This document shows, piece by piece, positions 1 through 64,000 of a stretch of 64,000 nt of DNA (position 1 is the first letter of the stretch; each line of letters begins with the position of its first letter). The DNA comes from Ruegeria sp. YS9. GTDB taxonomy: Bacteria; Pseudomonadota; Alphaproteobacteria; Rhodobacterales; Rhodobacteraceae. The stretch spans positions 3,094,001-3,158,000 of the forward strand of contig NZ_CP102409.1 in assembly GCF_024628725.1 (NCBI RefSeq), written 5' to 3'. The notes under the pieces are model-generated. The model worked only from the letters and a program-made list of their open reading frames with translations, was not told the origin of the DNA and did no database searches. Position numbers and translations under genes: made by a program.

Positions 1-546
1 TTGATCAGCGCCTCGGTGCTGGGGCTTTCGGGTTATGTGGGCGGGTTCTGCGGCGGGGGCCCATCGCTGCGCGCTGTCTTTCCCGATGCGCCGGACAGTG
101 GCGCCAGCTGTGCCACTGCCGGGGTTCTGGGCCCCGTGGTTGGCGTGATCGGGGCGATGCAGGCGCAGATGGCGCTCAGCTTGATCCTTGGGCTTGATCC
201 TTCGCCCCTTGGGCAGTTGGTTCAATATGACGCAAGAACCTTGCGCAGCACCGGGTTTCGCTTTGATGACGCACCCGAACCCGGCAACTGTTTTCGCTTT
301 CTGTCCACAAGCCAGCTGAAGGACACGGATCAGATCATCGAACTGCGGAGTTCGCAGGAAGCCCCTGTTCCCATCCATTCGAACGCGACGCGCGTATCAC
401 CGGATAATTTGCACGAAATAGACCCTAACAAGGGAAAACGGCTGGCTCTGTGCTGTGCCACGGGTTTACGGGCATGGCGTGCCGCCGAACAGATTCAACC
501 AGATTGGCCGGGCGAGATTGTTCTCGTCGCGGCCTCAACCTCGTGA
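1..546 (+). CDS. thiF: ThiF/MoeB-family adenylyltransferase, C-terminal part
   Basis: The frame is open at the left window edge, so the N-terminal nucleotide-binding half is missing. The visible 181 residues match the C-terminal part of ThiF/MoeB E1-like enzymes, with the stretch SCATAGVLGPVVGVIGAMQ typical of the family. A short rhodanese-like tail carries the active-loop motif CCATGLRAW. In the family the enzyme adenylates the C-terminus of the sulfur carrier ThiS so that sulfur can be loaded for thiazole synthesis. The gene sits 20 nt upstream of the thiY-tenA-thiZ-thiX genes on the same strand, which favours ThiF over MoeB. The first TTG in the window is not taken as a start. Confidence 0.85.
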   Translation: MISASVLGLSGYVGGFCGGGPSLRAVFPDAPDSGASCATAGVLGPVVGVIGAMQAQMALSLILGLDPSPLGQLVQYDARTLRSTGFRFDDAPEPGNCFRFLSTSQLKDTDQIIELRSSQEAPVPIHSNATRVSPDNLHEIDPNKGKRLALCCATGLRAWRAAEQIQPDWPGEIVLVAASTS

Positions 547-566
547 AGAAAAGGGAAACGCGAGAC

Positions 567-1502
567 ATGAAAAAGCTGATGACAGCCATCGCCCTTCTGG
601 CCGCCGCGCCGGCATGGGCCGAAGACAAAATGACCGTCCTGCTGGACTGGTTCATCAACCCTGATCATGGTCCCATCATCGTGGCGCAGGAAAACGGCTA
701 TTTTGCCGAACAAGGGCTTGAGGTCGAGATCGTTCCGCCCGCCGACCCGTCCGCCCCGCCCCGTTTGGTGGCTGCCGGTCAAGCCGATCTGGCGGTGTCT
801 TACCAGCCGCAATTGCACTTGCAGATTCACGAGGGCCTGCCTCTGAAGCGTGTCGGCACGTTGGTTGCTACGCCACTGAACTGCCTTCTGGTGCTGGAAG
901 ACGGGCCAATCAAGTCGCCGGCCGACCTCAAGGGTAAAAAAATCGGCTTCTCGGTTGCAGGGGTCGAAGAAGCCATCCTTGGCACCGTTCTGGGCAAATA
1001 TGATGTTGCGCTGGGCGATGTTGAGCTGATCAACGTCAACTTTTCCCTCTCGCCGTCGCTGATGACCGGTCAGGTGGATGCGGTCATTGGCGCATATCGC
1101 AACTTCGAGCTGAACCAGATGGATATCGAAGGTCGTCCCGGCACCTGCTTCTATATCGAGGAAGAAGGCGTTCCGTCTTATGACGAACTGATCTATGTCG
1201 CCAATCCGGATACGATGGACAAGGACAAGATTGCCCGGTTCCTCGCCGCGACTGAAAAAGCGACCCAATATATCGTCAACAATCCGGAAAAAAGCTGGGA
1301 GATCTTCGCGGCCACCTCGCCCGAACTTCAGGACGAGCTGAATGCCCGCGCCTGGGTCGATACACTGCCGCGCTTTGCATTGCGTCCGGCAGGTTTTGAT
1401 GCCGGTCGTTATGCCCGGTTCGAAACCTTCCTGAACGAAAGCGGGATGATCGACAGCGTCCTTCCGGTCAGTGACATCGCCATCGACGTGACCGCGCAAT
1501 GA
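567..1502 (+). CDS. thiY: ThiY-like pyrimidine-precursor binding protein of ABC transporter
   Basis: This 311-aa protein has an NMT1/THI5-type fold, as used by periplasmic proteins that bind hydroxymethylpyrimidine or formylaminopyrimidine. The start at 567 is chosen over the longer open frame because it gives a normal signal peptide (MKKLMTAIALLAAAPAWA, cleavage after AWA) and has an AAGGGA ribosome site about 10 nt upstream. The mature part begins with the family-typical VLLDWFINPDHGPI. It is the first gene of a tightly overlapping set with tenA, thiZ and thiX, which together import and process thiamine breakdown products. The exact pyrimidine ligand cannot be read from sequence. Confidence 0.9.
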   Translation: MKKLMTAIALLAAAPAWAEDKMTVLLDWFINPDHGPIIVAQENGYFAEQGLEVEIVPPADPSAPPRLVAAGQADLAVSYQPQLHLQIHEGLPLKRVGTLVATPLNCLLVLEDGPIKSPADLKGKKIGFSVAGVEEAILGTVLGKYDVALGDVELINVNFSLSPSLMTGQVDAVIGAYRNFELNQMDIEGRPGTCFYIEEEGVPSYDELIYVANPDTMDKDKIARFLAATEKATQYIVNNPEKSWEIFAATSPELQDELNARAWVDTLPRFALRPAGFDAGRYARFETFLNESGMIDSVLPVSDIAIDVTAQ

Positions 1503-2173
1503 GCAACTATGGCAAAGCCTTCGCGCTGATGCGTGATGCTGCGGCGGGGCCGTGGCGGGATTATACCCGCCACGCCTTCGTAGAGGGCATGAAAGACGGA
1601 ACGCTGCCACGCGAGGCGTTTCTGCATTATCTGCGGCAGGATTACGTGTTCCTTATCCACTTCAGCCGCGCGTGGGCCCTGGCGGTGGTGAAATCGGAAA
1701 CGCATGAAGAAATGCTTGCCGCATCGCGAACCGTGAACGGTTTGATCAGCGAAGAGATGAAACTGCATATCGGTATCTGCGCGGCAGAAGGTATCTCGCA
1801 GGCAGAGCTGTTTGCCACGCCAGAGCGTCACGAGAATCTGGCCTATACCCGGTTTGTCCTGGAAGCAGGCTACAGCGGAGACCTTCTGGATCTGCTGGCG
1901 GCGCTTGTTCCTTGCGTCATGGGATATGGCGAGATCGGTACGCGGCTGTCCGCCGAGGCAACGTCCGGGACATATCGCGGCTGGATCGACACGTATGCCG
2001 GTGAAGATTACCAAGGCGCATGTGTCGCGGTCGGCGAGTTGCTGGATCAGGCTCTAACAAGACGTATTGGGGCTGATTTTCAGGGTTCGCCACGCTGGGA
2101 TCGACTGTGCCAGACCTTCCGCAAGGCGACAGAGCTTGAGGTTGACTTCTGGCAGATGGGTTTGACGCCATGA
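1499..2173 (+). CDS. tenA: TenA-type thiaminase II / aminopyrimidine aminohydrolase
   Basis: A 224-aa TenA/THI-4 family protein. TenA enzymes hydrolyse aminomethyl-pyrimidine from degraded thiamine to hydroxymethylpyrimidine in the cytoplasm. The catalytic cysteine is Cys139 in LVPCVMGYGEIG, and the helix around FLHYLRQDYVFL matches the family's substrate pocket region. The start codon overlaps the thiY stop by 4 nt and the stop overlaps thiZ by 4 nt, so it is translated together with the transporter. This makes a role in salvage much likelier than a regulatory one, which was the original description of TenA in Bacillus. Confidence 0.92.
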   Translation: MSNYGKAFALMRDAAAGPWRDYTRHAFVEGMKDGTLPREAFLHYLRQDYVFLIHFSRAWALAVVKSETHEEMLAASRTVNGLISEEMKLHIGICAAEGISQAELFATPERHENLAYTRFVLEAGYSGDLLDLLAALVPCVMGYGEIGTRLSAEATSGTYRGWIDTYAGEDYQGACVAVGELLDQALTRRIGADFQGSPRWDRLCQTFRKATELEVDFWQMGLTP

Positions 2174-2898
2174 CCCCTGCGCCCGAACTGACCATCAACG
2201 GCACTGCCACGATCGACGGCGCGACCCTGTTTGCGCCGCTGACCCTGACCCTTGGGGCCGGGGCGTGGACGTGCCTGCTGGGCGGTTCGGGCGTGGGAAA
2301 AACCACGGTTCTGAGGTTGATTGCAGGGCTCGAGACCGGGGCCGCCTTCGCTGGCCATATCACGGCCAGTGATGGCTTGCCGGTATCCGAGCGTGTCTCA
2401 TACATGGCGCAGGATGATCTTCTGTTGCCTTGGGCGACCGTCGCGCAGAATGTCTCGCTGGGCGCGCGTTTGCGTGGTGAAACCGTTGATCTTGATCGAC
2501 GCGACCGCCTTATAAAACGTATGCGGTTGCAGGATCACATGAACAAGAAGCCCAACGCGTTGTCCGGTGGGCAACGCCAGCGCGTCGCTTTGGCCCGGAC
2601 CTTGATGGAAGATCGTCCCGTTGTTTTGCTGGACGAACCCTTTTCGGCGCTCGATGCCCGCACCCGCGCTGACATGCAGGATCTGGCCGCCGAAGCTTTG
2701 AACGGGCGCACCGTCCTTCTTGTGACCCATGATCCGGCCGAAGCTGCGCGTTTGGGGCAATCCATCGTGGTGATGACGCAGCACGGATTGACGCCCTGCG
2801 ATCCGCCCCTGGCCCCGGCCCCGCGCCGCGTGGATGATCTGGAGACACTGGAAACCCAGGGTGCCTTGCTGCGTCTTCTCCGCGAGGGCGCGGCATGA
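2170..2898 (+). CDS. thiZ: ThiZ-like ABC transporter ATPase
   Basis: A 242-aa ABC ATPase with Walker A GGSGVGKT (residues 38-45), signature LSGGQRQR, Walker B VVLLDEP and the switch histidine in LLVTHDP. It belongs to the nitrate/sulfonate/taurine-type import ATPases that include ThiZ. It is smaller than MalK-type ATPases and has no C-terminal regulatory domain. It overlaps tenA and thiX by 4 nt each and would energise import of the ThiY-bound pyrimidine through ThiX. Confidence 0.9.
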   Translation: MTPAPELTINGTATIDGATLFAPLTLTLGAGAWTCLLGGSGVGKTTVLRLIAGLETGAAFAGHITASDGLPVSERVSYMAQDDLLLPWATVAQNVSLGARLRGETVDLDRRDRLIKRMRLQDHMNKKPNALSGGQRQRVALARTLMEDRPVVLLDEPFSALDARTRADMQDLAAEALNGRTVLLVTHDPAEAARLGQSIVVMTQHGLTPCDPPLAPAPRRVDDLETLETQGALLRLLREGAA

Positions 2899-3629
2899 GG
2901 TATTTTTCTGCATTGGCCGCAACTTTGTTTGCCTTGCTGATTTGGCAGGGCATCGTGACCCTGACCGGATTGCCTAAGTTCATCCTGCCCGGACCCGCCG
3001 TCGTGGCCGAAACCTGGTGGCAGAACCGCTGGGTGATCGCCGAGCACACCTGGATCACCGCGATCGAAGTGGTGATCGGTATGGCGTGCGGGACGCTGCT
3101 GGGTGTCGTCACCGCGTTGCAACTGGCAAATTCGCGGGCGGCGCGGGTGCTGGTGCAGCCGATGCTCGTGTTCACGCAGGCTCTGCCGGTTTTCGCATTG
3201 GCACCGTTGCTGACGCTGTGGCTGGGCTATGGGCTCTGGTCCAAGGTCGCCATGGCGGTGCTGATCATCTATTTCCCGATCACCTCGTCGTTTTTCGACG
3301 GGCTGATGCGCACCCCTTCGGGATATCTGGATCTGGCCCGAACGATGCAGGCCAGCAAGCGCGCCGTATTGTGGCATATCCGCATTCCGGCTGCTCTGCC
3401 GTCGCTGGCGTCGGGGATGCGGTTGGCGGCGGTGTATGCCCCGATTGGGGCAGTGATCGGTGAATGGGTCGGCTCGTCGCAGGGGTTGGGATACCTGATG
3501 CTGCTGGCCAATGGGCGTGCCAAGACCGATCTCATGTTTGCCGCGATGCTGACGCTGGGTGTGTTCTCGATCCTTCTGCACATGGTTGTCCGCCGGGCCA
3601 CGGCACGCATGGCGGGCGAGATGCGTTAA
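2895..3629 (+). CDS. thiX: ThiX-like ABC transporter permease
   Basis: A 244-aa inner-membrane permease of the BPD_transp_1 (MetI-like) family with about six hydrophobic segments. The conserved EAA-type cytoplasmic loop is seen around RTMQASKRAVLWHIRIPAALP, where the final proline-rich turn contacts the ATPase. It is the last gene of the thiY-tenA-thiZ-thiX set. The next gene, radC, starts 35 nt downstream with its own ribosome site, so the operon may continue into it, but radC has no obvious functional link. Confidence 0.9.
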   Translation: MRYFSALAATLFALLIWQGIVTLTGLPKFILPGPAVVAETWWQNRWVIAEHTWITAIEVVIGMACGTLLGVVTALQLANSRAARVLVQPMLVFTQALPVFALAPLLTLWLGYGLWSKVAMAVLIIYFPITSSFFDGLMRTPSGYLDLARTMQASKRAVLWHIRIPAALPSLASGMRLAAVYAPIGAVIGEWVGSSQGLGYLMLLANGRAKTDLMFAAMLTLGVFSILLHMVVRRATARMAGEMR

Positions 3630-3664
3630 CCAATCAGAAACCGATTCTGGGTCAGGGTGAGCCC

Positions 3665-4420
3665 ATGACACAGGACGCCTTTGCCGAAGCCCCGATGCTG
3701 TTTGATACGGACGAAGCGCCGGCGCAGCCGCTGCCCTCTGGTCGGCTACCCTCCTACATAAAAGACCACCGCAAGCGGCTGCGCGAACGGTTCATGACCG
3801 GCGGGTCGGCGGCGATGCCGGATTACGAACTGCTGGAGCTGGTTCTGTTCCGGTCCATTCCCCGGCAGGATGTGAAGCCACTGGCGCGGGCGTTGATGGA
3901 CACTTTTGGTGATTTCAATCGTGTCCTGACCGCGCCCGAGGAACGACTGCGCCAGATCAAGGGCGTTGGCGATACCGTCGTTACCGACCTGAAAATTCTT
4001 GAGGCCTGCGCCCATCGGATGGCCCGCGCCCGGGTGATGCAGCGGCATGTGATCTCGGGCTGGGATGCGCTGCTGGATTATTGTCACACCACGATGGCAC
4101 ATCGTGAGATCGAACAGTTTCGCGTGTTCTATCTGGACCGCAAGAACGTAATGATCGCGGATGAGGAACAGGCCAAGGGCACCGTGGATCACGTGCCGGT
4201 TTACCCGCGCGAGGTTGCCAAACGAGCGCTGGAACTGAATGCCTCGGCCCTGATTCTGGTGCACAACCACCCGTCGGGTGATCCGACGCCCTCGCAATCG
4301 GATATCGACATGACAAACCGTATTCAGGATGCCTGTTCGGCGTTGGGCCTGACCCTTCACGACCACCTGATCATTGGAAAATCGACCGAGTTGAGCTTTC
4401 GCTCCGAAGGGTATCTGTGA
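3665..4420 (+). CDS. radC: RadC/JAB-domain protein
   Basis: A 251-aa RadC family protein. The N-terminal helix-hairpin-helix-like part (LRQIKGVGDTVVTDL) is followed by a JAB/MPN metallopeptidase-like domain with the JAMM motif in LVHNHPSGDPTPSQSD. The start at 3665 is preferred to a longer in-frame start because AGGGTGA precedes it at normal spacing and family members start near MLFDTDEA. RadC was named for DNA repair but its role in vivo is uncertain. It converges on the next gene, whose stop lies 3 nt away. Confidence 0.92.
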   Translation: MTQDAFAEAPMLFDTDEAPAQPLPSGRLPSYIKDHRKRLRERFMTGGSAAMPDYELLELVLFRSIPRQDVKPLARALMDTFGDFNRVLTAPEERLRQIKGVGDTVVTDLKILEACAHRMARARVMQRHVISGWDALLDYCHTTMAHREIEQFRVFYLDRKNVMIADEEQAKGTVDHVPVYPREVAKRALELNASALILVHNHPSGDPTPSQSDIDMTNRIQDACSALGLTLHDHLIIGKSTELSFRSEGYL

Positions 4421-4423
4421 CCT

Positions 4424-5980
4424 TCACTGCACCCAGATTTCAACCCGGCGGTTGACCTTGCGGCCCCATTCGGTGTCGTCACAGGCCATCGGCATTGCTT
4501 CGCCAAACCCTTCCGCGACCACCTCGATACTGTCTGATATCGATGTCTCGGCCGCAGCCAGTACCGCGTTTCGTACGGTCTGTGCACGCCGCAAGGCAAT
4601 GCGGGCGTTGGTGGCGGCCCCGCCATCCCCGTCGCTGAAGCCGGCAAACACCAGCTTGCCTGCCTTCAGTGTTCCGGCGTCAAGCATATGTGCCAGTTGC
4701 TGAATATTGGAGCGTGACTGCGCATCAGGTCGGGATGATCCGGGCTCGAACCGAACCGACAGGGACAGGCGCGACAGCGGGCGCAGCGTTTCGATCATGC
4801 GCTGAAGCTCGTCCAGCCCAACTTCGGGCCCACCGGTGGCGATGGCATTGGCAAGCCGGTCGCCTTGTACGCCAACCGGCAAGGTTTCAGGCGACTGATC
4901 CACATAACCTGCGTCACGAATGGCCATCTGGGCCCCGGGGCTTAGACTAAAGGCCAGAAACTGCCGTGCGATCCGTGGCAGGCGGCGTTCGGGCAGATAC
5001 AGGAACATCGGCAGATTCAGCGGATAATCTTCGGTCTTGATCGATTGACGGGTTGCGGCCAGCGGATGCCCACACCCTCCGGTCAACGGCAGGGCGCGGG
5101 TATCGCCGGCTGTCGCCTTGCTGGCGATTCCGATGGAAAACGGGTCTTTGGCCACGGCCTTGGTCAGGTCGTTTGTTCGAATATGACGAATTGCGGTATC
5201 GGTCAGTTCCACACCAGCGGTCTTCAATACCTGATCCTCGACAGCCTGCGCCAGCCCCGAACCCGGATCCGGCACATGCAAGGCGATCGGAGCATCCGGC
5301 CCGCCCAGGTCCACCCAGTTCTTCACTTCACCTGACAGAATGCGCGCCAAATCGGCCAGCGAAATCTGACGCATCACACTATCGGGCGCCACCACCGGAA
5401 CCATGGCGTCCAATGCAACAACCCTGGATCGCCGGGCCCGTTTCAAATCACCCAGCCCCGCGGCTTCGGCTGCATCCCGCTCTGCCTCGCGTACTTCGCG
5501 CAGGGCCATCACGATATCTGTCTGGTCTTCGATCAGCTTGGCGAACCCACGATCCGTGGTCCCGACGTCAAAGTAGAACCGCGCCAACGGGGCGTCACGG
5601 CCTGACTGAAAAAGTTCATAGACGAAGGTGTCCGAATCCACGCGGGCAGGCGTTGCGGTCAGATCTTCCTGCCGCGCAAACCCGATGATCAGGGCGGGCA
5701 GGACCGTTTCGGCCATGACAGACGATCCGGAAAACCACAACTCGGCTACGAAATCCGTCAGGCTGGGGCACGCAGGTCCGTCGCAGGTGACGCCCGAGCC
5801 ATCAACGGTCAACTCACCGAACTGCGTATCGACGCGGTAGAATTCGCCGTCAAAGCCCAGCAGGTTGCCTGTTACTTCGACCTTGCCGTCATGAGACGTC
5901 AGCGTGATGTCCTGCGCCATTGCACAGGTCGCACCTGCAACGGTAAACAGCGCGGTCACAGCCGCACGAAAGAAAGTCAT
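4424..5980 (-). CDS. Periplasmic phosphate-binding-like protein fused to OmpA domain
   Basis: A 518-aa exported protein: signal peptide ending AMAQD (cut near residue 22), then a PstS-like substrate-binding region in which VVALDAMVPVVAP and the segment around LARILSGEVKNWVDLGG are typical of phosphate-binding proteins. The C-terminal 120 residues form an OmpA-type peptidoglycan-binding domain ending GRKVNRRVEIWVQ. The fusion would tether a ligand-binding module to the cell wall. There is no pst permease or ATPase nearby, so a scavenging or sensing role is as likely as transport. The next gene upstream on this strand begins 24 nt away and is probably co-transcribed. Confidence 0.8.
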   Translation of the reverse strand: MTFFRAAVTALFTVAGATCAMAQDITLTSHDGKVEVTGNLLGFDGEFYRVDTQFGELTVDGSGVTCDGPACPSLTDFVAELWFSGSSVMAETVLPALIIGFARQEDLTATPARVDSDTFVYELFQSGRDAPLARFYFDVGTTDRGFAKLIEDQTDIVMALREVREAERDAAEAAGLGDLKRARRSRVVALDAMVPVVAPDSVMRQISLADLARILSGEVKNWVDLGGPDAPIALHVPDPGSGLAQAVEDQVLKTAGVELTDTAIRHIRTNDLTKAVAKDPFSIGIASKATAGDTRALPLTGGCGHPLAATRQSIKTEDYPLNLPMFLYLPERRLPRIARQFLAFSLSPGAQMAIRDAGYVDQSPETLPVGVQGDRLANAIATGGPEVGLDELQRMIETLRPLSRLSLSVRFEPGSSRPDAQSRSNIQQLAHMLDAGTLKAGKLVFAGFSDGDGGAATNARIALRRAQTVRNAVLAAAETSISDSIEVVAEGFGEAMPMACDDTEWGRKVNRRVEIWVQ

Positions 5981-6004
5981 AAGAGAGTCGAGCCTGCCTG
6001 CGGA

Positions 6005-6922
6005 TTACTTTGCCGCAATTGTCAGGTCTGAGAGCAGATTATTCAACACCAGAAACTCACCGGCCTGCGAACAATCCGGAAGGGTCAGGGACATGTCGCG
6101 CGACCGCAGGCGGCTATCTGACAGAAGTTCCAGCGCCTGCACATTCAGCGTTTGCCCGCAGTTGGATTCGGTTACTTCGGCTTCGACCGTCAGGTCGATG
6201 GTGCCGGACCGGCCCGACGCGCCTGTCGGAAAAGAATAGACTTCGATATTCTTGGCACTGCCCAGACCCGTCTGGCCCAGGCGCAGAACCTCTCCTGCGC
6301 CATTTGCCGAGGACTCATCCCACACATGGCCGCTGCTGCCATAGCTTGCCCCGAATTCCAGCGCGTGAATCTGCAACTCGGTATCACCCTGCCATTGCAG
6401 GACGACGCGGTCATATTCGGCAATGTCGGTCACGTGAGTGGTGGCGACCGTACCGGTTTCATCTTCGAATGAAATCAGGAAAATCGCGTATTCCGACAGT
6501 GCCGGGATGGTCATGCCCAAGGCACCGTAACCGTCAGTGTTCTGGCTGACCGTCAGGCCGCTGTGATGAATTTCAACGCGTTCGTTTCGGTGGCAGGGTG
6601 CCCGCAGCGACAGTTGTGCCATTGCGCCGGGGACGGCGACGGCGCGCGCGCTGATGTTGCAATCCGTCGTTTTCGGGGCTGACGGCACCGCGCGGGGTTC
6701 GGGCGCTGCCGCCCCGGAATCTGCGTCAGACGCCGGAGCCGAAGTCAGTACGATAGCATCCAACCCCGACAAAACCGAAGATTGCTGAGATGCCGAGGCA
6801 ACATCAACACTATCCCCCGCGTTCGCCGGCTGCGCGGTTGGTCCGTTCTGCATCAGGTAGCCTATGCCCAAAGCACAAGCGACCGTGCCGCACATGGTCA
6901 CGTAGTTTCGAACTACAAACAA
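6005..6922 (-). CDS. Secreted or membrane-anchored protein of unknown function
   Basis: No family is recognised. A TTG start at 6922 is proposed because GGGGAGG lies 5 nt upstream of it; a GTG at 6964 would add 14 residues but has no ribosome site. The N-terminus (FVVRNYVTMCGTVACALGIGYLMQ) is a signal anchor. It is followed by an Ala/Pro/Ser-rich linker and a beta-rich region with several cysteines (NISARAV, APCHRNE, TESNCGQTL, LTLPDCSQ), which suggests disulfide bonds in the periplasm. It lies 24 nt upstream of the OmpA fusion gene, so a joint envelope role is possible. Confidence 0.6.
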   Translation of the reverse strand: MFVVRNYVTMCGTVACALGIGYLMQNGPTAQPANAGDSVDVASASQQSSVLSGLDAIVLTSAPASDADSGAAAPEPRAVPSAPKTTDCNISARAVAVPGAMAQLSLRAPCHRNERVEIHHSGLTVSQNTDGYGALGMTIPALSEYAIFLISFEDETGTVATTHVTDIAEYDRVVLQWQGDTELQIHALEFGASYGSSGHVWDESSANGAGEVLRLGQTGLGSAKNIEVYSFPTGASGRSGTIDLTVEAEVTESNCGQTLNVQALELLSDSRLRSRDMSLTLPDCSQAGEFLVLNNLLSDLTIAAK

Positions 6923-6967
6923 GACACCCTCCCCAGTTGAAGGAGCAAATCGCACATTCGCCACGAA

Positions 6968-6990
6968 TCGCGGCCAATTTGTGGCCGCGA
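6968..6990 (-). terminator. Hairpin downstream of secA
   Basis: A perfect 9-bp inverted repeat (TCGCGGCCA / TGGCCGCGA) with a 5-nt loop, 32 nt past the secA stop. No clear T-tract follows on the minus strand, so it may act as a weak terminator or as a 3'-end stabiliser. Confidence 0.5.
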
Positions 6991-7021
6991 GACGAACACA
7001 TTGTGGATTCGGCGGGTGACG

Positions 7022-9739
7022 TTAGGTCAGTCGGCCATGGCAGTGTTTGAACTTCTTGCCCGAGCCACACGGGCACGGATCATTTCGCGACGGGTTGCCC
7101 CAGGTCAATGGATCGCTTTCGTCGAACCCCGGAAGCGCATCACCCGAGGCCGCAGCCTCGGCCTTGGCTTCGGCCTGTTTCGCGGCCTTGTCCACGGCCT
7201 CCTGCGCCTGAGCCTGCTGCCCTGCCATCTGCGCCAGCATTTCTTTCTGTTCTTCTTCGGTCAGCGGACGTACGCGTGACAATTGCTGTGTCACGGTCTC
7301 GCGCAGGGAATCCAGCATGCTTTCGAACAGCTGGAAGCTTTCGTTCTTGTATTCGTTCAGCGGATCGCGCTGGGCATAACCGCGGAACCCAACGACCGAG
7401 CGCAGATGTTCCAGTGTCAGCAGATGCTCGCGCCATTTGCTGTCGATGGTCTGAAGCAGAACCTGCTTTTCGATGTTGCGCATGTTTTCAGGGCCAAAGG
7501 CGACGGCCTTCTGCGCCATCATCTCATCCGCAGCTTTGATCAGACGTTCGCGCACCTGCTCGTCATCCACGCCTTCTTCGGCGGCCCAGTCCTGAACCGG
7601 GACGTCCATGTTCAGCTTGTCCTTTATCGCCTCATGCAGGCCCTCGGTATCCCACTGATCCGCATAGGATTTCGGCGGCATGTATTCGTCAATCAGGTCG
7701 TCAATCACCTGTTCGCGCATATCCGAGACGATCTCGGACAGGTCGTTCGCAGACATGATTTCGCGGCGCTGGCTGAAGATCACCTTCCGCTGGTCGTTCA
7801 TCACGTCGTCGAACTTCAGAACGTTCTTGCGCATGTCAAAGTTGCGGCCTTCGACCTTGGATTGCGCGCGTTCCAGCGATTTGTTCACCCAGGGGTGAAT
7901 GATCGCTTCGCCTTCCTTCATGCCCAGCGTGGTCAATACCTTGTCCAGCCGTTCCGAGCCGAAGATGCGCATCAGGTCATCCTCGAGGCTCAGGTAAAAC
8001 ACCGTTCGGCCCGGATCGCCCTGACGGCCGGAACGACCCCGCAGCTGGTTGTCGATTCGACGGCTTTCGTGGCGTTCCGACGCCATAACGTAAAGGCCGC
8101 CAGCAGCCAGAACCTTTTCTTTTTCTTCGGCGTGGCGTGCTTCTTCGGCGGCCCGCAGTTCAGACGGATCCGCGTCTGGATTCTCGGCAATCGCTTTCAT
8201 CACCTTCATATCTACATTGCCGCCAAGCTGAATGTCGGTGCCGCGACCGGCCATGTTGGTGGCGATGGTTACTGCACCCAGACGACCGGCATCAGCAACG
8301 ATCTGTGCCTCTTGTTCGTGCTGGCGGGCGTTCAGAACGTTGTGCTTGATACCTTCCTTGGTCAGCATCTGGCTGAGCAGTTCGGATTTTTCGATCGACG
8401 TGGTCCCCAGCAGAACCGGCTGGCCCTTTTCCTGCGCCTTTTTCGTCTCGGCGATCATCGCGTTGTATTTTTCGGCGGCCGTACGATAGACCTGATCATC
8501 TTCGTCGATACGGGCAATCGGCAGATTGGTCGGAACTTCGACCACGCCCAGACCGTAGATCTCGGCAAATTCTTCGGCTTCGGTCAGCGCGGTGCCGGTC
8601 ATGCCGCTCAGTTTGTCATACAGGCGGAAATAGTTCTGGAATGTCACGCTGGCCAATGTGACGTTTTCCGGCTGGATCTGAACCTTTTCCTTGGCTTCGA
8701 TCGCCTGATGCAGACCTTCGGACAGGCGACGGCCCGGCATCATGCGGCCGGTGAATTCATCGATCAGAACGACATTGCCGTCGCGCACGATGTAATCCTT
8801 GTCGCGCTGGAACAGCTTGTGTGCACGCAGCGCCTGATTGACGTGATGCACGACGGTGGTGCTTTCCGGATCATACAGGGAATGGCCTTCGGGAATCAGG
8901 CCGGCCTGAAGCAACTGTGCCTCAAGAAATTCGTTGCCTTCATCGGTGAAGGTCACATTGCGCGATTTTTCGTCCAGGGTGTAATGATCTTCGCTCAGCG
9001 TCGGGATCAGGGCATCAATCGCGGTGTACAGGTCAGACCGATCCTGCGCAGGACCCGAGATGATCAGCGGCGTCCGCGCTTCATCGATCAGGATCGAGTC
9101 GACCTCGTCCACGATCGCAAAGTTGTGATGTTTCTGGTAAACCTGCTCCAGATCCGCCTTCATGTTGTCGCGCAGATAGTCGAAGCCCAGCTCATTGTTG
9201 GTGGCATACGTGATGTCACAGGAATACGCGGCCAGTTTTTCCGCATCGGGCTGGCCGGACCAGATCACGCCGGTGGTCATGCCCACGGCCGCAAAAACCT
9301 TGCCCATCCATTCCGCGTCACGCTTGGCCAGGTATTCGTTCACCGTGACGACGTGCACGCCTTTGCCGGTCAGCGCGTTCAGATAAGCCGGGAAGGTGGC
9401 GACCAGAGTCTTGCCTTCGCCCGTCTTCATTTCCGCGATGTTGCCCTGATGCAGGAAAATGCCGCCCATCAGCTGCACGTCAAAGGCCCGCAGGCCAAGT
9501 GCGCGCTTGGCGCCTTCGCGTACGTTGGCAAAGGCCTCGGGCAGCAGGTCGTCCAGGCTTTCGCCATCCAGTGCGCGCTTGCGCAGGTCTTCGGTCTTGT
9601 CGATCAGACCTTGATCTGAAAGCTTTTCAAACTCTGGTTCCAGCGCATTGATCTTTTCGACCAGAGGGCGGGTCGCCTTGATCTTGCGGTCGTTCGGTGT
9701 TCCGAACACCTTTTTGGCGAGCGTTCCGAGTCCCAGCAT
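7022..9739 (-). CDS. secA: Preprotein translocase ATPase SecA
   Basis: A 905-aa SecA, the motor ATPase that drives unfolded preproteins through SecYEG. Seen in order: Walker A (MKTGEGKT), DEAD-like Walker B ([13 protein letters not shown]), the preprotein cross-linking region, the second ATPase lobe ([26 protein letters not shown]), the helical scaffold and the C-terminal zinc motif [14 protein letters not shown] that binds SecB and phospholipid. The start at 9739 gives the usual [14 protein letters not shown]-terminus with GGAG 5 nt upstream; the longer open frame lacks this. It is divergent from a parvulin gene, also an exported-protein factor. Confidence 0.98.
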
Positions 9740-9915
9740 GTTCACTCCAGAGGATCTGTTCTTTTCGTGGTTGCGACAGGCTTGCCCACCTTGCGCGCAA
9801 CCCATAGATACGGGGGGTGAAAGGCGGCCCTGTCCAAGGCTTCAAAGCGATGTAAGCGGCAGGTTCCAGAGTGTCAACGCCGCGCCCTGTCGCGGCAAGA
9901 AAATAGGATGATTCA

Positions 9916-10764
9916 ATGCCCAAAGGTCTCACTTTTCTGCCATCGCTGGCCCTGGCCGCCGTGATGGCCCTGCCGCTGGCCGCCGAAAACCAGCCGGATG
10001 CGTCGACCGTTGTCGCTCGGGTAAACGGGGATGAGATCACATTGGGTCACGTGATCGCCACCGTCGCTTCTCTGCCACCGCAATATCAGCAGGCGGAAGA
10101 CGACGTGCTGTTCGACTTCGTTCTGGAACAGCTGATCCAGCAGCAATTGCTGGGACAGCAACAGGATGGCCTGAACAAGCGGAACGCGCTGACACTCGAC
10201 AATGAAAAGCGGTCGCTTCAGGCGGTTCAGACGGTCGCGGCCCTGACCAGCGATGTTGTTACCGACGAAGCCATTCAGGCCGCTTACGATGCGCGTTTCA
10301 ATGAATTTGCGGGTGAAGACGAATTCGACGCCAGCCATATTCTGGTGGAATCGGAAGAAGAAGCCAAAGCGCTCAAGGCACAGCTTGATGATGGTGCCGA
10401 TTTTGCGGAACTCGCCCGCGAGAACTCGACCGGTCCGTCCGGCCCGAATGGTGGCGCGCTGGGATGGTTCGGAAAAGGCCAGATGGTACCCGAATTCGAG
10501 GCGGCAGTGATCGCGCTGGAAAAAGGGCAGGTGTCGGATCCGGTGCAAACTCAATTTGGCTGGCATCTGGTCAAGCTGAACGACAAGCGCAAAACCGAAG
10601 CCCCCGAACTGGACGCGGTGCGCGATGAGCTGGCGCAATCCATTCAGCAAGAGGCCATTCAGGCGCGGATCGACGAGTTGACCCAGCAGGCACAGATCGA
10701 ACGCCCCGCGCTGGAAGGCGCAGGCCCCGAGATCATGCGCCAGCTGGACCTGATTCAGGAGTAA
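9916..10764 (+). CDS. Parvulin-type peptidyl-prolyl cis-trans isomerase (periplasmic)
   Basis: A 282-aa exported isomerase. A signal peptide (residues 1-23, LALAAVMALPLAA) is followed by a SurA/PrsA-like N-terminal helical chaperone region and a parvulin domain at about residues 132-230, recognised by ASHILVESEEEAKAL, GGALGWFGKGQMVPEFE and FGWHLVKL. Such proteins help outer-membrane and periplasmic proteins fold after Sec export. The gene is divergent from secA and 6 nt upstream of argJ. Confidence 0.92.
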   Translation: MPKGLTFLPSLALAAVMALPLAAENQPDASTVVARVNGDEITLGHVIATVASLPPQYQQAEDDVLFDFVLEQLIQQQLLGQQQDGLNKRNALTLDNEKRSLQAVQTVAALTSDVVTDEAIQAAYDARFNEFAGEDEFDASHILVESEEEAKALKAQLDDGADFAELARENSTGPSGPNGGALGWFGKGQMVPEFEAAVIALEKGQVSDPVQTQFGWHLVKLNDKRKTEAPELDAVRDELAQSIQQEAIQARIDELTQQAQIERPALEGAGPEIMRQLDLIQE

Positions 10765-10770
10765 AGACCC

Positions 10771-11997
10771 GTGGCCACGATCACAAAGGTTTCGCCGCTG
10801 GCGCCCGCGTCTTTCCCTGAACTGCCTGCGATTGACGGTGTGCGTTTTGCCACCGTCGAAGCGGGTGTGCGCTATCAGGGCCGCACGGATGTCATGCTGG
10901 CTGTTCTTGATCCGGGCACGTCGGTGGCGGGCGTCTTCACCCGCTCGGCCACCCGTGCGGCACCGGTTCTGGATTGTCAGGAGAAAATCGGCGGCCCCAG
11001 CGACGGACCCGCGGCGATCCTTGTGAACTCGGGCAACGCCAACGCCTTTACCGGGCATTACGGCCGGACATCGGTTGCCGAGGTGACGCAGGCTGTCTCC
11101 AAGGCGACCGGTGTGCCGGTCGAGCGGGTCTTTACCTCATCCACCGGAGTCATCGGTGAACCGCTGCCGCATGATCGCATCATCTCGAAGCTTGAGGCGT
11201 TGAAATCCGGCCTCAGCCGCCATGCAATCGAAGACGCCGCGCGGGCGATCATGACGACGGACACGTTCCCGAAAGGGGCGAGCGCACAGGTCGAAATCGG
11301 CGGCAAAACAGTCTCTATTGCAGGGATTGCGAAGGGGTCTGGCATGATCGCGCCAGACATGGCGACGATGCTGGTCTATATCTTCACCGACGCTCAGGTC
11401 GAGCAATCCGCGTTGCAGGAAATGCTGAGCGCCCAGACAGACCGCACTTTCAACTGCATCACTGTGGACAGCGACACTTCGACCTCCGACAGCCTTCTTC
11501 TCTGCGCGACCGGAGCCTCGGGCGTCGATGCCACCGGCAACGCCGCTTTCGCAGAGGCGCTTGAAACGGTGATGCTGGACCTCGCGCAACAAGTGGTGCG
11601 CGACGGCGAAGGCGCCACCAAATTCGTGGAAATCCGCGTGACCGGTGCCGCTTCGGATTCGGATGCCAAGGTGCATGGTCTGTCCATCGCCAACTCGCCC
11701 TTGGTCAAGACCGCGATCGCGGGCGAGGACCCGAACTGGGGCCGCATTGTCATGGCGATCGGCAAATCCGGCGCCGCCGCCGACCGTGACCTGCTGAGCA
11801 TTTCCTTCGGAGATATCCTGGTGGCGGAAAAAGGCTGGGTCAGCCCGGATTATCGCGAGGAAGACGCCGCCGCCTATATGAAAGGTCAGGACCTCGTGAT
11901 TGCGGTCGATCTGGGGCTGGGCGAGGGGAAATCCACCGTCTGGACCTGCGATCTGACTCACGGGTATATCGAGATCAACGCGGATTATCGCTCGTGA
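10771..11997 (+). CDS. argJ: Bifunctional ornithine acetyltransferase / N-acetylglutamate synthase
   Basis: A 408-aa ArgJ. It recycles the acetyl group from N-acetylornithine to glutamate in arginine synthesis and can also make N-acetylglutamate from acetyl-CoA. The autocatalytic cleavage site is in GMIAPDMATML: Thr199 becomes the new N-terminal nucleophile of the beta chain. KGSGMIAP, CITVDSDTSTSD and the C-terminal DLTHGYIEINADYRS are family hallmarks. The start codon is GTG at 10771. The stop overlaps the start of mutT. Confidence 0.97.
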   Translation: MATITKVSPLAPASFPELPAIDGVRFATVEAGVRYQGRTDVMLAVLDPGTSVAGVFTRSATRAAPVLDCQEKIGGPSDGPAAILVNSGNANAFTGHYGRTSVAEVTQAVSKATGVPVERVFTSSTGVIGEPLPHDRIISKLEALKSGLSRHAIEDAARAIMTTDTFPKGASAQVEIGGKTVSIAGIAKGSGMIAPDMATMLVYIFTDAQVEQSALQEMLSAQTDRTFNCITVDSDTSTSDSLLLCATGASGVDATGNAAFAEALETVMLDLAQQVVRDGEGATKFVEIRVTGAASDSDAKVHGLSIANSPLVKTAIAGEDPNWGRIVMAIGKSGAAADRDLLSISFGDILVAEKGWVSPDYREEDAAAYMKGQDLVIAVDLGLGEGKSTVWTCDLTHGYIEINADYRS

Positions 11998-12392
11998 AGA
12001 CCTTACTGGTATCTGCTGTCGCCCTGATCGACATCGAGGGCCGCGTGTTGCTGGCCCAACGCCCCGAAGGCAAATCCATGGCCGGGCTGTGGGAGTTCCC
12101 CGGCGGCAAGATCGAGCCGGGCGAAACCCCCGAGGCCGCCCTGATCCGCGAATTGCACGAGGAACTGGGCATCGACACCTGGGCATCCTGCCTTGCGCCG
12201 CTGACCTTCGCCAGCCACAGCTATGACGATTTCCACCTGCTGATGCCACTGTTTGCCTGCCGCAAATGGGAGGGCATCCCGCAGTCGAAAGAGGGTCAGG
12301 CGCTGAAATGGGTGCGGGCGAATGACTTGCGCAACTACCCGATGCCAGCGGCGGATGTGCCACTGATCCCGATTTTGCGGGATTGGTTGTAA
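11994..12392 (+). CDS. mutT: MutT-type Nudix hydrolase (8-oxo-dGTP diphosphatase)
   Basis: A 132-aa Nudix protein starting at a GTG that overlaps the argJ stop by 4 nt. The Nudix box is complete: G38, E44, R52, E53, E56, E57 and G59 occupy the expected positions. QRPEGKSMAGLWEFPGGK is the MutT-type N-terminal pattern, pointing to hydrolysis of oxidised dGTP, which would otherwise cause mutations. Its pairing with argJ is positional and has no evident metabolic meaning. Confidence 0.9.
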   Translation: MKTLLVSAVALIDIEGRVLLAQRPEGKSMAGLWEFPGGKIEPGETPEAALIRELHEELGIDTWASCLAPLTFASHSYDDFHLLMPLFACRKWEGIPQSKEGQALKWVRANDLRNYPMPAADVPLIPILRDWL

Positions 12393-12535
12393 CAATTCGT
12401 AAGATTCCGGAAAACATCACGAAAAAGTTGACGCTGATCTTTCTCCTTGTCCTTAATCGGGGCAGCGGCGCGCGGGTCTGACCCGGCGGTGCCGTTCCGG
12501 CCCAAACTCGGGCCGGATGGGGAGGAGAGATAGAA

Positions 12536-14509
12536 TTGGCTCAGACGCAGTCGGGCGCCGAGGGGATGCACTCCCTTCCGGCGCTGCTACATCGCAATGC
12601 GACGCAGTTCGGGGATGCCCCGGCTTACCGCGAAAAGGAATTCGGGATCTGGCAATGCTGGACCTGGGCGGAAACGGCCGCCGAGATCCGCGCGTTGGCG
12701 CTGGGATTTCTGGAGCTTGGCGTTGAAAAGGGTGACCACATCGCCGTGATTGGGCGCAACCGTCCGGCACATTACTGGTCAATGGTTGCGGCGCAGATGG
12801 TCGGTGCCGTTCCGGTGCCTCTCTATCAGGACGCGGTTGCCGAAGAGATGGCCTATGTGCTGGAACACTGCGGCGCGAAATATGTCGTCTGTGGCGATCA
12901 GGAGCAGGTCGACAAGGTCATCGAGATTCAGGAAAACCTGCATCAGGTCAAACACATCCTCTATACCGACAAGCGGGGGATGCGGAAATACGATCACAGC
13001 CAGATGAATGCCCTTGATGACATCAAGGCCGAGGGCAGCGCCGGTCATGCGCGTTTCGACGCCGAACTGGACAGGCGCATCGGTGAGATCACCTATGACG
13101 ACACCTGCGTGATGCTCTATACCTCGGGCACCACGGGCAAGCCCAAGGGCGTGGTGCTGTCGAACCGCAACGTGATCGAAAGCGCCAGGAACTCGGCCGA
13201 GTTCGATCACCTGACCCGGAACGAAGACATCCTGTCCTATCTGCCGATGGCCTGGGTTGGTGATTTCATCTTTTCCATCGGTCAGGCTTACTGGTGCGGC
13301 TTCTGCGTGAACTGCCCCGAGAGCGCAGACACGATGATGACCGACCTGCGCGAGATCGGGCCGACCTATTTCTTCGCCCCGCCGCGGGTCTTCGAGACCC
13401 AGCTGACCAATGTGATGATCCGCATGCAGGATGCCAGCGCGCCCAAGCAGCGGATGTTCAACTTTTTCATGGACCACGCCAAGAAGGTGGGCGGGCGCAT
13501 CCTGGATGGCCAACCCGTCGGCTTCATGGACCGCCTGAAATACGCGATCGGCAACATCCTGGTCTATGGGCCGCTCAAGGATACGCTGGGCTATGGCCGG
13601 ATCCGCGTGGGTTACACCGCGGGCGAGGCGATCGGGCCCGAGATCTTCGAGTTCTACCGCTCGCTGGGGATCAACCTCAAACAGCTCTATGGCCAGACCG
13701 AGGCGACCGTGTTCATCACCGTCCAGCCCGACGGCGAGGTGCGGGCCGACACCGTTGGCGTCCCGGCCCCCGATGTCGAGCTGAAAATCGCCGACAATGG
13801 CGAGATCTACTATCGCTCGCCCGGCGTGTTCGTCGAGTATTACAAGAACCCGGACTCGACCGCATCAACCAAGGACCCTGAAGGCTGGGTGGCCACGGGC
13901 GACGCGGGGTTCATCGAGGAACGCTCGGGTCATCTGCGGATCATCGACCGCGCCAAGGACGTGGGCAAGATGGCAGACGGGTCGATGTTCGCGCCGAAAT
14001 ATGTCGAGAACAAGCTGAAGTTCTATCCGGATATTCTGGAGGCGGTGCTGTTCGGCAATGGCAAGGATCGCTGCGTGGCCTTCATCAATATCGATCTGAC
14101 CGCGGTCGGCAACTGGGCCGAGCGCAACAACGTGGCCTATGCCTCGTATCAGGAACTGGCGGGACATCCGCGCGTGTTAGAGACGATCAAGGCCCATGTG
14201 GAAGAGGTGAACAAGTCGGTTGCCGCTGACGAGATGCTGTCGGGCTGTCAGGTGCACCGCTTTGTGGTTCTGCACAAGGAACTGGATGCCGACGATGGCG
14301 AGATGACCCGGACCCGAAAGGTGCGGCGCGGGTTTGTCGAGGACAAGTTCAGCGACATCATTGCCGCGCTTTATGACGGGTCCAAGACGGTTTCGACCAC
14401 GACCGAGGTGACCTATGAGGATGGGCGCAAGGGGTCGATCTCGGCGACGCTGGAAATCGTCGATGCGCCGGTTGTTCCCGTCGCCCAACACAAGGTTGCC
14501 GCAGAATGA
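12536..14509 (+). CDS. AMP-binding long-chain acyl-CoA synthetase
   Basis: A 657-aa ANL-superfamily enzyme that activates a carboxylate to acyl-AMP and then acyl-CoA. The AMP-binding motif is YTSGTTGKPKGVVLSNRN; YGQTEATVFITVQ and GWVATGDAGFIEERSG are the A5 and A7 motifs. Length and the DRAKDVGKMADGSMFAPKYVENKL segment resemble long-chain fatty acid (ACSBG/FadD15-like) synthetases. TTG at 12536 follows GGGGAGGAG, so it is a plausible start; the ATG at residue 11 is an alternative. It heads an operon with a branched-chain-type ABC importer, suggesting that the imported acid is its substrate. Confidence 0.88.
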   Translation: MAQTQSGAEGMHSLPALLHRNATQFGDAPAYREKEFGIWQCWTWAETAAEIRALALGFLELGVEKGDHIAVIGRNRPAHYWSMVAAQMVGAVPVPLYQDAVAEEMAYVLEHCGAKYVVCGDQEQVDKVIEIQENLHQVKHILYTDKRGMRKYDHSQMNALDDIKAEGSAGHARFDAELDRRIGEITYDDTCVMLYTSGTTGKPKGVVLSNRNVIESARNSAEFDHLTRNEDILSYLPMAWVGDFIFSIGQAYWCGFCVNCPESADTMMTDLREIGPTYFFAPPRVFETQLTNVMIRMQDASAPKQRMFNFFMDHAKKVGGRILDGQPVGFMDRLKYAIGNILVYGPLKDTLGYGRIRVGYTAGEAIGPEIFEFYRSLGINLKQLYGQTEATVFITVQPDGEVRADTVGVPAPDVELKIADNGEIYYRSPGVFVEYYKNPDSTASTKDPEGWVATGDAGFIEERSGHLRIIDRAKDVGKMADGSMFAPKYVENKLKFYPDILEAVLFGNGKDRCVAFINIDLTAVGNWAERNNVAYASYQELAGHPRVLETIKAHVEEVNKSVAADEMLSGCQVHRFVVLHKELDADDGEMTRTRKVRRGFVEDKFSDIIAALYDGSKTVSTTTEVTYEDGRKGSISATLEIVDAPVVPVAQHKVAAE

Positions 14510-14769
14510 GTTTCATTTTGCCAATCTTGATTGTCGCTTTGTCGATGGGTGTTGGTGCCGGAGCGGTCGTCTATTTTTCCGAGCGAGTTTCGAACGCTTA
14601 TTCCTACGTTTTCAGCGGGTTCATCGGCCTAATCGTGGGTATTCTGAGCGCCCTTGCCTATCCCGCGAAGGCTTTCGATGGCGGCGCAATCTACGCGTAT
14701 GTCGGAGCGGGTGTGCTTAGCTGCCTTTTCCTGAACCGTATTGTGAAGTGGGCGAATGATGCTGGATAA
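14506..14769 (+). CDS. Small membrane protein of unknown function
   Basis: An 87-aa protein with three predicted membrane helices (about residues 3-21, 30-50 and 58-76). It overlaps the acyl-CoA synthetase stop by 4 nt and livG by 14 nt, so it is translationally embedded in the operon. Its base composition is visibly more AT-rich than its neighbours. No family is recognised. It might be an accessory subunit of the transporter, but nothing in the sequence proves this. Confidence 0.6.
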   Translation: MSFILPILIVALSMGVGAGAVVYFSERVSNAYSYVFSGFIGLIVGILSALAYPAKAFDGGAIYAYVGAGVLSCLFLNRIVKWANDAG

Positions 14770-15577
14770 TTCCGAAGGATATGTCACCGAAGACGGTCGC
14801 AAGATCGGCGGTGTGGTGATGGAAATGAAGAACATCACCCTGCGCTTTGGTGGTGTGGTTGCGATCAAGGATATCTCGTTCGACATTCGTGAGGGTGAGA
14901 TCCGTGCCATCATCGGGCCGAACGGCGCAGGTAAATCCTCGATGCTGAACGTGATCTCGGGCTTCTATGTTCCGCAAGAGGGCGAGGTCTGGTTTCATGG
15001 GTCAAAACGCCCGCCGATGCGGCCCTTTGAGGTGGCGCAGCAGGGGATTGCGCGGACGTTTCAGAATATCGCCTTGTTCGAAGGGATGAGCGTTCTGGAC
15101 AACGTTATGACCGGGCGGCTGGGGTACATGAAGACCAATATCCTTCAGCAGGCACTGTGGAAGGGCAAGGCCGAGAAGGAAGAGACAGAAAACCGTGAAG
15201 CTGTCGAGAAGATCATCGACTTCCTTGAAATTCAGCACATCCGCAAGACGCCGGTGTCGCGCTTGCCCTATGGCCTGAAAAAGCGCGTCGAACTGGCCCG
15301 CGCGCTGGCGGCGGAGCCCAAGCTGTTGCTGCTGGACGAGCCGATGGCGGGCATGAACGTCGAAGAAAAAGAGGACATGAGCCGCTTTATCCTCGACGTG
15401 AATGACGAATTCGGCACCACCATCGCTCTGATCGAACACGACATGGGCGTTGTGATGGATCTGAGCGACCGGGTGGTCGTGATGGATTACGGCAAGAAGA
15501 TCGGCGACGGCACACCCGATGAGGTGCGCAACAACCAAGAGGTTATCGACGCCTATCTGGGGGTCAGCCATGATTAA
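14756..15577 (+). CDS. livG: LivG-type ABC transporter ATPase
   Basis: A 273-aa ATPase of the branched-chain amino acid (HAAT) importer family. Walker A is GPNGAGKS, the signature region is LPYGLKKRVELARALAAEP, Walker B is LLLLDEPMAGMN and the switch is IEHDMGVVMDLSDRVVVMD. The long insertion between Walker A and signature is typical of LivG rather than LivF. Two adjacent ATG codons (14756 and 14759) could start it. It pairs with the LivF-type ATPase at the far end of the operon. Confidence 0.92.
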   Translation: MMLDNSEGYVTEDGRKIGGVVMEMKNITLRFGGVVAIKDISFDIREGEIRAIIGPNGAGKSSMLNVISGFYVPQEGEVWFHGSKRPPMRPFEVAQQGIARTFQNIALFEGMSVLDNVMTGRLGYMKTNILQQALWKGKAEKEETENREAVEKIIDFLEIQHIRKTPVSRLPYGLKKRVELARALAAEPKLLLLDEPMAGMNVEEKEDMSRFILDVNDEFGTTIALIEHDMGVVMDLSDRVVVMDYGKKIGDGTPDEVRNNQEVIDAYLGVSHD

Positions 15578-16151
15578 CCTAAGACACAACACTGGTTTGA
15601 CGTACAGTAGGTTCCGTCAATCTTGGATTTCTCGCCCACAATCGGCTGGTTTTTTTGTTGCCCTTTTGGTGCTGATGTCCCTTGCGATACCGGTGCAATC
15701 AGCGCAACTGACGGAACAGATTAACTCTGTTACAGAACGATGCATGAAGACTGTCCTAGAGGTGGGCGGATACAGAGGCTTCCGAGGGGCTGAGTTTTTA
15801 GGGATTTTGGACGACGGCGTGCATGTGGCTGAGGGCGATATCGACGTCTTTTTGCGTCTTCGCACAAAAGAAATTAGGCGCCGCAGTGATCAATGTAGTT
15901 TCGAAGCAGAAGATGTGACCGAACGAGAGTTTGGTATGCACGCTGCATCTTTGTCTCAAGTTGCAGAACATCTTGGGCTATCGCGTGTCAGACCCGCTAC
16001 GACTACCAATTTCACCTATGCGGGTTGCATTGAAGACGACATCAAAGGTCCAACAAGTTTAGAAATCAAAACAGTTTATCTTCGAAAATCGAAAGTCACA
16101 CTCTTTCGTGTGGAATCCTCTTTCGGTGGATTCTCCAACTGCGGTAATTGA
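15570..16151 (+). CDS. Secreted protein of unknown function inside the liv operon
   Basis: A 193-aa protein with a hydrophobic N-terminal segment (FFVALLVLMSLAIPVQSA) that fits a signal peptide with a cut after QSA. The start at 15570 overlaps the livG stop by 8 nt. Cysteines are spread along the mature part (ERCMK, DQCSF, AGCIEDD, FSNCGN). Codon use and AT content differ strongly from livG and livH on either side, suggesting a late insertion into the operon. No family is recognised. Confidence 0.6.
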   Translation: MINLRHNTGLTYSRFRQSWISRPQSAGFFVALLVLMSLAIPVQSAQLTEQINSVTERCMKTVLEVGGYRGFRGAEFLGILDDGVHVAEGDIDVFLRLRTKEIRRRSDQCSFEAEDVTEREFGMHAASLSQVAEHLGLSRVRPATTTNFTYAGCIEDDIKGPTSLEIKTVYLRKSKVTLFRVESSFGGFSNCGN

Positions 16152-16162
16152 GGAGCGCCGAC

Positions 16163-17149
16163 ATGCCTGAACAACTCGTATTTGCGATGGAGGTCATCCT
16201 CAACGGTCTGATGGCCGGGGTGCTCTATGCGCTGGTCGCGCTGGGCTTTGTACTGATCTACAAGGCGTCTGGGATTTTCAATTATGCCCAAGGGGTTATG
16301 GCCCTGTTCGCGGCGATGACGCTGGTCGGGATCATGAACGGGCAGGTGCCGTTTGCGCATCTGATCAACGCGACTTTCGGCACCCATATCCACTATTTCG
16401 GGTGGAATGTGCCCGCGTTGCTGGCGATCATTCTGACGATGGGTGTGATGGTATTGCTGGCCTGGTGTGTGCAGCGGTTCGTCATGCGACATCTGGTTGG
16501 GCAGGAGCCAATCATCCTGTTCATGGCGACCATCGGTCTGGCGTACTTCCTTGAAGGCGTCGCCGACCTGATGTGGGGGTCCGAGATCAAGACGCTGGAT
16601 GTGGGCCTGCCGCAGGGTATCAACCTGTGGATCGATGAGACGACGTTCAACATCTTCGGCTATGGCTTCTTCATCGACAATCTGGACATCGTGGCGACGG
16701 TCATTGCGGCGCTGTTGGTGGCCGCTCTGGTGGCGTTCAGCCAGTACACCAAGCAGGGCCGGGCCATGCGCGCGGTGGCGGATGACCATCAGGCGGCGCT
16801 GTCGGTGGGCATATCGCTCAACTTCATCTGGGTCATGGTCTGGTCGGTGGCCGGGTTCGTCGCTCTGGTCGCAGGCATCATGTGGGGCACCAAATCGGGC
16901 GTGCAGTTTTCACTGTCTCTGATCGCGCTCAAGGCGCTGCCGGTGCTGATGCTGGGCGGGTTCACCTCGATCCCCGGTGCAATCGTGGGCGGCCTGATCA
17001 TCGGCGTGGGGGAAAAGCTGTTCGAATTCGCAATCGGACCGATGGTCGGTGGCGCAACCGAGAACTGGTTTGCCTATGTGCTGGCGCTGATCTTCCTTGT
17101 GTTCAGGCCGCAAGGCCTGTTCGGAGAAAAGATCATCGAGAGGGTGTAG
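16163..17149 (+). CDS. livH: LivH-type ABC transporter permease
   Basis: A 328-aa permease of the branched-chain amino acid importer family with about eight membrane helices. The start at 16163 is chosen because AGGAG lies 7 nt upstream; an upstream TTG at 16148 is unsupported. GFVLIYKASGIFNYAQGVMAL near the N-terminus and RAMRAVADDHQAALSVGIS in the cytoplasmic loop are LivH hallmarks. It forms a permease pair with livM. Confidence 0.93.
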   Translation: MPEQLVFAMEVILNGLMAGVLYALVALGFVLIYKASGIFNYAQGVMALFAAMTLVGIMNGQVPFAHLINATFGTHIHYFGWNVPALLAIILTMGVMVLLAWCVQRFVMRHLVGQEPIILFMATIGLAYFLEGVADLMWGSEIKTLDVGLPQGINLWIDETTFNIFGYGFFIDNLDIVATVIAALLVAALVAFSQYTKQGRAMRAVADDHQAALSVGISLNFIWVMVWSVAGFVALVAGIMWGTKSGVQFSLSLIALKALPVLMLGGFTSIPGAIVGGLIIGVGEKLFEFAIGPMVGGATENWFAYVLALIFLVFRPQGLFGEKIIERV

Positions 17150-17152
17150 GGC

Positions 17153-17410
17153 ATGACCAAGCTGATCGCCATCATCAACGTGATCGCATGGGCGGGGTTC
17201 TGGGCCTTTGGCTACATCGCCCTCACATCAGACGATCTGACCGAAGGCCAACTGACGATTGCAGCGATCCTAGCCTTTGCAGGGCTGATCATGGGGGTTC
17301 TGGCCTACCTGAAACTGGTGCGCGCCTCGGAGGCGAGCGGATATGCCAAAGGGTCCAATCAACTGGATGCCGAAGCCCGGAACCGGGCACAGGAACAATG
17401 GGGAAAGTAA
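17153..17410 (+). CDS. Small two-helix membrane protein of unknown function
   Basis: An 85-aa protein with two predicted membrane segments (about residues 4-24 and 36-55) and a charged C-terminal tail (GSNQLDAEARNRAQEQWGK). It sits 3 nt after livH and 3 nt before livM, so it belongs to the operon. Its GC content matches its neighbours, unlike the two AT-rich extra genes upstream. A structural accessory role is possible; no family is recognised. Confidence 0.65.
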   Translation: MTKLIAIINVIAWAGFWAFGYIALTSDDLTEGQLTIAAILAFAGLIMGVLAYLKLVRASEASGYAKGSNQLDAEARNRAQEQWGK

Positions 17411-17413
17411 GAC

Positions 17414-18490
17414 ATGTTCTATCGTGAGGCCGGAGATTTCAAAACCTCCTACGTGGATGACAGCCAGACTTTCCCGATCAAGTTCGATCGGTATCGGTAC
17501 TATGTCGTCCTTGCCGTAGCGTTCGGGATCATTCCGTTCATCATCAACGACTATTGGGCCAATGCACTTCTGCTGCCTTTCCTGATCTATGCCATTGCGG
17601 CAATCGGTTTGAACATTCTGGTGGGGTATTGCGGGCAGGTCAGCCTGGGTACCGGGGGGTTCATGGCCGTTGGGGCCTATGCCTGCTACAAGCTGATGAC
17701 CGCTTTCCCGGATGTCAGCATGTTTATTCACGTGTTGCTGGCCGGCGGGATAACGGCCATCGTCGGTGTGCTGTTCGGCTTGCCATCCTTGCGGATCAAG
17801 GGGTTCTACCTTGCGGTGGCGACGCTGGCGGCGCAGTTCTTTCTGGTCTGGCTGTTCAACCGGGTGCCGTGGTTCTACAACTATTCGGCCTCGGGGCAGA
17901 TCAACGCGCCGGAACGGGATGTGTTCGGCATCATCATCACTGGTCCGAATGCATCGGCCTGGGCCACCTATCTGTTCTGTCTTATTTTCCTGACCTTCTG
18001 CGCCATCGTTGCACGCAACTTGACGCGCGGTACGACAGGGCGGACATGGATGGCGATCCGCGACATGGACATCGCCGCCGAGATCATCGGGGTGAACCCG
18101 CTCAAGGCGAAACTGACCGCCTTTGCCGTAAGCTCGTTCTTCGTGGGCATCGCGGGCGCGCTGTTCTTCGCGGTCTATCTGGGCGCGGTCGAGGTTGGCG
18201 AGGTGTTCGGCATCCAGAAATCGTTCCTGGTGCTGTTCATGGTCATTATCGGCGGATTAGGGTCTATTTTCGGATCCTTTGCCGGAGCCGCCTTCCTGGT
18301 GTTGCTGCCGGTTGTTCTGAAACTTGTCGGCGTCGATTTGCTGGGCTGGCCCACTGACATCGTCGCGCACCTCAACCTGGTGATCGTGGGTGCGCTGATC
18401 ATCATGTTCCTGATCCTCGAACCACACGGTCTGGCGCAGCTGTGGCGTGTGGCGAAAGAGAAACTCAGACTCTGGCCGTTCCCGCACTAA
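17414..18490 (+). CDS. livM: LivM-type ABC transporter permease
   Basis: A 358-aa permease with roughly ten hydrophobic segments. GLNILVGYCGQVSLGTGGFMAVGAY and the loop TWMAIRDMDIAAEIIGVNPLKAKL are characteristic of LivM. Together with LivH it forms the membrane channel of a high-affinity importer. The binding-protein gene follows 74 nt downstream. Confidence 0.93.
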   Translation: MFYREAGDFKTSYVDDSQTFPIKFDRYRYYVVLAVAFGIIPFIINDYWANALLLPFLIYAIAAIGLNILVGYCGQVSLGTGGFMAVGAYACYKLMTAFPDVSMFIHVLLAGGITAIVGVLFGLPSLRIKGFYLAVATLAAQFFLVWLFNRVPWFYNYSASGQINAPERDVFGIIITGPNASAWATYLFCLIFLTFCAIVARNLTRGTTGRTWMAIRDMDIAAEIIGVNPLKAKLTAFAVSSFFVGIAGALFFAVYLGAVEVGEVFGIQKSFLVLFMVIIGGLGSIFGSFAGAAFLVLLPVVLKLVGVDLLGWPTDIVAHLNLVIVGALIIMFLILEPHGLAQLWRVAKEKLRLWPFPH

Positions 18491-18564
18491 GGGGCAGGCC
18501 CAAGGAAAAGACGGGTGCGAAGCCCGAAACTCAACATCGGATCAATCAAGGGAGGACACACCCG

Positions 18565-19848
18565 ATGAACAAGAAACTGGCAACCCTGGCGCTGGGCGCC
18601 GTGATGGCCGCAGGTCCGGTCATGGCCGACCTGGTGTTCCCATCGCTCAGCTACCGGACTGGCCCATACGCAGCGGGCGGTATTCCGTTTGCGGATGGCT
18701 ATGCAGACTATTTCACCCTGCTGAACGAACGGGATGGCGGTATCGGTGGCGTTCCGGCCAAGGTTATCGAGTGCGAAACCGGCTATAACACCGAAAAAGG
18801 TGTGGAATGCTATGAATCCACCAAGGGTGAAGGCGCGCTGGTCTATCAGCCTCTGTCAACCGGCATCACCTATCAGCTGATCCCGAAAGTAACGGCAGAC
18901 GGTATCCCGCTTCACACGATGGGTTATGGCCGGACCTCGGCTGCCAACGGCAAGGTGTTCAGCCATGTGTTCAACTATCCGGCCAACTATTGGAACGGTG
19001 CATCCGGCGCGATCAACCATCTGCTGGATGAAAATGGCGGAGATCTGAGCGGCAAGAAGATTGCGCTGGTCTATCACAACTCTGCCTACGGCAAAGAGCC
19101 GATCCGTACGCTTGAAACCCTGGCCGAAAAGCATGGCTATGAACTGACCCTGCTGCCCGTTGACCATCCCGGTCAGGAGCAAAAGTCGCAGTGGTTGCAG
19201 ATCCGCCGTGAAAAGCCTGACTATGTCATCATGTGGGGCTGGGGTGTCATGAACCAGGTTGCGGTTCAGGAAGCCGCCAACATCCGCTTCCCGATGGAAA
19301 ACTTCATCGGTGTCTGGTGGTCGGGCGCGGAATTCGACGTTGAGCCGGCAGGTGAAAAAGCCAATGGCTATAAGGCGTTGACCTTCACAGGCCTGGGTAT
19401 GGACTATCCGGTATATGACGATCTGAAGAAGTACGTTGTGGATGCGGGCAAAGCCGCGGGCGCAGGTGATCAGCTGGGAACGGTTCAGTACAACCGCGGT
19501 CTGTATGCCGCGATGCTGGCCGCCGAAGCCGTGAAGACCGCGCAGGAGATGCACGGAACCGCCGACATCGACGCATCGATGATGCGTGACGGAATGGAAG
19601 CGCTGGAGATCACCAATGCCAAGATGGAAGGTCTGGGCATGGCAGGTTTTGGACCCGAATTCTCGGTAAGCTGTGAAAACCATGGCGGCCCCGGCCTTGT
19701 GGGCGTCGTTCAGTGGGATGCGGCAGCAGGAACCTGGAACCCGGTTCAGGATTTCAAACCGACCGATGTCGAGGTGATCAGTGCGCTGATCGAAGAAGAC
19801 TCGGGCGCATATGCGGCTGAAAACAACATCACACCGCGTTGTGAATGA
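18565..19848 (+). CDS. LivK-type periplasmic substrate-binding protein
   Basis: A 427-aa periplasmic-binding-protein-like I protein. The start at 18565 has GGGAGGA 9 nt upstream and gives a signal peptide (MNKKLATLALGAVMAAGPVMA). The mature part starts with LVFPSLSYRTGPYAAGGIPFADGY and contains LVYHNSAYGKEPI and IMWGWGVMNQVAVQEAANI. It is longer than true LivJ/LivK and belongs to the group often found beside CoA ligases. The ligand is therefore more likely an organic acid or aromatic carboxylate than leucine, but this is inferred only from the neighbouring ligases. Confidence 0.88.
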   Translation: MNKKLATLALGAVMAAGPVMADLVFPSLSYRTGPYAAGGIPFADGYADYFTLLNERDGGIGGVPAKVIECETGYNTEKGVECYESTKGEGALVYQPLSTGITYQLIPKVTADGIPLHTMGYGRTSAANGKVFSHVFNYPANYWNGASGAINHLLDENGGDLSGKKIALVYHNSAYGKEPIRTLETLAEKHGYELTLLPVDHPGQEQKSQWLQIRREKPDYVIMWGWGVMNQVAVQEAANIRFPMENFIGVWWSGAEFDVEPAGEKANGYKALTFTGLGMDYPVYDDLKKYVVDAGKAAGAGDQLGTVQYNRGLYAAMLAAEAVKTAQEMHGTADIDASMMRDGMEALEITNAKMEGLGMAGFGPEFSVSCENHGGPGLVGVVQWDAAAGTWNPVQDFKPTDVEVISALIEEDSGAYAAENNITPRCE

Positions 19849-19890
19849 TAAACCCATCGCACCGGACATTCCGGGGCGGTGCAGACAACC

Positions 19891-19914
19891 GGAGCGGCGG
19901 TTTGCCGCCGCTCC
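19891..19914 (+). terminator. Strong hairpin between binding-protein gene and livF
   Basis: A perfect 10-bp inverted repeat (GGAGCGGCGG / CCGCCGCTCC) with a TTTG loop, not followed by a T-tract. In ABC operons such a structure often protects the binding-protein mRNA from 3' decay and reduces transcription of the genes beyond it. Confidence 0.65.
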
Positions 19915-19957
19915 TCACGAACAGTCCCGAAGGGGACAGGCATGAGGACACGCGCTG

Positions 19958-20791
19958 ATGCTGGATGCGGCACAAACCACTGACGTGCAGGCGGAAACCC
20001 TGCTTGAGGTCAACAATATTGAAGTGATCTACAACCATGTGATCCTCGTGCTGAAGGGCGTAAGCCTGACTGTGCCCAAGGGCGGTATCACGGCCTTGCT
20101 GGGGGGCAATGGCGCGGGCAAGACGACCACGCTCAAGGCAGTGTCGAACCTGCTGCATTCGGAACGCGGCGAGGTCACGAAAGGCACGATCAAGTATCGT
20201 GGCCAGAACGTACACGAAAGCGACCCCGCCGTTTTGGTGGAAAAAGGCGTGATTCAGGTGATGGAAGGCCGTCATTGTTTCGAACACCTGACGGTCGAAG
20301 AAAACCTGCTGACGGGTGCCTATACCCGCAAGGACGGCAGTGCGGCGATCCAGCGGGATCTGGAACTGGTCTACAATTACTTTCCCCGCCTGAAAGAACG
20401 CCGCCGCTCGCAGGCCGGCTATACGTCGGGTGGAGAGCAGCAGATGGTTGCCATGGGCCGGGCATTGATGTCGCGCCCCGAGACGATCCTGCTGGACGAA
20501 CCTTCGATGGGGCTCGCGCCGCAGTTGGTCGAAGAGATTTTCGGCATCGTGAAGGACCTCAACGAGAAAGAGGGCGTGTCCTTCCTGTTGGCCGAGCAGA
20601 ACACAAACGTCGCCCTGCGGTTTGCGCATTACGGGTACATTCTGGAATCCGGGCGCGTTGTGATGGATGGCCCGGCCGCCGAACTGCGCGAGAACCCGGA
20701 TGTCAAGGAATTCTACCTTGGTATGTCTGACGAAGGCCGCAAAAGCTTTCGCGACGTGCGGTCCTATCGCCGCCGCAAGAGGTGGCTGTGA
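19958..20791 (+). CDS. livF: LivF-type ABC transporter ATPase
   Basis: A 277-aa ATPase with Walker A GGNGAGKT, signature SGGEQQMVAMGRALM, Walker B ILLDEPSMGLAPQLV and the switch FLLAEQNTNVALRFAHYGY. The glutamine in AEQN in place of the usual histidine is normal for LivF. The C-terminus has an Arg/Lys-rich extension (RSYRRRKRWL). It lies 109 nt after the binding-protein gene, behind the hairpin, and completes the importer. GAGGA precedes the ATG. Confidence 0.92.
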   Translation: MLDAAQTTDVQAETLLEVNNIEVIYNHVILVLKGVSLTVPKGGITALLGGNGAGKTTTLKAVSNLLHSERGEVTKGTIKYRGQNVHESDPAVLVEKGVIQVMEGRHCFEHLTVEENLLTGAYTRKDGSAAIQRDLELVYNYFPRLKERRRSQAGYTSGGEQQMVAMGRALMSRPETILLDEPSMGLAPQLVEEIFGIVKDLNEKEGVSFLLAEQNTNVALRFAHYGYILESGRVVMDGPAAELRENPDVKEFYLGMSDEGRKSFRDVRSYRRRKRWL

Positions 20792-20810
20792 GCGGATGGA
20801 GGATATGGCG

Positions 20811-22028
20811 ATGACCTTTTTCGACGCACTCGAAACACGCTCGGCGGACGAACGCGCTTCGGATCAGGCCGCAGCGCTGGTAGAGCAGATCAAGCGTGCG
20901 GCTTCGGCCCCCGGGTTTGCTGCACATTTTTCTGAATCAGACACTAAAAAGGTGGTTTCGGCAGATGATTTGCCGATGTTGCCGGTGCTGCGCAAATCGG
21001 ACCTGATCCGCGCGCAGGCAGAGCGCCCCCCTTTTGGTGGGTTCACCGTGAAGCCCGCGCGCCACTTCCATCACGTGTTCCAGTCCCCCGGGCCGATCTA
21101 TGAACCGGGCAGTACCGATCACGACTGGTGGCGCATGGGCCGGTTCCTGCATGCCGCTGGTGTTGCAGCTGGTGATATCGTCCAGAACTGCTTTGGCTAT
21201 CACCTGACACCGGCAGGCATGATCTTTGAAAACGGTGCCCGCGCTGTTGGTGCTGCCGTTCTGCCGGCGGGAACCGGGCAGACCGAATTGCAGGTGACAG
21301 CCGCGCGTGACGTTGGTTGCACCGCCTATGCGGGCACGCCTGATTATCTGAAAGTCATCCTGGACAAGGCCGACGAGATGGGCGTTTCGCTGAATTTCTC
21401 CAAGGCCGCCGTTGGTGGTGGTGCTCTGTTCCCGTCCCTGCGTCAGGAATATGCGGATCGCGGTATTTCGTGCCTGCAATGCTATGCGACGGCGGATCTG
21501 GGTAACATCGCCTATGAAAGCGCTGCGATGGAGGGGATGATCATCGACGAACACGTGATCGTCGAAATCGTGACGCCCGGAACCGGTACACCGGTAGCGC
21601 CGGGCGAAGTGGGCGAGGTTGTCGTGACCTCTCTCAACCCGGATTACCCGTTGATCCGCTTTGCGACCGGAGATCTTTCGGCCGTCATGCCGGGTGTCTC
21701 ACCCTGTGGCCGGACCAATACCCGGATCAAAGGCTGGATGGGGCGCGCCGACCAGACCACCAAGATCAAGGGGATGTTCGTACGCCCGGAACAGGTAGCG
21801 GCCCTGGTCGACAAACACGAGGAAATCGTCAAAGCCCGCGTTATCGCAGCCCGTCAGGGTGAGATGGACACGATGACAGTCCGGATTGAAAGCCCGCGCG
21901 GTGACGACCCGGCATACGCCAAGTCGGTGGCCGAGGTGTTGAAGCTGAAGGGCGCGATCGAGGTCGTGGCCCCCGGATCCCTTCCCCGGGACGGGGTGGT
22001 GATCGAGGATCAGCGCGTCTACGAATAA
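20811..22028 (+). CDS. Phenylacetate-CoA ligase-like AMP-binding enzyme
   Basis: A 405-aa ANL-superfamily enzyme of PaaK type. HHVFQSPGPIYEPGSTDHDW matches the PaaK N-terminal region (where TSGTTG is usually found, here divergent), and LQCYATADLGNIAYES and RIKGWMGRADQTTKIKGMFV match the nucleotide-binding and hinge regions. The start at 20811 has GGAGGATATGGCG upstream; ATGs at 20796 and 20805 are alternatives. It is 19 nt after livF and likely activates the acid brought in by the importer. Aromatic acid ligase is the best guess for substrate class. Confidence 0.82.
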   Translation: MTFFDALETRSADERASDQAAALVEQIKRAASAPGFAAHFSESDTKKVVSADDLPMLPVLRKSDLIRAQAERPPFGGFTVKPARHFHHVFQSPGPIYEPGSTDHDWWRMGRFLHAAGVAAGDIVQNCFGYHLTPAGMIFENGARAVGAAVLPAGTGQTELQVTAARDVGCTAYAGTPDYLKVILDKADEMGVSLNFSKAAVGGGALFPSLRQEYADRGISCLQCYATADLGNIAYESAAMEGMIIDEHVIVEIVTPGTGTPVAPGEVGEVVVTSLNPDYPLIRFATGDLSAVMPGVSPCGRTNTRIKGWMGRADQTTKIKGMFVRPEQVAALVDKHEEIVKARVIAARQGEMDTMTVRIESPRGDDPAYAKSVAEVLKLKGAIEVVAPGSLPRDGVVIEDQRVYE

Positions 22029-22042
22029 TGGCCTTTTTCAAG

Positions 22043-22069
22043 TCTGCGGCAGTTTGCGCCGCAGATTTG
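22043..22069 (+). terminator. Likely terminator after the liv/ligase operon
   Basis: An 8-bp perfect stem (TCTGCGGC / GCCGCAGA) with a 7-nt loop followed by TTTGTTG, 15 nt past the stop of the PaaK-like gene. Confidence 0.6.
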
Positions 22070-22147
22070 TTGACCGATGCACTGGTGTTTCCGAGCTTTT
22101 TGGTCGATTAAAGGCGGACCCTTCGCCTTTGCCAATCACAAGCCGGG

Positions 22148-23815
22148 ATGATGGCCGAAATCGAGTTTTCACAGAATGGATCGCGCAATCGAGGTGTGCG
22201 TGGTACCCGACTGCTGGCGGGGATCGCCTATGTCGTGGCTGCCGCGTGTCTGTTGCCCATGATCGCCGTGGTCCTGGCGGCTGTGACCGGGGGAACGGAC
22301 ACGATTTCGCACCTGATGGAGACGGTGCTGCCCGGCTATATCGTGACGACCCTGATTCTGGTGGTGTTGGTCGCGGCGGGCACGTTCAGTATCGGCACCG
22401 GGGCGGCCTGGCTGGTAACGATGACCCGTTTTCCCGGAGTGCGGTTTCTAGAGATCGCACTGGTCCTTCCGCTGGCCTTTCCGGCCTATGTTCTTGCCTA
22501 TGCCTACACCTTCATTCTGGATCACCCAGGCATCGTTCAAAGCACGCTGCGTGATGTAACCGGTTGGGGCCCGCGCGACTACTGGTTCCCGGAAATCCGC
22601 TCGACCGAGGGTGCGGCGGTCATGTTGATCCTGGTGCTTTACCCTTATGTCTATCTTCTTGCGCGGGCTGCGTTCCTGCAACAAAGCGCAACCGCGTTCC
22701 TGGCGGCGCGGGCGCTGGGCAACAATCCATGGCTGGCGTTTCGGCGCGTGTCACTGCCAATGGCGCGGCCTGCCATTGCAGGCGGCGTTCTGCTGGCCGT
22801 CATGGAGACCATCGCTGATTTCGGAACCGTGTCGTATTTCGGCGTGCAGACCTTTGCCACCGGGATCTACACAAGCTGGTTTTCCATGGCCGACCGAGCG
22901 GCGGCTGCACAACTTGCGCTGTGCCTGCTGGTCTTTGCCCTGATCATGGCCGTGGCCGAGCGCACCCAACGCGGCAAGGCAAAATACTATCAGGCCGGGA
23001 AACAGCATGTGGCGCAACCGGCGGCAAATCTGACGGGCCTGCGGGCCTGTGGCGCATTCCTGCTTTGCGCGATACCTGTTCTTTTCGGATTTTTGCTGCC
23101 CGTCATCATTTTGGTCGAGATGGGCCTGGAATCCGAACAGAACCTGCTGTCGCAGCGCTATATCGATTTCATTCAGAATTCTCTGATCCTTGCTGGTACG
23201 GCGGCGGTCATCACCGTTTTTGCGGCGATCAGCGTCGGGTTCTTTCAACGCCTGAGACCGGGGCGCGCCTCGTCTGCGACCGCCTATATGGCGCGTCTGG
23301 GATATGCCGTGCCCGGTGGTGTCATCGCGGTTGGTTTGATCGTCCCCTTCGCGAGCTTTGACAACGCGCTGGATGTGTGGATGCGGCAGACCTTCGACGT
23401 GTCCACGGGGCTGTTGGTTACAGGTTCGATCTGGCTGCTGGTCGCTGCCTACATGGTGCGGTTCCTGGCTGCTGCGCTCAGCGCTTATGAGGGTGGCCAA
23501 AGCACGGTGCACGCCAATATGGATGCCGCAGCCCGCTCACTTGGTCAGACGCCGTTGGGAACACTGCGGCGTGTTCACCTGCCCATTCTGACCCCGTCTC
23601 TGTTGACGGCTCTGCTGATCGTGTTCGTTGACGTGATGAAGGAGCTTCCGGCCACGCTGATCATGCGCCCGTTCAATTTCGACACGTTGGCGGTGCAGGC
23701 ATATCGATTGGCCTCGGACGAGAGATTGGAGGGCGCAGCTGTGCCTTCGCTGGTCATTCTGGCCGTAGGTCTGCTGCCTGTAATCCTGATCTGCCGTCAG
23801 GTCGGCCGACGGTAA
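22148..23815 (+). CDS. Iron(III)-type ABC transporter permease, two-domain
   Basis: A 555-aa permease with two MetI-like halves and about twelve membrane helices, as in FbpB/AfuB/SfuB ferric-iron importers. EAA-type loops are seen around AARALGNNPWLAFRRVSLPMARPAI in the first half and AARSLGQTPLGTLRRVHLPILTPSL in the second. No binding protein or ATPase lies next to it, so the partner genes must be elsewhere. Two ATGs (22148 and 22151) are possible starts. Confidence 0.87.
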   Translation: MMAEIEFSQNGSRNRGVRGTRLLAGIAYVVAAACLLPMIAVVLAAVTGGTDTISHLMETVLPGYIVTTLILVVLVAAGTFSIGTGAAWLVTMTRFPGVRFLEIALVLPLAFPAYVLAYAYTFILDHPGIVQSTLRDVTGWGPRDYWFPEIRSTEGAAVMLILVLYPYVYLLARAAFLQQSATAFLAARALGNNPWLAFRRVSLPMARPAIAGGVLLAVMETIADFGTVSYFGVQTFATGIYTSWFSMADRAAAAQLALCLLVFALIMAVAERTQRGKAKYYQAGKQHVAQPAANLTGLRACGAFLLCAIPVLFGFLLPVIILVEMGLESEQNLLSQRYIDFIQNSLILAGTAAVITVFAAISVGFFQRLRPGRASSATAYMARLGYAVPGGVIAVGLIVPFASFDNALDVWMRQTFDVSTGLLVTGSIWLLVAAYMVRFLAAALSAYEGGQSTVHANMDAAARSLGQTPLGTLRRVHLPILTPSLLTALLIVFVDVMKELPATLIMRPFNFDTLAVQAYRLASDERLEGAAVPSLVILAVGLLPVILICRQVGRR

Positions 23816-23888
23816 CACTTGTGTCGTAATTGTAAGACAACAGCGCATCAGGCTTGATTCAAACACGAATTCCGGCAAGGCTGAAGGT

Positions 23889-24239
23889 ATGAATATGCAG
23901 CCTCCCAGCCGGTTCTCGGCAAGCGCAGCGCAGATGCCCGTGGCTTTCGACCGGCATGAGATGTCTCAAATCCTATCCGTTTACGGTCGGATGGTCGCCG
24001 CCGGGGAATGGCGCGACTATGGTATTTCCAACCTGCGCGACATGGCGGTGTTCTCGATCTTCCGGCGCACCGCGGAACACCCGATCTACCGAGTCGAAAA
24101 GCATCCGCGCCTGCGGTCGAGACAGGGAATGTATTCCGTCATAGGTATGGATGGCCGCATCCTGAAGCGCGGCCATGATCTGCGAGCAGTCCTGCGGGTA
24201 TTGGAGCGCAAGCTGATCCGGGCCGTAAACCCGGATTAG
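23889..24239 (+). CDS. DUF2794 protein
   Basis: A 116-aa protein recognised as the alphaproteobacterial DUF2794 family by FDRHEMSQILSVYGRMVAAGEWRDY and YRVEKHPRLRSRQGMYSVIG. The function of the family is unknown. There is no signal peptide or membrane helix. The stop overlaps that of the convergent NlpC/P60 gene by 4 nt. Confidence 0.88.
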   Translation: MNMQPPSRFSASAAQMPVAFDRHEMSQILSVYGRMVAAGEWRDYGISNLRDMAVFSIFRRTAEHPIYRVEKHPRLRSRQGMYSVIGMDGRILKRGHDLRAVLRVLERKLIRAVNPD

Positions 24240-24973
24240 AGCCTTTTGTGGGCTGTCACAGGCCCGTCACCCTGATCCATTATGCGGTGGATCGCCTGAT
24301 CCATTGGCTCGAATACCACCGCCATATGGCCGGCGTTCGCATGCAGCAACATGTTGTCGCCCGAAACCCAGGCCACATGCCCTTTCCAGAACAACAGATC
24401 ACCCCGTTGCGCAGGGGTCCCTTCGATCACGGTATTGCCCAAAGCGCGCTCCTGATCGCCGCTGTCGCCGGGGCAAGGCAGGCCGCAAGCCAAAAGCCCT
24501 GCCTGCACCAACCCGGAACAATCGATGCCGAACCGGCTGTTGCCGCCCCATAAATAGGGTGTGCCCAGAAACAGCTTGGCCACTTCGACCGGGTCGTCAG
24601 GCTTTGCGGTCATCGGCGCCGTGTGTACCTTTGGGATATACCCCAATTCGGTTTCAACAAACCGGTCCGTCTCGGTCCTGGCTTGGATTCTGCTTCCGAA
24701 ACTCAGCGACACCAGATCGCGGCTTTTGAAATCCGCTTCCTGGTAGGCATGCGTTGCAGGCGCCGTGATCCAATGGGTCGCAGGCGTATCCGCCGTCAGC
24801 TGATCCGTTCGCAACCAGCCGGTATACCCGTCTTTGTCTGCGATGACCCTGTTCCACCCTGACTTTGTTTCCTCGATCCGAACCGTATCACCGAACAACA
24901 ATTGCCGGTCGCGTGGTCCGTCTGGGCTGCGCAGCAAATCGACAACGGGTGCGGATATGCGGTGGCGTGTCAC
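24236..24973 (-). CDS. NlpC/P60 (C40) family hydrolase with SH3-like domains
   Basis: A 245-aa protein. The N-terminal half looks like bacterial SH3 domains (RSPDGPRDRQLLFGDTVRI, GYTGWLRTDQL), and the C-terminal NlpC/P60 domain has the catalytic cysteine in FGIDCSGLVQAGLLACG and the histidine in GHVAWVSGDNML. Such enzymes cut gamma-D-glutamyl-diamino acid bonds of peptidoglycan peptides. No signal peptide is evident, so it may act on recycled muropeptides in the cytoplasm. It overlaps the leucyl aminopeptidase stop by 4 nt, consistent with joint peptide recycling. Confidence 0.88.
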   Translation of the reverse strand: MTRHRISAPVVDLLRSPDGPRDRQLLFGDTVRIEETKSGWNRVIADKDGYTGWLRTDQLTADTPATHWITAPATHAYQEADFKSRDLVSLSFGSRIQARTETDRFVETELGYIPKVHTAPMTAKPDDPVEVAKLFLGTPYLWGGNSRFGIDCSGLVQAGLLACGLPCPGDSGDQERALGNTVIEGTPAQRGDLLFWKGHVAWVSGDNMLLHANAGHMAVVFEPMDQAIHRIMDQGDGPVTAHKRL

Positions 24974-26352
24974 AGTCCCAATATCTCTGGCAAGGCCGCC
25001 AAAACGGCACGTGGCCCCTGACCCAGACCGCCCTTGGTGCGACCGGGCTCTTTACTGGGCTGCCAGGAATAGATGTCGAAATGGATGTAGCGTTGTGCGC
25101 CGACGAACCTGCGCAGAAACAGGGCGGCTGTGATCGACCCGGCAAACCCGCCCGACGGCGCGTTATCCAGATCGGCGATACCGGGTTCAATCATCGCTTC
25201 ATACGGCGTGTGGAACGGCATGCGCCAAACCGGATCAGCCGAAGCTTCTGCGGCATGCGACAGGGCAGACGCGCAGTGCTGATCATCGGTGTAGAACGGT
25301 GCCAGATCGGGGCCCACCGCCACACGGGCGGCCCCGGTCAGCGTCGCCATCGAGATCACCAGATCGGGCTCTCCTTCAGCCGCCAGCGCCAGCGCGTCAG
25401 CAAGCACCAGACGCCCTTCGGCATCCGTATTGTTGATCTCGACCGTCAGTCCCTTGCGAGAGGTCAGGATGTCCCCTGGGCGGAAGGCATTTCCGGCAAG
25501 CGCGTTTTCGACCGCCGGTATCAAGACCTTCAAATGCAGGGGTAAACCCAGCTGCATGATCATCCGCGCCAACCCCAACACATTGGCCGCGCCACCCATG
25601 TCTTTCTTCATCAGACCCATGGATGCGCCTGGTTTCAGGTTCAATCCGCCCGTATCGAAACATACACCTTTGCCGACCAGAGTCAGCTTGGGGCCGCTGC
25701 TGCCCCAGTTCAGCTCGATCAGCCGGGGGGCTTGTTCGGCGGCGCGTCCTACAGTGTGGATCATGGGAAAATTCTGATCCAGCAGGGCCTTGCCGATGAT
25801 CACGCTGCACGCGGCACCGAATTCGCCGGCCAGAGCCTCGGCCGCCTGCTGCAACTGCTCAGGCCCCATATCCGAGGCCGGCGTATTCACCAGATCGCGG
25901 GTCAGAACTTCGGCATTGGCCATGGCTTCGATACGGTTGGCATCGACACCTTCGGGCGCAATCAACGCCGCGGTTCCAGCGGATTGAGACGCGTAGCGAT
26001 CAAAGGCGTAGCCTGTCATCAACCAGCCCAAACACTCCATCTCCAGCCGATCGGCGGGAATGCCGGACACGATATGATAGGTTCCTTTAGGCAGCGTCAT
26101 GGCTGCGGCGGCCAATGGGAACCTTTTTCGCGCGCGCTTGTCTTCTGTTCCATACCCGGCCAGCACAATTTCAACCGCGCCATGCGCGCCTGGCACCAGC
26201 AGGGTCTGCCCCATCGCACCTGTAAACCCGTTTGCGGCAACCCAGGCCCGGACGGTATCCGGCTGATCCTGCAACCAATTGTCCAAATCCGGCTGCGCAA
26301 TCACATGAAGCGGTATGGACGGGTCAGAGGATGGGGCGAAGGACAGGGTCAT
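24970..26352 (-). CDS. M17 leucyl aminopeptidase family protein
   Basis: A 460-aa M17 peptidase with the signature NTDAEGRLVLADAL and the metal-binding VGKGVCFDTGGLNLKPGASM. The start at 26352 gives MTLSFAPSSDPSIPLHV; the longer frame adds a poorly conserved leader. The family releases N-terminal residues from peptides in the cytoplasm as a two-metal hexamer. It is transcribed just ahead of the NlpC/P60 gene, so the two may handle cell-wall peptides together. It is shorter than E. coli PepA. Confidence 0.92.
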   Translation of the reverse strand: MTLSFAPSSDPSIPLHVIAQPDLDNWLQDQPDTVRAWVAANGFTGAMGQTLLVPGAHGAVEIVLAGYGTEDKRARKRFPLAAAAMTLPKGTYHIVSGIPADRLEMECLGWLMTGYAFDRYASQSAGTAALIAPEGVDANRIEAMANAEVLTRDLVNTPASDMGPEQLQQAAEALAGEFGAACSVIIGKALLDQNFPMIHTVGRAAEQAPRLIELNWGSSGPKLTLVGKGVCFDTGGLNLKPGASMGLMKKDMGGAANVLGLARMIMQLGLPLHLKVLIPAVENALAGNAFRPGDILTSRKGLTVEINNTDAEGRLVLADALALAAEGEPDLVISMATLTGAARVAVGPDLAPFYTDDQHCASALSHAAEASADPVWRMPFHTPYEAMIEPGIADLDNAPSGGFAGSITAALFLRRFVGAQRYIHFDIYSWQPSKEPGRTKGGLGQGPRAVLAALPEILGL

Positions 26353-26415
26353 GGGCGTCTCGGCTGATGGTTTCTGCGCACAGACTAGCCGCGCATGATC
26401 TGCCCGCAACCCCTG

Positions 26416-26805
26416 TCAGACGGAAAGGTCCTGCTGGTCCCAGACGGCGGTCAACGATCGTTCGCCCACGCGGATCAAACGCCCAAGCGTCGCGCCCGCC
26501 GCAACGGCGTCACCGGCATCGACGGTGTGGGCCACGTCACCCGCCACCCGGGCCAGGGCCGTCATCCCGATCTGTTCGGATATTGCGACCAGCGACCTGG
26601 CGCATTTGCGCAGGTCCGCCCATTCGCGCTGACGCCAGTAGCGTTCGCAGTTCGACAGGCGCACGGCAAGCTCTTCGACCGTGCGACACAGAACGTCCAG
26701 CGCGTTTTTGTCGCCAAGTTGCCGGTACAGCCCGCTCAGCTGATCCGAGTCCAGACGGACGGATTCCTTGTGTTCAAGCGTGATAATCTTTTCCACCACA
26801 TTCAC
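26416..26805 (-). CDS. HPt-like four-helix protein without the phospho-histidine
   Basis: A 129-aa helical protein. The segment ADLRKCARSLVAISEQIG followed by MTALARVAGDV aligns by eye with the core of histidine phosphotransfer domains (AHSLKSxSxxLG), but the phosphorylatable histidine position is an arginine. It could be a degenerate HPt that binds partners without phosphotransfer, or an unrelated helical bundle. GTG at 26805 or 26799 could be the start; AGGG lies 5 nt before the second. It precedes the aminopeptidase by 64 nt on the same strand. Confidence 0.55.
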   Translation of the reverse strand: MNVVEKIITLEHKESVRLDSDQLSGLYRQLGDKNALDVLCRTVEELAVRLSNCERYWRQREWADLRKCARSLVAISEQIGMTALARVAGDVAHTVDAGDAVAAGATLGRLIRVGERSLTAVWDQQDLSV

Positions 26806-26949
26806 CCTAATTCAAACGCCCCCACGGCGCGGTCTTGATCCTGGCAGAAAATTCCTTTGCAAAACCTTGCAGGGAAACTGGATAATGGCTCGAATTTTCT
26901 TTGAATTCGGTTTAGATCATCCGTCAGCGACAAGAACGGGGACATTGAG

Positions 26950-27600
26950 ATGGACTTTGCCAAACCTCTGCCGAGCTACCTTGTAAAACGGTATCACGGA
27001 TGGAAGGCCACGACATATTCGGAAAACCAGGTCTGGTATCGCCGTCTTGCCGATGAAGGGCAACGCCCCCGTGCCATGGTCATATCCTGCTGCGACAGCC
27101 GGGTTCACGTCACATCCATGTTCGGCGCTGATCAGGGCGATTTCTTTATTCACCGCAATATCGCCAACCTGGTGCCGCCCTATGCTCCGGACGGGGACCA
27201 CCATGGCACCAGCGCCGCCATCGAATATGCCGTAACGGCGCTCAAGGTCGCTCATTTGATCGTGCTGGGGCATTCGCAATGCGGCGGCGTGCAGGGCTGT
27301 ATCGACATGTGCAAGGGGCAGGCGCCGCAGCTGGATGCCAAGGACAGTTTTGTTGGTCGCTGGATGGATATTCTCAAGCCGAAATACGAACTGGTCGCGG
27401 ATATCGAAGACAGTGTCGAACAGGCACGACAGTTCGAACGTCAATCGGTCGTCGCATCACTGGAAAACCTGATGACCTTCCCCTTCGTCTCGTCAGCCGT
27501 TGATCAAGGCGCGCTGAGCTTGCACGGCTTGTGGACGGATATCGGTGCAGGCGGGCTTGAAAGCTATGACCCTTACCAAAAAAAGTTCGTCCCGGTCTGA
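26950..27600 (+). CDS. Beta-class carbonic anhydrase
   Basis: A 216-aa beta carbonic anhydrase that interconverts CO2 and bicarbonate. Zinc ligands are Cys47, His108 and Cys111, with the Asp49-Arg51 pair (ISCCDSRVHV and LGHSQCGGVQG), a fully conserved active site. There is no signal peptide, so it is cytoplasmic. It is transcribed alone and followed by a good terminator. Confidence 0.95.
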   Translation: MDFAKPLPSYLVKRYHGWKATTYSENQVWYRRLADEGQRPRAMVISCCDSRVHVTSMFGADQGDFFIHRNIANLVPPYAPDGDHHGTSAAIEYAVTALKVAHLIVLGHSQCGGVQGCIDMCKGQAPQLDAKDSFVGRWMDILKPKYELVADIEDSVEQARQFERQSVVASLENLMTFPFVSSAVDQGALSLHGLWTDIGAGGLESYDPYQKKFVPV

Positions 27601-27637
27601 CGACAACACATCGGCAAATCCGAAACGATACAGATAG

Positions 27638-27661
27638 CGGCTCTGATTCAGGGCCGTTTTT
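27638..27661 (+). terminator. Rho-independent terminator after carbonic anhydrase
   Basis: An 8-bp stem (CGGCTCTG / CAGGGCCG, one G-U pair in RNA) with a 3-nt loop, followed directly by five Ts. Confidence 0.85.
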
Positions 27662-27701
27662 GGTATACTTCACTCATTGCATCTGAAGATCGGAGCCTAC
27701 C

Positions 27702-28238
27702 ATGAAAGTCATCAAGCGCATCTTCGCAGGATTGGTCGTTTGCATTCTGGTTCTGGTCGCGGCTTCCTATCTGTTGCCAGGAAAGGCAGAAGTTTCGCGT
27801 AGCATTGCGATCGATGCGCCGCCAAAAGCCATCTTTCCTTACGTGAATTCGATGCAGGAAACCGAAAAGTGGTCTCCGTGGCTGCACCGCGATCCCGAAA
27901 CCAAACTGACCTATTCCGGCCCTGTCGCCGGGGTCGGGAACACTCTGAACTGGGCGTCGGATCACCCGCAGGTCGGCACGGGATCACAGAAAATCGTCGA
28001 GAGCGTGGAAAACCAACGGGTCAGAACGGCGCTTGATTTTGGTCCGATGGGTACTGCCGCAGCGTCCTTCATCCTCGAGCCTGACGGGGCGGGAACCAGA
28101 GTGACCTGGGGGTTTGACTCGGATCTGGGTCTCAACCCTATCTCCCGCTGGATGGGGGTGATGATGGATACATGGGTGGGCGAGGACTATGAACGTGGTC
28201 TGACAAATCTGAAGGAACTGGTTGAAACCCAAGGCTAG
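27702..28238 (+). CDS. SRPBCC (START-like) protein with N-terminal membrane anchor
   Basis: A 178-aa protein with a hydrophobic N-terminus (IFAGLVVCILVLVAASYLL) and a polyketide-cyclase/SRPBCC fold, shown by SRSIAIDAPPKAIFPYVNSM, the EKWSPWL motif and a C-terminal helix (DYERGLTNLKELVE). Members bind hydrophobic ligands; the specific ligand here is unknown. It converges with the next gene. Confidence 0.8.
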   Translation: MKVIKRIFAGLVVCILVLVAASYLLPGKAEVSRSIAIDAPPKAIFPYVNSMQETEKWSPWLHRDPETKLTYSGPVAGVGNTLNWASDHPQVGTGSQKIVESVENQRVRTALDFGPMGTAAASFILEPDGAGTRVTWGFDSDLGLNPISRWMGVMMDTWVGEDYERGLTNLKELVETQG

Positions 28239-28285
28239 GCCGCTTGTTTGTATGGAAGCATGCGGCGGTGTTCTTGACCGAAGTC

Positions 28286-29203
28286 CTAGCCCAGTCGAAA
28301 CCGGGCAAGCTTTCCCAGGTGATCGGATCCCATGAAGGGGCGCAGTTCTACCGTTCCGGTTGTGCCTTTGGGGAACAAAAGGTTGTCTATCGGCAATGGG
28401 ATTTTCCAACTGCCGAGGTTGTGGGTGTTCAGGACGGTTCCAAAGCTCTGGTTGTTTGCGGCCGCTCCGATCCGTCTGACGCTTTCGCCCCAAGGCACCA
28501 TGTTGAAATCCCCGGCAATCAGAACCGGCCCTTCAAGTTGGCTGATGCGGTCGGCAATCACCTGGCTTTGCCTGGACTGGTCGTAAGGAAATGGCCAGTT
28601 CAGATGAACTGATACGACCCAGATCAAATCACCGCCGGGCGCTTTGACCTGTAACCCCACAAGCCCATAACCTTGCAGACAGAATTCGGAGTTCTCGACG
28701 ATCGGCAAGGTCGTCAGGATAGCGACGTTTTGTTCAGGGCGGAATTCACAGATCGCCTTTTCGGGGTAATGCTCGAACAGGTTGCTCATGTACTTGCGAT
28801 TGTGGCTGGAGACTTCCTGCAACGTCACGATCTGTGCATTGGACTCAATGATGTCTTCGGCCAGTGAATACCGGGGCCAGGCTTTGCTCATGAGGTTCTT
28901 CTGGTACAGCGTCAGGCAGGATCCGTTGCAATCGTCCGAGGGCGCGGCAACGCTGGCGGCGATGGATCCAATGGCCGCCCCGGCAAAGACCAAGGTGGTC
29001 AATGCAAGAAATCTGGCACGCATGAAAAGAAGTATCACGGCGCAGGCCAGAAGCAGAACACCAGCCTGAGGACGGAGCAGAGCGATTGAATCTCCTACGG
29101 CAAAGACCTGCCCCGTAAAGCCGATGACGATCAGTGCCATCAGAACGCATGTGCATCCGATGGTCAGGGACTTGGCAATCCTGCGTCTGGTCGAAATGTG
29201 CAT
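28286..29203 (-). CDS. Membrane-anchored endonuclease/exonuclease/phosphatase-fold protein
   Basis: A 305-aa protein with three N-terminal membrane helices (about residues 12-80) and a periplasmic EEP domain. Catalytic motifs are TLQEVSSHN (metal Glu), SVHLNWP, AGDFNMVPW (Asp/Asn) and GSDHLGK (general-base His). The start at 29203 follows GGAAGAGGCAGGG; the longer frame adds 22 unsupported residues. The architecture resembles YafD/VanX-neighbour proteins of unknown substrate; nucleic acid, phosphoester or sphingomyelinase-like activity cannot be told apart. Confidence 0.85.
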   Translation of the reverse strand: MHISTRRRIAKSLTIGCTCVLMALIVIGFTGQVFAVGDSIALLRPQAGVLLLACAVILLFMRARFLALTTLVFAGAAIGSIAASVAAPSDDCNGSCLTLYQKNLMSKAWPRYSLAEDIIESNAQIVTLQEVSSHNRKYMSNLFEHYPEKAICEFRPEQNVAILTTLPIVENSEFCLQGYGLVGLQVKAPGGDLIWVVSVHLNWPFPYDQSRQSQVIADRISQLEGPVLIAGDFNMVPWGESVRRIGAAANNQSFGTVLNTHNLGSWKIPLPIDNLLFPKGTTGTVELRPFMGSDHLGKLARFRLG

Positions 29204-29487
29204 GCCCTGCCTCTTCCGCCTTGCACCGGGCAGTATTTTTTCCGGACTTCCGGCATCCGCCACGAACAAGGTTCAGTTTTAGGTGGCAAGCGTGTCTGGT
29301 TTTGTCAACAGCTTGGCGATTTTCAACGCGCGCAAGACTGTGCGGCTGCACAGGTTTCTTTCGAAGTTACAAGTAGAGGTGAAGTTTGACTGGCAGACGA
29401 GACTGAGAGCGAATCCGATTTGGGTGTTGATAGTCCTCTCTTGAGCCCAATCTGGACATTGACGAGCGGCTATGCGCACCGTGAAAC

Positions 29488-30678
29488 ATGTCGCTCACGG
29501 AAGATCTGAACCAAATTTTGGAAACTGTGCTGCCAACCGATCCCAGTTTTCGGAGGATCGAAAGGGCCGTGATGGACAGCTGTATTTGTGAAACCCGGCG
29601 ACACGCTTTGGAGGGCTCCATCGAAGCCTTCCTGATGTCAGCGATGCGTCTATTGGCACTTCCCGACAATGGGCACACACGGCTGATCCCGAACGATGCG
29701 ATCGAGGTGCTGCCGCTGAGGTTCGTGACCGTAGGGCGTTCCGTGCAACTCATCGGCGCGGCACCAGAGATAACCGCACCTCGAGGAGAGCTGATAGCGG
29801 TCAATGGCGCAGATCTGAGCCGGATTGAAGCCGCTGCTGAGCAGTTTCTGGCGGGAAGGCACCAAAGGAAACGGGTCATCGGACCGATTCTTTTGGCTTG
29901 GCCGTACGCTCTGGCACGTTTGGGTTTTGCGTCAGACAGCGGAACGACCGAGTATCGTCTGCGGGACGAAAATGGACAGATAACGAACCTGAAAGTGGCC
30001 AATGGACACACCGTTCCCGGATCCGCGCTGTACCCCAGAAACGAGCACGGCAAGGATGATCCCACCTGGCAGCCCGAGGCTTTTGTAGAGATAAAGAACT
30101 GGCAGGACCTTGGGCTATCAATTGCGTTGCCAAGCTTCTTCGATCCGAACGAAACTGCGCTGCTTGCAGGCATCTCAGCCGCTGGGGAACGCGTGCGCGC
30201 CTGCTCGAACAAACCGCTCTTGATCGACGTTCGCGGAAACACGGGGGGCGACTTTCTTCTAACGATGCCCTTGATCGACGCAATCTCGGAAAGTGCAATC
30301 AAGCAGATTGTTGTGCTTGTCGATAAATTCACGTTTTCCGCAGCGATCGTGTTTGTAGCCATCCTCAAACATCGATTGGGAAACAGGCTCACACTCATTG
30401 GAGAGGAGATGGGTGATGGCTTAACGTTCTTTGCAGAGGGCGGGTTGCTCGATCTGCCGGCCAGCAAAGCGGTCGTTCGATACTCATCAGCCTTTCACGA
30501 TTGGAAGAACGGAACGGCTGACGAAACCACCCCGCCCGAAGTTGCGCGCAAAATCGTAGCTGTAGGTGCACTGAATTTGGATTTGGAATGGGTCCAAGGG
30601 TCTGCGGCAGAGGATGCGCAAGGCGAGTTCCATCAACGTGTTCTCAAGAGCATGAGCAATTGGATAAACGACCGTTGA
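29488..30678 (+). CDS. S41-like (tail-specific protease fold) protein without signal peptide
   Basis: A 396-aa protein with features of S41 peptidases: DNGHTRL near residue 60, the substrate-binding LLIDVRGNTGGD (residues 244-255), and a nucleophile-like Ser284 in DKFTFSAAIVF. No PDZ domain and no signal peptide are seen, although most S41 proteins are exported. The ribosome site is weak and the 284 nt before it hold no gene, only AT-richer sequence. It may be an active cytoplasmic peptidase or a pseudo-enzyme, since the catalytic lysine cannot be assigned with certainty. Confidence 0.65.
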   Translation: MSLTEDLNQILETVLPTDPSFRRIERAVMDSCICETRRHALEGSIEAFLMSAMRLLALPDNGHTRLIPNDAIEVLPLRFVTVGRSVQLIGAAPEITAPRGELIAVNGADLSRIEAAAEQFLAGRHQRKRVIGPILLAWPYALARLGFASDSGTTEYRLRDENGQITNLKVANGHTVPGSALYPRNEHGKDDPTWQPEAFVEIKNWQDLGLSIALPSFFDPNETALLAGISAAGERVRACSNKPLLIDVRGNTGGDFLLTMPLIDAISESAIKQIVVLVDKFTFSAAIVFVAILKHRLGNRLTLIGEEMGDGLTFFAEGGLLDLPASKAVVRYSSAFHDWKNGTADETTPPEVARKIVAVGALNLDLEWVQGSAAEDAQGEFHQRVLKSMSNWINDR

Positions 30679-30722
30679 ATTCGCACGACGGTCGTCCAGC
30701 CCGCAAACCTGGCACTTATCAA

Positions 30723-30750
30723 AAAACCCGCTGAAAAATCAGCGGGTTTT
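30723..30750. terminator. Bidirectional terminator between S41-like gene and asd
   Basis: A perfect 12-bp inverted repeat (AAAACCCGCTGA / TCAGCGGGTTTT) with a 4-nt loop. The A/T tracts at both sides let it stop transcription of the two convergent genes. Confidence 0.9.
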
Positions 30751-30782
30751 CTGGTTTTCAGGCTTTGGCGAAAATCGGGATG

Positions 30783-31805
30783 TCAGCCCTTTTTCAGAAC
30801 CTCGCGGCCCAGAAGTTCCGCGATCTGCACCGCGTTCAGGGCGGCGCCCTTGCGCAGGTTATCGCTGACGCACCACAGGTTCAGACCGTTCTCGATGGTC
30901 GAATCCTGGCGGATACGGCTGATGAACGTGGCGAAATCGCCCGCGCATTCGATCGGTGACACGTAGCCACCCGCTTCGCGTTTGTCGATCACCATGATGC
31001 CCGGCGCTTCGCGCAGGATGTCGCGGGCTTCGTCTTCGTCCAGAAACTCTTCGAACTCGATGTTCACGGCCTCGGAATGGCCGACGAAAACCGGCACGCG
31101 GACGCAGGTCGCGGTAACCTTGATCGACGGGTCGACGATCTTCTTGGTCTCGACGACCATCTTCCATTCTTCCTTGGTCGAGCCGTCTTCCATGAAGACG
31201 TCGATCTGCGGGATGACGTTGAAGGCGATCTGCTTCTGAAACTTGTTCGGCGGCACGTCCGTTGTCGGGTTGTAGATCGCCTTGGTCTGATCCCAAAGCT
31301 CGTCCATGCCTTCTTTACCGGCGCCCGACACCGACTGGTAGGTCGAGACCACGACGCGCTTGATCTTGGCGCGGTCATGCAGCGGCTTGAGTGCCACCAC
31401 CATCTGCGCGGTCGAGCAGTTCGGGTTGGCGATGATGTTCTTGTTCTTGTAGTCGTGGATCGCCTGAGGGTTACATTCCGGCACGATCAGCGGAATGTCC
31501 GGGTCATAGCGATACAGCGACGAGTTGTCGATCACCACACAGCCAGCCGCAGCCGCCTTGGGGGCATAGGTCTTGGTTGCGTCCGAGCCGATGGCGAACA
31601 GGGCCATGTCCCAGCCGGTGAAGTCGAAGGTGTCGATGTCCTGGGTGGTCAGTGTCTTGTCGCCAAAGCTCACCTCGGTCCCCAGCGAACGACGGCTTGC
31701 CAGCACGGCAAGTTCATCGACCGGGAACTGGCGTTCCGCCAGGATGTTCAGCATTTCGCGGCCCACGTTACCCGTGGCGCCGGCGACAACGACGCGATAG
31801 CCCAT
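30783..31805 (-). CDS. asd: Aspartate-semialdehyde dehydrogenase
   Basis: A 340-aa Asd that reduces aspartyl phosphate to aspartate semialdehyde on the route to lysine, methionine and threonine. The NADP-binding start VVVAGATGNVGREML, the active-site cysteine in NIIANPNCSTAQMV and RVPVFVGHSEAVNIEFE (with the catalytic His) are all present. It stands alone, bounded by the terminator downstream. Confidence 0.97.
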   Translation of the reverse strand: MGYRVVVAGATGNVGREMLNILAERQFPVDELAVLASRRSLGTEVSFGDKTLTTQDIDTFDFTGWDMALFAIGSDATKTYAPKAAAAGCVVIDNSSLYRYDPDIPLIVPECNPQAIHDYKNKNIIANPNCSTAQMVVALKPLHDRAKIKRVVVSTYQSVSGAGKEGMDELWDQTKAIYNPTTDVPPNKFQKQIAFNVIPQIDVFMEDGSTKEEWKMVVETKKIVDPSIKVTATCVRVPVFVGHSEAVNIEFEEFLDEDEARDILREAPGIMVIDKREAGGYVSPIECAGDFATFISRIRQDSTIENGLNLWCVSDNLRKGAALNAVQIAELLGREVLKKG

Positions 31806-31900
31806 TTCATGTCTCCAATGTTAAGGACGCGCGTTCATAGCCGCGTTGCAGCGAAGAAAAAAGGGCTATCACGGGTGAATTGGCCGAATTGACGTCGATT

Positions 31901-32986
31901 TTAACCCGAATGCGCGTTTTCGCCTGTGTTCAGCAAAGACCGATAGACCCGCACGATGGCCTCGGCCTCACCTTCGATTCGAAAATGCTGCTCGACACGC
32001 TGTCTTGCGGCCTGACCGGATTGCACCAGCTTGTCCGGATCGCTCAACATCTGATCCAGTGCTTCGGCCAGTGCCCCGGCGTTGTCCTTTTCGATCAAGC
32101 GGCCGGTTTCCCCGTCCTCGATCTGGGCGCTGAACGCGCCAACCCCGTGGCAGGCGATTGCAGGCACGCCGGAAGCCATCGCCTCAAGCGGTGTGAGGCC
32201 GAACCCTTCGTGACGGGCCGGGGCCACGAACAGGTCAAGGGCGCGGTAGGTTTCAACGATCTCCTCCCAGGGACGCTCGCCCAGGAAGTGCAACCGGTCC
32301 GACAGACCGGCAGCTTTGAGTTTGGCCTCCTGTTCCCGTTGGAACGCTTCAAATTCTTTGGTGGCGCGCCCGGTGAATATGATGCTGGCGTCGGGATGGT
32401 TCGGCAGAACCTCGATCGCCGCATCCACCAGCAGATCGACGCCTTTCTGAGGTCGAATGCGCCCGAAACACCCGATCAAGGTCCCTTCTGGCAGCCCCAG
32501 TTTCTGCCGCAGGGCGGTTTTGTCCACGGCCGGGTGAAACAGTTCGGTGTTCACACCGTGCATGATGACGGTTGCGGGATGTTCCAGAAACGACGCCGCT
32601 TGCGGCGTTGTGGCGATCAGCGCATCCATCTTCGAGATCAGCCACTTGGTGAACCCCGAATGATTTCGTTGCGCAGCCGAAGTGAACAGCAGTTTCAGAT
32701 TGCGTCGCAGCACATGTTTCAGAAACAGACCCATCAGCATTTCGGTATTGCGCCGCGCATGCCACACCCGGGGCGTCCTGTTCGAAAGGAATGGAACTTT
32801 GATCAATCGGATGTGGGGCAGATCATCCGGCAGGCCGGGTCCCGTGGCAACGATCCCGATCATATGCTTCTGGATCGGCAGCAGGCGGATGACGGTTGTG
32901 GTGACGCCGGAGAGGCTGTGTTTCAGGTTCGGCGCTATAACCTCGATTTCCTGCACGGCTTGCTCCGCAATTGCTTCAATCCACAT
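31901..32986 (-). CDS. GT4-family glycosyltransferase, LpcC-like
   Basis: A 361-aa GT-B glycosyltransferase. IAPNLKHSLSGVTTTVIRL at the N-terminus resembles the lipopolysaccharide core mannosyltransferase LpcC of rhizobia; FGRIRPQKGVDLLVDAA and the E-x7-E motif in ARHEGFGLTPLEAMASG mark the nucleotide-sugar site. It probably adds a core sugar to lipopolysaccharide on the cytoplasmic face. It overlaps the upstream MFS gene by 11 nt. Confidence 0.85.
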   Translation of the reverse strand: MWIEAIAEQAVQEIEVIAPNLKHSLSGVTTTVIRLLPIQKHMIGIVATGPGLPDDLPHIRLIKVPFLSNRTPRVWHARRNTEMLMGLFLKHVLRRNLKLLFTSAAQRNHSGFTKWLISKMDALIATTPQAASFLEHPATVIMHGVNTELFHPAVDKTALRQKLGLPEGTLIGCFGRIRPQKGVDLLVDAAIEVLPNHPDASIIFTGRATKEFEAFQREQEAKLKAAGLSDRLHFLGERPWEEIVETYRALDLFVAPARHEGFGLTPLEAMASGVPAIACHGVGAFSAQIEDGETGRLIEKDNAGALAEALDQMLSDPDKLVQSGQAARQRVEQHFRIEGEAEAIVRVYRSLLNTGENAHSG

Positions 32987-34148
32987 TATCCCGGCTGAAT
33001 AGATAAATCACGCAACCGATGGCAAGGGTTACCGCAAAAAACCCGAATATCGCGGTGTAGGGCGCGGTTGTCCCGATCTCAGCGGTGGCGGCATGAATGC
33101 GCCCGGTGACAAATTGGGCAATGCCGACCCCTCCGATCCCGAAAAGGTTCAACAGGGTCACGCCTCGGCCCACCAGATGGGGGGGGACGAAGGCCCGCCC
33201 ATGGGCCATGATGACCGGAAAGCTGGCCCCGGTGAACCCAATGACGGCCAACAGCAGAACGGACAGCCATGTGGCATGGTCAATCCACACGCAAAGCAGG
33301 GTCAGCGCCACCACGCCCAGCACGTTGCCTGTGAAGATAACCCACTTCCGAGTGCCAAATACGCGATCCAGCGGTCCGTAGACAAAGGTACCGACAATCA
33401 TCGCAGACCCCATGACCAGTGTCGCGGTGCCGATCTGGGTGGTGCTGAGCCCGAAGACATCGTTCAGATACGGCCCGGCCCATAGCCCGCGCAGCGCGGC
33501 AGAGGGCGCATAGGCCACCAGCATCAAGGGCATGATCAGCCACAGTGCAGGCTCTTTCAACAGGTCCAGCAGCGTACCCTTGTGTTCCGTATCAACCTTC
33601 GCGGGATCACGCAGGCTCAGCCAAATACCCAAAGCAATCGCGGCAGATATCACGGCCAGCCCAACCATGGTGGCGCGCCATCCCATCCATTCGACAGCAA
33701 GCGCAGTCGGATAGGAGGCCACGAGATTGCCCACCGAGCCGACGCCCAGCATGACGGCGGCCAGTGTCGCGAATTTCGCGGGCGGGTATTCGCGGGCAAA
33801 GATGAAATAGGATGCCATCAGAACCGGAGAGCACCCGACGCCGATCAGGCCCATGGCAACGCTGACATGCAACGGTGAGGTCGCGACCGCAAAAATCGCG
33901 GATCCTCCTGCACCACCAACCAGAAGAAGCGCGGCTGCGGTCAGCCTGGGCCCAACCTTGTCCAGCGCCCAGCCAACCGGGATTTGCATTGCAGCGAACA
34001 CAAGAAACCAAAGGCCCGACGCAAAGGCCAGATCTTCGGGTGTGGCGCCGATGTCGCGTTCAAGATCCAGGCTGAGCACAGCCAGAAATGCACGGAAAAA
34101 CTGGCTGAGCACATAGCCCAGGCACAAAACCACCAAACCCGCCTGCAT
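32976..34148 (-). CDS. Major facilitator superfamily transporter
   Basis: A 390-aa MFS carrier with twelve hydrophobic segments. The loop 2-3 motif appears as GWALDKVGPRLT and there is a counterpart in the second half (YGPLDRVFGTRKW). No substrate can be assigned. It overlaps the glycosyltransferase gene, which could mean export of a surface precursor, but MFS and sugar transferase pairs are often coincidental. Confidence 0.85.
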   Translation of the reverse strand: MQAGLVVLCLGYVLSQFFRAFLAVLSLDLERDIGATPEDLAFASGLWFLVFAAMQIPVGWALDKVGPRLTAAALLLVGGAGGSAIFAVATSPLHVSVAMGLIGVGCSPVLMASYFIFAREYPPAKFATLAAVMLGVGSVGNLVASYPTALAVEWMGWRATMVGLAVISAAIALGIWLSLRDPAKVDTEHKGTLLDLLKEPALWLIMPLMLVAYAPSAALRGLWAGPYLNDVFGLSTTQIGTATLVMGSAMIVGTFVYGPLDRVFGTRKWVIFTGNVLGVVALTLLCVWIDHATWLSVLLLAVIGFTGASFPVIMAHGRAFVPPHLVGRGVTLLNLFGIGGVGIAQFVTGRIHAATAEIGTTAPYTAIFGFFAVTLAIGCVIYLFSRDNVD

Positions 34149-34289
34149 ATCCCGCCTCTTTTCCGCTCATCCGAAGGGAATGCTTGGCACGCAATGATGC
34201 AACGCACAAGCATGTGTACTATGTTTCAGTAGCAGGACTTGGGCCGCATTCCGGCTATCATTGTCAGAAGTCTGATTTCGAGGGGGAAA

Positions 34290-35432
34290 ATGAAAGACCT
34301 CCATTCTGCATTTTATGAAAACCTGCCCCTGTTGCGGGATTTCACCCGCCTGGCAGACCCGGCGCAGTTTTCGCCGGTGCCCGACGACTGGTTTCTGGGG
34401 GTCGCCGACATTGTCGATTCAACCGGCGAGATCGCGCGGGGACGATACAAAACCGTCAACACCGTTGGGGCTGCCGTAATCTCGGCGATGATAAACGCGA
34501 TGGACGGCAAGTTGTTTCCCTATGTCTTTGGCGGCGACGGGGCGGCGTTTGCGATCCCCCCCAGCGAAATTGAAGCAGCGCGGGATACTCTGTCAGCCAT
34601 GCGGCGCTGGGCGGAAGAAGAGTTTTCCATGCCGTTGCGTGCGGCGCTGGTGTCGGTGGCGGATATCCGAAAAGCAGGCAGGGACTTGCGCGTCGCTCGT
34701 TTTGCGCCCTCTTCCGGGGTGGATTATGCCATGTTCTCGGGCGGAGGCTTGGCCTGGGCCGAGGCAGAGATGAAAGCGGGCCATCACATGATCGCGCCTG
34801 CCGAACCGGGTGCGCAGCCGGACCTGACAGGCCTGTCATGCAGATGGTCAAACAGCCCGGCGCGGCACGGTCAGATCGTGTCACTGGTCGTTGAACCCAC
34901 TGCGTCGGCAACTGAACGCGACTTTGCCGACCTTGCGCAATCGGTTCTGTCCGCGTCAGAAGAGCTGGAGCGCGCAGGTCATCCGGTGCCTGTAAATGGT
35001 CCGCCCATGACGTGGCCGCCCCCCGGCCTCGACATTGATGCGCATGTTTCGCGCAACGGGCGGAATTTGTTTCTGCACAAGCTCGTTCTTCTGTTTCAGA
35101 ACCTGCTGATCGCGATATTGTTCAAAACACGCAAGAAGCTGGGACAGTTCGAACCCGAACACTACAGGACGATGGTCAGCAGCAATGCCGATTTCCGCAA
35201 GTTCGATGACGGCCTGAAGATGACGTTGGATTGTGACCCGGCCACTTTGCGACAGATCGAACACTTGCTGAAAGAAGCGCGCGGGCGCGGCAAAATCCGA
35301 TACGGTCTGCACGTGCAGGACGAGGCGATGATGACCTGTTTCGTCCCGTCGGCCACACGGGACGATCATGTGCATTTCGTCGACGGTGCCTCGGGCGGAT
35401 ACGCCCAAGCCGCAGCGGCCATGGTCCGTTGA
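34290..35432 (+). CDS. DUF3095 protein with cyclase-like motifs
   Basis: A 380-aa protein of the DUF3095 type. The start at 34290 is set by GAGGGGG 3 nt upstream. The N-terminal domain contains GVADIVDSTGEIA (residues 37-49) and YVFGGDGAAFAIP (78-90), which look like the two metal-binding loops of class III nucleotide cyclases and GGDEF proteins. The C-terminal part has a hydrophobic, possibly membrane-contacting stretch (FLHKLVLLFQNLLIAILF). The family function is unknown; a cyclase-related fold is my inference. Confidence 0.75.
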   Translation: MKDLHSAFYENLPLLRDFTRLADPAQFSPVPDDWFLGVADIVDSTGEIARGRYKTVNTVGAAVISAMINAMDGKLFPYVFGGDGAAFAIPPSEIEAARDTLSAMRRWAEEEFSMPLRAALVSVADIRKAGRDLRVARFAPSSGVDYAMFSGGGLAWAEAEMKAGHHMIAPAEPGAQPDLTGLSCRWSNSPARHGQIVSLVVEPTASATERDFADLAQSVLSASEELERAGHPVPVNGPPMTWPPPGLDIDAHVSRNGRNLFLHKLVLLFQNLLIAILFKTRKKLGQFEPEHYRTMVSSNADFRKFDDGLKMTLDCDPATLRQIEHLLKEARGRGKIRYGLHVQDEAMMTCFVPSATRDDHVHFVDGASGGYAQAAAAMVR

Positions 35433-35436
35433 GCGG

Positions 35437-36207
35437 TTAGTCGGCTTTCCATCGTGCGGCGAGATCACGTGCCGTTTGCGTCAGCAGCATCACATCAATG
35501 CCAACCGCCAAAAACTGTGCGCCCATATCCAGATATGCCTGACGGGCCTCGTCATTTGTGGCCAGAATGCCCGGCGCTTTGCCTGCGGCCTTGATCCGGG
35601 TCAGTGCATCGCCGATAACCGCTCGCACCTCGGGCGCCGCACTGTTGCCCTGATGGCCCATATCGGTCGACAGATCGGCAGGGCCAATGAATACGCCATC
35701 CACGCCGTCAACCTCCAGAATGTCGTCCAGAGCAGCCATTCCGGCGCGGGTTTCAACCTGCAACAACAGGCAAATCTCCTTATCTGCGGTCTGAATATAA
35801 TCTCCGACCGATCCGTACATCGTCGCCCGCGATGCCATCGCGCCCACGCCGCGGACACCGGCGGGGGGATAGCGGCAGGCCCGAACCAGCTCTTGCGCCT
35901 GCGCGGCGCTTTCCACGATCGGAACCAGAATGGTCTGAGCACCCGCATCCAGAACCATCTTGATCAGCCAAGTCTCACCCACGGGGACCCTCACAACCGC
36001 ATGAGAATTGCTTGCTTCAAGGGCCAGAAGCTGGTCCCGGATCGACCGGATATCGTTAGGGGCATGCTCTCCATCGATTACCAGCCAATCAAAGCCCGCG
36101 GTTCCCATCATCTCGGCCGCTGCGGGCTCCGCAAAGCTCATCCAGCACCCGATCTGCATTTCTCCCTTTTTTAGAGCCTGTTTGAACGCGTTCTGCTGCG
36201 CAGCCAT
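35437..36207 (-). CDS. hpaI: HpcH/HpaI-type class II aldolase
   Basis: A 256-aa aldolase. The start at 36207 has AAAAGGAAA before it. Catalytic features of HpaI are present: the histidine in VIDGEHAPND, the metal ligands in LLQVETRAG (Glu) and FIGPADLSTDMG (Asp), and RVPVGETWLIK. HpaI splits 4-hydroxy-2-oxoheptanedioate into pyruvate and succinate semialdehyde in the homoprotocatechuate pathway, though family members are promiscuous. It is divergent from hpaR, which fits regulation from the shared 233-nt region. Confidence 0.88.
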   Translation of the reverse strand: MAAQQNAFKQALKKGEMQIGCWMSFAEPAAAEMMGTAGFDWLVIDGEHAPNDIRSIRDQLLALEASNSHAVVRVPVGETWLIKMVLDAGAQTILVPIVESAAQAQELVRACRYPPAGVRGVGAMASRATMYGSVGDYIQTADKEICLLLQVETRAGMAALDDILEVDGVDGVFIGPADLSTDMGHQGNSAAPEVRAVIGDALTRIKAAGKAPGILATNDEARQAYLDMGAQFLAVGIDVMLLTQTARDLAARWKAD

Positions 36208-36440
36208 ATTGTTTCCTTTTGTTGCAAAACCTTCGGCGCGACGTAGTCGCGAAAGTGGCCGTTTCCTCATCTTCTTCCGTGGCACGAAATTGTCCAGTTT
36301 TAATGCAATATGGCGTCATCGGATCGACGGCGGCAAGGGCGCGTCACGCAAGGGTGGCGACATTCCGGCGGTTCTTTTGCTTCAAACCGAAAACTGAGGG
36401 TTCCCTTGCGTAAATCACGGATTTCGGCGATAATTTTGGC

Positions 36441-36875
36441 ATGACCGACGACCTCCCACTGACGTCGCGATCTTTGCCTATTGCGCTTTTGCGGGCGCGG
36501 GAAAAGGTTATGGGACCCATCCGAGCAATGCTGGCCGACGCCGGTGTCACCGAACAGCAGTGGCGCGTATTGCGGGTTTTGAATGAAGAAGGCCCGCAGG
36601 AGCCCACGCATATTGCCGAACGCGCCTGTCTATTGTTGCCAAGCCTGACACGGATATTGCAGAAGTTGGAGCATCGCGGCCTGATCTCCCGACGATGCCA
36701 TCCAGCGGACCGGCGTCGCCAGATTGTCGAGATCGGCGAGCGTGGCGTTCAGATCATTCACGCCAATCAGCCCGCCAGCATGGCGCAGGCGGAACGCATT
36801 CGGTCCCGCCTGGGGCCGGAAAAACACGAACTGTTGCTGGACCTTCTGAACGAGTTGAACGACCTGGATACCTGA
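36441..36875 (+). CDS. hpaR: MarR-family regulator HpaR
   Basis: A 144-aa MarR winged-helix regulator. The start MTDDLPLTSRSLPIALLRARE, the recognition region HIAERACLLLPSLTRILQKLE and the wing SRRCHPADRRRQIVEI match HpaR, repressor of homoprotocatechuate degradation genes. It lies between hpaI, read away from it, and the FAH-family gene downstream. The latter is now separated by an insertion sequence. The ligand is expected to be an aromatic acid. Confidence 0.88.
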   Translation: MTDDLPLTSRSLPIALLRAREKVMGPIRAMLADAGVTEQQWRVLRVLNEEGPQEPTHIAERACLLLPSLTRILQKLEHRGLISRRCHPADRRRQIVEIGERGVQIIHANQPASMAQAERIRSRLGPEKHELLLDLLNELNDLDT

Positions 36876-37255
36876 TGCCGGTCGCAAAACACTTGTGTCA
36901 TCTGCCAGGACCCCGCCGGAGATTCTAGGGGCGATCTCCGACGGGGTGGCCAGACTTGGATTTGGGTTAGGCCTGGCCTGAGGCCGGTTGCGTCACGCCT
37001 TGCCTGACGGTCCGGCCTGCGCATCGGAGTATATGGCGAGCCGGAAATGTGGCTCTGATTAGGGCTATTTGGCCTTTGGGGGAAAGGCCTTGCACCCATG
37101 CTCTCCGAAACAGACTTGGGCAATTGCCGAACGAAAACCGGTCCCGCAAGGGATGACTTTGCGTCATACTGGCCGAATGTACCCGCATGCGCGGTGTTTT
37201 GCTGCCTTCGCACCCCTCAAGATGGATGCACCCTGCAATTCCAATTCAAAACCTA
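36876..37255. other. Gene-free stretch between hpaR and the insertion sequence
   Basis: No convincing coding frame is seen in these 380 nt. Near the left end is a 13-bp hairpin (36911-36946). The rest has unbiased base use and short frames only. It may be the decayed start of a gene or spacer that was interrupted by the insertion sequence; the matching 230 nt on its other side (38088-38317) also lack a recognisable gene. Confidence 0.5.
36911..36946 (+). terminator. Hairpin downstream of hpaR
   Basis: Inverted repeat CCCCGCCGGAGAT / ATCTCCGACGGGG, 13 bp with one mismatch and a 10-nt loop, 35 nt after the hpaR stop. No T-tract follows, so termination is not certain. Confidence 0.5.
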
Positions 37256-38087
37256 GGGTCAGGACGCATTGATTTCCCGCGCATGACGTGATTCACGGCC
37301 CCAAAAACGGAGCGGTGATATGAGCGACCTTTACTGGCTGAGCGATGAGCAGATGGCCAAGCTTACCCCTTTTTTCCCGAAGTCGCACGGCAAGCCACGT
37401 GTCGATGACAAGCGCGTCCTGAGTGGGATTATCTTCATCAATCGCAATGGTTTGCGCTGGCGTGACGCTCCTGCCGCCTATGGTCCGCACAAGACGCTCT
37501 ACAGCCGCTGGAAGCGCTGGAGCGAGAAAGGCATCTTTGCGCGGATGATGGCGGGTCTGGCCGCCGAACACGGCGAACAGAAGACCGTGATGATCGACGC
37601 GACCTACCTCAAGGCCCATCGAACAGCGACCAGTCTGGCCGCGAAAAAGGGGGGCGTGGGCGCCTGATCGGTCGAACCAAAGGCGGCATGAACACCAAAC
37701 TGCACGCCATCTGCGATAGCCAAGGCCGCCCACTCAACCTGTTCGTCACCGCCGGTCAGGTCAGCGACTACATCGGTGCGCGGGCGTTGCTCAGCAGCCT
37801 GCCAAAGGTCGACTGGCTGCTCGGGGATCGCGGTTACGATGCCGATTGGTTCCGGGAAGCGTTGCAAGACAAAGGGATACGCGCCTGCATCCCTGGACGA
37901 AAGCAGCGCAAGAAAGCCGTCAGATACGATAAGCGTCGATACAAACGCCGAAACCGGATCGAGATCATGTTCGGCAGGCTGAAGGATTGGCGGCGCGTGG
38001 CAACCCGCTACGACCGTTGCCCAAAGGTCTTCCTCTCTGCCATCGCTCTGGCCGCGCTCGTCATCTACTGGTTATGAATCCTGACCC
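37256..38087 (+). mobile_element. IS5-family (IS427-like) insertion sequence
   Basis: An 832-bp element with imperfect terminal repeats: GGGTCAGGACGCAT at the left and, read inward from the right, GGGTCAGGATTCAT (12 of 14 match). Both ends are flanked by CTAG (37253-37256 and 38087-38090), so a TA or CTAG target duplication fits. The transposase is encoded in two frames joined by a slippery run. It appears complete and so recently inserted. Confidence 0.9.
37320..38077 (+). CDS. IS5-family transposase, OrfA/OrfB by -1 frameshift
   Basis: OrfA covers 37320-37667 (115 aa) and OrfB is open to 38077. In the -1 frame the reading KGGRGRLIGRTKGGMNTKLH continues from OrfA across the slippery run of five As and six Gs at 37644-37654, giving a full-length DDE transposase. 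Catalytic residues are visible: Asp in VMIDATYLKAH, Asp in LLGDRGYDADWF and Glu in RNRIEIMFGRLKDW. An intact OrfAB suggests the element could still move. If translated alone, OrfA holds only the DNA-binding part and first Asp. Confidence 0.9.
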
Positions 38088-38317
38088 TAGCCCGACTTGC
38101 GCCAGAGCCAAGTTAATTTCCGATCTGCCCAAGTTCCGGTGCATCAATAAAGACGGATGTGAAGCCGCTTTGGAACGGCACTGGCCGTTCAGGTCAGAAT
38201 TGAGCAGGTTCGCGCTGAAACAACTCGTGGATACTGGCGAAATCCAGCGTGCATTCCCCGCTTGCTGGCAGCTCTGGCAGGCGTAAGATGGCAGCGATGA
38301 AAAATTCAGGAACCACG

Positions 38318-39016
38318 ATGTCAAACAGCCTGTTTTCCCTTCCCGATCCCATAACCATCCCTGTCGTCGGCGAGACGGCCGGGTACCCTGTCGGTCGCAT
38401 TTTCTGCGTCGGGCGAAACTATGCCGCGCACGCAGCAGAGATGGGGAATGAGGTGGATCGCGATGCGCCCTTCTATTTCACCAAATCCGCGCCAAACGCG
38501 ATCCTGTCCGGCGCGACGGTTCCGTACCCGGCGGGGACGAAGAATTACCATCACGAAATGGAGCTGGCGCTGGCAATCGGAAAACCGGTGTTTCGCGCCT
38601 CCGGCGCGCAGGCTTGGGATGCGGTTTATGCCTATGGCTGTGCGCTCGACATGACCCGCCGCGATCTGCAATTCCAAGAACGGGACAAACAGCGTCCTTG
38701 GGATCTGGGCAAAGATGTCGAAAACGGAGCAGTCTTCGCGCCGCTGACCCCTGCCACAAACTGGTCGCCTGACGATGCCAAACACATCCGGTTGAGCGTG
38801 AACGGTGAACTGCGCCAGGACGCTACTTTGGAAGAGCTCATCTGGAAGATCGATGAAATCGTCAGCCATCTTTCCGGTTTCTACCATCTGCGCCCCGGCG
38901 ATCTGATCCTGACAGGTACACCGGCCGGCGTAGGCCCGGTTGTGCCCGGCGACATCATAACAGGAGAGATTGACGGGCTGGAACCGATCAAACTGACACT
39001 GACTGACGCGGAATAG
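38318..39016 (+). CDS. Fumarylacetoacetate hydrolase-family protein (HpaG-like)
   Basis: A 232-aa single-domain FAH protein. The start at 38318 has AGGA 6 nt upstream; ATGs at 38288 and 38297 are alternatives. GRIFCVGRNYAAHAAEMGN, MELALAIGKP and the C-terminal LILTGTPAGVGPVVPGD mark the family. Metal-binding Glu/Asp residues are expected in YHHEMELALAI and ALDMTRRDLQ. With hpaI and hpaR nearby, an isomerase/decarboxylase or hydrolase step of aromatic degradation is likely. The insertion sequence 231 nt upstream may have changed its promoter. Confidence 0.85.
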   Translation: MSNSLFSLPDPITIPVVGETAGYPVGRIFCVGRNYAAHAAEMGNEVDRDAPFYFTKSAPNAILSGATVPYPAGTKNYHHEMELALAIGKPVFRASGAQAWDAVYAYGCALDMTRRDLQFQERDKQRPWDLGKDVENGAVFAPLTPATNWSPDDAKHIRLSVNGELRQDATLEELIWKIDEIVSHLSGFYHLRPGDLILTGTPAGVGPVVPGDIITGEIDGLEPIKLTLTDAE

Positions 39017-39034
39017 ACCCTATTTAGGGTCTTT
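39013..39034. terminator. Bidirectional terminator at the stop codons of two convergent genes
   Basis: Palindrome AGACCCTA / TAGGGTCT (39015-39032) followed by Ts on the plus strand. It includes the TAG stops of both the FAH-family gene and the convergent YcaQ-like gene. Confidence 0.65.
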
Positions 39035-40240
39035 CAGCCAACCCCTTGCGAATTCGACCTGTTCAACGCCTGCCAGCCGGCGTATCCGCTCCAGCTCGGC
39101 GTTCAGGCGGCGGCTGCGGGCGTCGGACCATCGCACCCCCCGTTCGGGCCAGAGTGCCTTGACATGCAGCAGGTCGCGATCGCGATGCGCCTTCATGTCG
39201 ATCCGGCCGATCAACCGATCACCTTCAAGCAAAGGGAAGACGTAATACCCATATGTCCGCCTGGCTTCGGGCACGAAAACTTCGATGCGATAGTGAAAGC
39301 CAAACAGCCGCTCGGCCCGGTTTCTGTCCCGAAGCATGGGATCAAACGGGCTGAGCACTCGGATCCGTCCGGGCGGTTGCGGCAAGTCGGCCGCCCGATC
39401 CATCAAATCAGGGCGGGCAAAGGTTTTGCGCAGGCGTCCATCGGCGCAAGTGATTTCGATCTCTTCGATGTTTCCCTGAGCCAACGCCGTGGCACACCAG
39501 TTTTTGGCTTCGGCGGCGCTGACCGTATCCCAGAACGCGGCCAGCTCTCCGGACGTGGCAAACCCCAACCGGTCCAGCGCTGCGTTGCACAGCCAATCCA
39601 CGGTCGCCGTCGCATCACAGGCCATGTTCCCGGGGCACAGGCGGGTTTCAATCACACGTTCAGTCAGATCATAGCGTTTCTTGAACCCATCTCGGCCCAC
39701 GACGGTCAGGGCCCCGGAACGCCACAGAAACTCCAAAGCGGTTTTTGACGGGTGCCAGTCCCACCAACCGCCCGAGCCTTTTTTTTCATCCTTGCCAACG
39801 TCTGACGAACACACTGGTCCATGGTCGCGGATGTGTTTCAAGACAGTCTCAAACTGCTGTTCGAACCCATCCCGCCGCCAGTTCTTCCATCGCGCCTTCA
39901 AGAGATCCGCATCACGCTGAAAGCGCAGATGCCAGTGCGGATAGAATGACATCGGGATCACGGCCGCATCATGTGTCCAGTGTTCGAACAGCGCTTTTTC
40001 CCTTTCATAGAGCCTTTTCAGATTGGCGCTGCGATACGCAGGCCGTCGGGAAAACAGGATCATGTCATGGGCGCGGGCAACCGTGTTGATGCTGTCGAGC
40101 TGCACGAACCCCAGCCGCTGGACAAGGTCCAGAAGCCCGGCGCCCTTGGCCGCGCCCGCGGGCTGTTCGGCCAAAGCGTGACGATCCATGAAAATGGCCC
40201 GGGCCGTCCGATTGTCGAGCCGTTTCAGGGGGGCGTTCAT
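39020..40240 (-). CDS. YcaQ-like winged-helix DNA glycosylase family protein
   Basis: A 406-aa protein of the YcaQ/AlkX type (winged helix, formerly DUF1006). Hallmarks are the N-terminal LDLVQRLGFVQLDSINTVARAHDMILFSR region, with the QLDSI motif, and the C-terminal VLSPFDPMLRDRNRAERLFGFHYRIE. E. coli YcaQ removes DNA interstrand crosslinks, which suggests the same chemistry here. It overlaps the LacI regulator stop by 4 nt, so both are on one transcript. Confidence 0.88.
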   Translation of the reverse strand: MNAPLKRLDNRTARAIFMDRHALAEQPAGAAKGAGLLDLVQRLGFVQLDSINTVARAHDMILFSRRPAYRSANLKRLYEREKALFEHWTHDAAVIPMSFYPHWHLRFQRDADLLKARWKNWRRDGFEQQFETVLKHIRDHGPVCSSDVGKDEKKGSGGWWDWHPSKTALEFLWRSGALTVVGRDGFKKRYDLTERVIETRLCPGNMACDATATVDWLCNAALDRLGFATSGELAAFWDTVSAAEAKNWCATALAQGNIEEIEITCADGRLRKTFARPDLMDRAADLPQPPGRIRVLSPFDPMLRDRNRAERLFGFHYRIEVFVPEARRTYGYYVFPLLEGDRLIGRIDMKAHRDRDLLHVKALWPERGVRWSDARSRRLNAELERIRRLAGVEQVEFARGWLKDPK

Positions 40241-41271
40241 CGTCGTTTCAGAGTATCGCCATAGCTGATCTTGGGGGTCAGGGTGACCCGTGTCTCGATT
40301 TCAGACTCCGAATCCTTCAGGCGTTCAGCGATGATCTGTGCGGCCTGACGTCCTATGTCCAGACGACAGGCATCCATCGTCGCCAGTTTTCGCGGCAGAC
40401 CCTGCAAAAGTTCCACGTTGTTGAACCCGGCCAGACCGATCTGCCCCGGAATATCCACGCCCTGTTCCAGCAGGTACAACAGACCACCAGCGCCGATCAT
40501 GTCGTTGGAATAATACAGGAAATCCAGATCTGGCGACCGTTCAAGCATGGCCTGCGTCATCTCGCGCCCTTTGGCCAGGGCAGAGCCGCCGGAATAGAAC
40601 TCGCGATCTTCGATCTCGATCCCGTGTTTGCCCAGCACTTCGGTAAACCCTTCAAAGCGTTTTCGGGCGCGGTGATCCAGCGGCATCTTGGTACCCATGA
40701 AGCCGATATGCTGATACCCGGCCTTCAGAATCGCCTGCGCCATCTCGCGCCCGGCCCGGCGGTGTGAAATCCCCACCATCGCGTCGACAGGTTTGCCGTC
40801 GGTATCCATGATCTCGACCACGGGAATGCCCGCTGAATCCAGCATGGCGCGGGCCGCGTCGGTGTGTTCCAGCCCTGCAATGATCACGCCCGAGGGGCGC
40901 CACGAGAGCATCTCGTACAGCACTTTTTCTTCTTTTTCGGGCAGATAATCCGTCACTCCAACCACGGGTTGCAACTCGGTATCTTCGAGCACCTGATTGA
41001 TGCCGGTCATCACCTCGGGAAATACCATGTTCGAAAGCGAGGGGATGATTACCGCGACCAGGTTGACCCGGCTGGATGCCAGCGCGCCCGCGATCTTGTT
41101 GGGGACATATCCCAGCTCTTTGGCGGCGGCCAGAACGCGGGTGCGGGTGGCGTCGGAAACATCCCCCCTGTTACGCAGAACCCGGCTCACCGTCATCTCT
41201 GAGACACCGGAAGCCTCGGACACATCACGAAGGGTAAGCGGGCGTTTGGTTTCACTGTTCACGGGAGGCAC
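40237..41271 (-). CDS. LacI-family transcriptional regulator
   Basis: A 344-aa repressor with the LacI helix-turn-helix (LTLRDVSEASGVSEMTVSRVLRN) and hinge helix (PNKIAGALASSRVNLVAV), then a periplasmic-binding-protein-like effector domain. It resembles GntR-type gluconate repressors. The start is GTG at 41271; a second GTG at 41262 is possible. Its target is not evident because its only transcript partner is the YcaQ-like gene; it may control a distant sugar-acid locus. Confidence 0.88.
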   Translation of the reverse strand: MPPVNSETKRPLTLRDVSEASGVSEMTVSRVLRNRGDVSDATRTRVLAAAKELGYVPNKIAGALASSRVNLVAVIIPSLSNMVFPEVMTGINQVLEDTELQPVVGVTDYLPEKEEKVLYEMLSWRPSGVIIAGLEHTDAARAMLDSAGIPVVEIMDTDGKPVDAMVGISHRRAGREMAQAILKAGYQHIGFMGTKMPLDHRARKRFEGFTEVLGKHGIEIEDREFYSGGSALAKGREMTQAMLERSPDLDFLYYSNDMIGAGGLLYLLEQGVDIPGQIGLAGFNNVELLQGLPRKLATMDACRLDIGRQAAQIIAERLKDSESEIETRVTLTPKISYGDTLKRR

Positions 41272-41377
41272 CTGCGTAGTTGTTTTGTCCGATGCTAGCG
41301 TGAACAGGTCGGTGTGTACAACAATTGTGCAAAGGCGATGACAACCCGGAAAATCCCGGTTACAGAAGGCAGGGCGC

Positions 41378-41454
41378 GGCCCCGTGGCTCAACTGGATAG
41401 AGCAGCCCCCTCCTAAGGGGCAGGTTGCAGGTTCGAATCCTGCCGGGGTCGCCA
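41378..41454 (+). tRNA. tRNA-Arg (anticodon CCU)
   Basis: A 77-nt cloverleaf with 7-bp acceptor stem (GGCCCCG / CGGGGTC, one G-U), D-arm GCTCAACTGGATAGAGC, anticodon stem GCCCC/GGGGC around loop CTCCTAA, T-loop GGTTCGAATCC, and an encoded CCA end. Anticodon CCU reads AGG. tRNA-Arg(CCU) genes are common integration sites, and the 464 nt after this one hold no gene. Confidence 0.95.
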
Positions 41455-41918
41455 GTTTTCCCAAATGCCCATTTTGAGGACAAATATTCCGTGGTGTGGC
41501 AATACGGTGGAGTTACACCAACAATCCACACCACATACGAACAAACTCTGAGGAGCGGAAGGAATCCCGAGCGGCCATGCGGTGTGGTGAAACATGGCGG
41601 GTTTGGATCTGGCCGGTTGTGTCAACACCAGCACATGACGACGGCCGATAGGACGACCGTGGGACATCGGTCTTGTCGGGTTTCGACGCGTTGCCAGTTT
41701 TTTTGTCTGCCGAGCGTTTTCGCGCGGCATGTATCTCGCCAAATCGGATTTCACACGCGACTTGCGCTTTTTGCGCCCGGGATACAGGCGCATATCCCGT
41801 TGCCTTTCAACGCGCCTGCCAACCAGAGACAGGCAAACCCTTTGACCGAATTGTCCGGTGCAGTCTTGGGGATCGCCACCACTTGGCAACTGCACTCAAT
41901 GGGCGGTGAACCCGTCGC
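41455..41918. other. Gene-free stretch after tRNA-Arg
   Basis: I see no supported gene in these 464 nt. Short frames exist but show no family motif or ribosome site. There are several repeats of CCACACCA or GGTGTGG type near 41495-41590. It could be the scar of a lost integrative element next to the tRNA, but no integrase remnant or duplicated tRNA end was found by eye. Confidence 0.5.
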
Positions 41919-42935
41919 CTAGCCGGAGCCCAAAATCGCTTCAATCTTTGACAGGGTTGCGGAGTTCACTGCGACTCCCGCTTTGCTTGACGAAAGCCGG
42001 TTCTTGCGGCGGCCATCGCCGGGCAGATGCGCACCGTCCTGAGCTCTGATCGACTCAACCAGAGTTGCCATGGCATTTGAAAACAAACCTGCGGACGACG
42101 CCACGGGATCAATCGCAATGAAAAACTGCCCGGTCTTTGGGGGGCCACCGGCCGTTCCGGAAAAAGGCGATGCGTTCAACCCAAGTGTAGATCCGGTAAG
42201 GGCTGCGGCCATGACTTCGGTCAGCAAAGCAACACCCACGCCTTTGTAGCCGCCGGACGGGGCCATGCTGCCTTTCAGACCGACGTTAGGGTCCGTTGTC
42301 GGGTTGCCGTCAGCGTCCAGCGCCCATCCGACGGGAATGGCCTTTCCTTCCCGTGCATGCTTCATCACTTCGCTTTTGGCGATGGTGCTGGCGCTTTGAT
42401 CAATCAGCAGTGCGGGTTGACCATCCGTACCCGGTGCCGCGATCGAGAAAGGATTGGTGCCAACAACAGGTTTCGATCCGCCCGAAGGTGCGATGGATGC
42501 TGGCGCATTGGTGAACCCCAATCCGACCAGCCCTGCCTGGGCCAGCCGATACGTGTGATAACCCAGCACACCGCAATTGTAGCTGTTTGTAATCGCCAAT
42601 GCGGCGATGCCCTGTTCCTGTGCCGCCGGGATCAGCGCCTCAAAACCCAGATCAATGGCCGAATGTGCAAACCCGGTTTTGGCATCGACCCGGATGAGGC
42701 CCGGACGCGGGGTTTCAAGGGCCGGTTTTGCCTGACCGTCCACCTTGCCGCATTGAACATGCTCGCAATAGATCGGGATATACGCCAGCCCATGGCTGGC
42801 CACGCCGTCTGCCTCGGTCGCGGCTGTGGCAACAGCCAGAGGGCGTGCATTTTCTTCGCTTGTGCCGGCGGCCACCAGCGCATTGAATGACAGCTCTTCT
42901 ATTTCGGCAAGCGAGAGAGTTCTGGTTTCGGTCAT
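41919..42935 (-). CDS. Ldh-family NAD(P)H-dependent oxidoreductase
   Basis: A 338-aa enzyme of the malate/L-lactate/ureidoglycolate dehydrogenase family (which also holds cyclic imino-acid reductases). The start at 42935 follows AAGGA by 8 nt. SHGLAYIPIYCEHV, GFAHSAIDLGFE, VGTNPFSIAAPG and GGYKGVGVALLTEV are family motifs. It is the last gene of the LysR-linked operon. With an aldehyde dehydrogenase and a dipeptidase in the same operon, reduction of a cyclic imino acid is a reasonable guess, not proved. Confidence 0.85.
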   Translation of the reverse strand: MTETRTLSLAEIEELSFNALVAAGTSEENARPLAVATAATEADGVASHGLAYIPIYCEHVQCGKVDGQAKPALETPRPGLIRVDAKTGFAHSAIDLGFEALIPAAQEQGIAALAITNSYNCGVLGYHTYRLAQAGLVGLGFTNAPASIAPSGGSKPVVGTNPFSIAAPGTDGQPALLIDQSASTIAKSEVMKHAREGKAIPVGWALDADGNPTTDPNVGLKGSMAPSGGYKGVGVALLTEVMAAALTGSTLGLNASPFSGTAGGPPKTGQFFIAIDPVASSAGLFSNAMATLVESIRAQDGAHLPGDGRRKNRLSSSKAGVAVNSATLSKIEAILGSG

Positions 42936-42946
42936 CGGATCGTCCT

Positions 42947-43576
42947 TCAATCGTTGTCTGACAAGCCTGAACCAGCGCCAAGCAGTTGGGATTGTTCAGT
43001 TGCGGGGGCATAGGTGCGATGCGCCACGGTGTTGAGGAGCTTCCACGCCCCCGGATCCGGGGTGGCGCGGCTGTGCATGGAGCGGGCGGGTCTGATTTGG
43101 TCGATTTCGGTTATCCCGACGCGGTTTGCCCTGTCCATTCCGAATTCTTCACAGCTCAGATGAACACCATCAGTGGTCACGGAAAACCCGTCCAAAGTGA
43201 TTTCCACAGTCGATTTCCGCTTTTTCGCCATGGTGGCGACAAAGGGCAGCAACAGAAGAGGTGCGGCAACATTGGAAATCAGAACTTTGTCTTGTGACAG
43301 GGCGTCCGGGAAATCTGATAATGCCGATCCGGTCATAAGGGGACACAGATCCCGGGCACCGGTCCACATACCGTCCCGGGCCTCTGGGACGTGATGTTCC
43401 AGGTGCGGCGCAAATTCCTGCTCAAGCAACTGGGCCAGGATCGCTGGTCCGTCAAACCCCTGAACGCAAAGCCATCGGGTTGCTTTCGCGGCTTCTTCCG
43501 CCACACCCCAGGCATATCCAGCCCCACGGGTTGCGCGTTTGGCAGTGGCTTCCACTTCGTTCAACGAGAAGGTCAT
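42947..43576 (-). CDS. DUF3726-type protein
   Basis: A 209-aa protein, start at 43576 (MTFSLNEVEATAKRATRGAG), overlapping the stop of the upstream 562-aa gene by 4 nt. GYAWGVAEEAAKATRWLCVQG is the conserved N-terminal block of the group. It contains no signal peptide or catalytic motif I can name. Function unknown; translational coupling says it works with the enzymes around it. Confidence 0.6.
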   Translation of the reverse strand: MTFSLNEVEATAKRATRGAGYAWGVAEEAAKATRWLCVQGFDGPAILAQLLEQEFAPHLEHHVPEARDGMWTGARDLCPLMTGSALSDFPDALSQDKVLISNVAAPLLLLPFVATMAKKRKSTVEITLDGFSVTTDGVHLSCEEFGMDRANRVGITEIDQIRPARSMHSRATPDPGAWKLLNTVAHRTYAPATEQSQLLGAGSGLSDND

Positions 43577-45261
43577 TGCACAACCTCCGGATAAACCCAC
43601 AGGTCGGCGTTCGCGGCGTTCAGCTCTTCCGGGTAGGGTGCACCTGAATACATGCAGATACGCACCCACCGATCCGAACGCGGGTCGAAATGCGTCGCCC
43701 CAAAGAAGGACAGTTTGGCGCGCAGCATATCAATGGGCATCACCTGCGCGCTGATCGTGTTGTCTCGAATTTCACCGTACGGAGCGATGCGGCTGATTTG
43801 CGCGCGGCGCACGCTGTGGCGGTGTTCCGGATGGCGCAACAGAAACTCTGCGATCGGAGTGTCATCTGGCCAGTCCTGCATTGCTTCGAAAGCCAGGGTC
43901 GCATCCCGTGCCGGTGCAAGAGGTTGTTCATAATCCGAGATCGGTTCTTCGAAGCGTTCCCCCAGCCGGGGTTCCAGCTTGTCTTCGGACACGTACCAGG
44001 CCCGCGCGCAGTTTTCGGCGGCGGCCCAATCCAGGTTCAAAGCCCAGTCAAAGCTGTTCCGGATCAACGCACGCACCGCCGATACCGGCATTGCCCCATC
44101 AATCACCTGCGCGGCCGTGTTGGTGTCCGCCATGCAACTCGCAAGCCCGTCAACAAGCGTGCCATAAGGTTCAAGGATCAGAGAGGCCAGCAGTTCCTGA
44201 CCTTCTTCGGTCAGCGTGGTTTCGGACCAAAGGATCAGACGGTTCCAGGGGTGGTCCTGTGTCAGGTCATCCTTGGCCAGATACTCTTCGATTTTATCCA
44301 GATCCGAATTCAGGGCCGCCAGCTTTTCCATCTGCACCGGGTGTTCAGATCGCCACCAGGAGATTGACTGTTTGCAGCTTGCAAAGACATCGCAAAAGAC
44401 ACGTGCTTCATCTGCCGAAGCCGTCCCAATGGACCGAACGCGCGAGATTGCTTCTTCGCGCACCATGATCCAGTTGTTGAACAGTACCGGGTGATTGACG
44501 ATGAACGGGGCCATACCCAGGCCGGTCGAATTCCCGATGCCCAGCCAACGGGCGATGTCTGGATCAAGCTCTGCGGTCCGATCCCCGCCTTTGACCTGCG
44601 CCATATGCTGTACCAGATCGCGCACAAAGGCGCGGGTCAGATAGACTGACAGCATCTCGATCTGGAACGGACCACTGACTTCGGCCCGGCCGGCTGTCTT
44701 TTCCCGGTCTGCTGCGCCAAATTTGCCCGACCCATAAACGGCCGTGGTCCGCATAAGGTAACCGACTTTGTAGATCTGTTCGAGATCGGGTTGCTGCCCC
44801 GCCGCAAGACGATCCACTACATGTGTCCAAAGCCGCACGGAACGGTTGGCCCGAGACAGGGACAGTTCGGCTTCGCTGATACGTCCGGCTTCTTGCAACG
44901 GAACATTCTGCGACAGACGGTCGATATCCTCTGCCGTTGGAATGCCGTCAAACAACGCGAAGGTGGCATCCCAGGCCTCGGCAATCACCCGGTCAGATCG
45001 CTGTTCGGGGGGCAGGTCATGGGCAAAGGCGACCAGCGAATAGGCCCGATCGGGGCCTTGCGCGGTATAGACCGCATGGCCCACACCCTTGTTGTCAATT
45101 TCAAACGCAGGGCGCGAAAAGCTCCAGTTTTCTTCGGCCATGCGGCGCGTCAGTTGCCGCATAAAGCTGAGCCGACATTGGTGCAACGATCCCAACCGTG
45201 ACAGCCGCATGACCGTGGATGGGTCACGTCTGGCGATCTCTGTCTGCGCGTGTGGTTCCAT
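43573..45261 (-). CDS. Conserved protein of unknown function, 562 aa
   Basis: No family with known function is recognised. The start at 45261 has AAAGG upstream. The protein has no signal peptide or membrane helix. Notable blocks are SRLGSLHQCRLSFMRQLTRRM near residue 20, the repeat of paired aromatic and acidic residues, and GSGKFGAADREKTAGR (a Gly/Lys-rich loop without a full Walker motif). It lies 4 nt after the dipeptidase gene and overlaps the DUF3726 gene, so it is a fixed member of this operon and probably an enzyme of the pathway. Confidence 0.6.
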   Translation of the reverse strand: MEPHAQTEIARRDPSTVMRLSRLGSLHQCRLSFMRQLTRRMAEENWSFSRPAFEIDNKGVGHAVYTAQGPDRAYSLVAFAHDLPPEQRSDRVIAEAWDATFALFDGIPTAEDIDRLSQNVPLQEAGRISEAELSLSRANRSVRLWTHVVDRLAAGQQPDLEQIYKVGYLMRTTAVYGSGKFGAADREKTAGRAEVSGPFQIEMLSVYLTRAFVRDLVQHMAQVKGGDRTAELDPDIARWLGIGNSTGLGMAPFIVNHPVLFNNWIMVREEAISRVRSIGTASADEARVFCDVFASCKQSISWWRSEHPVQMEKLAALNSDLDKIEEYLAKDDLTQDHPWNRLILWSETTLTEEGQELLASLILEPYGTLVDGLASCMADTNTAAQVIDGAMPVSAVRALIRNSFDWALNLDWAAAENCARAWYVSEDKLEPRLGERFEEPISDYEQPLAPARDATLAFEAMQDWPDDTPIAEFLLRHPEHRHSVRRAQISRIAPYGEIRDNTISAQVMPIDMLRAKLSFFGATHFDPRSDRWVRICMYSGAPYPEELNAANADLWVYPEVVQ

Positions 45262-45265
45262 TTGG

Positions 45266-46240
45266 TTACCTTTGTGGGACGAAGTTCTCGGCAAAGAACC
45301 GGTACCAGTTCCTGCCCATGATCCCGGCCACTTCGTCATCGTTCAGGCCGGTCGCGCGTAACCCTTTTTCGATGTTTCCAAAGTCTCGGTTGTCCTGAAA
45401 CCAGCCCGGCATCGGTGGGAATCCCGGAGCCGAGGCCGAGCCTTCGCCATAGTCGATTTCTTTTGTCCAACGCCCCACACGCATCCATTCCACGACGCTG
45501 TCGGGCTGATCCTGACACAAGTCAGTGCCGATCCCCAGATGTTCGGCCCCGTATTTGTCGGCAGTGCGGGCGATCATTTCGCAGAAGCTCTCCAGCGTGC
45601 AATCGGACTTGTCTTTCAGGTGGTGAGGGTAGACCGAAAAGCCCAGCATCCCACCTTTTTCCGTTACCGCGCGGATGACGTCATCCCGCTTGTTGCGCAG
45701 GGCCGGGGACCATTCGTGCGGATTGGCATGTGTAATCGCGATGGGCCGGTCCGAGACTTCAGCCGCCTCGATCGTGGAACGGTCTGCCGAATGGCTCATG
45801 TCGATCACAAGGCCCACGCGGTTCATCTCTTTGATGACCTGCTTGCCCATGCGGGTGATGCCGGTGTCTTCGGCCTCGTAGCAACCGGTCGCCAGCAGGG
45901 ATTGGTTGTTGTAGGTCAGTTGCATGAACCGCGCGCCCAGATCGTGCAGGATTTCGACCAGCCCGATATCGTCTTCAATGGGCGACGGGTTCTGAAATCC
46001 GAAAAACACGGCGGTCCGGCCCGTTTCGCGTGCCGTGTCGATGTCGCTGGCCCACCGGCCTTTCATGATCAGATCCGGGTATTGCTCGAACCAGCGGTTC
46101 CATTTCTCGAAATTCAGAACCGTTTCGCGGAAATTCTCATGATAGGAGATGGTGACGTGGATCGCGTCCACGCCCCCTTCGCGCAGCTGGCGGAAGATCT
46201 TTTCCGACCAGTTGGCATATTGCAGGCCGTCGATCCGCAT
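45266..46240 (-). CDS. M19 membrane dipeptidase (renal dipeptidase) family protein
   Basis: A 324-aa metallopeptidase of the M19 family. Zinc-site regions can be seen: VDAIHVTISYHEN near the N-terminus, VIDMSHSADRSTIEAAE, PIAITHANPH and the late GIGTDL. Members hydrolyse dipeptides, including those with D-residues, and some act on non-peptide amides. No signal peptide is present, so it is cytoplasmic here. The start touches the aldehyde dehydrogenase stop by 1 nt. Confidence 0.88.
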   Translation of the reverse strand: MRIDGLQYANWSEKIFRQLREGGVDAIHVTISYHENFRETVLNFEKWNRWFEQYPDLIMKGRWASDIDTARETGRTAVFFGFQNPSPIEDDIGLVEILHDLGARFMQLTYNNQSLLATGCYEAEDTGITRMGKQVIKEMNRVGLVIDMSHSADRSTIEAAEVSDRPIAITHANPHEWSPALRNKRDDVIRAVTEKGGMLGFSVYPHHLKDKSDCTLESFCEMIARTADKYGAEHLGIGTDLCQDQPDSVVEWMRVGRWTKEIDYGEGSASAPGFPPMPGWFQDNRDFGNIEKGLRATGLNDDEVAGIMGRNWYRFFAENFVPQR

Positions 46241-47682
46241 CAGACGGGGCCGGCGCTGATATAGGCGGTTTTGACGGTCGTGTAGAACTCGGCTGCTGCT
46301 TTGCCCTGTTCGCGGGGACCGTACGAACTGTCACCCCGACCGCCGAATGGCACGTGGTAATCGGTGCCTGCGGTGGGCAGGTTCACCGTCACCACGCCGG
46401 TGCGTGCGTTGCGGCGGAAATGGGTTGCGCGAGCCAGCGACTTGGTCACGATGCCCGAGGTCAGGCCGAAATTGGTGTCGTTCACGACGCTCAGCGCCTC
46501 GTCATAGCTGCCGACCTTGATGACACTGGTCAGCGGTGCGAACATTTCTTCGCGGTTGATGCGCATATCGTTGGTGGTGTTCAGGAACACCCCCGGCGAC
46601 ATGTAGAAACCGTCATGGGGCATCTCCAGCCGCTGACCACCACAGGCCAGCTCGGCGCCTTCGGATTTGCCCAGATCGACATAGGCGAGGTTTTCATTCA
46701 ACTGCTGCTGGCTGACGACCGGACCCATCTGAACGCCGTCCTCCAGCGCGTGGCCGACTTTCATCGCCTGTGCACCGGCCACCAGCTTTTCGACGAAGGC
46801 ATCATGGATGCCCGCGTGGACGACCAGACGCGACGAAGCCGTGCACTTCTGACCGGTGCCGCCGAATGCCCCGCCCAGCGCCAGCGTCACCGCCAGATCC
46901 AGATCGGCATCGTCCATCACGGCCAGCGCGTTTTTGGACCCCATTTCCATCTGCACCTTGGTCAGGTTCTGGATGGCCGCAGCAGCAATGCCTTTACCCA
47001 CGGGAACCGATCCGGTGAATGAAATCGCATTGACCTTGGGGCTTTCCACCAGACGCTGACCGATGGAACGGCCCGAGCCCATCACCAGGCTGAACAGACC
47101 CTTGGGGATGTCTTGCCGCGCGATGATTTCGGTCAGGGCCACGGCCGAGGCAGGGGTGATGTTGGCGGGCTTCCACACTACCGCGTTGCCATAGCAAAGC
47201 GCCGGGGCGATCTTCCACGAAGCCGTTGCGGTGGGGAAGTTCCACGGGCTGATGATGGCAACCACGCCAACAGCCTCGCGGCGCACGTCAACCTCGATGT
47301 CCGGGCGCACGGAATCGGCGTTCTCTCCGATCTGTCGCAGACATTCGGCCGCATAGTAGGTGAAGAACTGACCGGCGCGGTAGACCTCGCCCTTGCCCTC
47401 GGCCAGCGGTTTTCCTTCTTCACGGCTCAGCAGAGTGCCGAGTTCCTCGGCGCGGGCCATCAGTTCATTGCCGATGGCGTTCAGTACGGCCTGCTTGCGC
47501 TCCAACCCGTAGGCAGCCCACTCCAACTGTGCCACACGCGCCTGATCCAGCGTTGCCTCAAGCTGATCGGCACTGGCCTGCGCGAACATACCGACCAGAT
47601 CGCTCAGGTCCGATGGATTGCGGTTTTCAATTTCGCTTTCGCCCGCCAGCCATTCGCCGGCAATCAGATTCAGTTTGGTCAC
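46240..47682 (-). CDS. NAD(P)-dependent aldehyde dehydrogenase
   Basis: A 480-aa aldehyde dehydrogenase. GTG at 47682 is preferred (GGGG 6 nt upstream, MTKLNLIAGEWLAG). The catalytic glutamate lies in VQMEMGSKNA and the cysteine in GGTGQKCTASSRLV; IISPWNFPTATASWKIAPAL is the NAD-binding region. The sequence is close to 2-oxoglutarate-semialdehyde dehydrogenases of sugar-acid and hydroxyproline breakdown. It is the first gene of the operon, divergent from a LysR regulator. Confidence 0.88.
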   Translation of the reverse strand: MTKLNLIAGEWLAGESEIENRNPSDLSDLVGMFAQASADQLEATLDQARVAQLEWAAYGLERKQAVLNAIGNELMARAEELGTLLSREEGKPLAEGKGEVYRAGQFFTYYAAECLRQIGENADSVRPDIEVDVRREAVGVVAIISPWNFPTATASWKIAPALCYGNAVVWKPANITPASAVALTEIIARQDIPKGLFSLVMGSGRSIGQRLVESPKVNAISFTGSVPVGKGIAAAAIQNLTKVQMEMGSKNALAVMDDADLDLAVTLALGGAFGGTGQKCTASSRLVVHAGIHDAFVEKLVAGAQAMKVGHALEDGVQMGPVVSQQQLNENLAYVDLGKSEGAELACGGQRLEMPHDGFYMSPGVFLNTTNDMRINREEMFAPLTSVIKVGSYDEALSVVNDTNFGLTSGIVTKSLARATHFRRNARTGVVTVNLPTAGTDYHVPFGGRGDSSYGPREQGKAAAEFYTTVKTAYISAGPV

Positions 47683-47695
47683 GTCAGGCCCCAAA

Positions 47696-47717
47696 TTCGC
47701 AAAGTTCAGTCTGCGAA
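47696..47717. promoter_or_regulatory. Candidate LysR binding site
   Basis: An inverted repeat TTCGCA-N10-TGCGAA, fitting the T-N11-A plan of LysR-type operators. It lies in the 103-nt gap between the divergent aldehyde dehydrogenase and LysR genes, close to the dehydrogenase start. Confidence 0.5.
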
Positions 47718-47785
47718 AGAATGGAACTTGCTGCCGATATCAGTCAAACTAAAATAACTTTAGAAAACTTCAGAAAGATTGAAAC

Positions 47786-48679
47786 ATGGCCGTGAAAGTG
47801 GAAATGCTGCGGTGCTTTTGCACCGTGGCCCAAACCGGAAATCTTGCCGAGGCAGCCAGCCGTCTGGGCCGGACACAATCTGCCGTCTCAATGATGCTGA
47901 AACAATTCGAAGAGCATCTGGGCAAGAAACTGTTTGAAGGCGAACGGAAAAACCACCTTTCACCGCTGGGTCAGCAAGTTCTTGACCTCGCCCTCAAACA
48001 GGTGCGGGATTTTGATCAGGCCGTTCAGAACATTGAACTGGCGGCACAGGCCGAGCACGGGTTGATCCGTATCGTATCCGTGCCGTCCGTGGGGGCGTTG
48101 GTCTTTCCTGCCCTGCTGGATCATATGACGTCTCGCTTTCCCGGCCTGAAGATCGAGCTGCGAGACGGCGATTCGCAGCAGGTTCTGGATGCGGTTGCCG
48201 GCGACACGTCTGATATCGGCATTGCGTCCGGCCATCATCCACTGAACGGGGTCAGTGCAGAGCCGCTGTTTCAGGATCGCTTCGGGCTGGTTGCGGCATC
48301 GGATCATCCGCTGATGACGCGGGCAGAACCGCCAGCCATTTCGGATCTCGTGGCTGAGCCTTTCGTTCGAAACGCCCTGTGTGACTTTATCGAGTCCGCG
48401 CCTTTCCGAGAGATTCTGGACGGGGCCGAGGTTACCATTCACAACACGCATTCCCTGATCACGACGGTCAGGGCAGGCCAATGGATCACTGTCCTGCCGC
48501 AGACCGTCGCGCAATTCATCCCGGACGCAGTTGCCTTTCGTCCGATTTCGGATTTGCCGGACAGGCGCGAAGTGTATCTTTATGTCAGGGAAAGAGCGCG
48601 GTTTCGAGAAATCTCCGAGGCCTGCCGTTCATTTGTCCTGTCGAGCGGGTTTGGAAATGCAAGCCAGGTGAACGCATGA
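47786..48679 (+). CDS. LysR-family transcriptional regulator
   Basis: A 297-aa LysR protein with an N-terminal helix-turn-helix (TVAQTGNLAEAASRLGRTQSAVSMMLKQFE) and a type 2 periplasmic-binding effector domain. By position it controls the divergent catabolic operon starting with the aldehyde dehydrogenase. The effector is unknown and is presumably the operon's substrate or an intermediate. Confidence 0.9.
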   Translation: MAVKVEMLRCFCTVAQTGNLAEAASRLGRTQSAVSMMLKQFEEHLGKKLFEGERKNHLSPLGQQVLDLALKQVRDFDQAVQNIELAAQAEHGLIRIVSVPSVGALVFPALLDHMTSRFPGLKIELRDGDSQQVLDAVAGDTSDIGIASGHHPLNGVSAEPLFQDRFGLVAASDHPLMTRAEPPAISDLVAEPFVRNALCDFIESAPFREILDGAEVTIHNTHSLITTVRAGQWITVLPQTVAQFIPDAVAFRPISDLPDRREVYLYVRERARFREISEACRSFVLSSGFGNASQVNA

Positions 48680-48787
48680 AAAATGGATTAACCCTGCTCA
48701 AAATCACGAATTAATTTGGTTTTTGCAGACTCGGGCCCGCTGCCATGCTAGGCTCTCGCTTGAAGTGGGGGACTTCAGAGGGGCGAT

Positions 48788-51700
48788 ATGTCTCAAGACC
48801 TGAGGGGCTGGCTGAGCGCAAATGGATTGAACGAGTACGCGCAGGCCTTCATTGACAACAAGATCGACTTTTCCATTCTGCCAGATTTGACGGCAGAGGA
48901 TCTGATCGAAATCGGCGTGACTGCTGTCGGCGATCGTCGGCGGCTTTTGCGTGCCATCGAGCAACTTGATTCCACCCACACCGCGGCCGAACCTGAACCA
49001 ACGGCACCGCATGAACCCGCGCGGCGGCAGGTCACGGTGATGTTTGCTGACCTGACCGGGTTCACGAAAATTTCCAGTGAGCTGGATGCCGAGGATCTGC
49101 ACGCGCTGCTCAATCAGTTCTTCAGCAAAGTGGACAATGTGGTCGAAAAATACGGCGGTCGTATCGACAAGCATATTGGTGATGCGGTCATGGCTGTTTT
49201 CGGGGCGCCGATCTCACATACAAACGACACCGAAAGGGCAGCACGCGCTGCGGCTGAAATTCACGCGGTTCTTTCGACGTTGTCGCCGCCGCTTTCCTGC
49301 CATATCGGCATCTCTTCGGGTCAGGTCATTGCCAGTACAACCGGCAGCCAGTCACATACGGAATACACGGTGACAGGAGATGGCGTAAACTTGGCCTCCC
49401 GTCTCACGGACATATCAGCGGCAGGGGAAACGCTGGTCTCACATGACATTCAACGCGCGCTGGGTCCGTTGTTCGTGGGCGACTCCATCGGGGTCAAGGC
49501 GATCAAGGGGCTGAACGAACCAGTTGAGGTCTGGCGTCTGGACCGGCTGGCCAGGAACATTCGAACGAGACGGCACAAATTCATCGGGCGCGAGCGCGAG
49601 ATGTCGATTTTCTCGGCCACATTCGACCGATGCCAACGCCATGGCAAAGGAGAAGTTCATATCGTTCTGGGCGAACCCGGAATTGGAAAAACCCACCTGT
49701 CCGAGCAGGTGGCGGAACTGGCCACCAACCTGTCCTACAAAATCCACAACGGCGTTGTGGTGGATTTCGGTGCGCGCGAAGGTCATTCAGCCATTCAGAC
49801 CGTCGCCCGCAGCATTCTGGGACTTGAAGCGTCAGATGGGGCGGAAACAGGGGCGGCTGTCGCAAAAGACGCGATCAGCAGGGGCTGGGTCAGTCCTTCC
49901 AACGCCGCGCATCTCAATGCCTTGCTTGAGCTTGAGCAAGACCCGGGTCTGGCCGAGGTCTATGCCGTGATGGACAACAAGACCCGTCTGCGAGGACGGC
50001 GTCAGGTTCTTGAGGAACTGCTTTCGGCCAGCAGCCAGGAATCGCCCCTACTTATTCAGATTGAGGACATCCACTGGGCGACCCCTGACATCCTGACGGC
50101 CTGTTCGCATATCGCCGCAGCGACGCGGAACATTCCCTGTGTGTTGATGATGTCCAGTCGGGCCGAAGGCGATCCGATCGACAGGGACTGGCAGATGGCG
50201 ACGGACGGCGCGCTGGTGTCAAAGCTGGAACTGGCGCCAATGGGAGAGGAGCATGTCAGACAACTGGTCGAAGAGTTCCGGGCCATCGATCAGGATTTGC
50301 TGGAGACATGTGTCCAACGGGCGGGCGGCAACCCGTTGTTTCTGGAACAGCTGTTGCGCAACACAGACGTACTCAAGCAGGAAAGTGTGCCCGGAAGTAT
50401 TCAGGGTATCGTCCAGTCGCGATTGGATGCGTTGGATCGCGCCAGTCGAACCGCCCTTCAGGCCGCATCGGTTCTGGGGCAAAGGTTCTCGCCCGAAGTT
50501 CTGAATTTCGTTCTGGGCGAAGGACATCTGGATACGAGTAACCTGATCCGGTCGGCGCTGATCCGAGAGGCCGGACCTGATCTCATGTTTGCCCACGCGC
50601 TGATCCGGGACGGGTCCTATGCTACTTTGGTCAAATCCGAACGGGCCCGTCTGCATCGACAGGCGGCACAGTGGTTCGAGGATCGAGACGTCACCTTGCG
50701 CGCCCAGCATCTGGACCGGGCCGGGGCCAATAACGCAGCGCAAGCCTATCTGGAGGCTGCGGATAAATTGATCCAAGCCTTCCGGTTCGACGATGCCAGC
50801 CCGCTGATCGAGCGTGCTTTGGAATTGCCGTCCCCGGCGGGTGTCCGATTTGACCTGCTGTGCGCGCGGGGCGAAACGCATCGGTTGCAGGGGTTGTCAA
50901 ACGAAGCTTTGGACGAGTTCAAGGACGCGGCCAGTTTGGCGGAAACCGATGAACAAATCGCCCGGGCCCATATCGGGCTGGCGCAGGCGGCGCGGCAAGC
51001 AAGCCTGTATCAGGACGCGCTGGAAGCGCTCGACATTGCTGAGGCAGCAGCACAGCGCTGCGGGTCCGAGGAAGATGAGGCCCAGATAAGCTATGTGCGC
51101 GGCAACGTCTACTTCCCGCTGGGACGGAACAAAGAAGCGCTGAAGGCCAACGAGCGGGCGCTCTTGCTTGCCCGCAAACTGGAATCCCCGCGCCTTGAAG
51201 TTGGGGCGCTGAGTGGGTTTGGCGACGCCAATTTCATGAAAGCCTCGATGAAGACGGCGGCGGGGTTCTATACCCAAGCCGCTGAACGGGCGCGTGAAAA
51301 AGGGCTGGTTCGGGACCTTGCGGCAAATCTGCACAATCTCAGCGTGGCGCGCAGCTATACTGGGGATGTCGGTCAGGGCCGAGCAGATGCCAATGAGGCG
51401 ATTGAAATCTCGCAGACGTATTTCGCATTTGTTCCGGAATGTGTTGCGCAAACATGTCTTGGTGTGGCCGAAACCTTTCTGGGCAGTCTCGACCGTGCGC
51501 TTGAAGCCTTTGGCGTCTCTGCCGAAATTGCCGAGCGCGTGGGCGCAAAACGCCTTGAAGCGCAGGCGTTGGAACACATGGCCAGAACGCAGGTTTATGC
51601 CGGCCAGGTTGGGCGCTCACGTGAAACCGGTCTGCGAGCAGTCGAAATCGCGCTTGAACATGGCCGGAATTTTGTTGGACCCAAGGCCCTGTCAGCACTG

Positions 51701-52063
51701 GCGATGGCCGAAACGGACCCGGATGAGCAAACACGCCTTTTGAAACTGGGTTCCGAGATCATCGCTGAGGGATGTGTCGGCCACAGCCATCTACATTTTT
51801 TCCCCGATGCCAGCGCTGTCATGCTGGCGCGCGGTGATTGGGATGCCGCAATTGAATATGCGGATGGGCTTGCCGCGTTCACCAAGAATGAGCCTTTGCC
51901 AATGGTTGACTTGTCCATTCGTCAAGCACGGCTATTGGCCGAGAGCGGGAAGCAGAAAATCCCACCCTCACAACATAGCGGATTTGCCGATCTGAATGAG
52001 CAGTTTGCAGCAATGGGCATCACGCAATCGTTGCTGGGCCGAGCGGATTTTCTGGCGGAATAG
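48788..52063 (+). CDS. SAM domain, class III nucleotide cyclase, AAA ATPase and TPR fusion
   Basis: A 1091-aa signalling protein. Residues 1-60 form a SAM domain (DLRGWLSANGLNEYAQAFID). Residues 80-235 are a class III cyclase catalytic domain with metal aspartates Asp88 (MFADLTGF) and Asp132 (HIGDAVMAVFG) and the transition-state pair Asn201/Arg205 (GDGVNLASRL), so it should be active. An AAA/STAND-type ATPase follows, with Walker A GEPGIGKT at 295-302, and TPR-like repeats fill about 620-1040. ATP cyclisation to cAMP is likelier than GTP for this architecture. The ion channel gene follows 20 nt downstream. Confidence 0.9.
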   Translation: MSQDLRGWLSANGLNEYAQAFIDNKIDFSILPDLTAEDLIEIGVTAVGDRRRLLRAIEQLDSTHTAAEPEPTAPHEPARRQVTVMFADLTGFTKISSELDAEDLHALLNQFFSKVDNVVEKYGGRIDKHIGDAVMAVFGAPISHTNDTERAARAAAEIHAVLSTLSPPLSCHIGISSGQVIASTTGSQSHTEYTVTGDGVNLASRLTDISAAGETLVSHDIQRALGPLFVGDSIGVKAIKGLNEPVEVWRLDRLARNIRTRRHKFIGREREMSIFSATFDRCQRHGKGEVHIVLGEPGIGKTHLSEQVAELATNLSYKIHNGVVVDFGAREGHSAIQTVARSILGLEASDGAETGAAVAKDAISRGWVSPSNAAHLNALLELEQDPGLAEVYAVMDNKTRLRGRRQVLEELLSASSQESPLLIQIEDIHWATPDILTACSHIAAATRNIPCVLMMSSRAEGDPIDRDWQMATDGALVSKLELAPMGEEHVRQLVEEFRAIDQDLLETCVQRAGGNPLFLEQLLRNTDVLKQESVPGSIQGIVQSRLDALDRASRTALQAASVLGQRFSPEVLNFVLGEGHLDTSNLIRSALIREAGPDLMFAHALIRDGSYATLVKSERARLHRQAAQWFEDRDVTLRAQHLDRAGANNAAQAYLEAADKLIQAFRFDDASPLIERALELPSPAGVRFDLLCARGETHRLQGLSNEALDEFKDAASLAETDEQIARAHIGLAQAARQASLYQDALEALDIAEAAAQRCGSEEDEAQISYVRGNVYFPLGRNKEALKANERALLLARKLESPRLEVGALSGFGDANFMKASMKTAAGFYTQAAERAREKGLVRDLAANLHNLSVARSYTGDVGQGRADANEAIEISQTYFAFVPECVAQTCLGVAETFLGSLDRALEAFGVSAEIAERVGAKRLEAQALEHMARTQVYAGQVGRSRETGLRAVEIALEHGRNFVGPKALSALAMAETDPDEQTRLLKLGSEIIAEGCVGHSHLHFFPDASAVMLARGDWDAAIEYADGLAAFTKNEPLPMVDLSIRQARLLAESGKQKIPPSQHSGFADLNEQFAAMGITQSLLGRADFLAE

Positions 52064-52083
52064 GCGGCAAGGCAGGAGGCTGA

Positions 52084-53247
52084 ATGAGCGTCGAAGGAAA
52101 GGTGTGGCTTATCTCGGGTTTGCTGACCTTTGGGTTGGCCGCTTTGTTGCTCAAGCTTTGGATCGAACTGAACCACTTCGAAGGAGACCCGACGCAACTG
52201 CCTGACCAGGCTGCGGTAGATGCATATCTGTGCAAGCTGGACGTTGCACCGGACTACCGTTTGAGAACGGGGATTTTCATAAAGTCTTTCAGCTTTCTTG
52301 GCGCCAGCGATGTACAGCTCACCGGCTATATCTGGCAGCACTACAAAGCAGGTGAACATGACGCGATCATTCCTGCCGAAGGTGAGGCCGGGTTTCTTCT
52401 GCCCGAAGCGGTCGATACGGCAAACGGCCTTATCGAACAGGCCTATCGGTTGCCGCAACCCGACGGCGTTTTGATTGGTTGGTATTTCGAACAAACTCTG
52501 CGCCAGAGCTTCGACTACACCAGTTACCCGTTCGACCACAAAACGGTTTGGGTACGGTTCTGGCCGGCCTCTTTTGAGGCCAACGTCGCGCTGGTTCCTG
52601 ACTTCGACGCTTATCCGGCGACCGGACCGGATGACATTTTTGGGATCGACAACCGGATCGTGATGGGCACGTGGGAGCGTGAAAACACCTATTTCGATTA
52701 CAAGCTGTCAAATCTGGATACGACGCTGGGCATCCGGCAGAATGCTTACCAGACCAACACGCCCGAGTTGCATTACAACTTTGTCATCAAGCGCAATTTC
52801 GCAAACGCGTTCATCGTGCACATGATTCCATTGCTTGTTGTGGTGATGCTGCTGTTCGGTGCGGTCATGACCGTCACGCGCCGCGAGGGTCTGGTAGAGC
52901 GGCATGACTTCAGCACGTCCAGCGTGATCGGCACCTGTTCGGTTCTGTTCTTCGTGATCCTGCTGGCCCATGTGCAACTGCGCGAAGGGTTCGCCGGATC
53001 GCCCGTGATCTACATGGAGTCGTTCTTTTTCCTCATGTATTTCATGCTGCTGGCGGTTTCGATCAACACCTACCTTTTCGCGTCCGAGGCGGTACCGTCG
53101 CTGCGGATCATCCATTATCGGGACAACCTGATTCCAAAGGCCAGTTTCTGGCCTTTCGTGCTGCTGTGCATGGTGGCGATCACGGCCTATAATCTCAGCA
53201 TCAAGAACAGTTCCGAACCGCCACCGATCAGCACGCGAGAGTGTTAG
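52084..53247 (+). CDS. Prokaryotic pentameric ligand-gated ion channel homologue
   Basis: A 387-aa membrane protein. After an N-terminal hydrophobic segment (7-28, signal or anchor) comes a roughly 205-residue beta-rich domain with the pLGIC Pro-loop hallmark YPFDHKTVWVRFW (148-160). Four C-terminal helices follow at about 239-262, 276-296, 308-333 and 355-372. RNFANAFIVHMIPLLVV resembles the pre-M1/M1 region, and the M2-M3 spacing matches GLIC-like channels. It lacks the eukaryotic disulfide Cys-loop, as other bacterial members do. It shares an operon with the cyclase gene; its ligand is unknown. Confidence 0.75.
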   Translation: MSVEGKVWLISGLLTFGLAALLLKLWIELNHFEGDPTQLPDQAAVDAYLCKLDVAPDYRLRTGIFIKSFSFLGASDVQLTGYIWQHYKAGEHDAIIPAEGEAGFLLPEAVDTANGLIEQAYRLPQPDGVLIGWYFEQTLRQSFDYTSYPFDHKTVWVRFWPASFEANVALVPDFDAYPATGPDDIFGIDNRIVMGTWERENTYFDYKLSNLDTTLGIRQNAYQTNTPELHYNFVIKRNFANAFIVHMIPLLVVVMLLFGAVMTVTRREGLVERHDFSTSSVIGTCSVLFFVILLAHVQLREGFAGSPVIYMESFFFLMYFMLLAVSINTYLFASEAVPSLRIIHYRDNLIPKASFWPFVLLCMVAITAYNLSIKNSSEPPPISTREC

Positions 53248-56200
53248 GCCACCGGTTCAAACCCGGGTTTGGGTTCGCCCTGCGCCATATCCAGCGTATA
53301 GTCGCTCACCACTTCGGATGTGCCCTCGCGCCAGCTTTTCAGGTACTTTTCCGGATCCGCGATTACATAGGCATAAGCGGGTTTCATCGCCCCCTCGACG
53401 ACGACGTTGATCTTCTTGCGCACATAGACATTCTCGGGTGAGCCGGGGCCGTGATACCCCTCCAGCCTGTCCAGTTCGCCGAGGCCGGATTCGGTGACAC
53501 GGTAGACCTCTCCAACCACTTGCTTGCCCATCCCCTGCTGATCCACAAGGGTTGCCATGCGATGCAGATATCCACAATTGGGATTGTCGCAGAATGGTTC
53601 CTTCGGGATGATCAAGGGCATCGGTTGCCGGGTGCGCGCCGTTCCCACGAAGTCGTTCAGAACTTTGCTGTGTGCGTCATGATTGGGGAATCCCTGCTTC
53701 AGGGATCCATAGGTGAAATACAGGTAAGAGGGTTCTTTGACGGCCACGAAGCTTTCGTTGCGCCCCTGTTCGGGGTCTGCCATCTTCAGGTTGTGATCTT
53801 GCGCCCATCTGTCCAGCATGGAACGGATTTCCGGTTCGATCTGCATGCCCTGAACGAACTCGATGCACGGGGTCGCATCCATGTCATCAGCACCCAGCAG
53901 AATCTCGACCATCTTCGGCGCCTTGTTCATCACCGCCACATGCAGCGCCGTGAACCCGTGGTCATTGACGATGTTGACGTCGATATCCCGGTCGATCAGG
54001 TCCTGGGCGGCCTCATAGTCGGGCTTGCCCAGATCATGGCCGCTTTCGCCCAGTTCGCCTTCACCGCCCGCTGCATAGTGCAACAGTGAATCTCCGTGGG
54101 CCTCGTCCACGATGTTGACGCCGACCACGCCTTCGTCGATGGCGCGGAACACGCGCTTCCATTCGTTGATGTCATCGGCGGCGGCGGCCTCGCGCGCCCA
54201 TTTGCAGACGCGATACTTCTGGTCGTCCAATTCCTCGAACGCATCCGCCAAAGCTTCCATGATCTGGTCCGGCGTTGCCATCATGCCGATGCCCATCCGG
54301 CCGTTCGACAGGCGACCTTCGCGCGGTCCGACGAAATCGACCCCAAGCGTCCTAAGCTTGTCGACGTTGTTCTGCGTGGTGATATTGTTCCACATATTCG
54401 TATTGCAGGCGGGGCAGAGGATCACCGGTTTCTTCTGATATTGCCAAGCCACGAAGACCGAGGTCAGAAGGTTGTCGGCGATGCCATTGGCAACCTTGCC
54501 CATCGTATTGCAGGTAATGGGGGCCACGATGACGCAATCTGCCCAGTCACACAGCGCCAGATGCGAAGCGCGCACCGGCATGTCGAACTTCAAATAGCGG
54601 AAATTCCATTCGTCGTCGTCGCGGTAATAGTCGTTATGGGTGATCTTGGCGTCGATCCGTTCGGCCCCGAAATCGCGAAAGAATTTCTCGGCCGAAACAG
54701 ACGGGATCAGTTTCACGTTATGCCCCGCATCGACGATGCGTTCGACCAGCTCGGGGATCTTGTCCGCCGCCGACGACCCGCAGGCGCAGAGCAATACGTT
54801 TCGCTTTCCGGCGTTTACCTGATTCATCACCCCTTTTGGGTAGCCGAAGGGGTTTTTCTCAAGGCTGGGGGTTTCGTTCAGATCGGATACCGGCAGCCCT
54901 TCCTTGCGCATCCTGGCCTGCAATTCACCGACCTGGATCATGTCGACGATGTCTTCCAGCTTTTCGCTTTTGCTGATGCATTTCCCTTTGAAAAACAGAT
55001 ACGGCACGTCCGGTCTTTCCCCAAGCGTCACCAGTTGCCGCCGCATCCTGATCATATTGGGATCCCGCCCGCCCACGTCGATCTGCTTGACGGTCGTTGC
55101 CCCGATATTCGAAAGAATGCTGCGCAGCATATAGGACCACGGGTCCTCGTCCTCGTAGAACAGAACCATCGTATTGTGCTTGATGATGCTGGCAACATCG
55201 CTTGGGTTTTCGGGCGGCTCGACCTCTTCGATCACCAACAATGCAGGGTCTTCGAGATCCCGCAGACCACGGAAAATGTTGCCGCGCGGCGCTTGCCAGA
55301 CCTGCGAGGTCGCCGGACTCATATCAACTATGGTCACAACGTCTTCATCCTCGTCATAGTCTATGCACAGGCACCAGAACTCTTCCAGCAACGCAGTTTC
55401 CCGAAACACGTTGTCCGGCGGGCGGATCGCCTCGATCCCGGTGACGCGATTGAAGTCGATGTTGATCATCAGGTGGCGATTGCTGTTCGTGGTCAGGCTT
55501 TTCAACTGCGCCTTGAACCAGTCCTCGGGGGTCTGGATTGATTTGTCGTCACGGGTTCCAAAGCTGTGGAACGAGCTGCTCAGATGCAGGTTCTCGGATT
55601 GTCTGATATACTTTTCGACCATGTCGTGCATGTCTTTGGCGGTGGCGACCCGGCGGACAGTATCCGTGAACGACACCTGGGCCGCCCGCAGCAACTCGTC
55701 CTCGTCCACCCTGTAGTCGCCGTGAATGGCGAGGCTTTCCACCAAAACGCCGATCGAGTTCATGTTGGGGGTCGCCCGGCGGAACAGGTTGCGGCGTTTC
55801 TTGGGGTCTTTCGCCAGATAACGTGTGCTGTCGACGTAGTTGCACCGCTGCTTGAAGGTCTTCAGATGCGTCTTGACCGCTGCCCGTGCTGAAAACCGCA
55901 ACAGGCCGCGGGACCGCATCGAGGTTCCATCACGATCCGACATGGCTTGCCACAACCGTTCGACGGTTGTCACCCAAAGCTTGCCGTATTTTTCAGGGTG
56001 CACATCCATCATATGCACCAGCCCCGTGCTTGGATTGCACTTGGCGATGACGGCAAAATGGCCGCCGGGCATGTTCTCTTTGCCATGGGCAAGACCGACC
56101 TGGAAATTCGCCACCAGAATGTCGTTGTCACCGCCCAGCCGGTTGGATTCGTCGATCGCCTCAAGCAGCAGAGGCACACTGGTTGTGTCTTCGTCCATGA

Positions 56201-56843
56201 AATAGGCCTGAACCTGAACCCTCTCGCGCAGCCCCTGCGTGTGAATGTAGGTGCAGGCGACGTCAAAAAGCTCGCCCAGCGAGATTCCGTCGTTCACGAC
56301 AAAGGACGAGGGCAATGCGCATTCGCGGAAGATGTCATTGACTTCGCAGCTGAACCCCAGCGCCGACATGCTGAGAGCGGCCGCCGTGACGCTGCAACAA
56401 TTGATTGGCTGCTGAAAGTTCTGCAACTGAACGCTGACCAGATCACCAAACATCGTTGCAAAACAGGGTTGCCGGACGCTCTCTGGTATCTGAAGCCAGT
56501 TCTTGCTGGACAGATACGCCAGCCGGGTTCCATCCAGCGCAAGCGCTTCAAGGCTGACAGGTATATCCGAGATTTGCAGGTGTTCTTCATAGAAGTAATC
56601 ACCGACATCCGCGCTGGCCAATGGATTCCCGTTCTGGCGCAGCTTAACCACGCCGCGCAGCACGATATACATGCCGTTCGCCGGCAGAACCGCGTTGCCG
56701 GTCACTTCGATACATTCGAATTGTGGGTTGATGACGGCTGGGTCGGCGATCTGAGCCTTGCCCGGAAGGACATCATATATCATCTTCCAGTCTGCGTCGC
56801 TTGGGGTGTAAGGTCTGGATTTGGAAATTTGATCTATGGTCAC
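53244..56843 (-). CDS. Seven-module fusion: phytochelatin synthase-like, cysteine decarboxylase-like, gamma-glutamylamine cyclotransferase-like
   Basis: A 1199-aa protein starting at GTG 56843 (GGGGGGA 8 nt upstream). Modules: cNMP-binding-like (about 30-118, MYIVLRGVVKLRQNG) without a clear phosphate cassette; phytochelatin synthase-like (140-305) with Gln144, Cys150, His262 and Asp280, the last two spaced 18 apart as in plant PCS; a degenerate second copy (355-540); a glutaredoxin-like fold (556-645) lacking CxxC; an HFCD flavoprotein (680-870) with His761, APITCNT, and PACNTNMW; ankyrin repeats (890-985); and an AIG2/GGACT domain (1038-1165) with YGSLKQG and Glu1128. It converges on the channel gene with a 4-nt overlap. 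A glutathione-to-aminothiol pathway is inferred. Confidence 0.85.
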   Translation of the reverse strand: MTIDQISKSRPYTPSDADWKMIYDVLPGKAQIADPAVINPQFECIEVTGNAVLPANGMYIVLRGVVKLRQNGNPLASADVGDYFYEEHLQISDIPVSLEALALDGTRLAYLSSKNWLQIPESVRQPCFATMFGDLVSVQLQNFQQPINCCSVTAAALSMSALGFSCEVNDIFRECALPSSFVVNDGISLGELFDVACTYIHTQGLRERVQVQAYFMDEDTTSVPLLLEAIDESNRLGGDNDILVANFQVGLAHGKENMPGGHFAVIAKCNPSTGLVHMMDVHPEKYGKLWVTTVERLWQAMSDRDGTSMRSRGLLRFSARAAVKTHLKTFKQRCNYVDSTRYLAKDPKKRRNLFRRATPNMNSIGVLVESLAIHGDYRVDEDELLRAAQVSFTDTVRRVATAKDMHDMVEKYIRQSENLHLSSSFHSFGTRDDKSIQTPEDWFKAQLKSLTTNSNRHLMINIDFNRVTGIEAIRPPDNVFRETALLEEFWCLCIDYDEDEDVVTIVDMSPATSQVWQAPRGNIFRGLRDLEDPALLVIEEVEPPENPSDVASIIKHNTMVLFYEDEDPWSYMLRSILSNIGATTVKQIDVGGRDPNMIRMRRQLVTLGERPDVPYLFFKGKCISKSEKLEDIVDMIQVGELQARMRKEGLPVSDLNETPSLEKNPFGYPKGVMNQVNAGKRNVLLCACGSSAADKIPELVERIVDAGHNVKLIPSVSAEKFFRDFGAERIDAKITHNDYYRDDDEWNFRYLKFDMPVRASHLALCDWADCVIVAPITCNTMGKVANGIADNLLTSVFVAWQYQKKPVILCPACNTNMWNNITTQNNVDKLRTLGVDFVGPREGRLSNGRMGIGMMATPDQIMEALADAFEELDDQKYRVCKWAREAAAADDINEWKRVFRAIDEGVVGVNIVDEAHGDSLLHYAAGGEGELGESGHDLGKPDYEAAQDLIDRDIDVNIVNDHGFTALHVAVMNKAPKMVEILLGADDMDATPCIEFVQGMQIEPEIRSMLDRWAQDHNLKMADPEQGRNESFVAVKEPSYLYFTYGSLKQGFPNHDAHSKVLNDFVGTARTRQPMPLIIPKEPFCDNPNCGYLHRMATLVDQQGMGKQVVGEVYRVTESGLGELDRLEGYHGPGSPENVYVRKKINVVVEGAMKPAYAYVIADPEKYLKSWREGTSEVVSDYTLDMAQGEPKPGFEPVA

Positions 56844-57174
56844 AACTGTGTCCCCCCGGAGTTGCGTTGCAATATTTCAATCTTCGGTCAGCCAGTGCTT
56901 CTGGTTCTTCGAAGCTCAGACACCGGTCATTCAGAATAAAAGACCTGCCCGTTTTCCGTGCGTGTTCCTGGCAAGGGCCGTGTTGCTGATAGAAAAAGTA
57001 TGAACAAAATGGCCCAATTGGCTGCACAATATCCGATATTTGAATAAAAATCACGAGTGCAGTTGCAGCGGCTGCTGCTGCCTTGTGTGGCGGAACACTT
57101 GCCATCCGCGATTTGGATTGCGCAGGGCACAGGTGCCCAGTTTCAAGCACACAATCTGTGAAGGGCTTTGGGGA
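56844..57174 (-). other. Gene-free 331-nt region upstream of the multidomain gene
   Basis: No supported gene. On the minus strand it forms the leader of the 1199-aa protein and contains AT-rich stretches (around 57030-57050) that could hold its promoter, but no clear -35/-10 pair or operator stands out. Confidence 0.5.
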
Positions 57175-58752
57175 TCAGTCGAGGAAAAGATAATCCAACT
57201 GCATGATGGCTTGGGCTTTGTCTTCACCAACCCCAAGAAACCTGGCAATAACCGCTTCGTTCTCGGCGCGCGGGGCTGTTTCCCGCAGGCGCAGGTAATT
57301 GTCCAGCCGGGCGGCACGGATCCGTTCGGATTCATAGCCCAGATCGTTGCGAAGGGTCGGCAGCAAGGAAGCAACGGTTTCCGTTGGACTGTTGTCTCCG
57401 GCCAGCCCGACGCGACGCGCGTGGCCGATCAGATAATCGTCCGAGTATTCGCATTCGATCTCAAGCACGTGGGTTTTGGCCTGGTCGCCGCAGAAATCCT
57501 CGAGCGCGTCAAGATTGGCCGGGTCAAGGCACAGCACCAGCTGATCCGACCCGAAACTGTCGAACAACAGGCGCAGAACGGCGCGCCGGTGACGAGAGCG
57601 CTTGGTCAGTGTGGATTCGATCCCGCCCAGGTCCGGCAGCAACGTGTTTTCTTCGTTGAACAGGTATTCGACGCAAGGAATATCCGTTTCAGATGCGATC
57701 TGATCGACAAGACGTTTGGCGACATGCCATTTCTTGCAGACGATCACGAACAGTTCCCGTTCCGGGCCGAGTACGCTCCCGGCTTCCCAGAAGCGTTGTC
57801 CGAACCGGCGGCCGATGCGTCCGCGACCGGTGAGAAACGCGTACAGATTGCGCCCCTCGTTCGAGATCGGGAAATCGACGCCCTCACTTGCATAGAGCGA
57901 ACCGAGCCGGGCCTTCAACTCATGCGCCTCGGCGCTGATCTTGCGTGCGAACAGATAATCCTGGCCCAGCAACATGTCATAGTGGTCATTGTAGAACGTG
58001 ACCGGCATTCCATAGTCCGAAAACATCAGGAATGTCGGCGTTCGGTTTTCAATCTCGTTTTTCGGGATCAGGTGACGCACCAGCGTCTGAAAGAAGGTTT
58101 CATCAGGGATCCACGTGGTCGAAAAAAACCGTATCACATCCCGGCGCTGACGCAGGAAATCCAGAATCATTTCGACGGTTCTGCGACGCAGGCACCACCA
58201 TTGGCTGCCGATCATCATCTGAATGTCCTGGGGGATGTCCCGCGTCAGACCGAAGCGCTTCTGCAATTCATAGGCGGCATAGAACAGCTTGGACTGCGTA
58301 CGTTCGTTGAAGTAGTGGCGATAGATCAACCGGTCTTCTTTCATGCCGGTCTTGATCCAGTTGCTTTCAAAGAAATCGTGGCTTTCGATGAAATCCTTGT
58401 CGTGATCGTCGAGGTAACGGTGCGTGTATTCAGCGGTTTTGATCGCCATGCAGTCACCGGACAGCATGTAGAAATGCGTGGCGCGGGGGAAGGTTTCCAC
58501 GGCGGCTTGCAGGGCGTTCAGCGTGGCCTGCACCAGCGACCATTCTCCCCAGCCGCATCTGACGCGCTTTTTCGCAAAGGTAACATTGGGGTTCTGATCC
58601 AGTGCGGACCGAATGCGCTCATAGGCTTCGGTGCTGGCGCTGGCGTCAAAATGGATGGCCATGCAATCGCCGACAGCTGTCAGTTGTTCGGCCTGAGCAA
58701 TGATGGCCTCAGGGTCCTTGTGACACAGCAATATATAGGCGACTTTTGCCAT
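57175..58752 (-). CDS. GT14-type beta-1,6-N-acetylglucosaminyltransferase-like protein with DUF5928
   Basis: A 525-aa protein starting at 58752 (MAKVAYILLCHKDPEAII). The N-terminal half is a core-2/I-branching-type glycosyltransferase (GT14): HFYMLSGDCMAIK, GSQWWCLRRRTVEMIL and IPDETFFQTL are characteristic. The C-terminal part matches what is called DUF5928 in roseobacters. It may add amino-sugar or xylose branches to a surface glycan. It is divergent from a sulfotransferase gene, and both may decorate the same polymer. Confidence 0.82.
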   Translation of the reverse strand: MAKVAYILLCHKDPEAIIAQAEQLTAVGDCMAIHFDASASTEAYERIRSALDQNPNVTFAKKRVRCGWGEWSLVQATLNALQAAVETFPRATHFYMLSGDCMAIKTAEYTHRYLDDHDKDFIESHDFFESNWIKTGMKEDRLIYRHYFNERTQSKLFYAAYELQKRFGLTRDIPQDIQMMIGSQWWCLRRRTVEMILDFLRQRRDVIRFFSTTWIPDETFFQTLVRHLIPKNEIENRTPTFLMFSDYGMPVTFYNDHYDMLLGQDYLFARKISAEAHELKARLGSLYASEGVDFPISNEGRNLYAFLTGRGRIGRRFGQRFWEAGSVLGPERELFVIVCKKWHVAKRLVDQIASETDIPCVEYLFNEENTLLPDLGGIESTLTKRSRHRRAVLRLLFDSFGSDQLVLCLDPANLDALEDFCGDQAKTHVLEIECEYSDDYLIGHARRVGLAGDNSPTETVASLLPTLRNDLGYESERIRAARLDNYLRLRETAPRAENEAVIARFLGVGEDKAQAIMQLDYLFLD

Positions 58753-58895
58753 AGAGATAACGCAATATCCGTTTCTGCCTGATTTCAACCGTGATACTGA
58801 GGATGAACGATTGAATAAACAGAATAATTTTGGTTCTTTGTAACCAAAAGCTGGCGTATCGCATCGAGACCAGGCCAGCGGAGGAGGCACAGCAG

Positions 58896-59714
58896 ATGGG
58901 GTTTCCCGGTACCTGGATGACCGAGAGCGAAAGCATGGTGTACCGTGTGGTGCCCAAATGTGCCTGCTCGACCATTGGTCAGATCATGTATTTTTCGGAT
59001 CACGGCCAGTTCTTTGACGGTGATATCCATGATGCCAAGGACGGCATGCACAAATGGGCATTTGATCAGAGCCAGGAGCTGATCTCGAACAACGTGCGCA
59101 ATCACGCATCCTATTCGTTCACTTGCGTGCGCAATCCCTACACCCGCATTCTCAGCTCATTCTTTGACAAAATCTGCGGCATTCAGCGCAACGGCAAGAG
59201 ATACCGCGGCAATCTGGTGCCGACGCTGATCTACAACTACGGGATCGAAGTGGGCGGTGACGACGGCAAAGGAGAGTTTGACCAGATCGCCAGCTTTCGC
59301 CGGTTTCTGCTGTTTGCGCGTGATACGATCCGGTGGCGGCGCCCGATGGACCCGGACATTCACTGGTCTGCGATGTCAGGCCACGTGTCTACTTTCATCG
59401 TGAACGGCGGTCACTATGACCGGATATTCTGGACAGAAGCGTTCAATGACGGGATGCAGGATGTTCTGGACAGTGTCGAGCTGAAGCACCCGGTCAAATT
59501 GTCCGAGATCCCACGGTTCAATGAATCCGAAGGGCACGGACCAAAACGTGCGCATCCGGTTGAAGACTACTTTGACGATCTGTCAATGCATCTGGTCTAC
59601 GAGATCTACAAGCAGGATTTCGAGCTGTTCAAATACGACTTCGAAAACCCGGCCAACAAGATGCCGATCGGCGAAATCGATCTGGACGAAATCCACGCCA
59701 AACTGGGCGACTGA
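58896..59714 (+). CDS. Sulfotransferase family 2 protein
   Basis: A 272-aa PAPS-dependent sulfotransferase. The 5'-phosphosulfate loop is VVPKCACSTIGQIM and the 3'-phosphate site TCVRNPYTRILSSF. ATG at 58896 is preferred because GGAGGAGG precedes it; TTG at 58830 is possible. Members of this family sulfate carbohydrates. With the divergent GT14 gene it suggests synthesis of a sulfated surface glycan, as expected for a marine bacterium. Confidence 0.85.
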   Translation: MGFPGTWMTESESMVYRVVPKCACSTIGQIMYFSDHGQFFDGDIHDAKDGMHKWAFDQSQELISNNVRNHASYSFTCVRNPYTRILSSFFDKICGIQRNGKRYRGNLVPTLIYNYGIEVGGDDGKGEFDQIASFRRFLLFARDTIRWRRPMDPDIHWSAMSGHVSTFIVNGGHYDRIFWTEAFNDGMQDVLDSVELKHPVKLSEIPRFNESEGHGPKRAHPVEDYFDDLSMHLVYEIYKQDFELFKYDFENPANKMPIGEIDLDEIHAKLGD

Positions 59715-59768
59715 CGGTGGGGTGCTCCCGCCCGTCGTCGTTTTTTCTTGCGAAACATCTCCTCCGGT

Positions 59769-59807
59769 TGGGCCCGGCGCCGCGCGTTGCGCGGCGCCGG
59801 GCCCAAG
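59769..59807. repeat. Perfect 17-bp inverted repeat in convergent intergenic region
   Basis: The arms at 59769-59785 and 59791-59807 are exact reverse complements with a 5-nt loop and are almost entirely G and C. It lies between the convergent sulfotransferase and ilvD genes. It may be a terminator or, more likely from its GC richness, a dispersed intergenic repeat. The wider 59715-59913 region has no gene. Confidence 0.8.
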
Positions 59808-59913
59808 GCCAAACGTGGCATCAGCAAAGCTGATGGTGCGATTTGGGCGCGGGAGTTCTTGAGGACGGTCGAAATCCCGGCTCGCCGCCTCAGCAAGCCG
59901 GTCCCGCAGGCGC

Positions 59914-61746
59914 TCAGACTTGGCGAACAGCCCCTTTTGCTGCGCTGGTCGTCAGCTTTGCATAGGCCTTGAGCGCAGTGGACACCTTGCGTTTGCGGGG
60001 CGCGGCGGGCTCCCACCCCTTTGCGTCCTGTTCCGTGCGGCGGGCGGCCAGCTCTTCATCTGACACAGCCAGATGAATGGTGCGGTTGGGGATGTCGATC
60101 TCGATCGTGTCGCCATTCTGCACCAGGCCGATCTCACCGCCTTCGGCCGCCTCGGGTGATACATGTCCGATCGACAGGCCTGATGTGCCGCCCGAGAAAC
60201 GACCATCGGTCAGCAGCGCGCAGGCTTTGCCCAGTCCTTTGGACTTCAGATATGACGTCGGATACAGCATTTCCTGCATCCCCGGGCCGCCGCGCGGGCC
60301 TTCATAGCGGATCACCACCACGTCGCCTTCTTTTACCTTGCCGGTGAGAATGTCGTTGACCGCCTGATCCTGACTTTCGCACACGTAAGCCGAGCCAGTA
60401 AACTTCAGGATATTGGAGTCCACGCCAGCAGTTTTCACGATACAGCCGTCGCGGGCGATATTGCCGAACAGAACGGCCAGACCGCCATCCTGGCTGAACG
60501 CGTGTTCTTTCGAGCGGATCACGCCGCCTTCACGGTCGGTATCCAGTTCCTTGTACCGGTTCGACTGGCTGAACGCCTGTGTGGTGCGCACGCCGCCGGG
60601 GGCGGCTTTGAACAGCTCCTGCGCCTTGGGATTGTTGGCGACCTTGATGTCCCAGTTGGCGATCGCCTCGCCCATCGTGGCGGAATGCACCGTGCTGCAT
60701 TCCTCGTGCAGCAGGCCAGCGCGGCTGAGCTCTCCGAGAATCGAGAAGATACCTCCGGCGCGGTGGACGTCTTCCATGTGCACATTTTCGGTGTTGGGCG
60801 CGACTTTGCACAGGCAGGGAACGCGGCGGCTCAGGCGGTCCATGTCGGTCATGGTGAAATCAACGCCACCCTCATGCGCGATCGCCAGCAGATGCAGAAC
60901 CGTGTTGGTCGATCCGCCCATGGCGATGTCGAGGCTCATGGCGTTTTCGAATGCTTCGAAGGTGGCAATCTCGCGTGGGAGAAAACCTTTTTCGTCTAGG
61001 TCATAATGGCGCTTGGTGATCTCGACGATCCGGCGGCCTGCCTCAAGGAACAGCTCTTTGCGGTCGGCATGTGTCGCCAGTGTCGAGCCGTTGCCCGGCA
61101 GGGCGAGACCCAACGCTTCGGCCAGACAGTTCATCGAGTTCGCAGTGAACATGCCAGAACAGGACCCGCAGGTCGGGCAGGCATTCTCTTCGATATGTTG
61201 TACCTGTTCGTCGGTGAATTTGTCGTCCGCCGCGGCGACCATGGCGTCGACGAGGTCGATCTTCTTGGCATCCAGATCTGCGATATCGATCTTGCCGGCC
61301 TCCATCGGCCCGCCCGAGACAAATATGGCAGGGATGTTCAGGCGCATCGCGGCCATCAGCATGCCGGGAGTGATCTTGTCGCAATTCGAAATGCAGACCA
61401 TCGCGTCGGCACAATGCGCGTTGACCATGTATTCGACCGAATCCGCAATGACTTCGCGCGAGGGCAGCGAATACAACATCCCGTCATGGCCCATTGCGAT
61501 GCCGTCATCCACCGCGATCGTGTTGAATTCTTTTGCAACGCCACCGGCGGCCTCGACCTCGCGCGCAACCATCTGACCCAGGTCCTTCAGGTGGACGTGA
61601 CCGGGCACGAACTGGGTGAACGAGTTGACGATGGCAATGATCGGTTTGCCGAAATCATCGTCTCCCATGCCGGTGGCGCGCCAAAGGCCGCGTGCGCCAG
61701 CCATGTTGCGGCCATGGGTTGAGGTTCTGGATCGGTACAATGGCAT
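59914..61746 (-). CDS. ilvD: Dihydroxy-acid dehydratase
   Basis: A 610-aa IlvD that converts dihydroxy acids to 2-oxo acids for valine, leucine and isoleucine. Iron-sulfur ligands are in [10 protein letters not shown] (Cys122) and [11 protein letters not shown] (Cys196), with the metal-binding GHDGM nearby. [16 protein letters not shown] and [20 protein letters not shown] are C-terminal hallmarks. The length fits the E. coli-type long form. It faces the XRE-cupin gene across a 107-nt region holding a perfect palindrome. Confidence 0.97.
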
Positions 61747-61793
61747 GATGCTGTTTCCCTGTTGCCTCGGGGTGCATGTCTTGGGGTTCGTAC

Positions 61794-61826
61794 GTTATAG
61801 CGCACGTACCACATGTGCGCTATAAC
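61794..61826. promoter_or_regulatory. Operator-like palindrome between ilvD and regulator
   Basis: A perfect 12-bp inverted repeat (GTTATAGCGCAC / GTGCGCTATAAC) with a 9-nt spacer; a further half-site-like TATAACGCAC follows at 61821-61830. Its place 28 nt before the XRE-cupin start and 48 nt before ilvD makes it a likely binding site for the regulator. Confidence 0.75.
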
Positions 61827-61853
61827 GCACAAGAGGATTCGCGGGACGATGAG

Positions 61854-62417
61854 ATGGACTCTGACGATATAACGCTGAAACTGCGGGACGTGCGTGCGGC
61901 ATCGGGCCTGAGCCTGTCGAAAGTGGCCGAGATGACTGGCGTGAGCAAAGCCATGCTGGGGCAGATCGAGCGCGGCGAATCCAGCCCGACCATCGCAACG
62001 CTGTGGAAAATTGCCAAGGGGTTTCAACTGCCGCTCAGCGCGCTGATCGATACGATGAACGGGGATCCTTCGGTATTTCAGACCGTAACTTTCCCCGGCA
62101 CGATCGAGGTCAAGATCGTCTTTCCATTCGATCCCGCTCTGGGGGCCGAGACGTTCCACGTCAACCTCAAGCCGAACCAAAGCCACGAGTCGCCCGCCCA
62201 CGCGACAGGCGTGACCGAGGAGGTCTTTGTTCTGAGCGGCACGCTTGAGATCCTGCGCGGAGACGAGTGGGTTTCCCTACAGGCCGGGCAGGGGCTGCGT
62301 TTCGCGGCAGATCTCCCGCACGGGTATCGCGCCGGTCCGCAGGGGGCGGCCTTTTTGAACATGCACCATTACGCCCAACACACCGAATTTGTTGAGAACG
62401 GCAAGGCCCATTCATGA
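61854..62417 (+). CDS. XRE-cupin transcriptional regulator
   Basis: A 187-aa regulator. The start at 61854 gives an XRE helix-turn-helix (LSLSKVAEMTGVSKAMLGQIERGES) at residues 20-50 and a C-terminal cupin domain (about 110-180) with EEVFVLSGTLEIL. The protein resembles SutR/PuuR-type repressors that bind a small molecule in the cupin. It probably represses itself and possibly ilvD through the palindrome upstream. The next gene overlaps it by 4 nt. Confidence 0.9.
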   Translation: MDSDDITLKLRDVRAASGLSLSKVAEMTGVSKAMLGQIERGESSPTIATLWKIAKGFQLPLSALIDTMNGDPSVFQTVTFPGTIEVKIVFPFDPALGAETFHVNLKPNQSHESPAHATGVTEEVFVLSGTLEILRGDEWVSLQAGQGLRFAADLPHGYRAGPQGAAFLNMHHYAQHTEFVENGKAHS

Positions 62418-62683
62418 CCGCATTTTTCGACAGCCTGACCATCGTCGACGCCATCGGCTCTTTCGGGGCTCTGATCGTGGTCGCCGCGTATTTCGCAACA
62501 CAGATGCGGATGATGAACTCGGATGATCTGGCCTTTCCGGTGATCAACCTGCTGGGCTCGGTGTTGATCGTCTATTCCCTGCTCCAGAACTTCAATCTCG
62601 CATCAATGTTGATCGAGGGGTTCTGGATTCTGATCAGCCTCATTGGGATTATCCAACATTTCCGCCTGCGCAGCGCCAAGTGA
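62414..62683 (+). CDS. CBU_0592-like small membrane protein
   Basis: An 89-aa protein with three predicted membrane helices (about 12-30, 41-58 and 63-82) matching the CBU_0592-type domain, seen in VDAIGSFGALIVVAAYFATQ. The family function is unknown. It overlaps the regulator gene by 4 nt, so the regulator may control it too. Confidence 0.75.
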   Translation: MTAFFDSLTIVDAIGSFGALIVVAAYFATQMRMMNSDDLAFPVINLLGSVLIVYSLLQNFNLASMLIEGFWILISLIGIIQHFRLRSAK

Positions 62684-62754
62684 GCGCTATCCAGCCTTGA
62701 ACCCCTATGCCGCCGGGTATAGGGAAAAATCAAGCGCGCTTAGGGGAGGCTTTG

Positions 62755-63609
62755 ATGCAGGACGATCCAAAAACCCTCGTATCCACCGAATGGCTGGCCG
62801 CGCATATAAAGGATCCGGATCTGCGGATTCTGGACGGGTCGTGGTACTTGCCCGCGCAAAATCGTGATGCAAAGGCCGAATATGATGCAGGCCACATCCC
62901 CGGTGCGCGGTTCTTTGATATTGATGAGATATCTGATCACCGTTCCGACTTGCCGCACATGGCGCCTCCGGTCGAGAAATTCATGTCGCGCCTGCGCGCG
63001 ATGGGGGTGGGCGATGGTCATCAGGTCGTGGTCTACGATGGCGCCGGGCTGATGTCGGCCGCGCGGGTCTGGTGGCTGTTCCGTCTGATGGGGCAGGAAA
63101 ACATCGCGGTTCTGGATGGTGGATTCCCCAAATGGCAGGCGGAAGGGCGCGAGGTTGAAGACCTGCCGCCGGTCATCCGTGATCGTCATATGACCGTTCG
63201 GGTGCAAAATCAGCTTGTCCGGGACGTCACGCAAGTGTCCGCCGCCGCCAAGCTGGGTGATCATGAGATTATCGACGCCCGCTCGGCCAGCCGGTTTTCC
63301 GGGGCCGAGGCCGAACCGCGCGAGGGGCTGCGCTCGGGGCATATCCCGGGTTCACGCAATGTCCCCTTTGGCCAGTTGCTGAACGCCAATGGCACCATGA
63401 AGTCGCCGGAAGAATGCCGCGCCATATTCGAGGCGGCGGGCGTCGATCTGTCGAAACCGGCGATCACTTCGTGCGGGTCCGGCGTGACTGCCGCGATCCT
63501 GAGCCTTGCGCTGGAGCGCATGGGCAAGAAAGACCACTCGCTTTATGACGGCTCATGGGCTGAATGGGGCGCCTTCCCGACCCTGCCCGTCGCAACCGGA
63601 GAGACCTGA
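62755..63609 (+). CDS. sseA: 3-mercaptopyruvate sulfurtransferase
   Basis: A 284-aa protein of two rhodanese domains. The active-site loop around Cys240 is CGSGVTA, the motif of mercaptopyruvate rather than thiosulfate sulfurtransferases. The start at 62755 has AGGGGAGG 5 nt upstream. It transfers sulfur from mercaptopyruvate to acceptors such as thioredoxin. Its stop overlaps the next aminotransferase start, and that enzyme could provide mercaptopyruvate from cysteine. Confidence 0.93.
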   Translation: MQDDPKTLVSTEWLAAHIKDPDLRILDGSWYLPAQNRDAKAEYDAGHIPGARFFDIDEISDHRSDLPHMAPPVEKFMSRLRAMGVGDGHQVVVYDGAGLMSAARVWWLFRLMGQENIAVLDGGFPKWQAEGREVEDLPPVIRDRHMTVRVQNQLVRDVTQVSAAAKLGDHEIIDARSASRFSGAEAEPREGLRSGHIPGSRNVPFGQLLNANGTMKSPEECRAIFEAAGVDLSKPAITSCGSGVTAAILSLALERMGKKDHSLYDGSWAEWGAFPTLPVATGET

Positions 63610-64000
63610 TGTTCGAGAACCTGAAACCGCAGCCTGCCGACAAGATCCTGGCGCTGATGCAGATGTACCGCGAAGACCCGCGCGATCAGAAGATCGACCT
63701 GGGTGTCGGCGTCTACAAAAACGCAGAAGGCATTACCCCGGTCATGCGCGCCGTCAAAGCGGCCGAGCAGCGCATCTGGGAAGAGCAGGAAACCAAAGCC
63801 TATACCGGGCTGGCCGGCGACCCGGCCTATGCGGATGCGATGATCGGTCTGATCCTCGGCACCTCGGTTCAGCGCGGCAATATCGCGGCTGTGGCGACAC
63901 CGGGCGGTACCGGCGCCTGCCGTCAGGCGTTCGAGATGATCCGCATGGCGAACCCGTCGGCCCGCGTCTTCGTGTCGAACCCGACATGGCCGAACCACTT
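63609..64000 (+). CDS. Aromatic/aspartate aminotransferase, N-terminal part
   Basis: The ATG at 63609 overlaps the sseA stop, and the frame runs off the right window edge after about 130 codons. MFENLKPQPADKILALMQMYREDPR and KIDLGVGVYKNAEG match class I aminotransferases of the TyrB/AspC type; ATPGGTGACRQAFEMI is part of the PLP-binding region. The pyridoxal-lysine lies beyond the window. Family members transaminate aromatic amino acids and aspartate, and some cysteine. Confidence 0.88.
   Translation, partial: MFENLKPQPADKILALMQMYREDPRDQKIDLGVGVYKNAEGITPVMRAVKAAEQRIWEEQETKAYTGLAGDPAYADAMIGLILGTSVQRGNIAAVATPGGTGACRQAFEMIRMANPSARVFVSNPTWPNH

What the first reader, a model, noticed from the sequence alone, without database searches (positions are those of the whole stretch)
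53244..56843. A single 1199-aa protein joins phytochelatin-synthase-like, cysteine-decarboxylase-like and gamma-glutamylamine-cyclotransferase-like enzymes
Seen: Q144/C150/H262/D280 in the PCS-like module with the H-D spacing of plant PCS, His761 and PACNTNMW in an HFCD flavoprotein module, and YGSLKQG plus Glu1128 in a GGACT module. Known: PCS-like enzymes take glycine off glutathione, leaving gamma-Glu-Cys with a C-terminal cysteine; HFCD enzymes (EpiD, CoaC) decarboxylate C-terminal or amide-linked cysteine; GGACT releases amines from gamma-glutamyl amines as 5-oxoproline. Inferred: the order of modules is the order of a route from glutathione to a free cysteamine-type aminothiol. I know of no described pathway or protein like this.
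Basis: partly seen in the sequence, partly recalled or inferred. Interest (0 to 1): 0.95.

Follow-up and report, generated by a model that had tools for sequence, protein, structure and literature searches.

The report
One-protein route from glutathione to aminothiol
A Ruegeria-like bacterium encodes one long protein that joins three enzyme domains of known families, and these would likely work in turn to convert the cell's main antioxidant, glutathione, into a small sulfur-containing amine, perhaps as a signal for the predicted ion channel encoded next to it.

Summary
In detail: window 53244-56843, minus strand, encodes a 1199-aa protein with PCS-like, HFCD-flavoprotein and GGACT modules, motifs at the stated positions and matching predicted folds. 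Also present: a degenerate second PCS domain, a Cys-less glutaredoxin-like domain, a CNB-like domain, ankyrins. 67 of 86 relatives share the order, 4 have PCS behind GGACT, one cyanobacterial bin holds the set as three genes. Catalytic residues are nearly invariant, so glutathione -> gamma-Glu-Cys -> decarboxylated form -> aminothiol + 5-oxoproline is the best reading; no chemistry was tested. New: 33 of 41 fusion loci carry a predicted pentameric ligand-gated channel and a class III cyclase; the three genes occur in the same 31 of 54 genus genomes, as one block. In one study the related channel ELIC answered most strongly at low dose to cysteamine.

The parts
53244..56843 (-). fusion gene, 1199 aa, GTG start, stop codon included
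   Evidence: own genome G000:C1 one full copy
56484..56726 (-). CNB-like (cyclic-nucleotide-binding fold) part, about residues 40-120
   Evidence: Pfam cNMP_binding E 0.0084, under cut-off; the cyanobacterial relative reaches 1.9e-6; usual phosphate-binding Arg position is Arg in 1 of 76
55878..56438 (-). PCS1: phytochelatin-synthase-like papain-fold module, residues 136-322, Q144/C150/H262/D280
55209..55841 (-). PCS2: second, degenerate PCS module, residues 335-545; Cys and His replaced (N362, F489)
   Evidence: hhalign to PCS1 prob 97.9, to ordinary PCS 97.6; only 39.4 with the narrower alignment; same helix/strand order in the model
54894..55196 (-). glutaredoxin-like domain without active-site Cys, residues 550-650
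   Evidence: NCBIfam weak matches E 0.08-0.16; PDB glutaredoxin 3uiw E 0.021; no Cys at residues 562-575 in 74 of 76
54231..54809 (-). HFCD flavoprotein (cysteine decarboxylase-like) module, residues 679-871, H761, C778, C813, N814, M817, N847
53802..54227 (-). ankyrin repeats, residues 873-1014 by fold rows
   Evidence: Pfam Ank 2e-7; ankyrin rows
53265..53735 (-). GGACT module, residues 1037-1193, YGSL 1045-1048, E1128, plus C1085/C1090/H1094
52084..53247 (+). conserved neighbour: 387-aa membrane protein, predicted pentameric ligand-gated ion channel, convergent with the fusion, stops overlap 4 bp
48788..52063 (+). conserved neighbour: class III nucleotide cyclase with SAM, AAA and TPR domains, 1091 aa, 20 bp before the channel gene
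   Evidence: Pfam Guanylate_cyc 1.3e-22, SAM_1, AAA_16, TPR_12; spacing

Best explanation
This single protein joins three enzyme modules that would likely act in sequence on glutathione: the PCS-like module is predicted to cut off glycine, the flavoprotein module is predicted to decarboxylate the exposed cysteine of gamma-Glu-Cys, and the GGACT module would release a small aminothiol, most likely cysteamine, together with 5-oxoproline. Shown: the modules, their conserved catalytic residues, their retention as a set in fused, permuted and split form, the gene linkage to a cyclase and a membrane protein; by structure prediction only: the folds. Inferred: substrates, reaction order, product and regulation. 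PCS1 would form a gamma-Glu-Cys acyl-enzyme on C150 and hydrolyse it. The HFCD module would bind FMN, oxidise and decarboxylate the amide-linked cysteine through H761/N814/M817, and reduce the ene-thiol with help of the new active-site cysteines C778/C813 in place of the missing CoaC-type cysteine. GGACT, whose known relatives prefer gamma-glutamyl amines without an alpha-carboxylate (recalled), could act only after decarboxylation. The PCS2 and Cys-less glutaredoxin-like parts may hold glutathione or the intermediate (guess).
Against: No activity data. The CoaC-type clamp cysteine is Asn847 in 86 of 86 aligned members, so a fully reduced product is not assured. P0068, P0069 and P0075 have PCS and HFCD but no GGACT, and three cyanobacterial bins with PCS1-PCS2 (G001-G003) gave no HFCD half, only CoaBC-level matches or none; bins and contigs may be incomplete. 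One gammaproteobacterial bin fuses PCS1-PCS2 to other parts. The model's domain arrangement is uncertain (pTM 0.49). No cysteamine dioxygenase family was found in the genome, but the control was silent too.
Confidence: 0.5

Rival explanations
1. Same route, but the flavoprotein module stops at the oxidised ene-thiol, as EpiD does, so that GGACT would release aminoethenethiol or its breakdown products (mercaptoacetaldehyde and ammonia) instead of cysteamine.
For: AtHAL3a C175 aligns with N847; Asn in 86 of 86 aligned; the solved C175S mutant holds pantothenoylaminoethenethiol (title of 1mvn), so loss of this Cys can leave that enzyme at the ene-thiol.
Against: Two other cysteines, C778 (86 of 86 aligned; Ala in 62 of 62 of the CoaBC comparison set) and C813 (85 of 86; Met in 60 of 62), stand in the active-site motifs and could take over. 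23 of the 62 comparison proteins have Ser or Thr at the clamp position (a motif count gave Cys 32, Ser 18, no motif 12), so Cys is not universal there either.
Confidence: 0.25
2. A cyclase-controlled effector: the neighbouring cyclase makes a cyclic nucleotide under stress, the CNB-like part switches the fusion on, and its real job is to destroy glutathione quickly.
For: Cyclase beside the fusion in 34 of 41 loci and in other gene orders; patchy presence, 31 of 54 genomes; Sulfitobacter-type unit between two transposase-like genes; cyclase matches Pycsar cyclase models.
Against: The usual phosphate-binding Arg position of the CNB-like part (96) is Arg in 1 of 76, the next two positions in 2 and 1. 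7 of 41 loci show no cyclase. PycC models match class III cyclases broadly (recalled); the fusion has one weak ankyrin match and the channel none in PADLOC. A decarboxylase and GGACT are not needed to destroy glutathione.
Confidence: 0.12
3. The flavoprotein module is a non-catalytic or differently directed relative (Hal3-like regulator, or acting on another cysteine-ended amide), so that the protein is a glutathione-degrading scaffold without an aminothiol product.
For: Hal3 proteins have regulatory roles (recalled); the clamp Cys is lost.
Against: H761, N814, M817 are kept in 86 of 86 aligned members, 1 more unaligned, which a regulator would not need; the GGACT glutamate is kept too.
Confidence: 0.08

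Closest known systems
Phytochelatin synthase-like glutathione hydrolase Alr0975 (Nostoc), PF05023
   Different: Single domain; here followed by a degenerate second copy and fused to HFCD and GGACT
HFCD flavoproteins: AtHAL3a/CoaC and EpiD
   Different: Clamp Cys is Asn; the Ala of the PASANT-type motif and the first Met of PxMNxxMW are Cys (C778, C813); separated from the CoaBC set in the tree
gamma-Glutamylamine cyclotransferase (GGACT/A2LD1)
   Different: Fused; C1085/C1090/H1094 kept in 79 of 79
CoaBC
   Same: An HFCD domain fused to a second enzyme
   Different: Partner is a CTP-using ligase, not PCS or GGACT; a 2021 paper calls CoaBC unique among HFCD proteins of known structure in having more than one domain (PMC7794376, passages)
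ELIC/GLIC prokaryotic pentameric ligand-gated channels (neighbour gene)
   Same: Predicted fold over residues 52-375
   Different: No detectable sequence similarity; N-terminal extra helix; linked to a cyclase and an enzyme; ligand unknown

Membership tests
Phytochelatin synthase family (PF05023) | profile match over gathering score; Cys/His/Asp and oxyanion Gln | tested here: met
   42.6 bits vs 24.9; residues conserved
Phytochelatin synthase | metal-dependent synthesis of phytochelatins | not testable with these tools
   needs enzyme assay
HFCD flavoprotein family (PF02441) | profile, fold, active-site His and PxxNxxMW | tested here: met
HFCD flavoprotein family (PF02441) | FMN binding and cysteine decarboxylation | not testable with these tools
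   needs enzyme assay
CoaC / phosphopantothenoylcysteine decarboxylase | equivalog score cut-off | tested here: not met
   126.6 vs 219.7 and 94.3 vs 261.4 bits
CoaC / phosphopantothenoylcysteine decarboxylase | clamp cysteine (AtHAL3a C175) | tested here: not met
   Asn847 in 86 of 86 aligned
GGACT (PF06094) | profile, fold, YGSL and catalytic Glu | tested here: met
GGACT (PF06094) | 5-oxoproline release from gamma-glutamyl amines | not testable with these tools
   needs enzyme assay
Glutaredoxin | active-site cysteine | tested here: not met
   Cys at residues 562-575 in 2 of 76, not in the window's protein
cAMP-type CNB domain | phosphate-binding Arg of the PBC (motif recalled) | tested here: not met
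   Arg at position 96 in 1 of 76, at 97 in 2, at 98 in 1; the window's protein has none of these
Pentameric ligand-gated ion channel (neighbour) | beta-sandwich ECD plus four TM helices | tested here: met
Pentameric ligand-gated ion channel (neighbour) | sequence profile match | tested here: inconclusive
   none in Pfam or PDB
Pycsar | pyrimidine cyclase plus known effector | tested here: inconclusive
   cyclase matches PycC models, no effector match

The most novel reading that the evidence does not exclude
A bacterial aminothiol signalling unit: the fusion makes cysteamine from glutathione in one polypeptide, the neighbouring pLGIC is opened by it, and the cyclase turns the event into a nucleotide signal. 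This would give a natural source, and a natural ligand, for a bacterial member of the nicotinic-receptor superfamily.
Probability: 0.2. Interest if true: 0.95.

Novelty: categorically new. Interest (0 to 1): 0.85.

Why it matters
Each module belongs to a known family, but I found no description of the assembly or of a glutathione-to-aminothiol route (listings; 'gamma-glutamylcysteamine', in that spelling, is in none of the 5.39 million held papers). The usual known source of cysteamine is pantetheine hydrolysis (recalled). If true, this gives bacteria, and perhaps some protists, a direct way from glutathione to an aminothiol. It would also make an open question testable: why ELIC, a bacterial channel, answers best to cysteamine (EC50 0.365 mM, PMC3119659, passages).

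Tried and rejected
Rejected: ordinary CoaC (equivalog cut-offs not met; separate CoaBC-like gene); active glutaredoxin; canonical cAMP-binding domain. Led nowhere: viral contigs, 12 pattern matches, none a relative (one of 8 scans used); PF07847 in the own genome, silent but the control was silent too; PDB sequence searches for the channel (none; with a distant relative: 6 unrelated rows, E 0.07 and worse); the HFCD half in 201 genomes of the cyanobacterial family at E <= 1e-40: only G004 itself; EpiD structure paper not held; PMC7662398 (passages) gave nothing usable on the HFCD mechanism; literature listings gave nothing on the fusion. The first PCS1-PCS2 profile comparison gave only prob 39.4; 97.9 comes from a second, more diverse 21-row alignment that I chose afterwards, so it is not a blind test. 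In the HFCD tree P0076 was labelled fused_A, but one search shows that it is permuted; the tree used 29 of the 86 family proteins plus the window, and 15 comparison proteins, and the program warns that long branches meet. In conservation counts, sequences with a local score under 120 for a domain were dropped; the family line at P0086 is my choice from the list.

Full report
1. What is there. Window 53244-56843 on the minus strand is one open frame of 1199 aa with a GTG start. The own genome has one full copy, and a separate CoaBC-like gene that matches only residues 680-865 at 34%. The closest relative, 98% identical, is named Ruegeria sp. HKCCD6228, so the host is probably Ruegeria (inference). 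Pfam confirms the three families above their cut-offs.

3. PCS2. The stretch after PCS1 repeats its order of helices and strands in the model. A profile comparison gave prob 39.4 with the 18-row alignment and 97.9 with a more diverse 21-row one, and 97.6 for ordinary cyanobacterial PCS against PCS2. Its equivalents of the catalytic Cys and His are Asn362 and Phe489 by my reading of the alignment. It is a pseudo-enzyme by sequence; a binding role is a guess.

4. Conservation. Of 103 sequences examined, 90 have PCS1: Q144, N148, C150 in 86 (4 unaligned), H262 in 90, D280 in 87 and Glu in 3. 87 have HFCD: H761, C778, N814, M817 and N847 in 86 (1 unaligned), C813 in 85 (1 Met, 1 unaligned). 79 have GGACT: E1128 in 78 (1 unaligned), C1085, C1090, H1094 in 79. 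In a comparison set of 62 CoaBC-like proteins (P0087-P0148, not all of which carry the CoaB domain) the same positions read: 778 Ala 62; 813 Met 60, Ala 2; 847 Cys 39, Ser 20, Thr 3. By the alignment, 847 is AtHAL3a Cys175. The title of entry 1mvn shows that the C175S enzyme is caught with the ene-thiol. This is the one strong point against a simple CoaC-like chemistry.

5. The set travels together in more than one form. Architecture tally of the 86 proteins P0001-P0086: 67 in the window's order; 4 with HFCD-Ank-GGACT-PCS1 (P0071, P0072, P0076, P0081); 6 HFCD-Ank-GGACT; 3 PCS1-PCS2-Grx-HFCD-Ank without GGACT; 2 Grx-HFCD-Ank; 2 HFCD-Ank; 1 PCS2-Grx-HFCD-Ank-GGACT; 1 PCS1-PCS2-Grx-HFCD. Domains under the score threshold are not shown, and some of the short ones may be contig ends. 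Both protein searches scored only the roughly 8000 candidates that share most words, so the lists are lower bounds. P0078 and P0082 come from a eukaryote protein set (source label 'eukprot'), so the HFCD part seems to reach protists. Four cyanobacterial bins (L044-L047) encode the PCS1-PCS2 part alone. In one of them (L047, genome G004) another contig carries Grx-HFCD-Ank (488 aa) and GGACT (162 aa) overlapping by 4 bp; in the other three no HFCD half was found. Binning errors cannot be excluded. A quick tree of 30 family HFCDs and 15 comparison proteins splits the two sets with support 99*; the program warns of long branches there.

6. Distribution. Fusion: 31 of 54 genomes of the genus, 5 of 394 drawn from the family. 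The single genome-contig scan, seeded by two short peptide patterns, gave 54 loci. Of these, 41 (L003-L043, two of them partial at contig ends) carry the fusion: mostly Ruegeria, also Seohaeicola, Roseivivax, Roseibacterium, a Roseovarius bin, other alphaproteobacterial bins or cells and two gammaproteobacterial bins.

7. Neighbours. On the + strand next to the fusion lie a 1091-aa class III cyclase with SAM, AAA and TPR domains and a 387-aa membrane protein. Of 41 fusion loci 34 have the cyclase, 33 the membrane protein, 33 both; the 7 without either are six alphaproteobacterial bins or cells and the Halieaceae bin (several sit near contig ends). In the genus the fusion, the membrane protein and the close cyclase (72% identity or more; further cyclases of 42% or less exist) are in the same 31 of 54 genomes. 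This is one linked block, so it is not 31 independent events. A glycosyltransferase gene beside it is in 54 of 54. In the 6 of 23 unit-less genomes that I read, the XRE, ilvD, sulfotransferase-like and glycosyltransferase genes of that flank are kept and none of the three unit genes appears above 50% identity in the 18-19 kb stretch. Other gene orders: cyclase then fusion on one strand in L036 and in the Sulfitobacter-type genome G146, there followed by an MscS-type channel and enclosed by two transposase-like genes (transposase naming is by recall; the 30.8% cyclase match is); fusion, cyclase, SnoaL-like, channel on one strand in the gammaproteobacterial bin L024, whose channel carries a dCache sensor. 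In the cyanobacterial island the HFCD-GGACT pair follows a FIST protein, a GAF-cyclase and an unassigned 195-aa frame.

9. Reading. The chemistry fits step by step: PCS-like enzymes expose the cysteine of gamma-Glu-Cys; HFCD enzymes decarboxylate amide-linked terminal cysteine; GGACT takes gamma-glutamyl amines without an alpha-carboxylate (family knowledge, recalled). I give 0.5 to the cysteamine form, 0.25 to the ene-thiol form. The cyclase argues for regulation, but the CNB-like part has the usual phosphate-binding Arg position filled by Arg in only 1 of 76, with Arg at the two next positions in 2 and 1, and PADLOC shows only Pycsar-cyclase similarity, plus weak TPR matches, for the cyclase.

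10. Literature. Full-text searches for the combined families and for gamma-glutamylcysteamine returned nothing that describes this protein or route; only listings were seen for these. PMC7794376 (passages) calls CoaBC unique among HFCD proteins in having more than one domain. The library holds open-licence papers only, so a description elsewhere is possible.

Noticed in passing
L053:9620-13060: A gammaproteobacterial bin fuses the same PCS1-PCS2 tandem to EF-hand and glyoxalase-like (VOC) parts instead of HFCD and GGACT.
   Followed up: partly
L064:7227-13140: Cyanobacterial island of 45-52% GC; most flanking kilobases are 62-72%, though 2-5 kb is also 53-57%. Transposase-like genes nearby; genes OsmC, FIST, GAF-cyclase, Grx-HFCD-Ank, GGACT.
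   Followed up: partly
L080:2001-13349: Cyclase, fusion and an MscS-type channel lie between two look-alike transposase-like genes in a Sulfitobacter-type genome.
   Followed up: partly
L024:10695-12866: Relative of the predicted pLGIC with an N-terminal dCache sensor domain, next to a SnoaL-like gene.
   Followed up: partly
   Followed up: no
window 57175-59714: Core-2/I-branching glycosyltransferase with DUF5928 beside a sulfotransferase-like gene (naming of the latter by recall); the glycosyltransferase is present in 54 of 54 genomes of the genus.
   Followed up: no
window 45266-46240: Gene that looks like an M19 membrane dipeptidase (by recall) near the unit; in 4 loci of the clustering, the window included, so not a conserved neighbour.
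   Followed up: no
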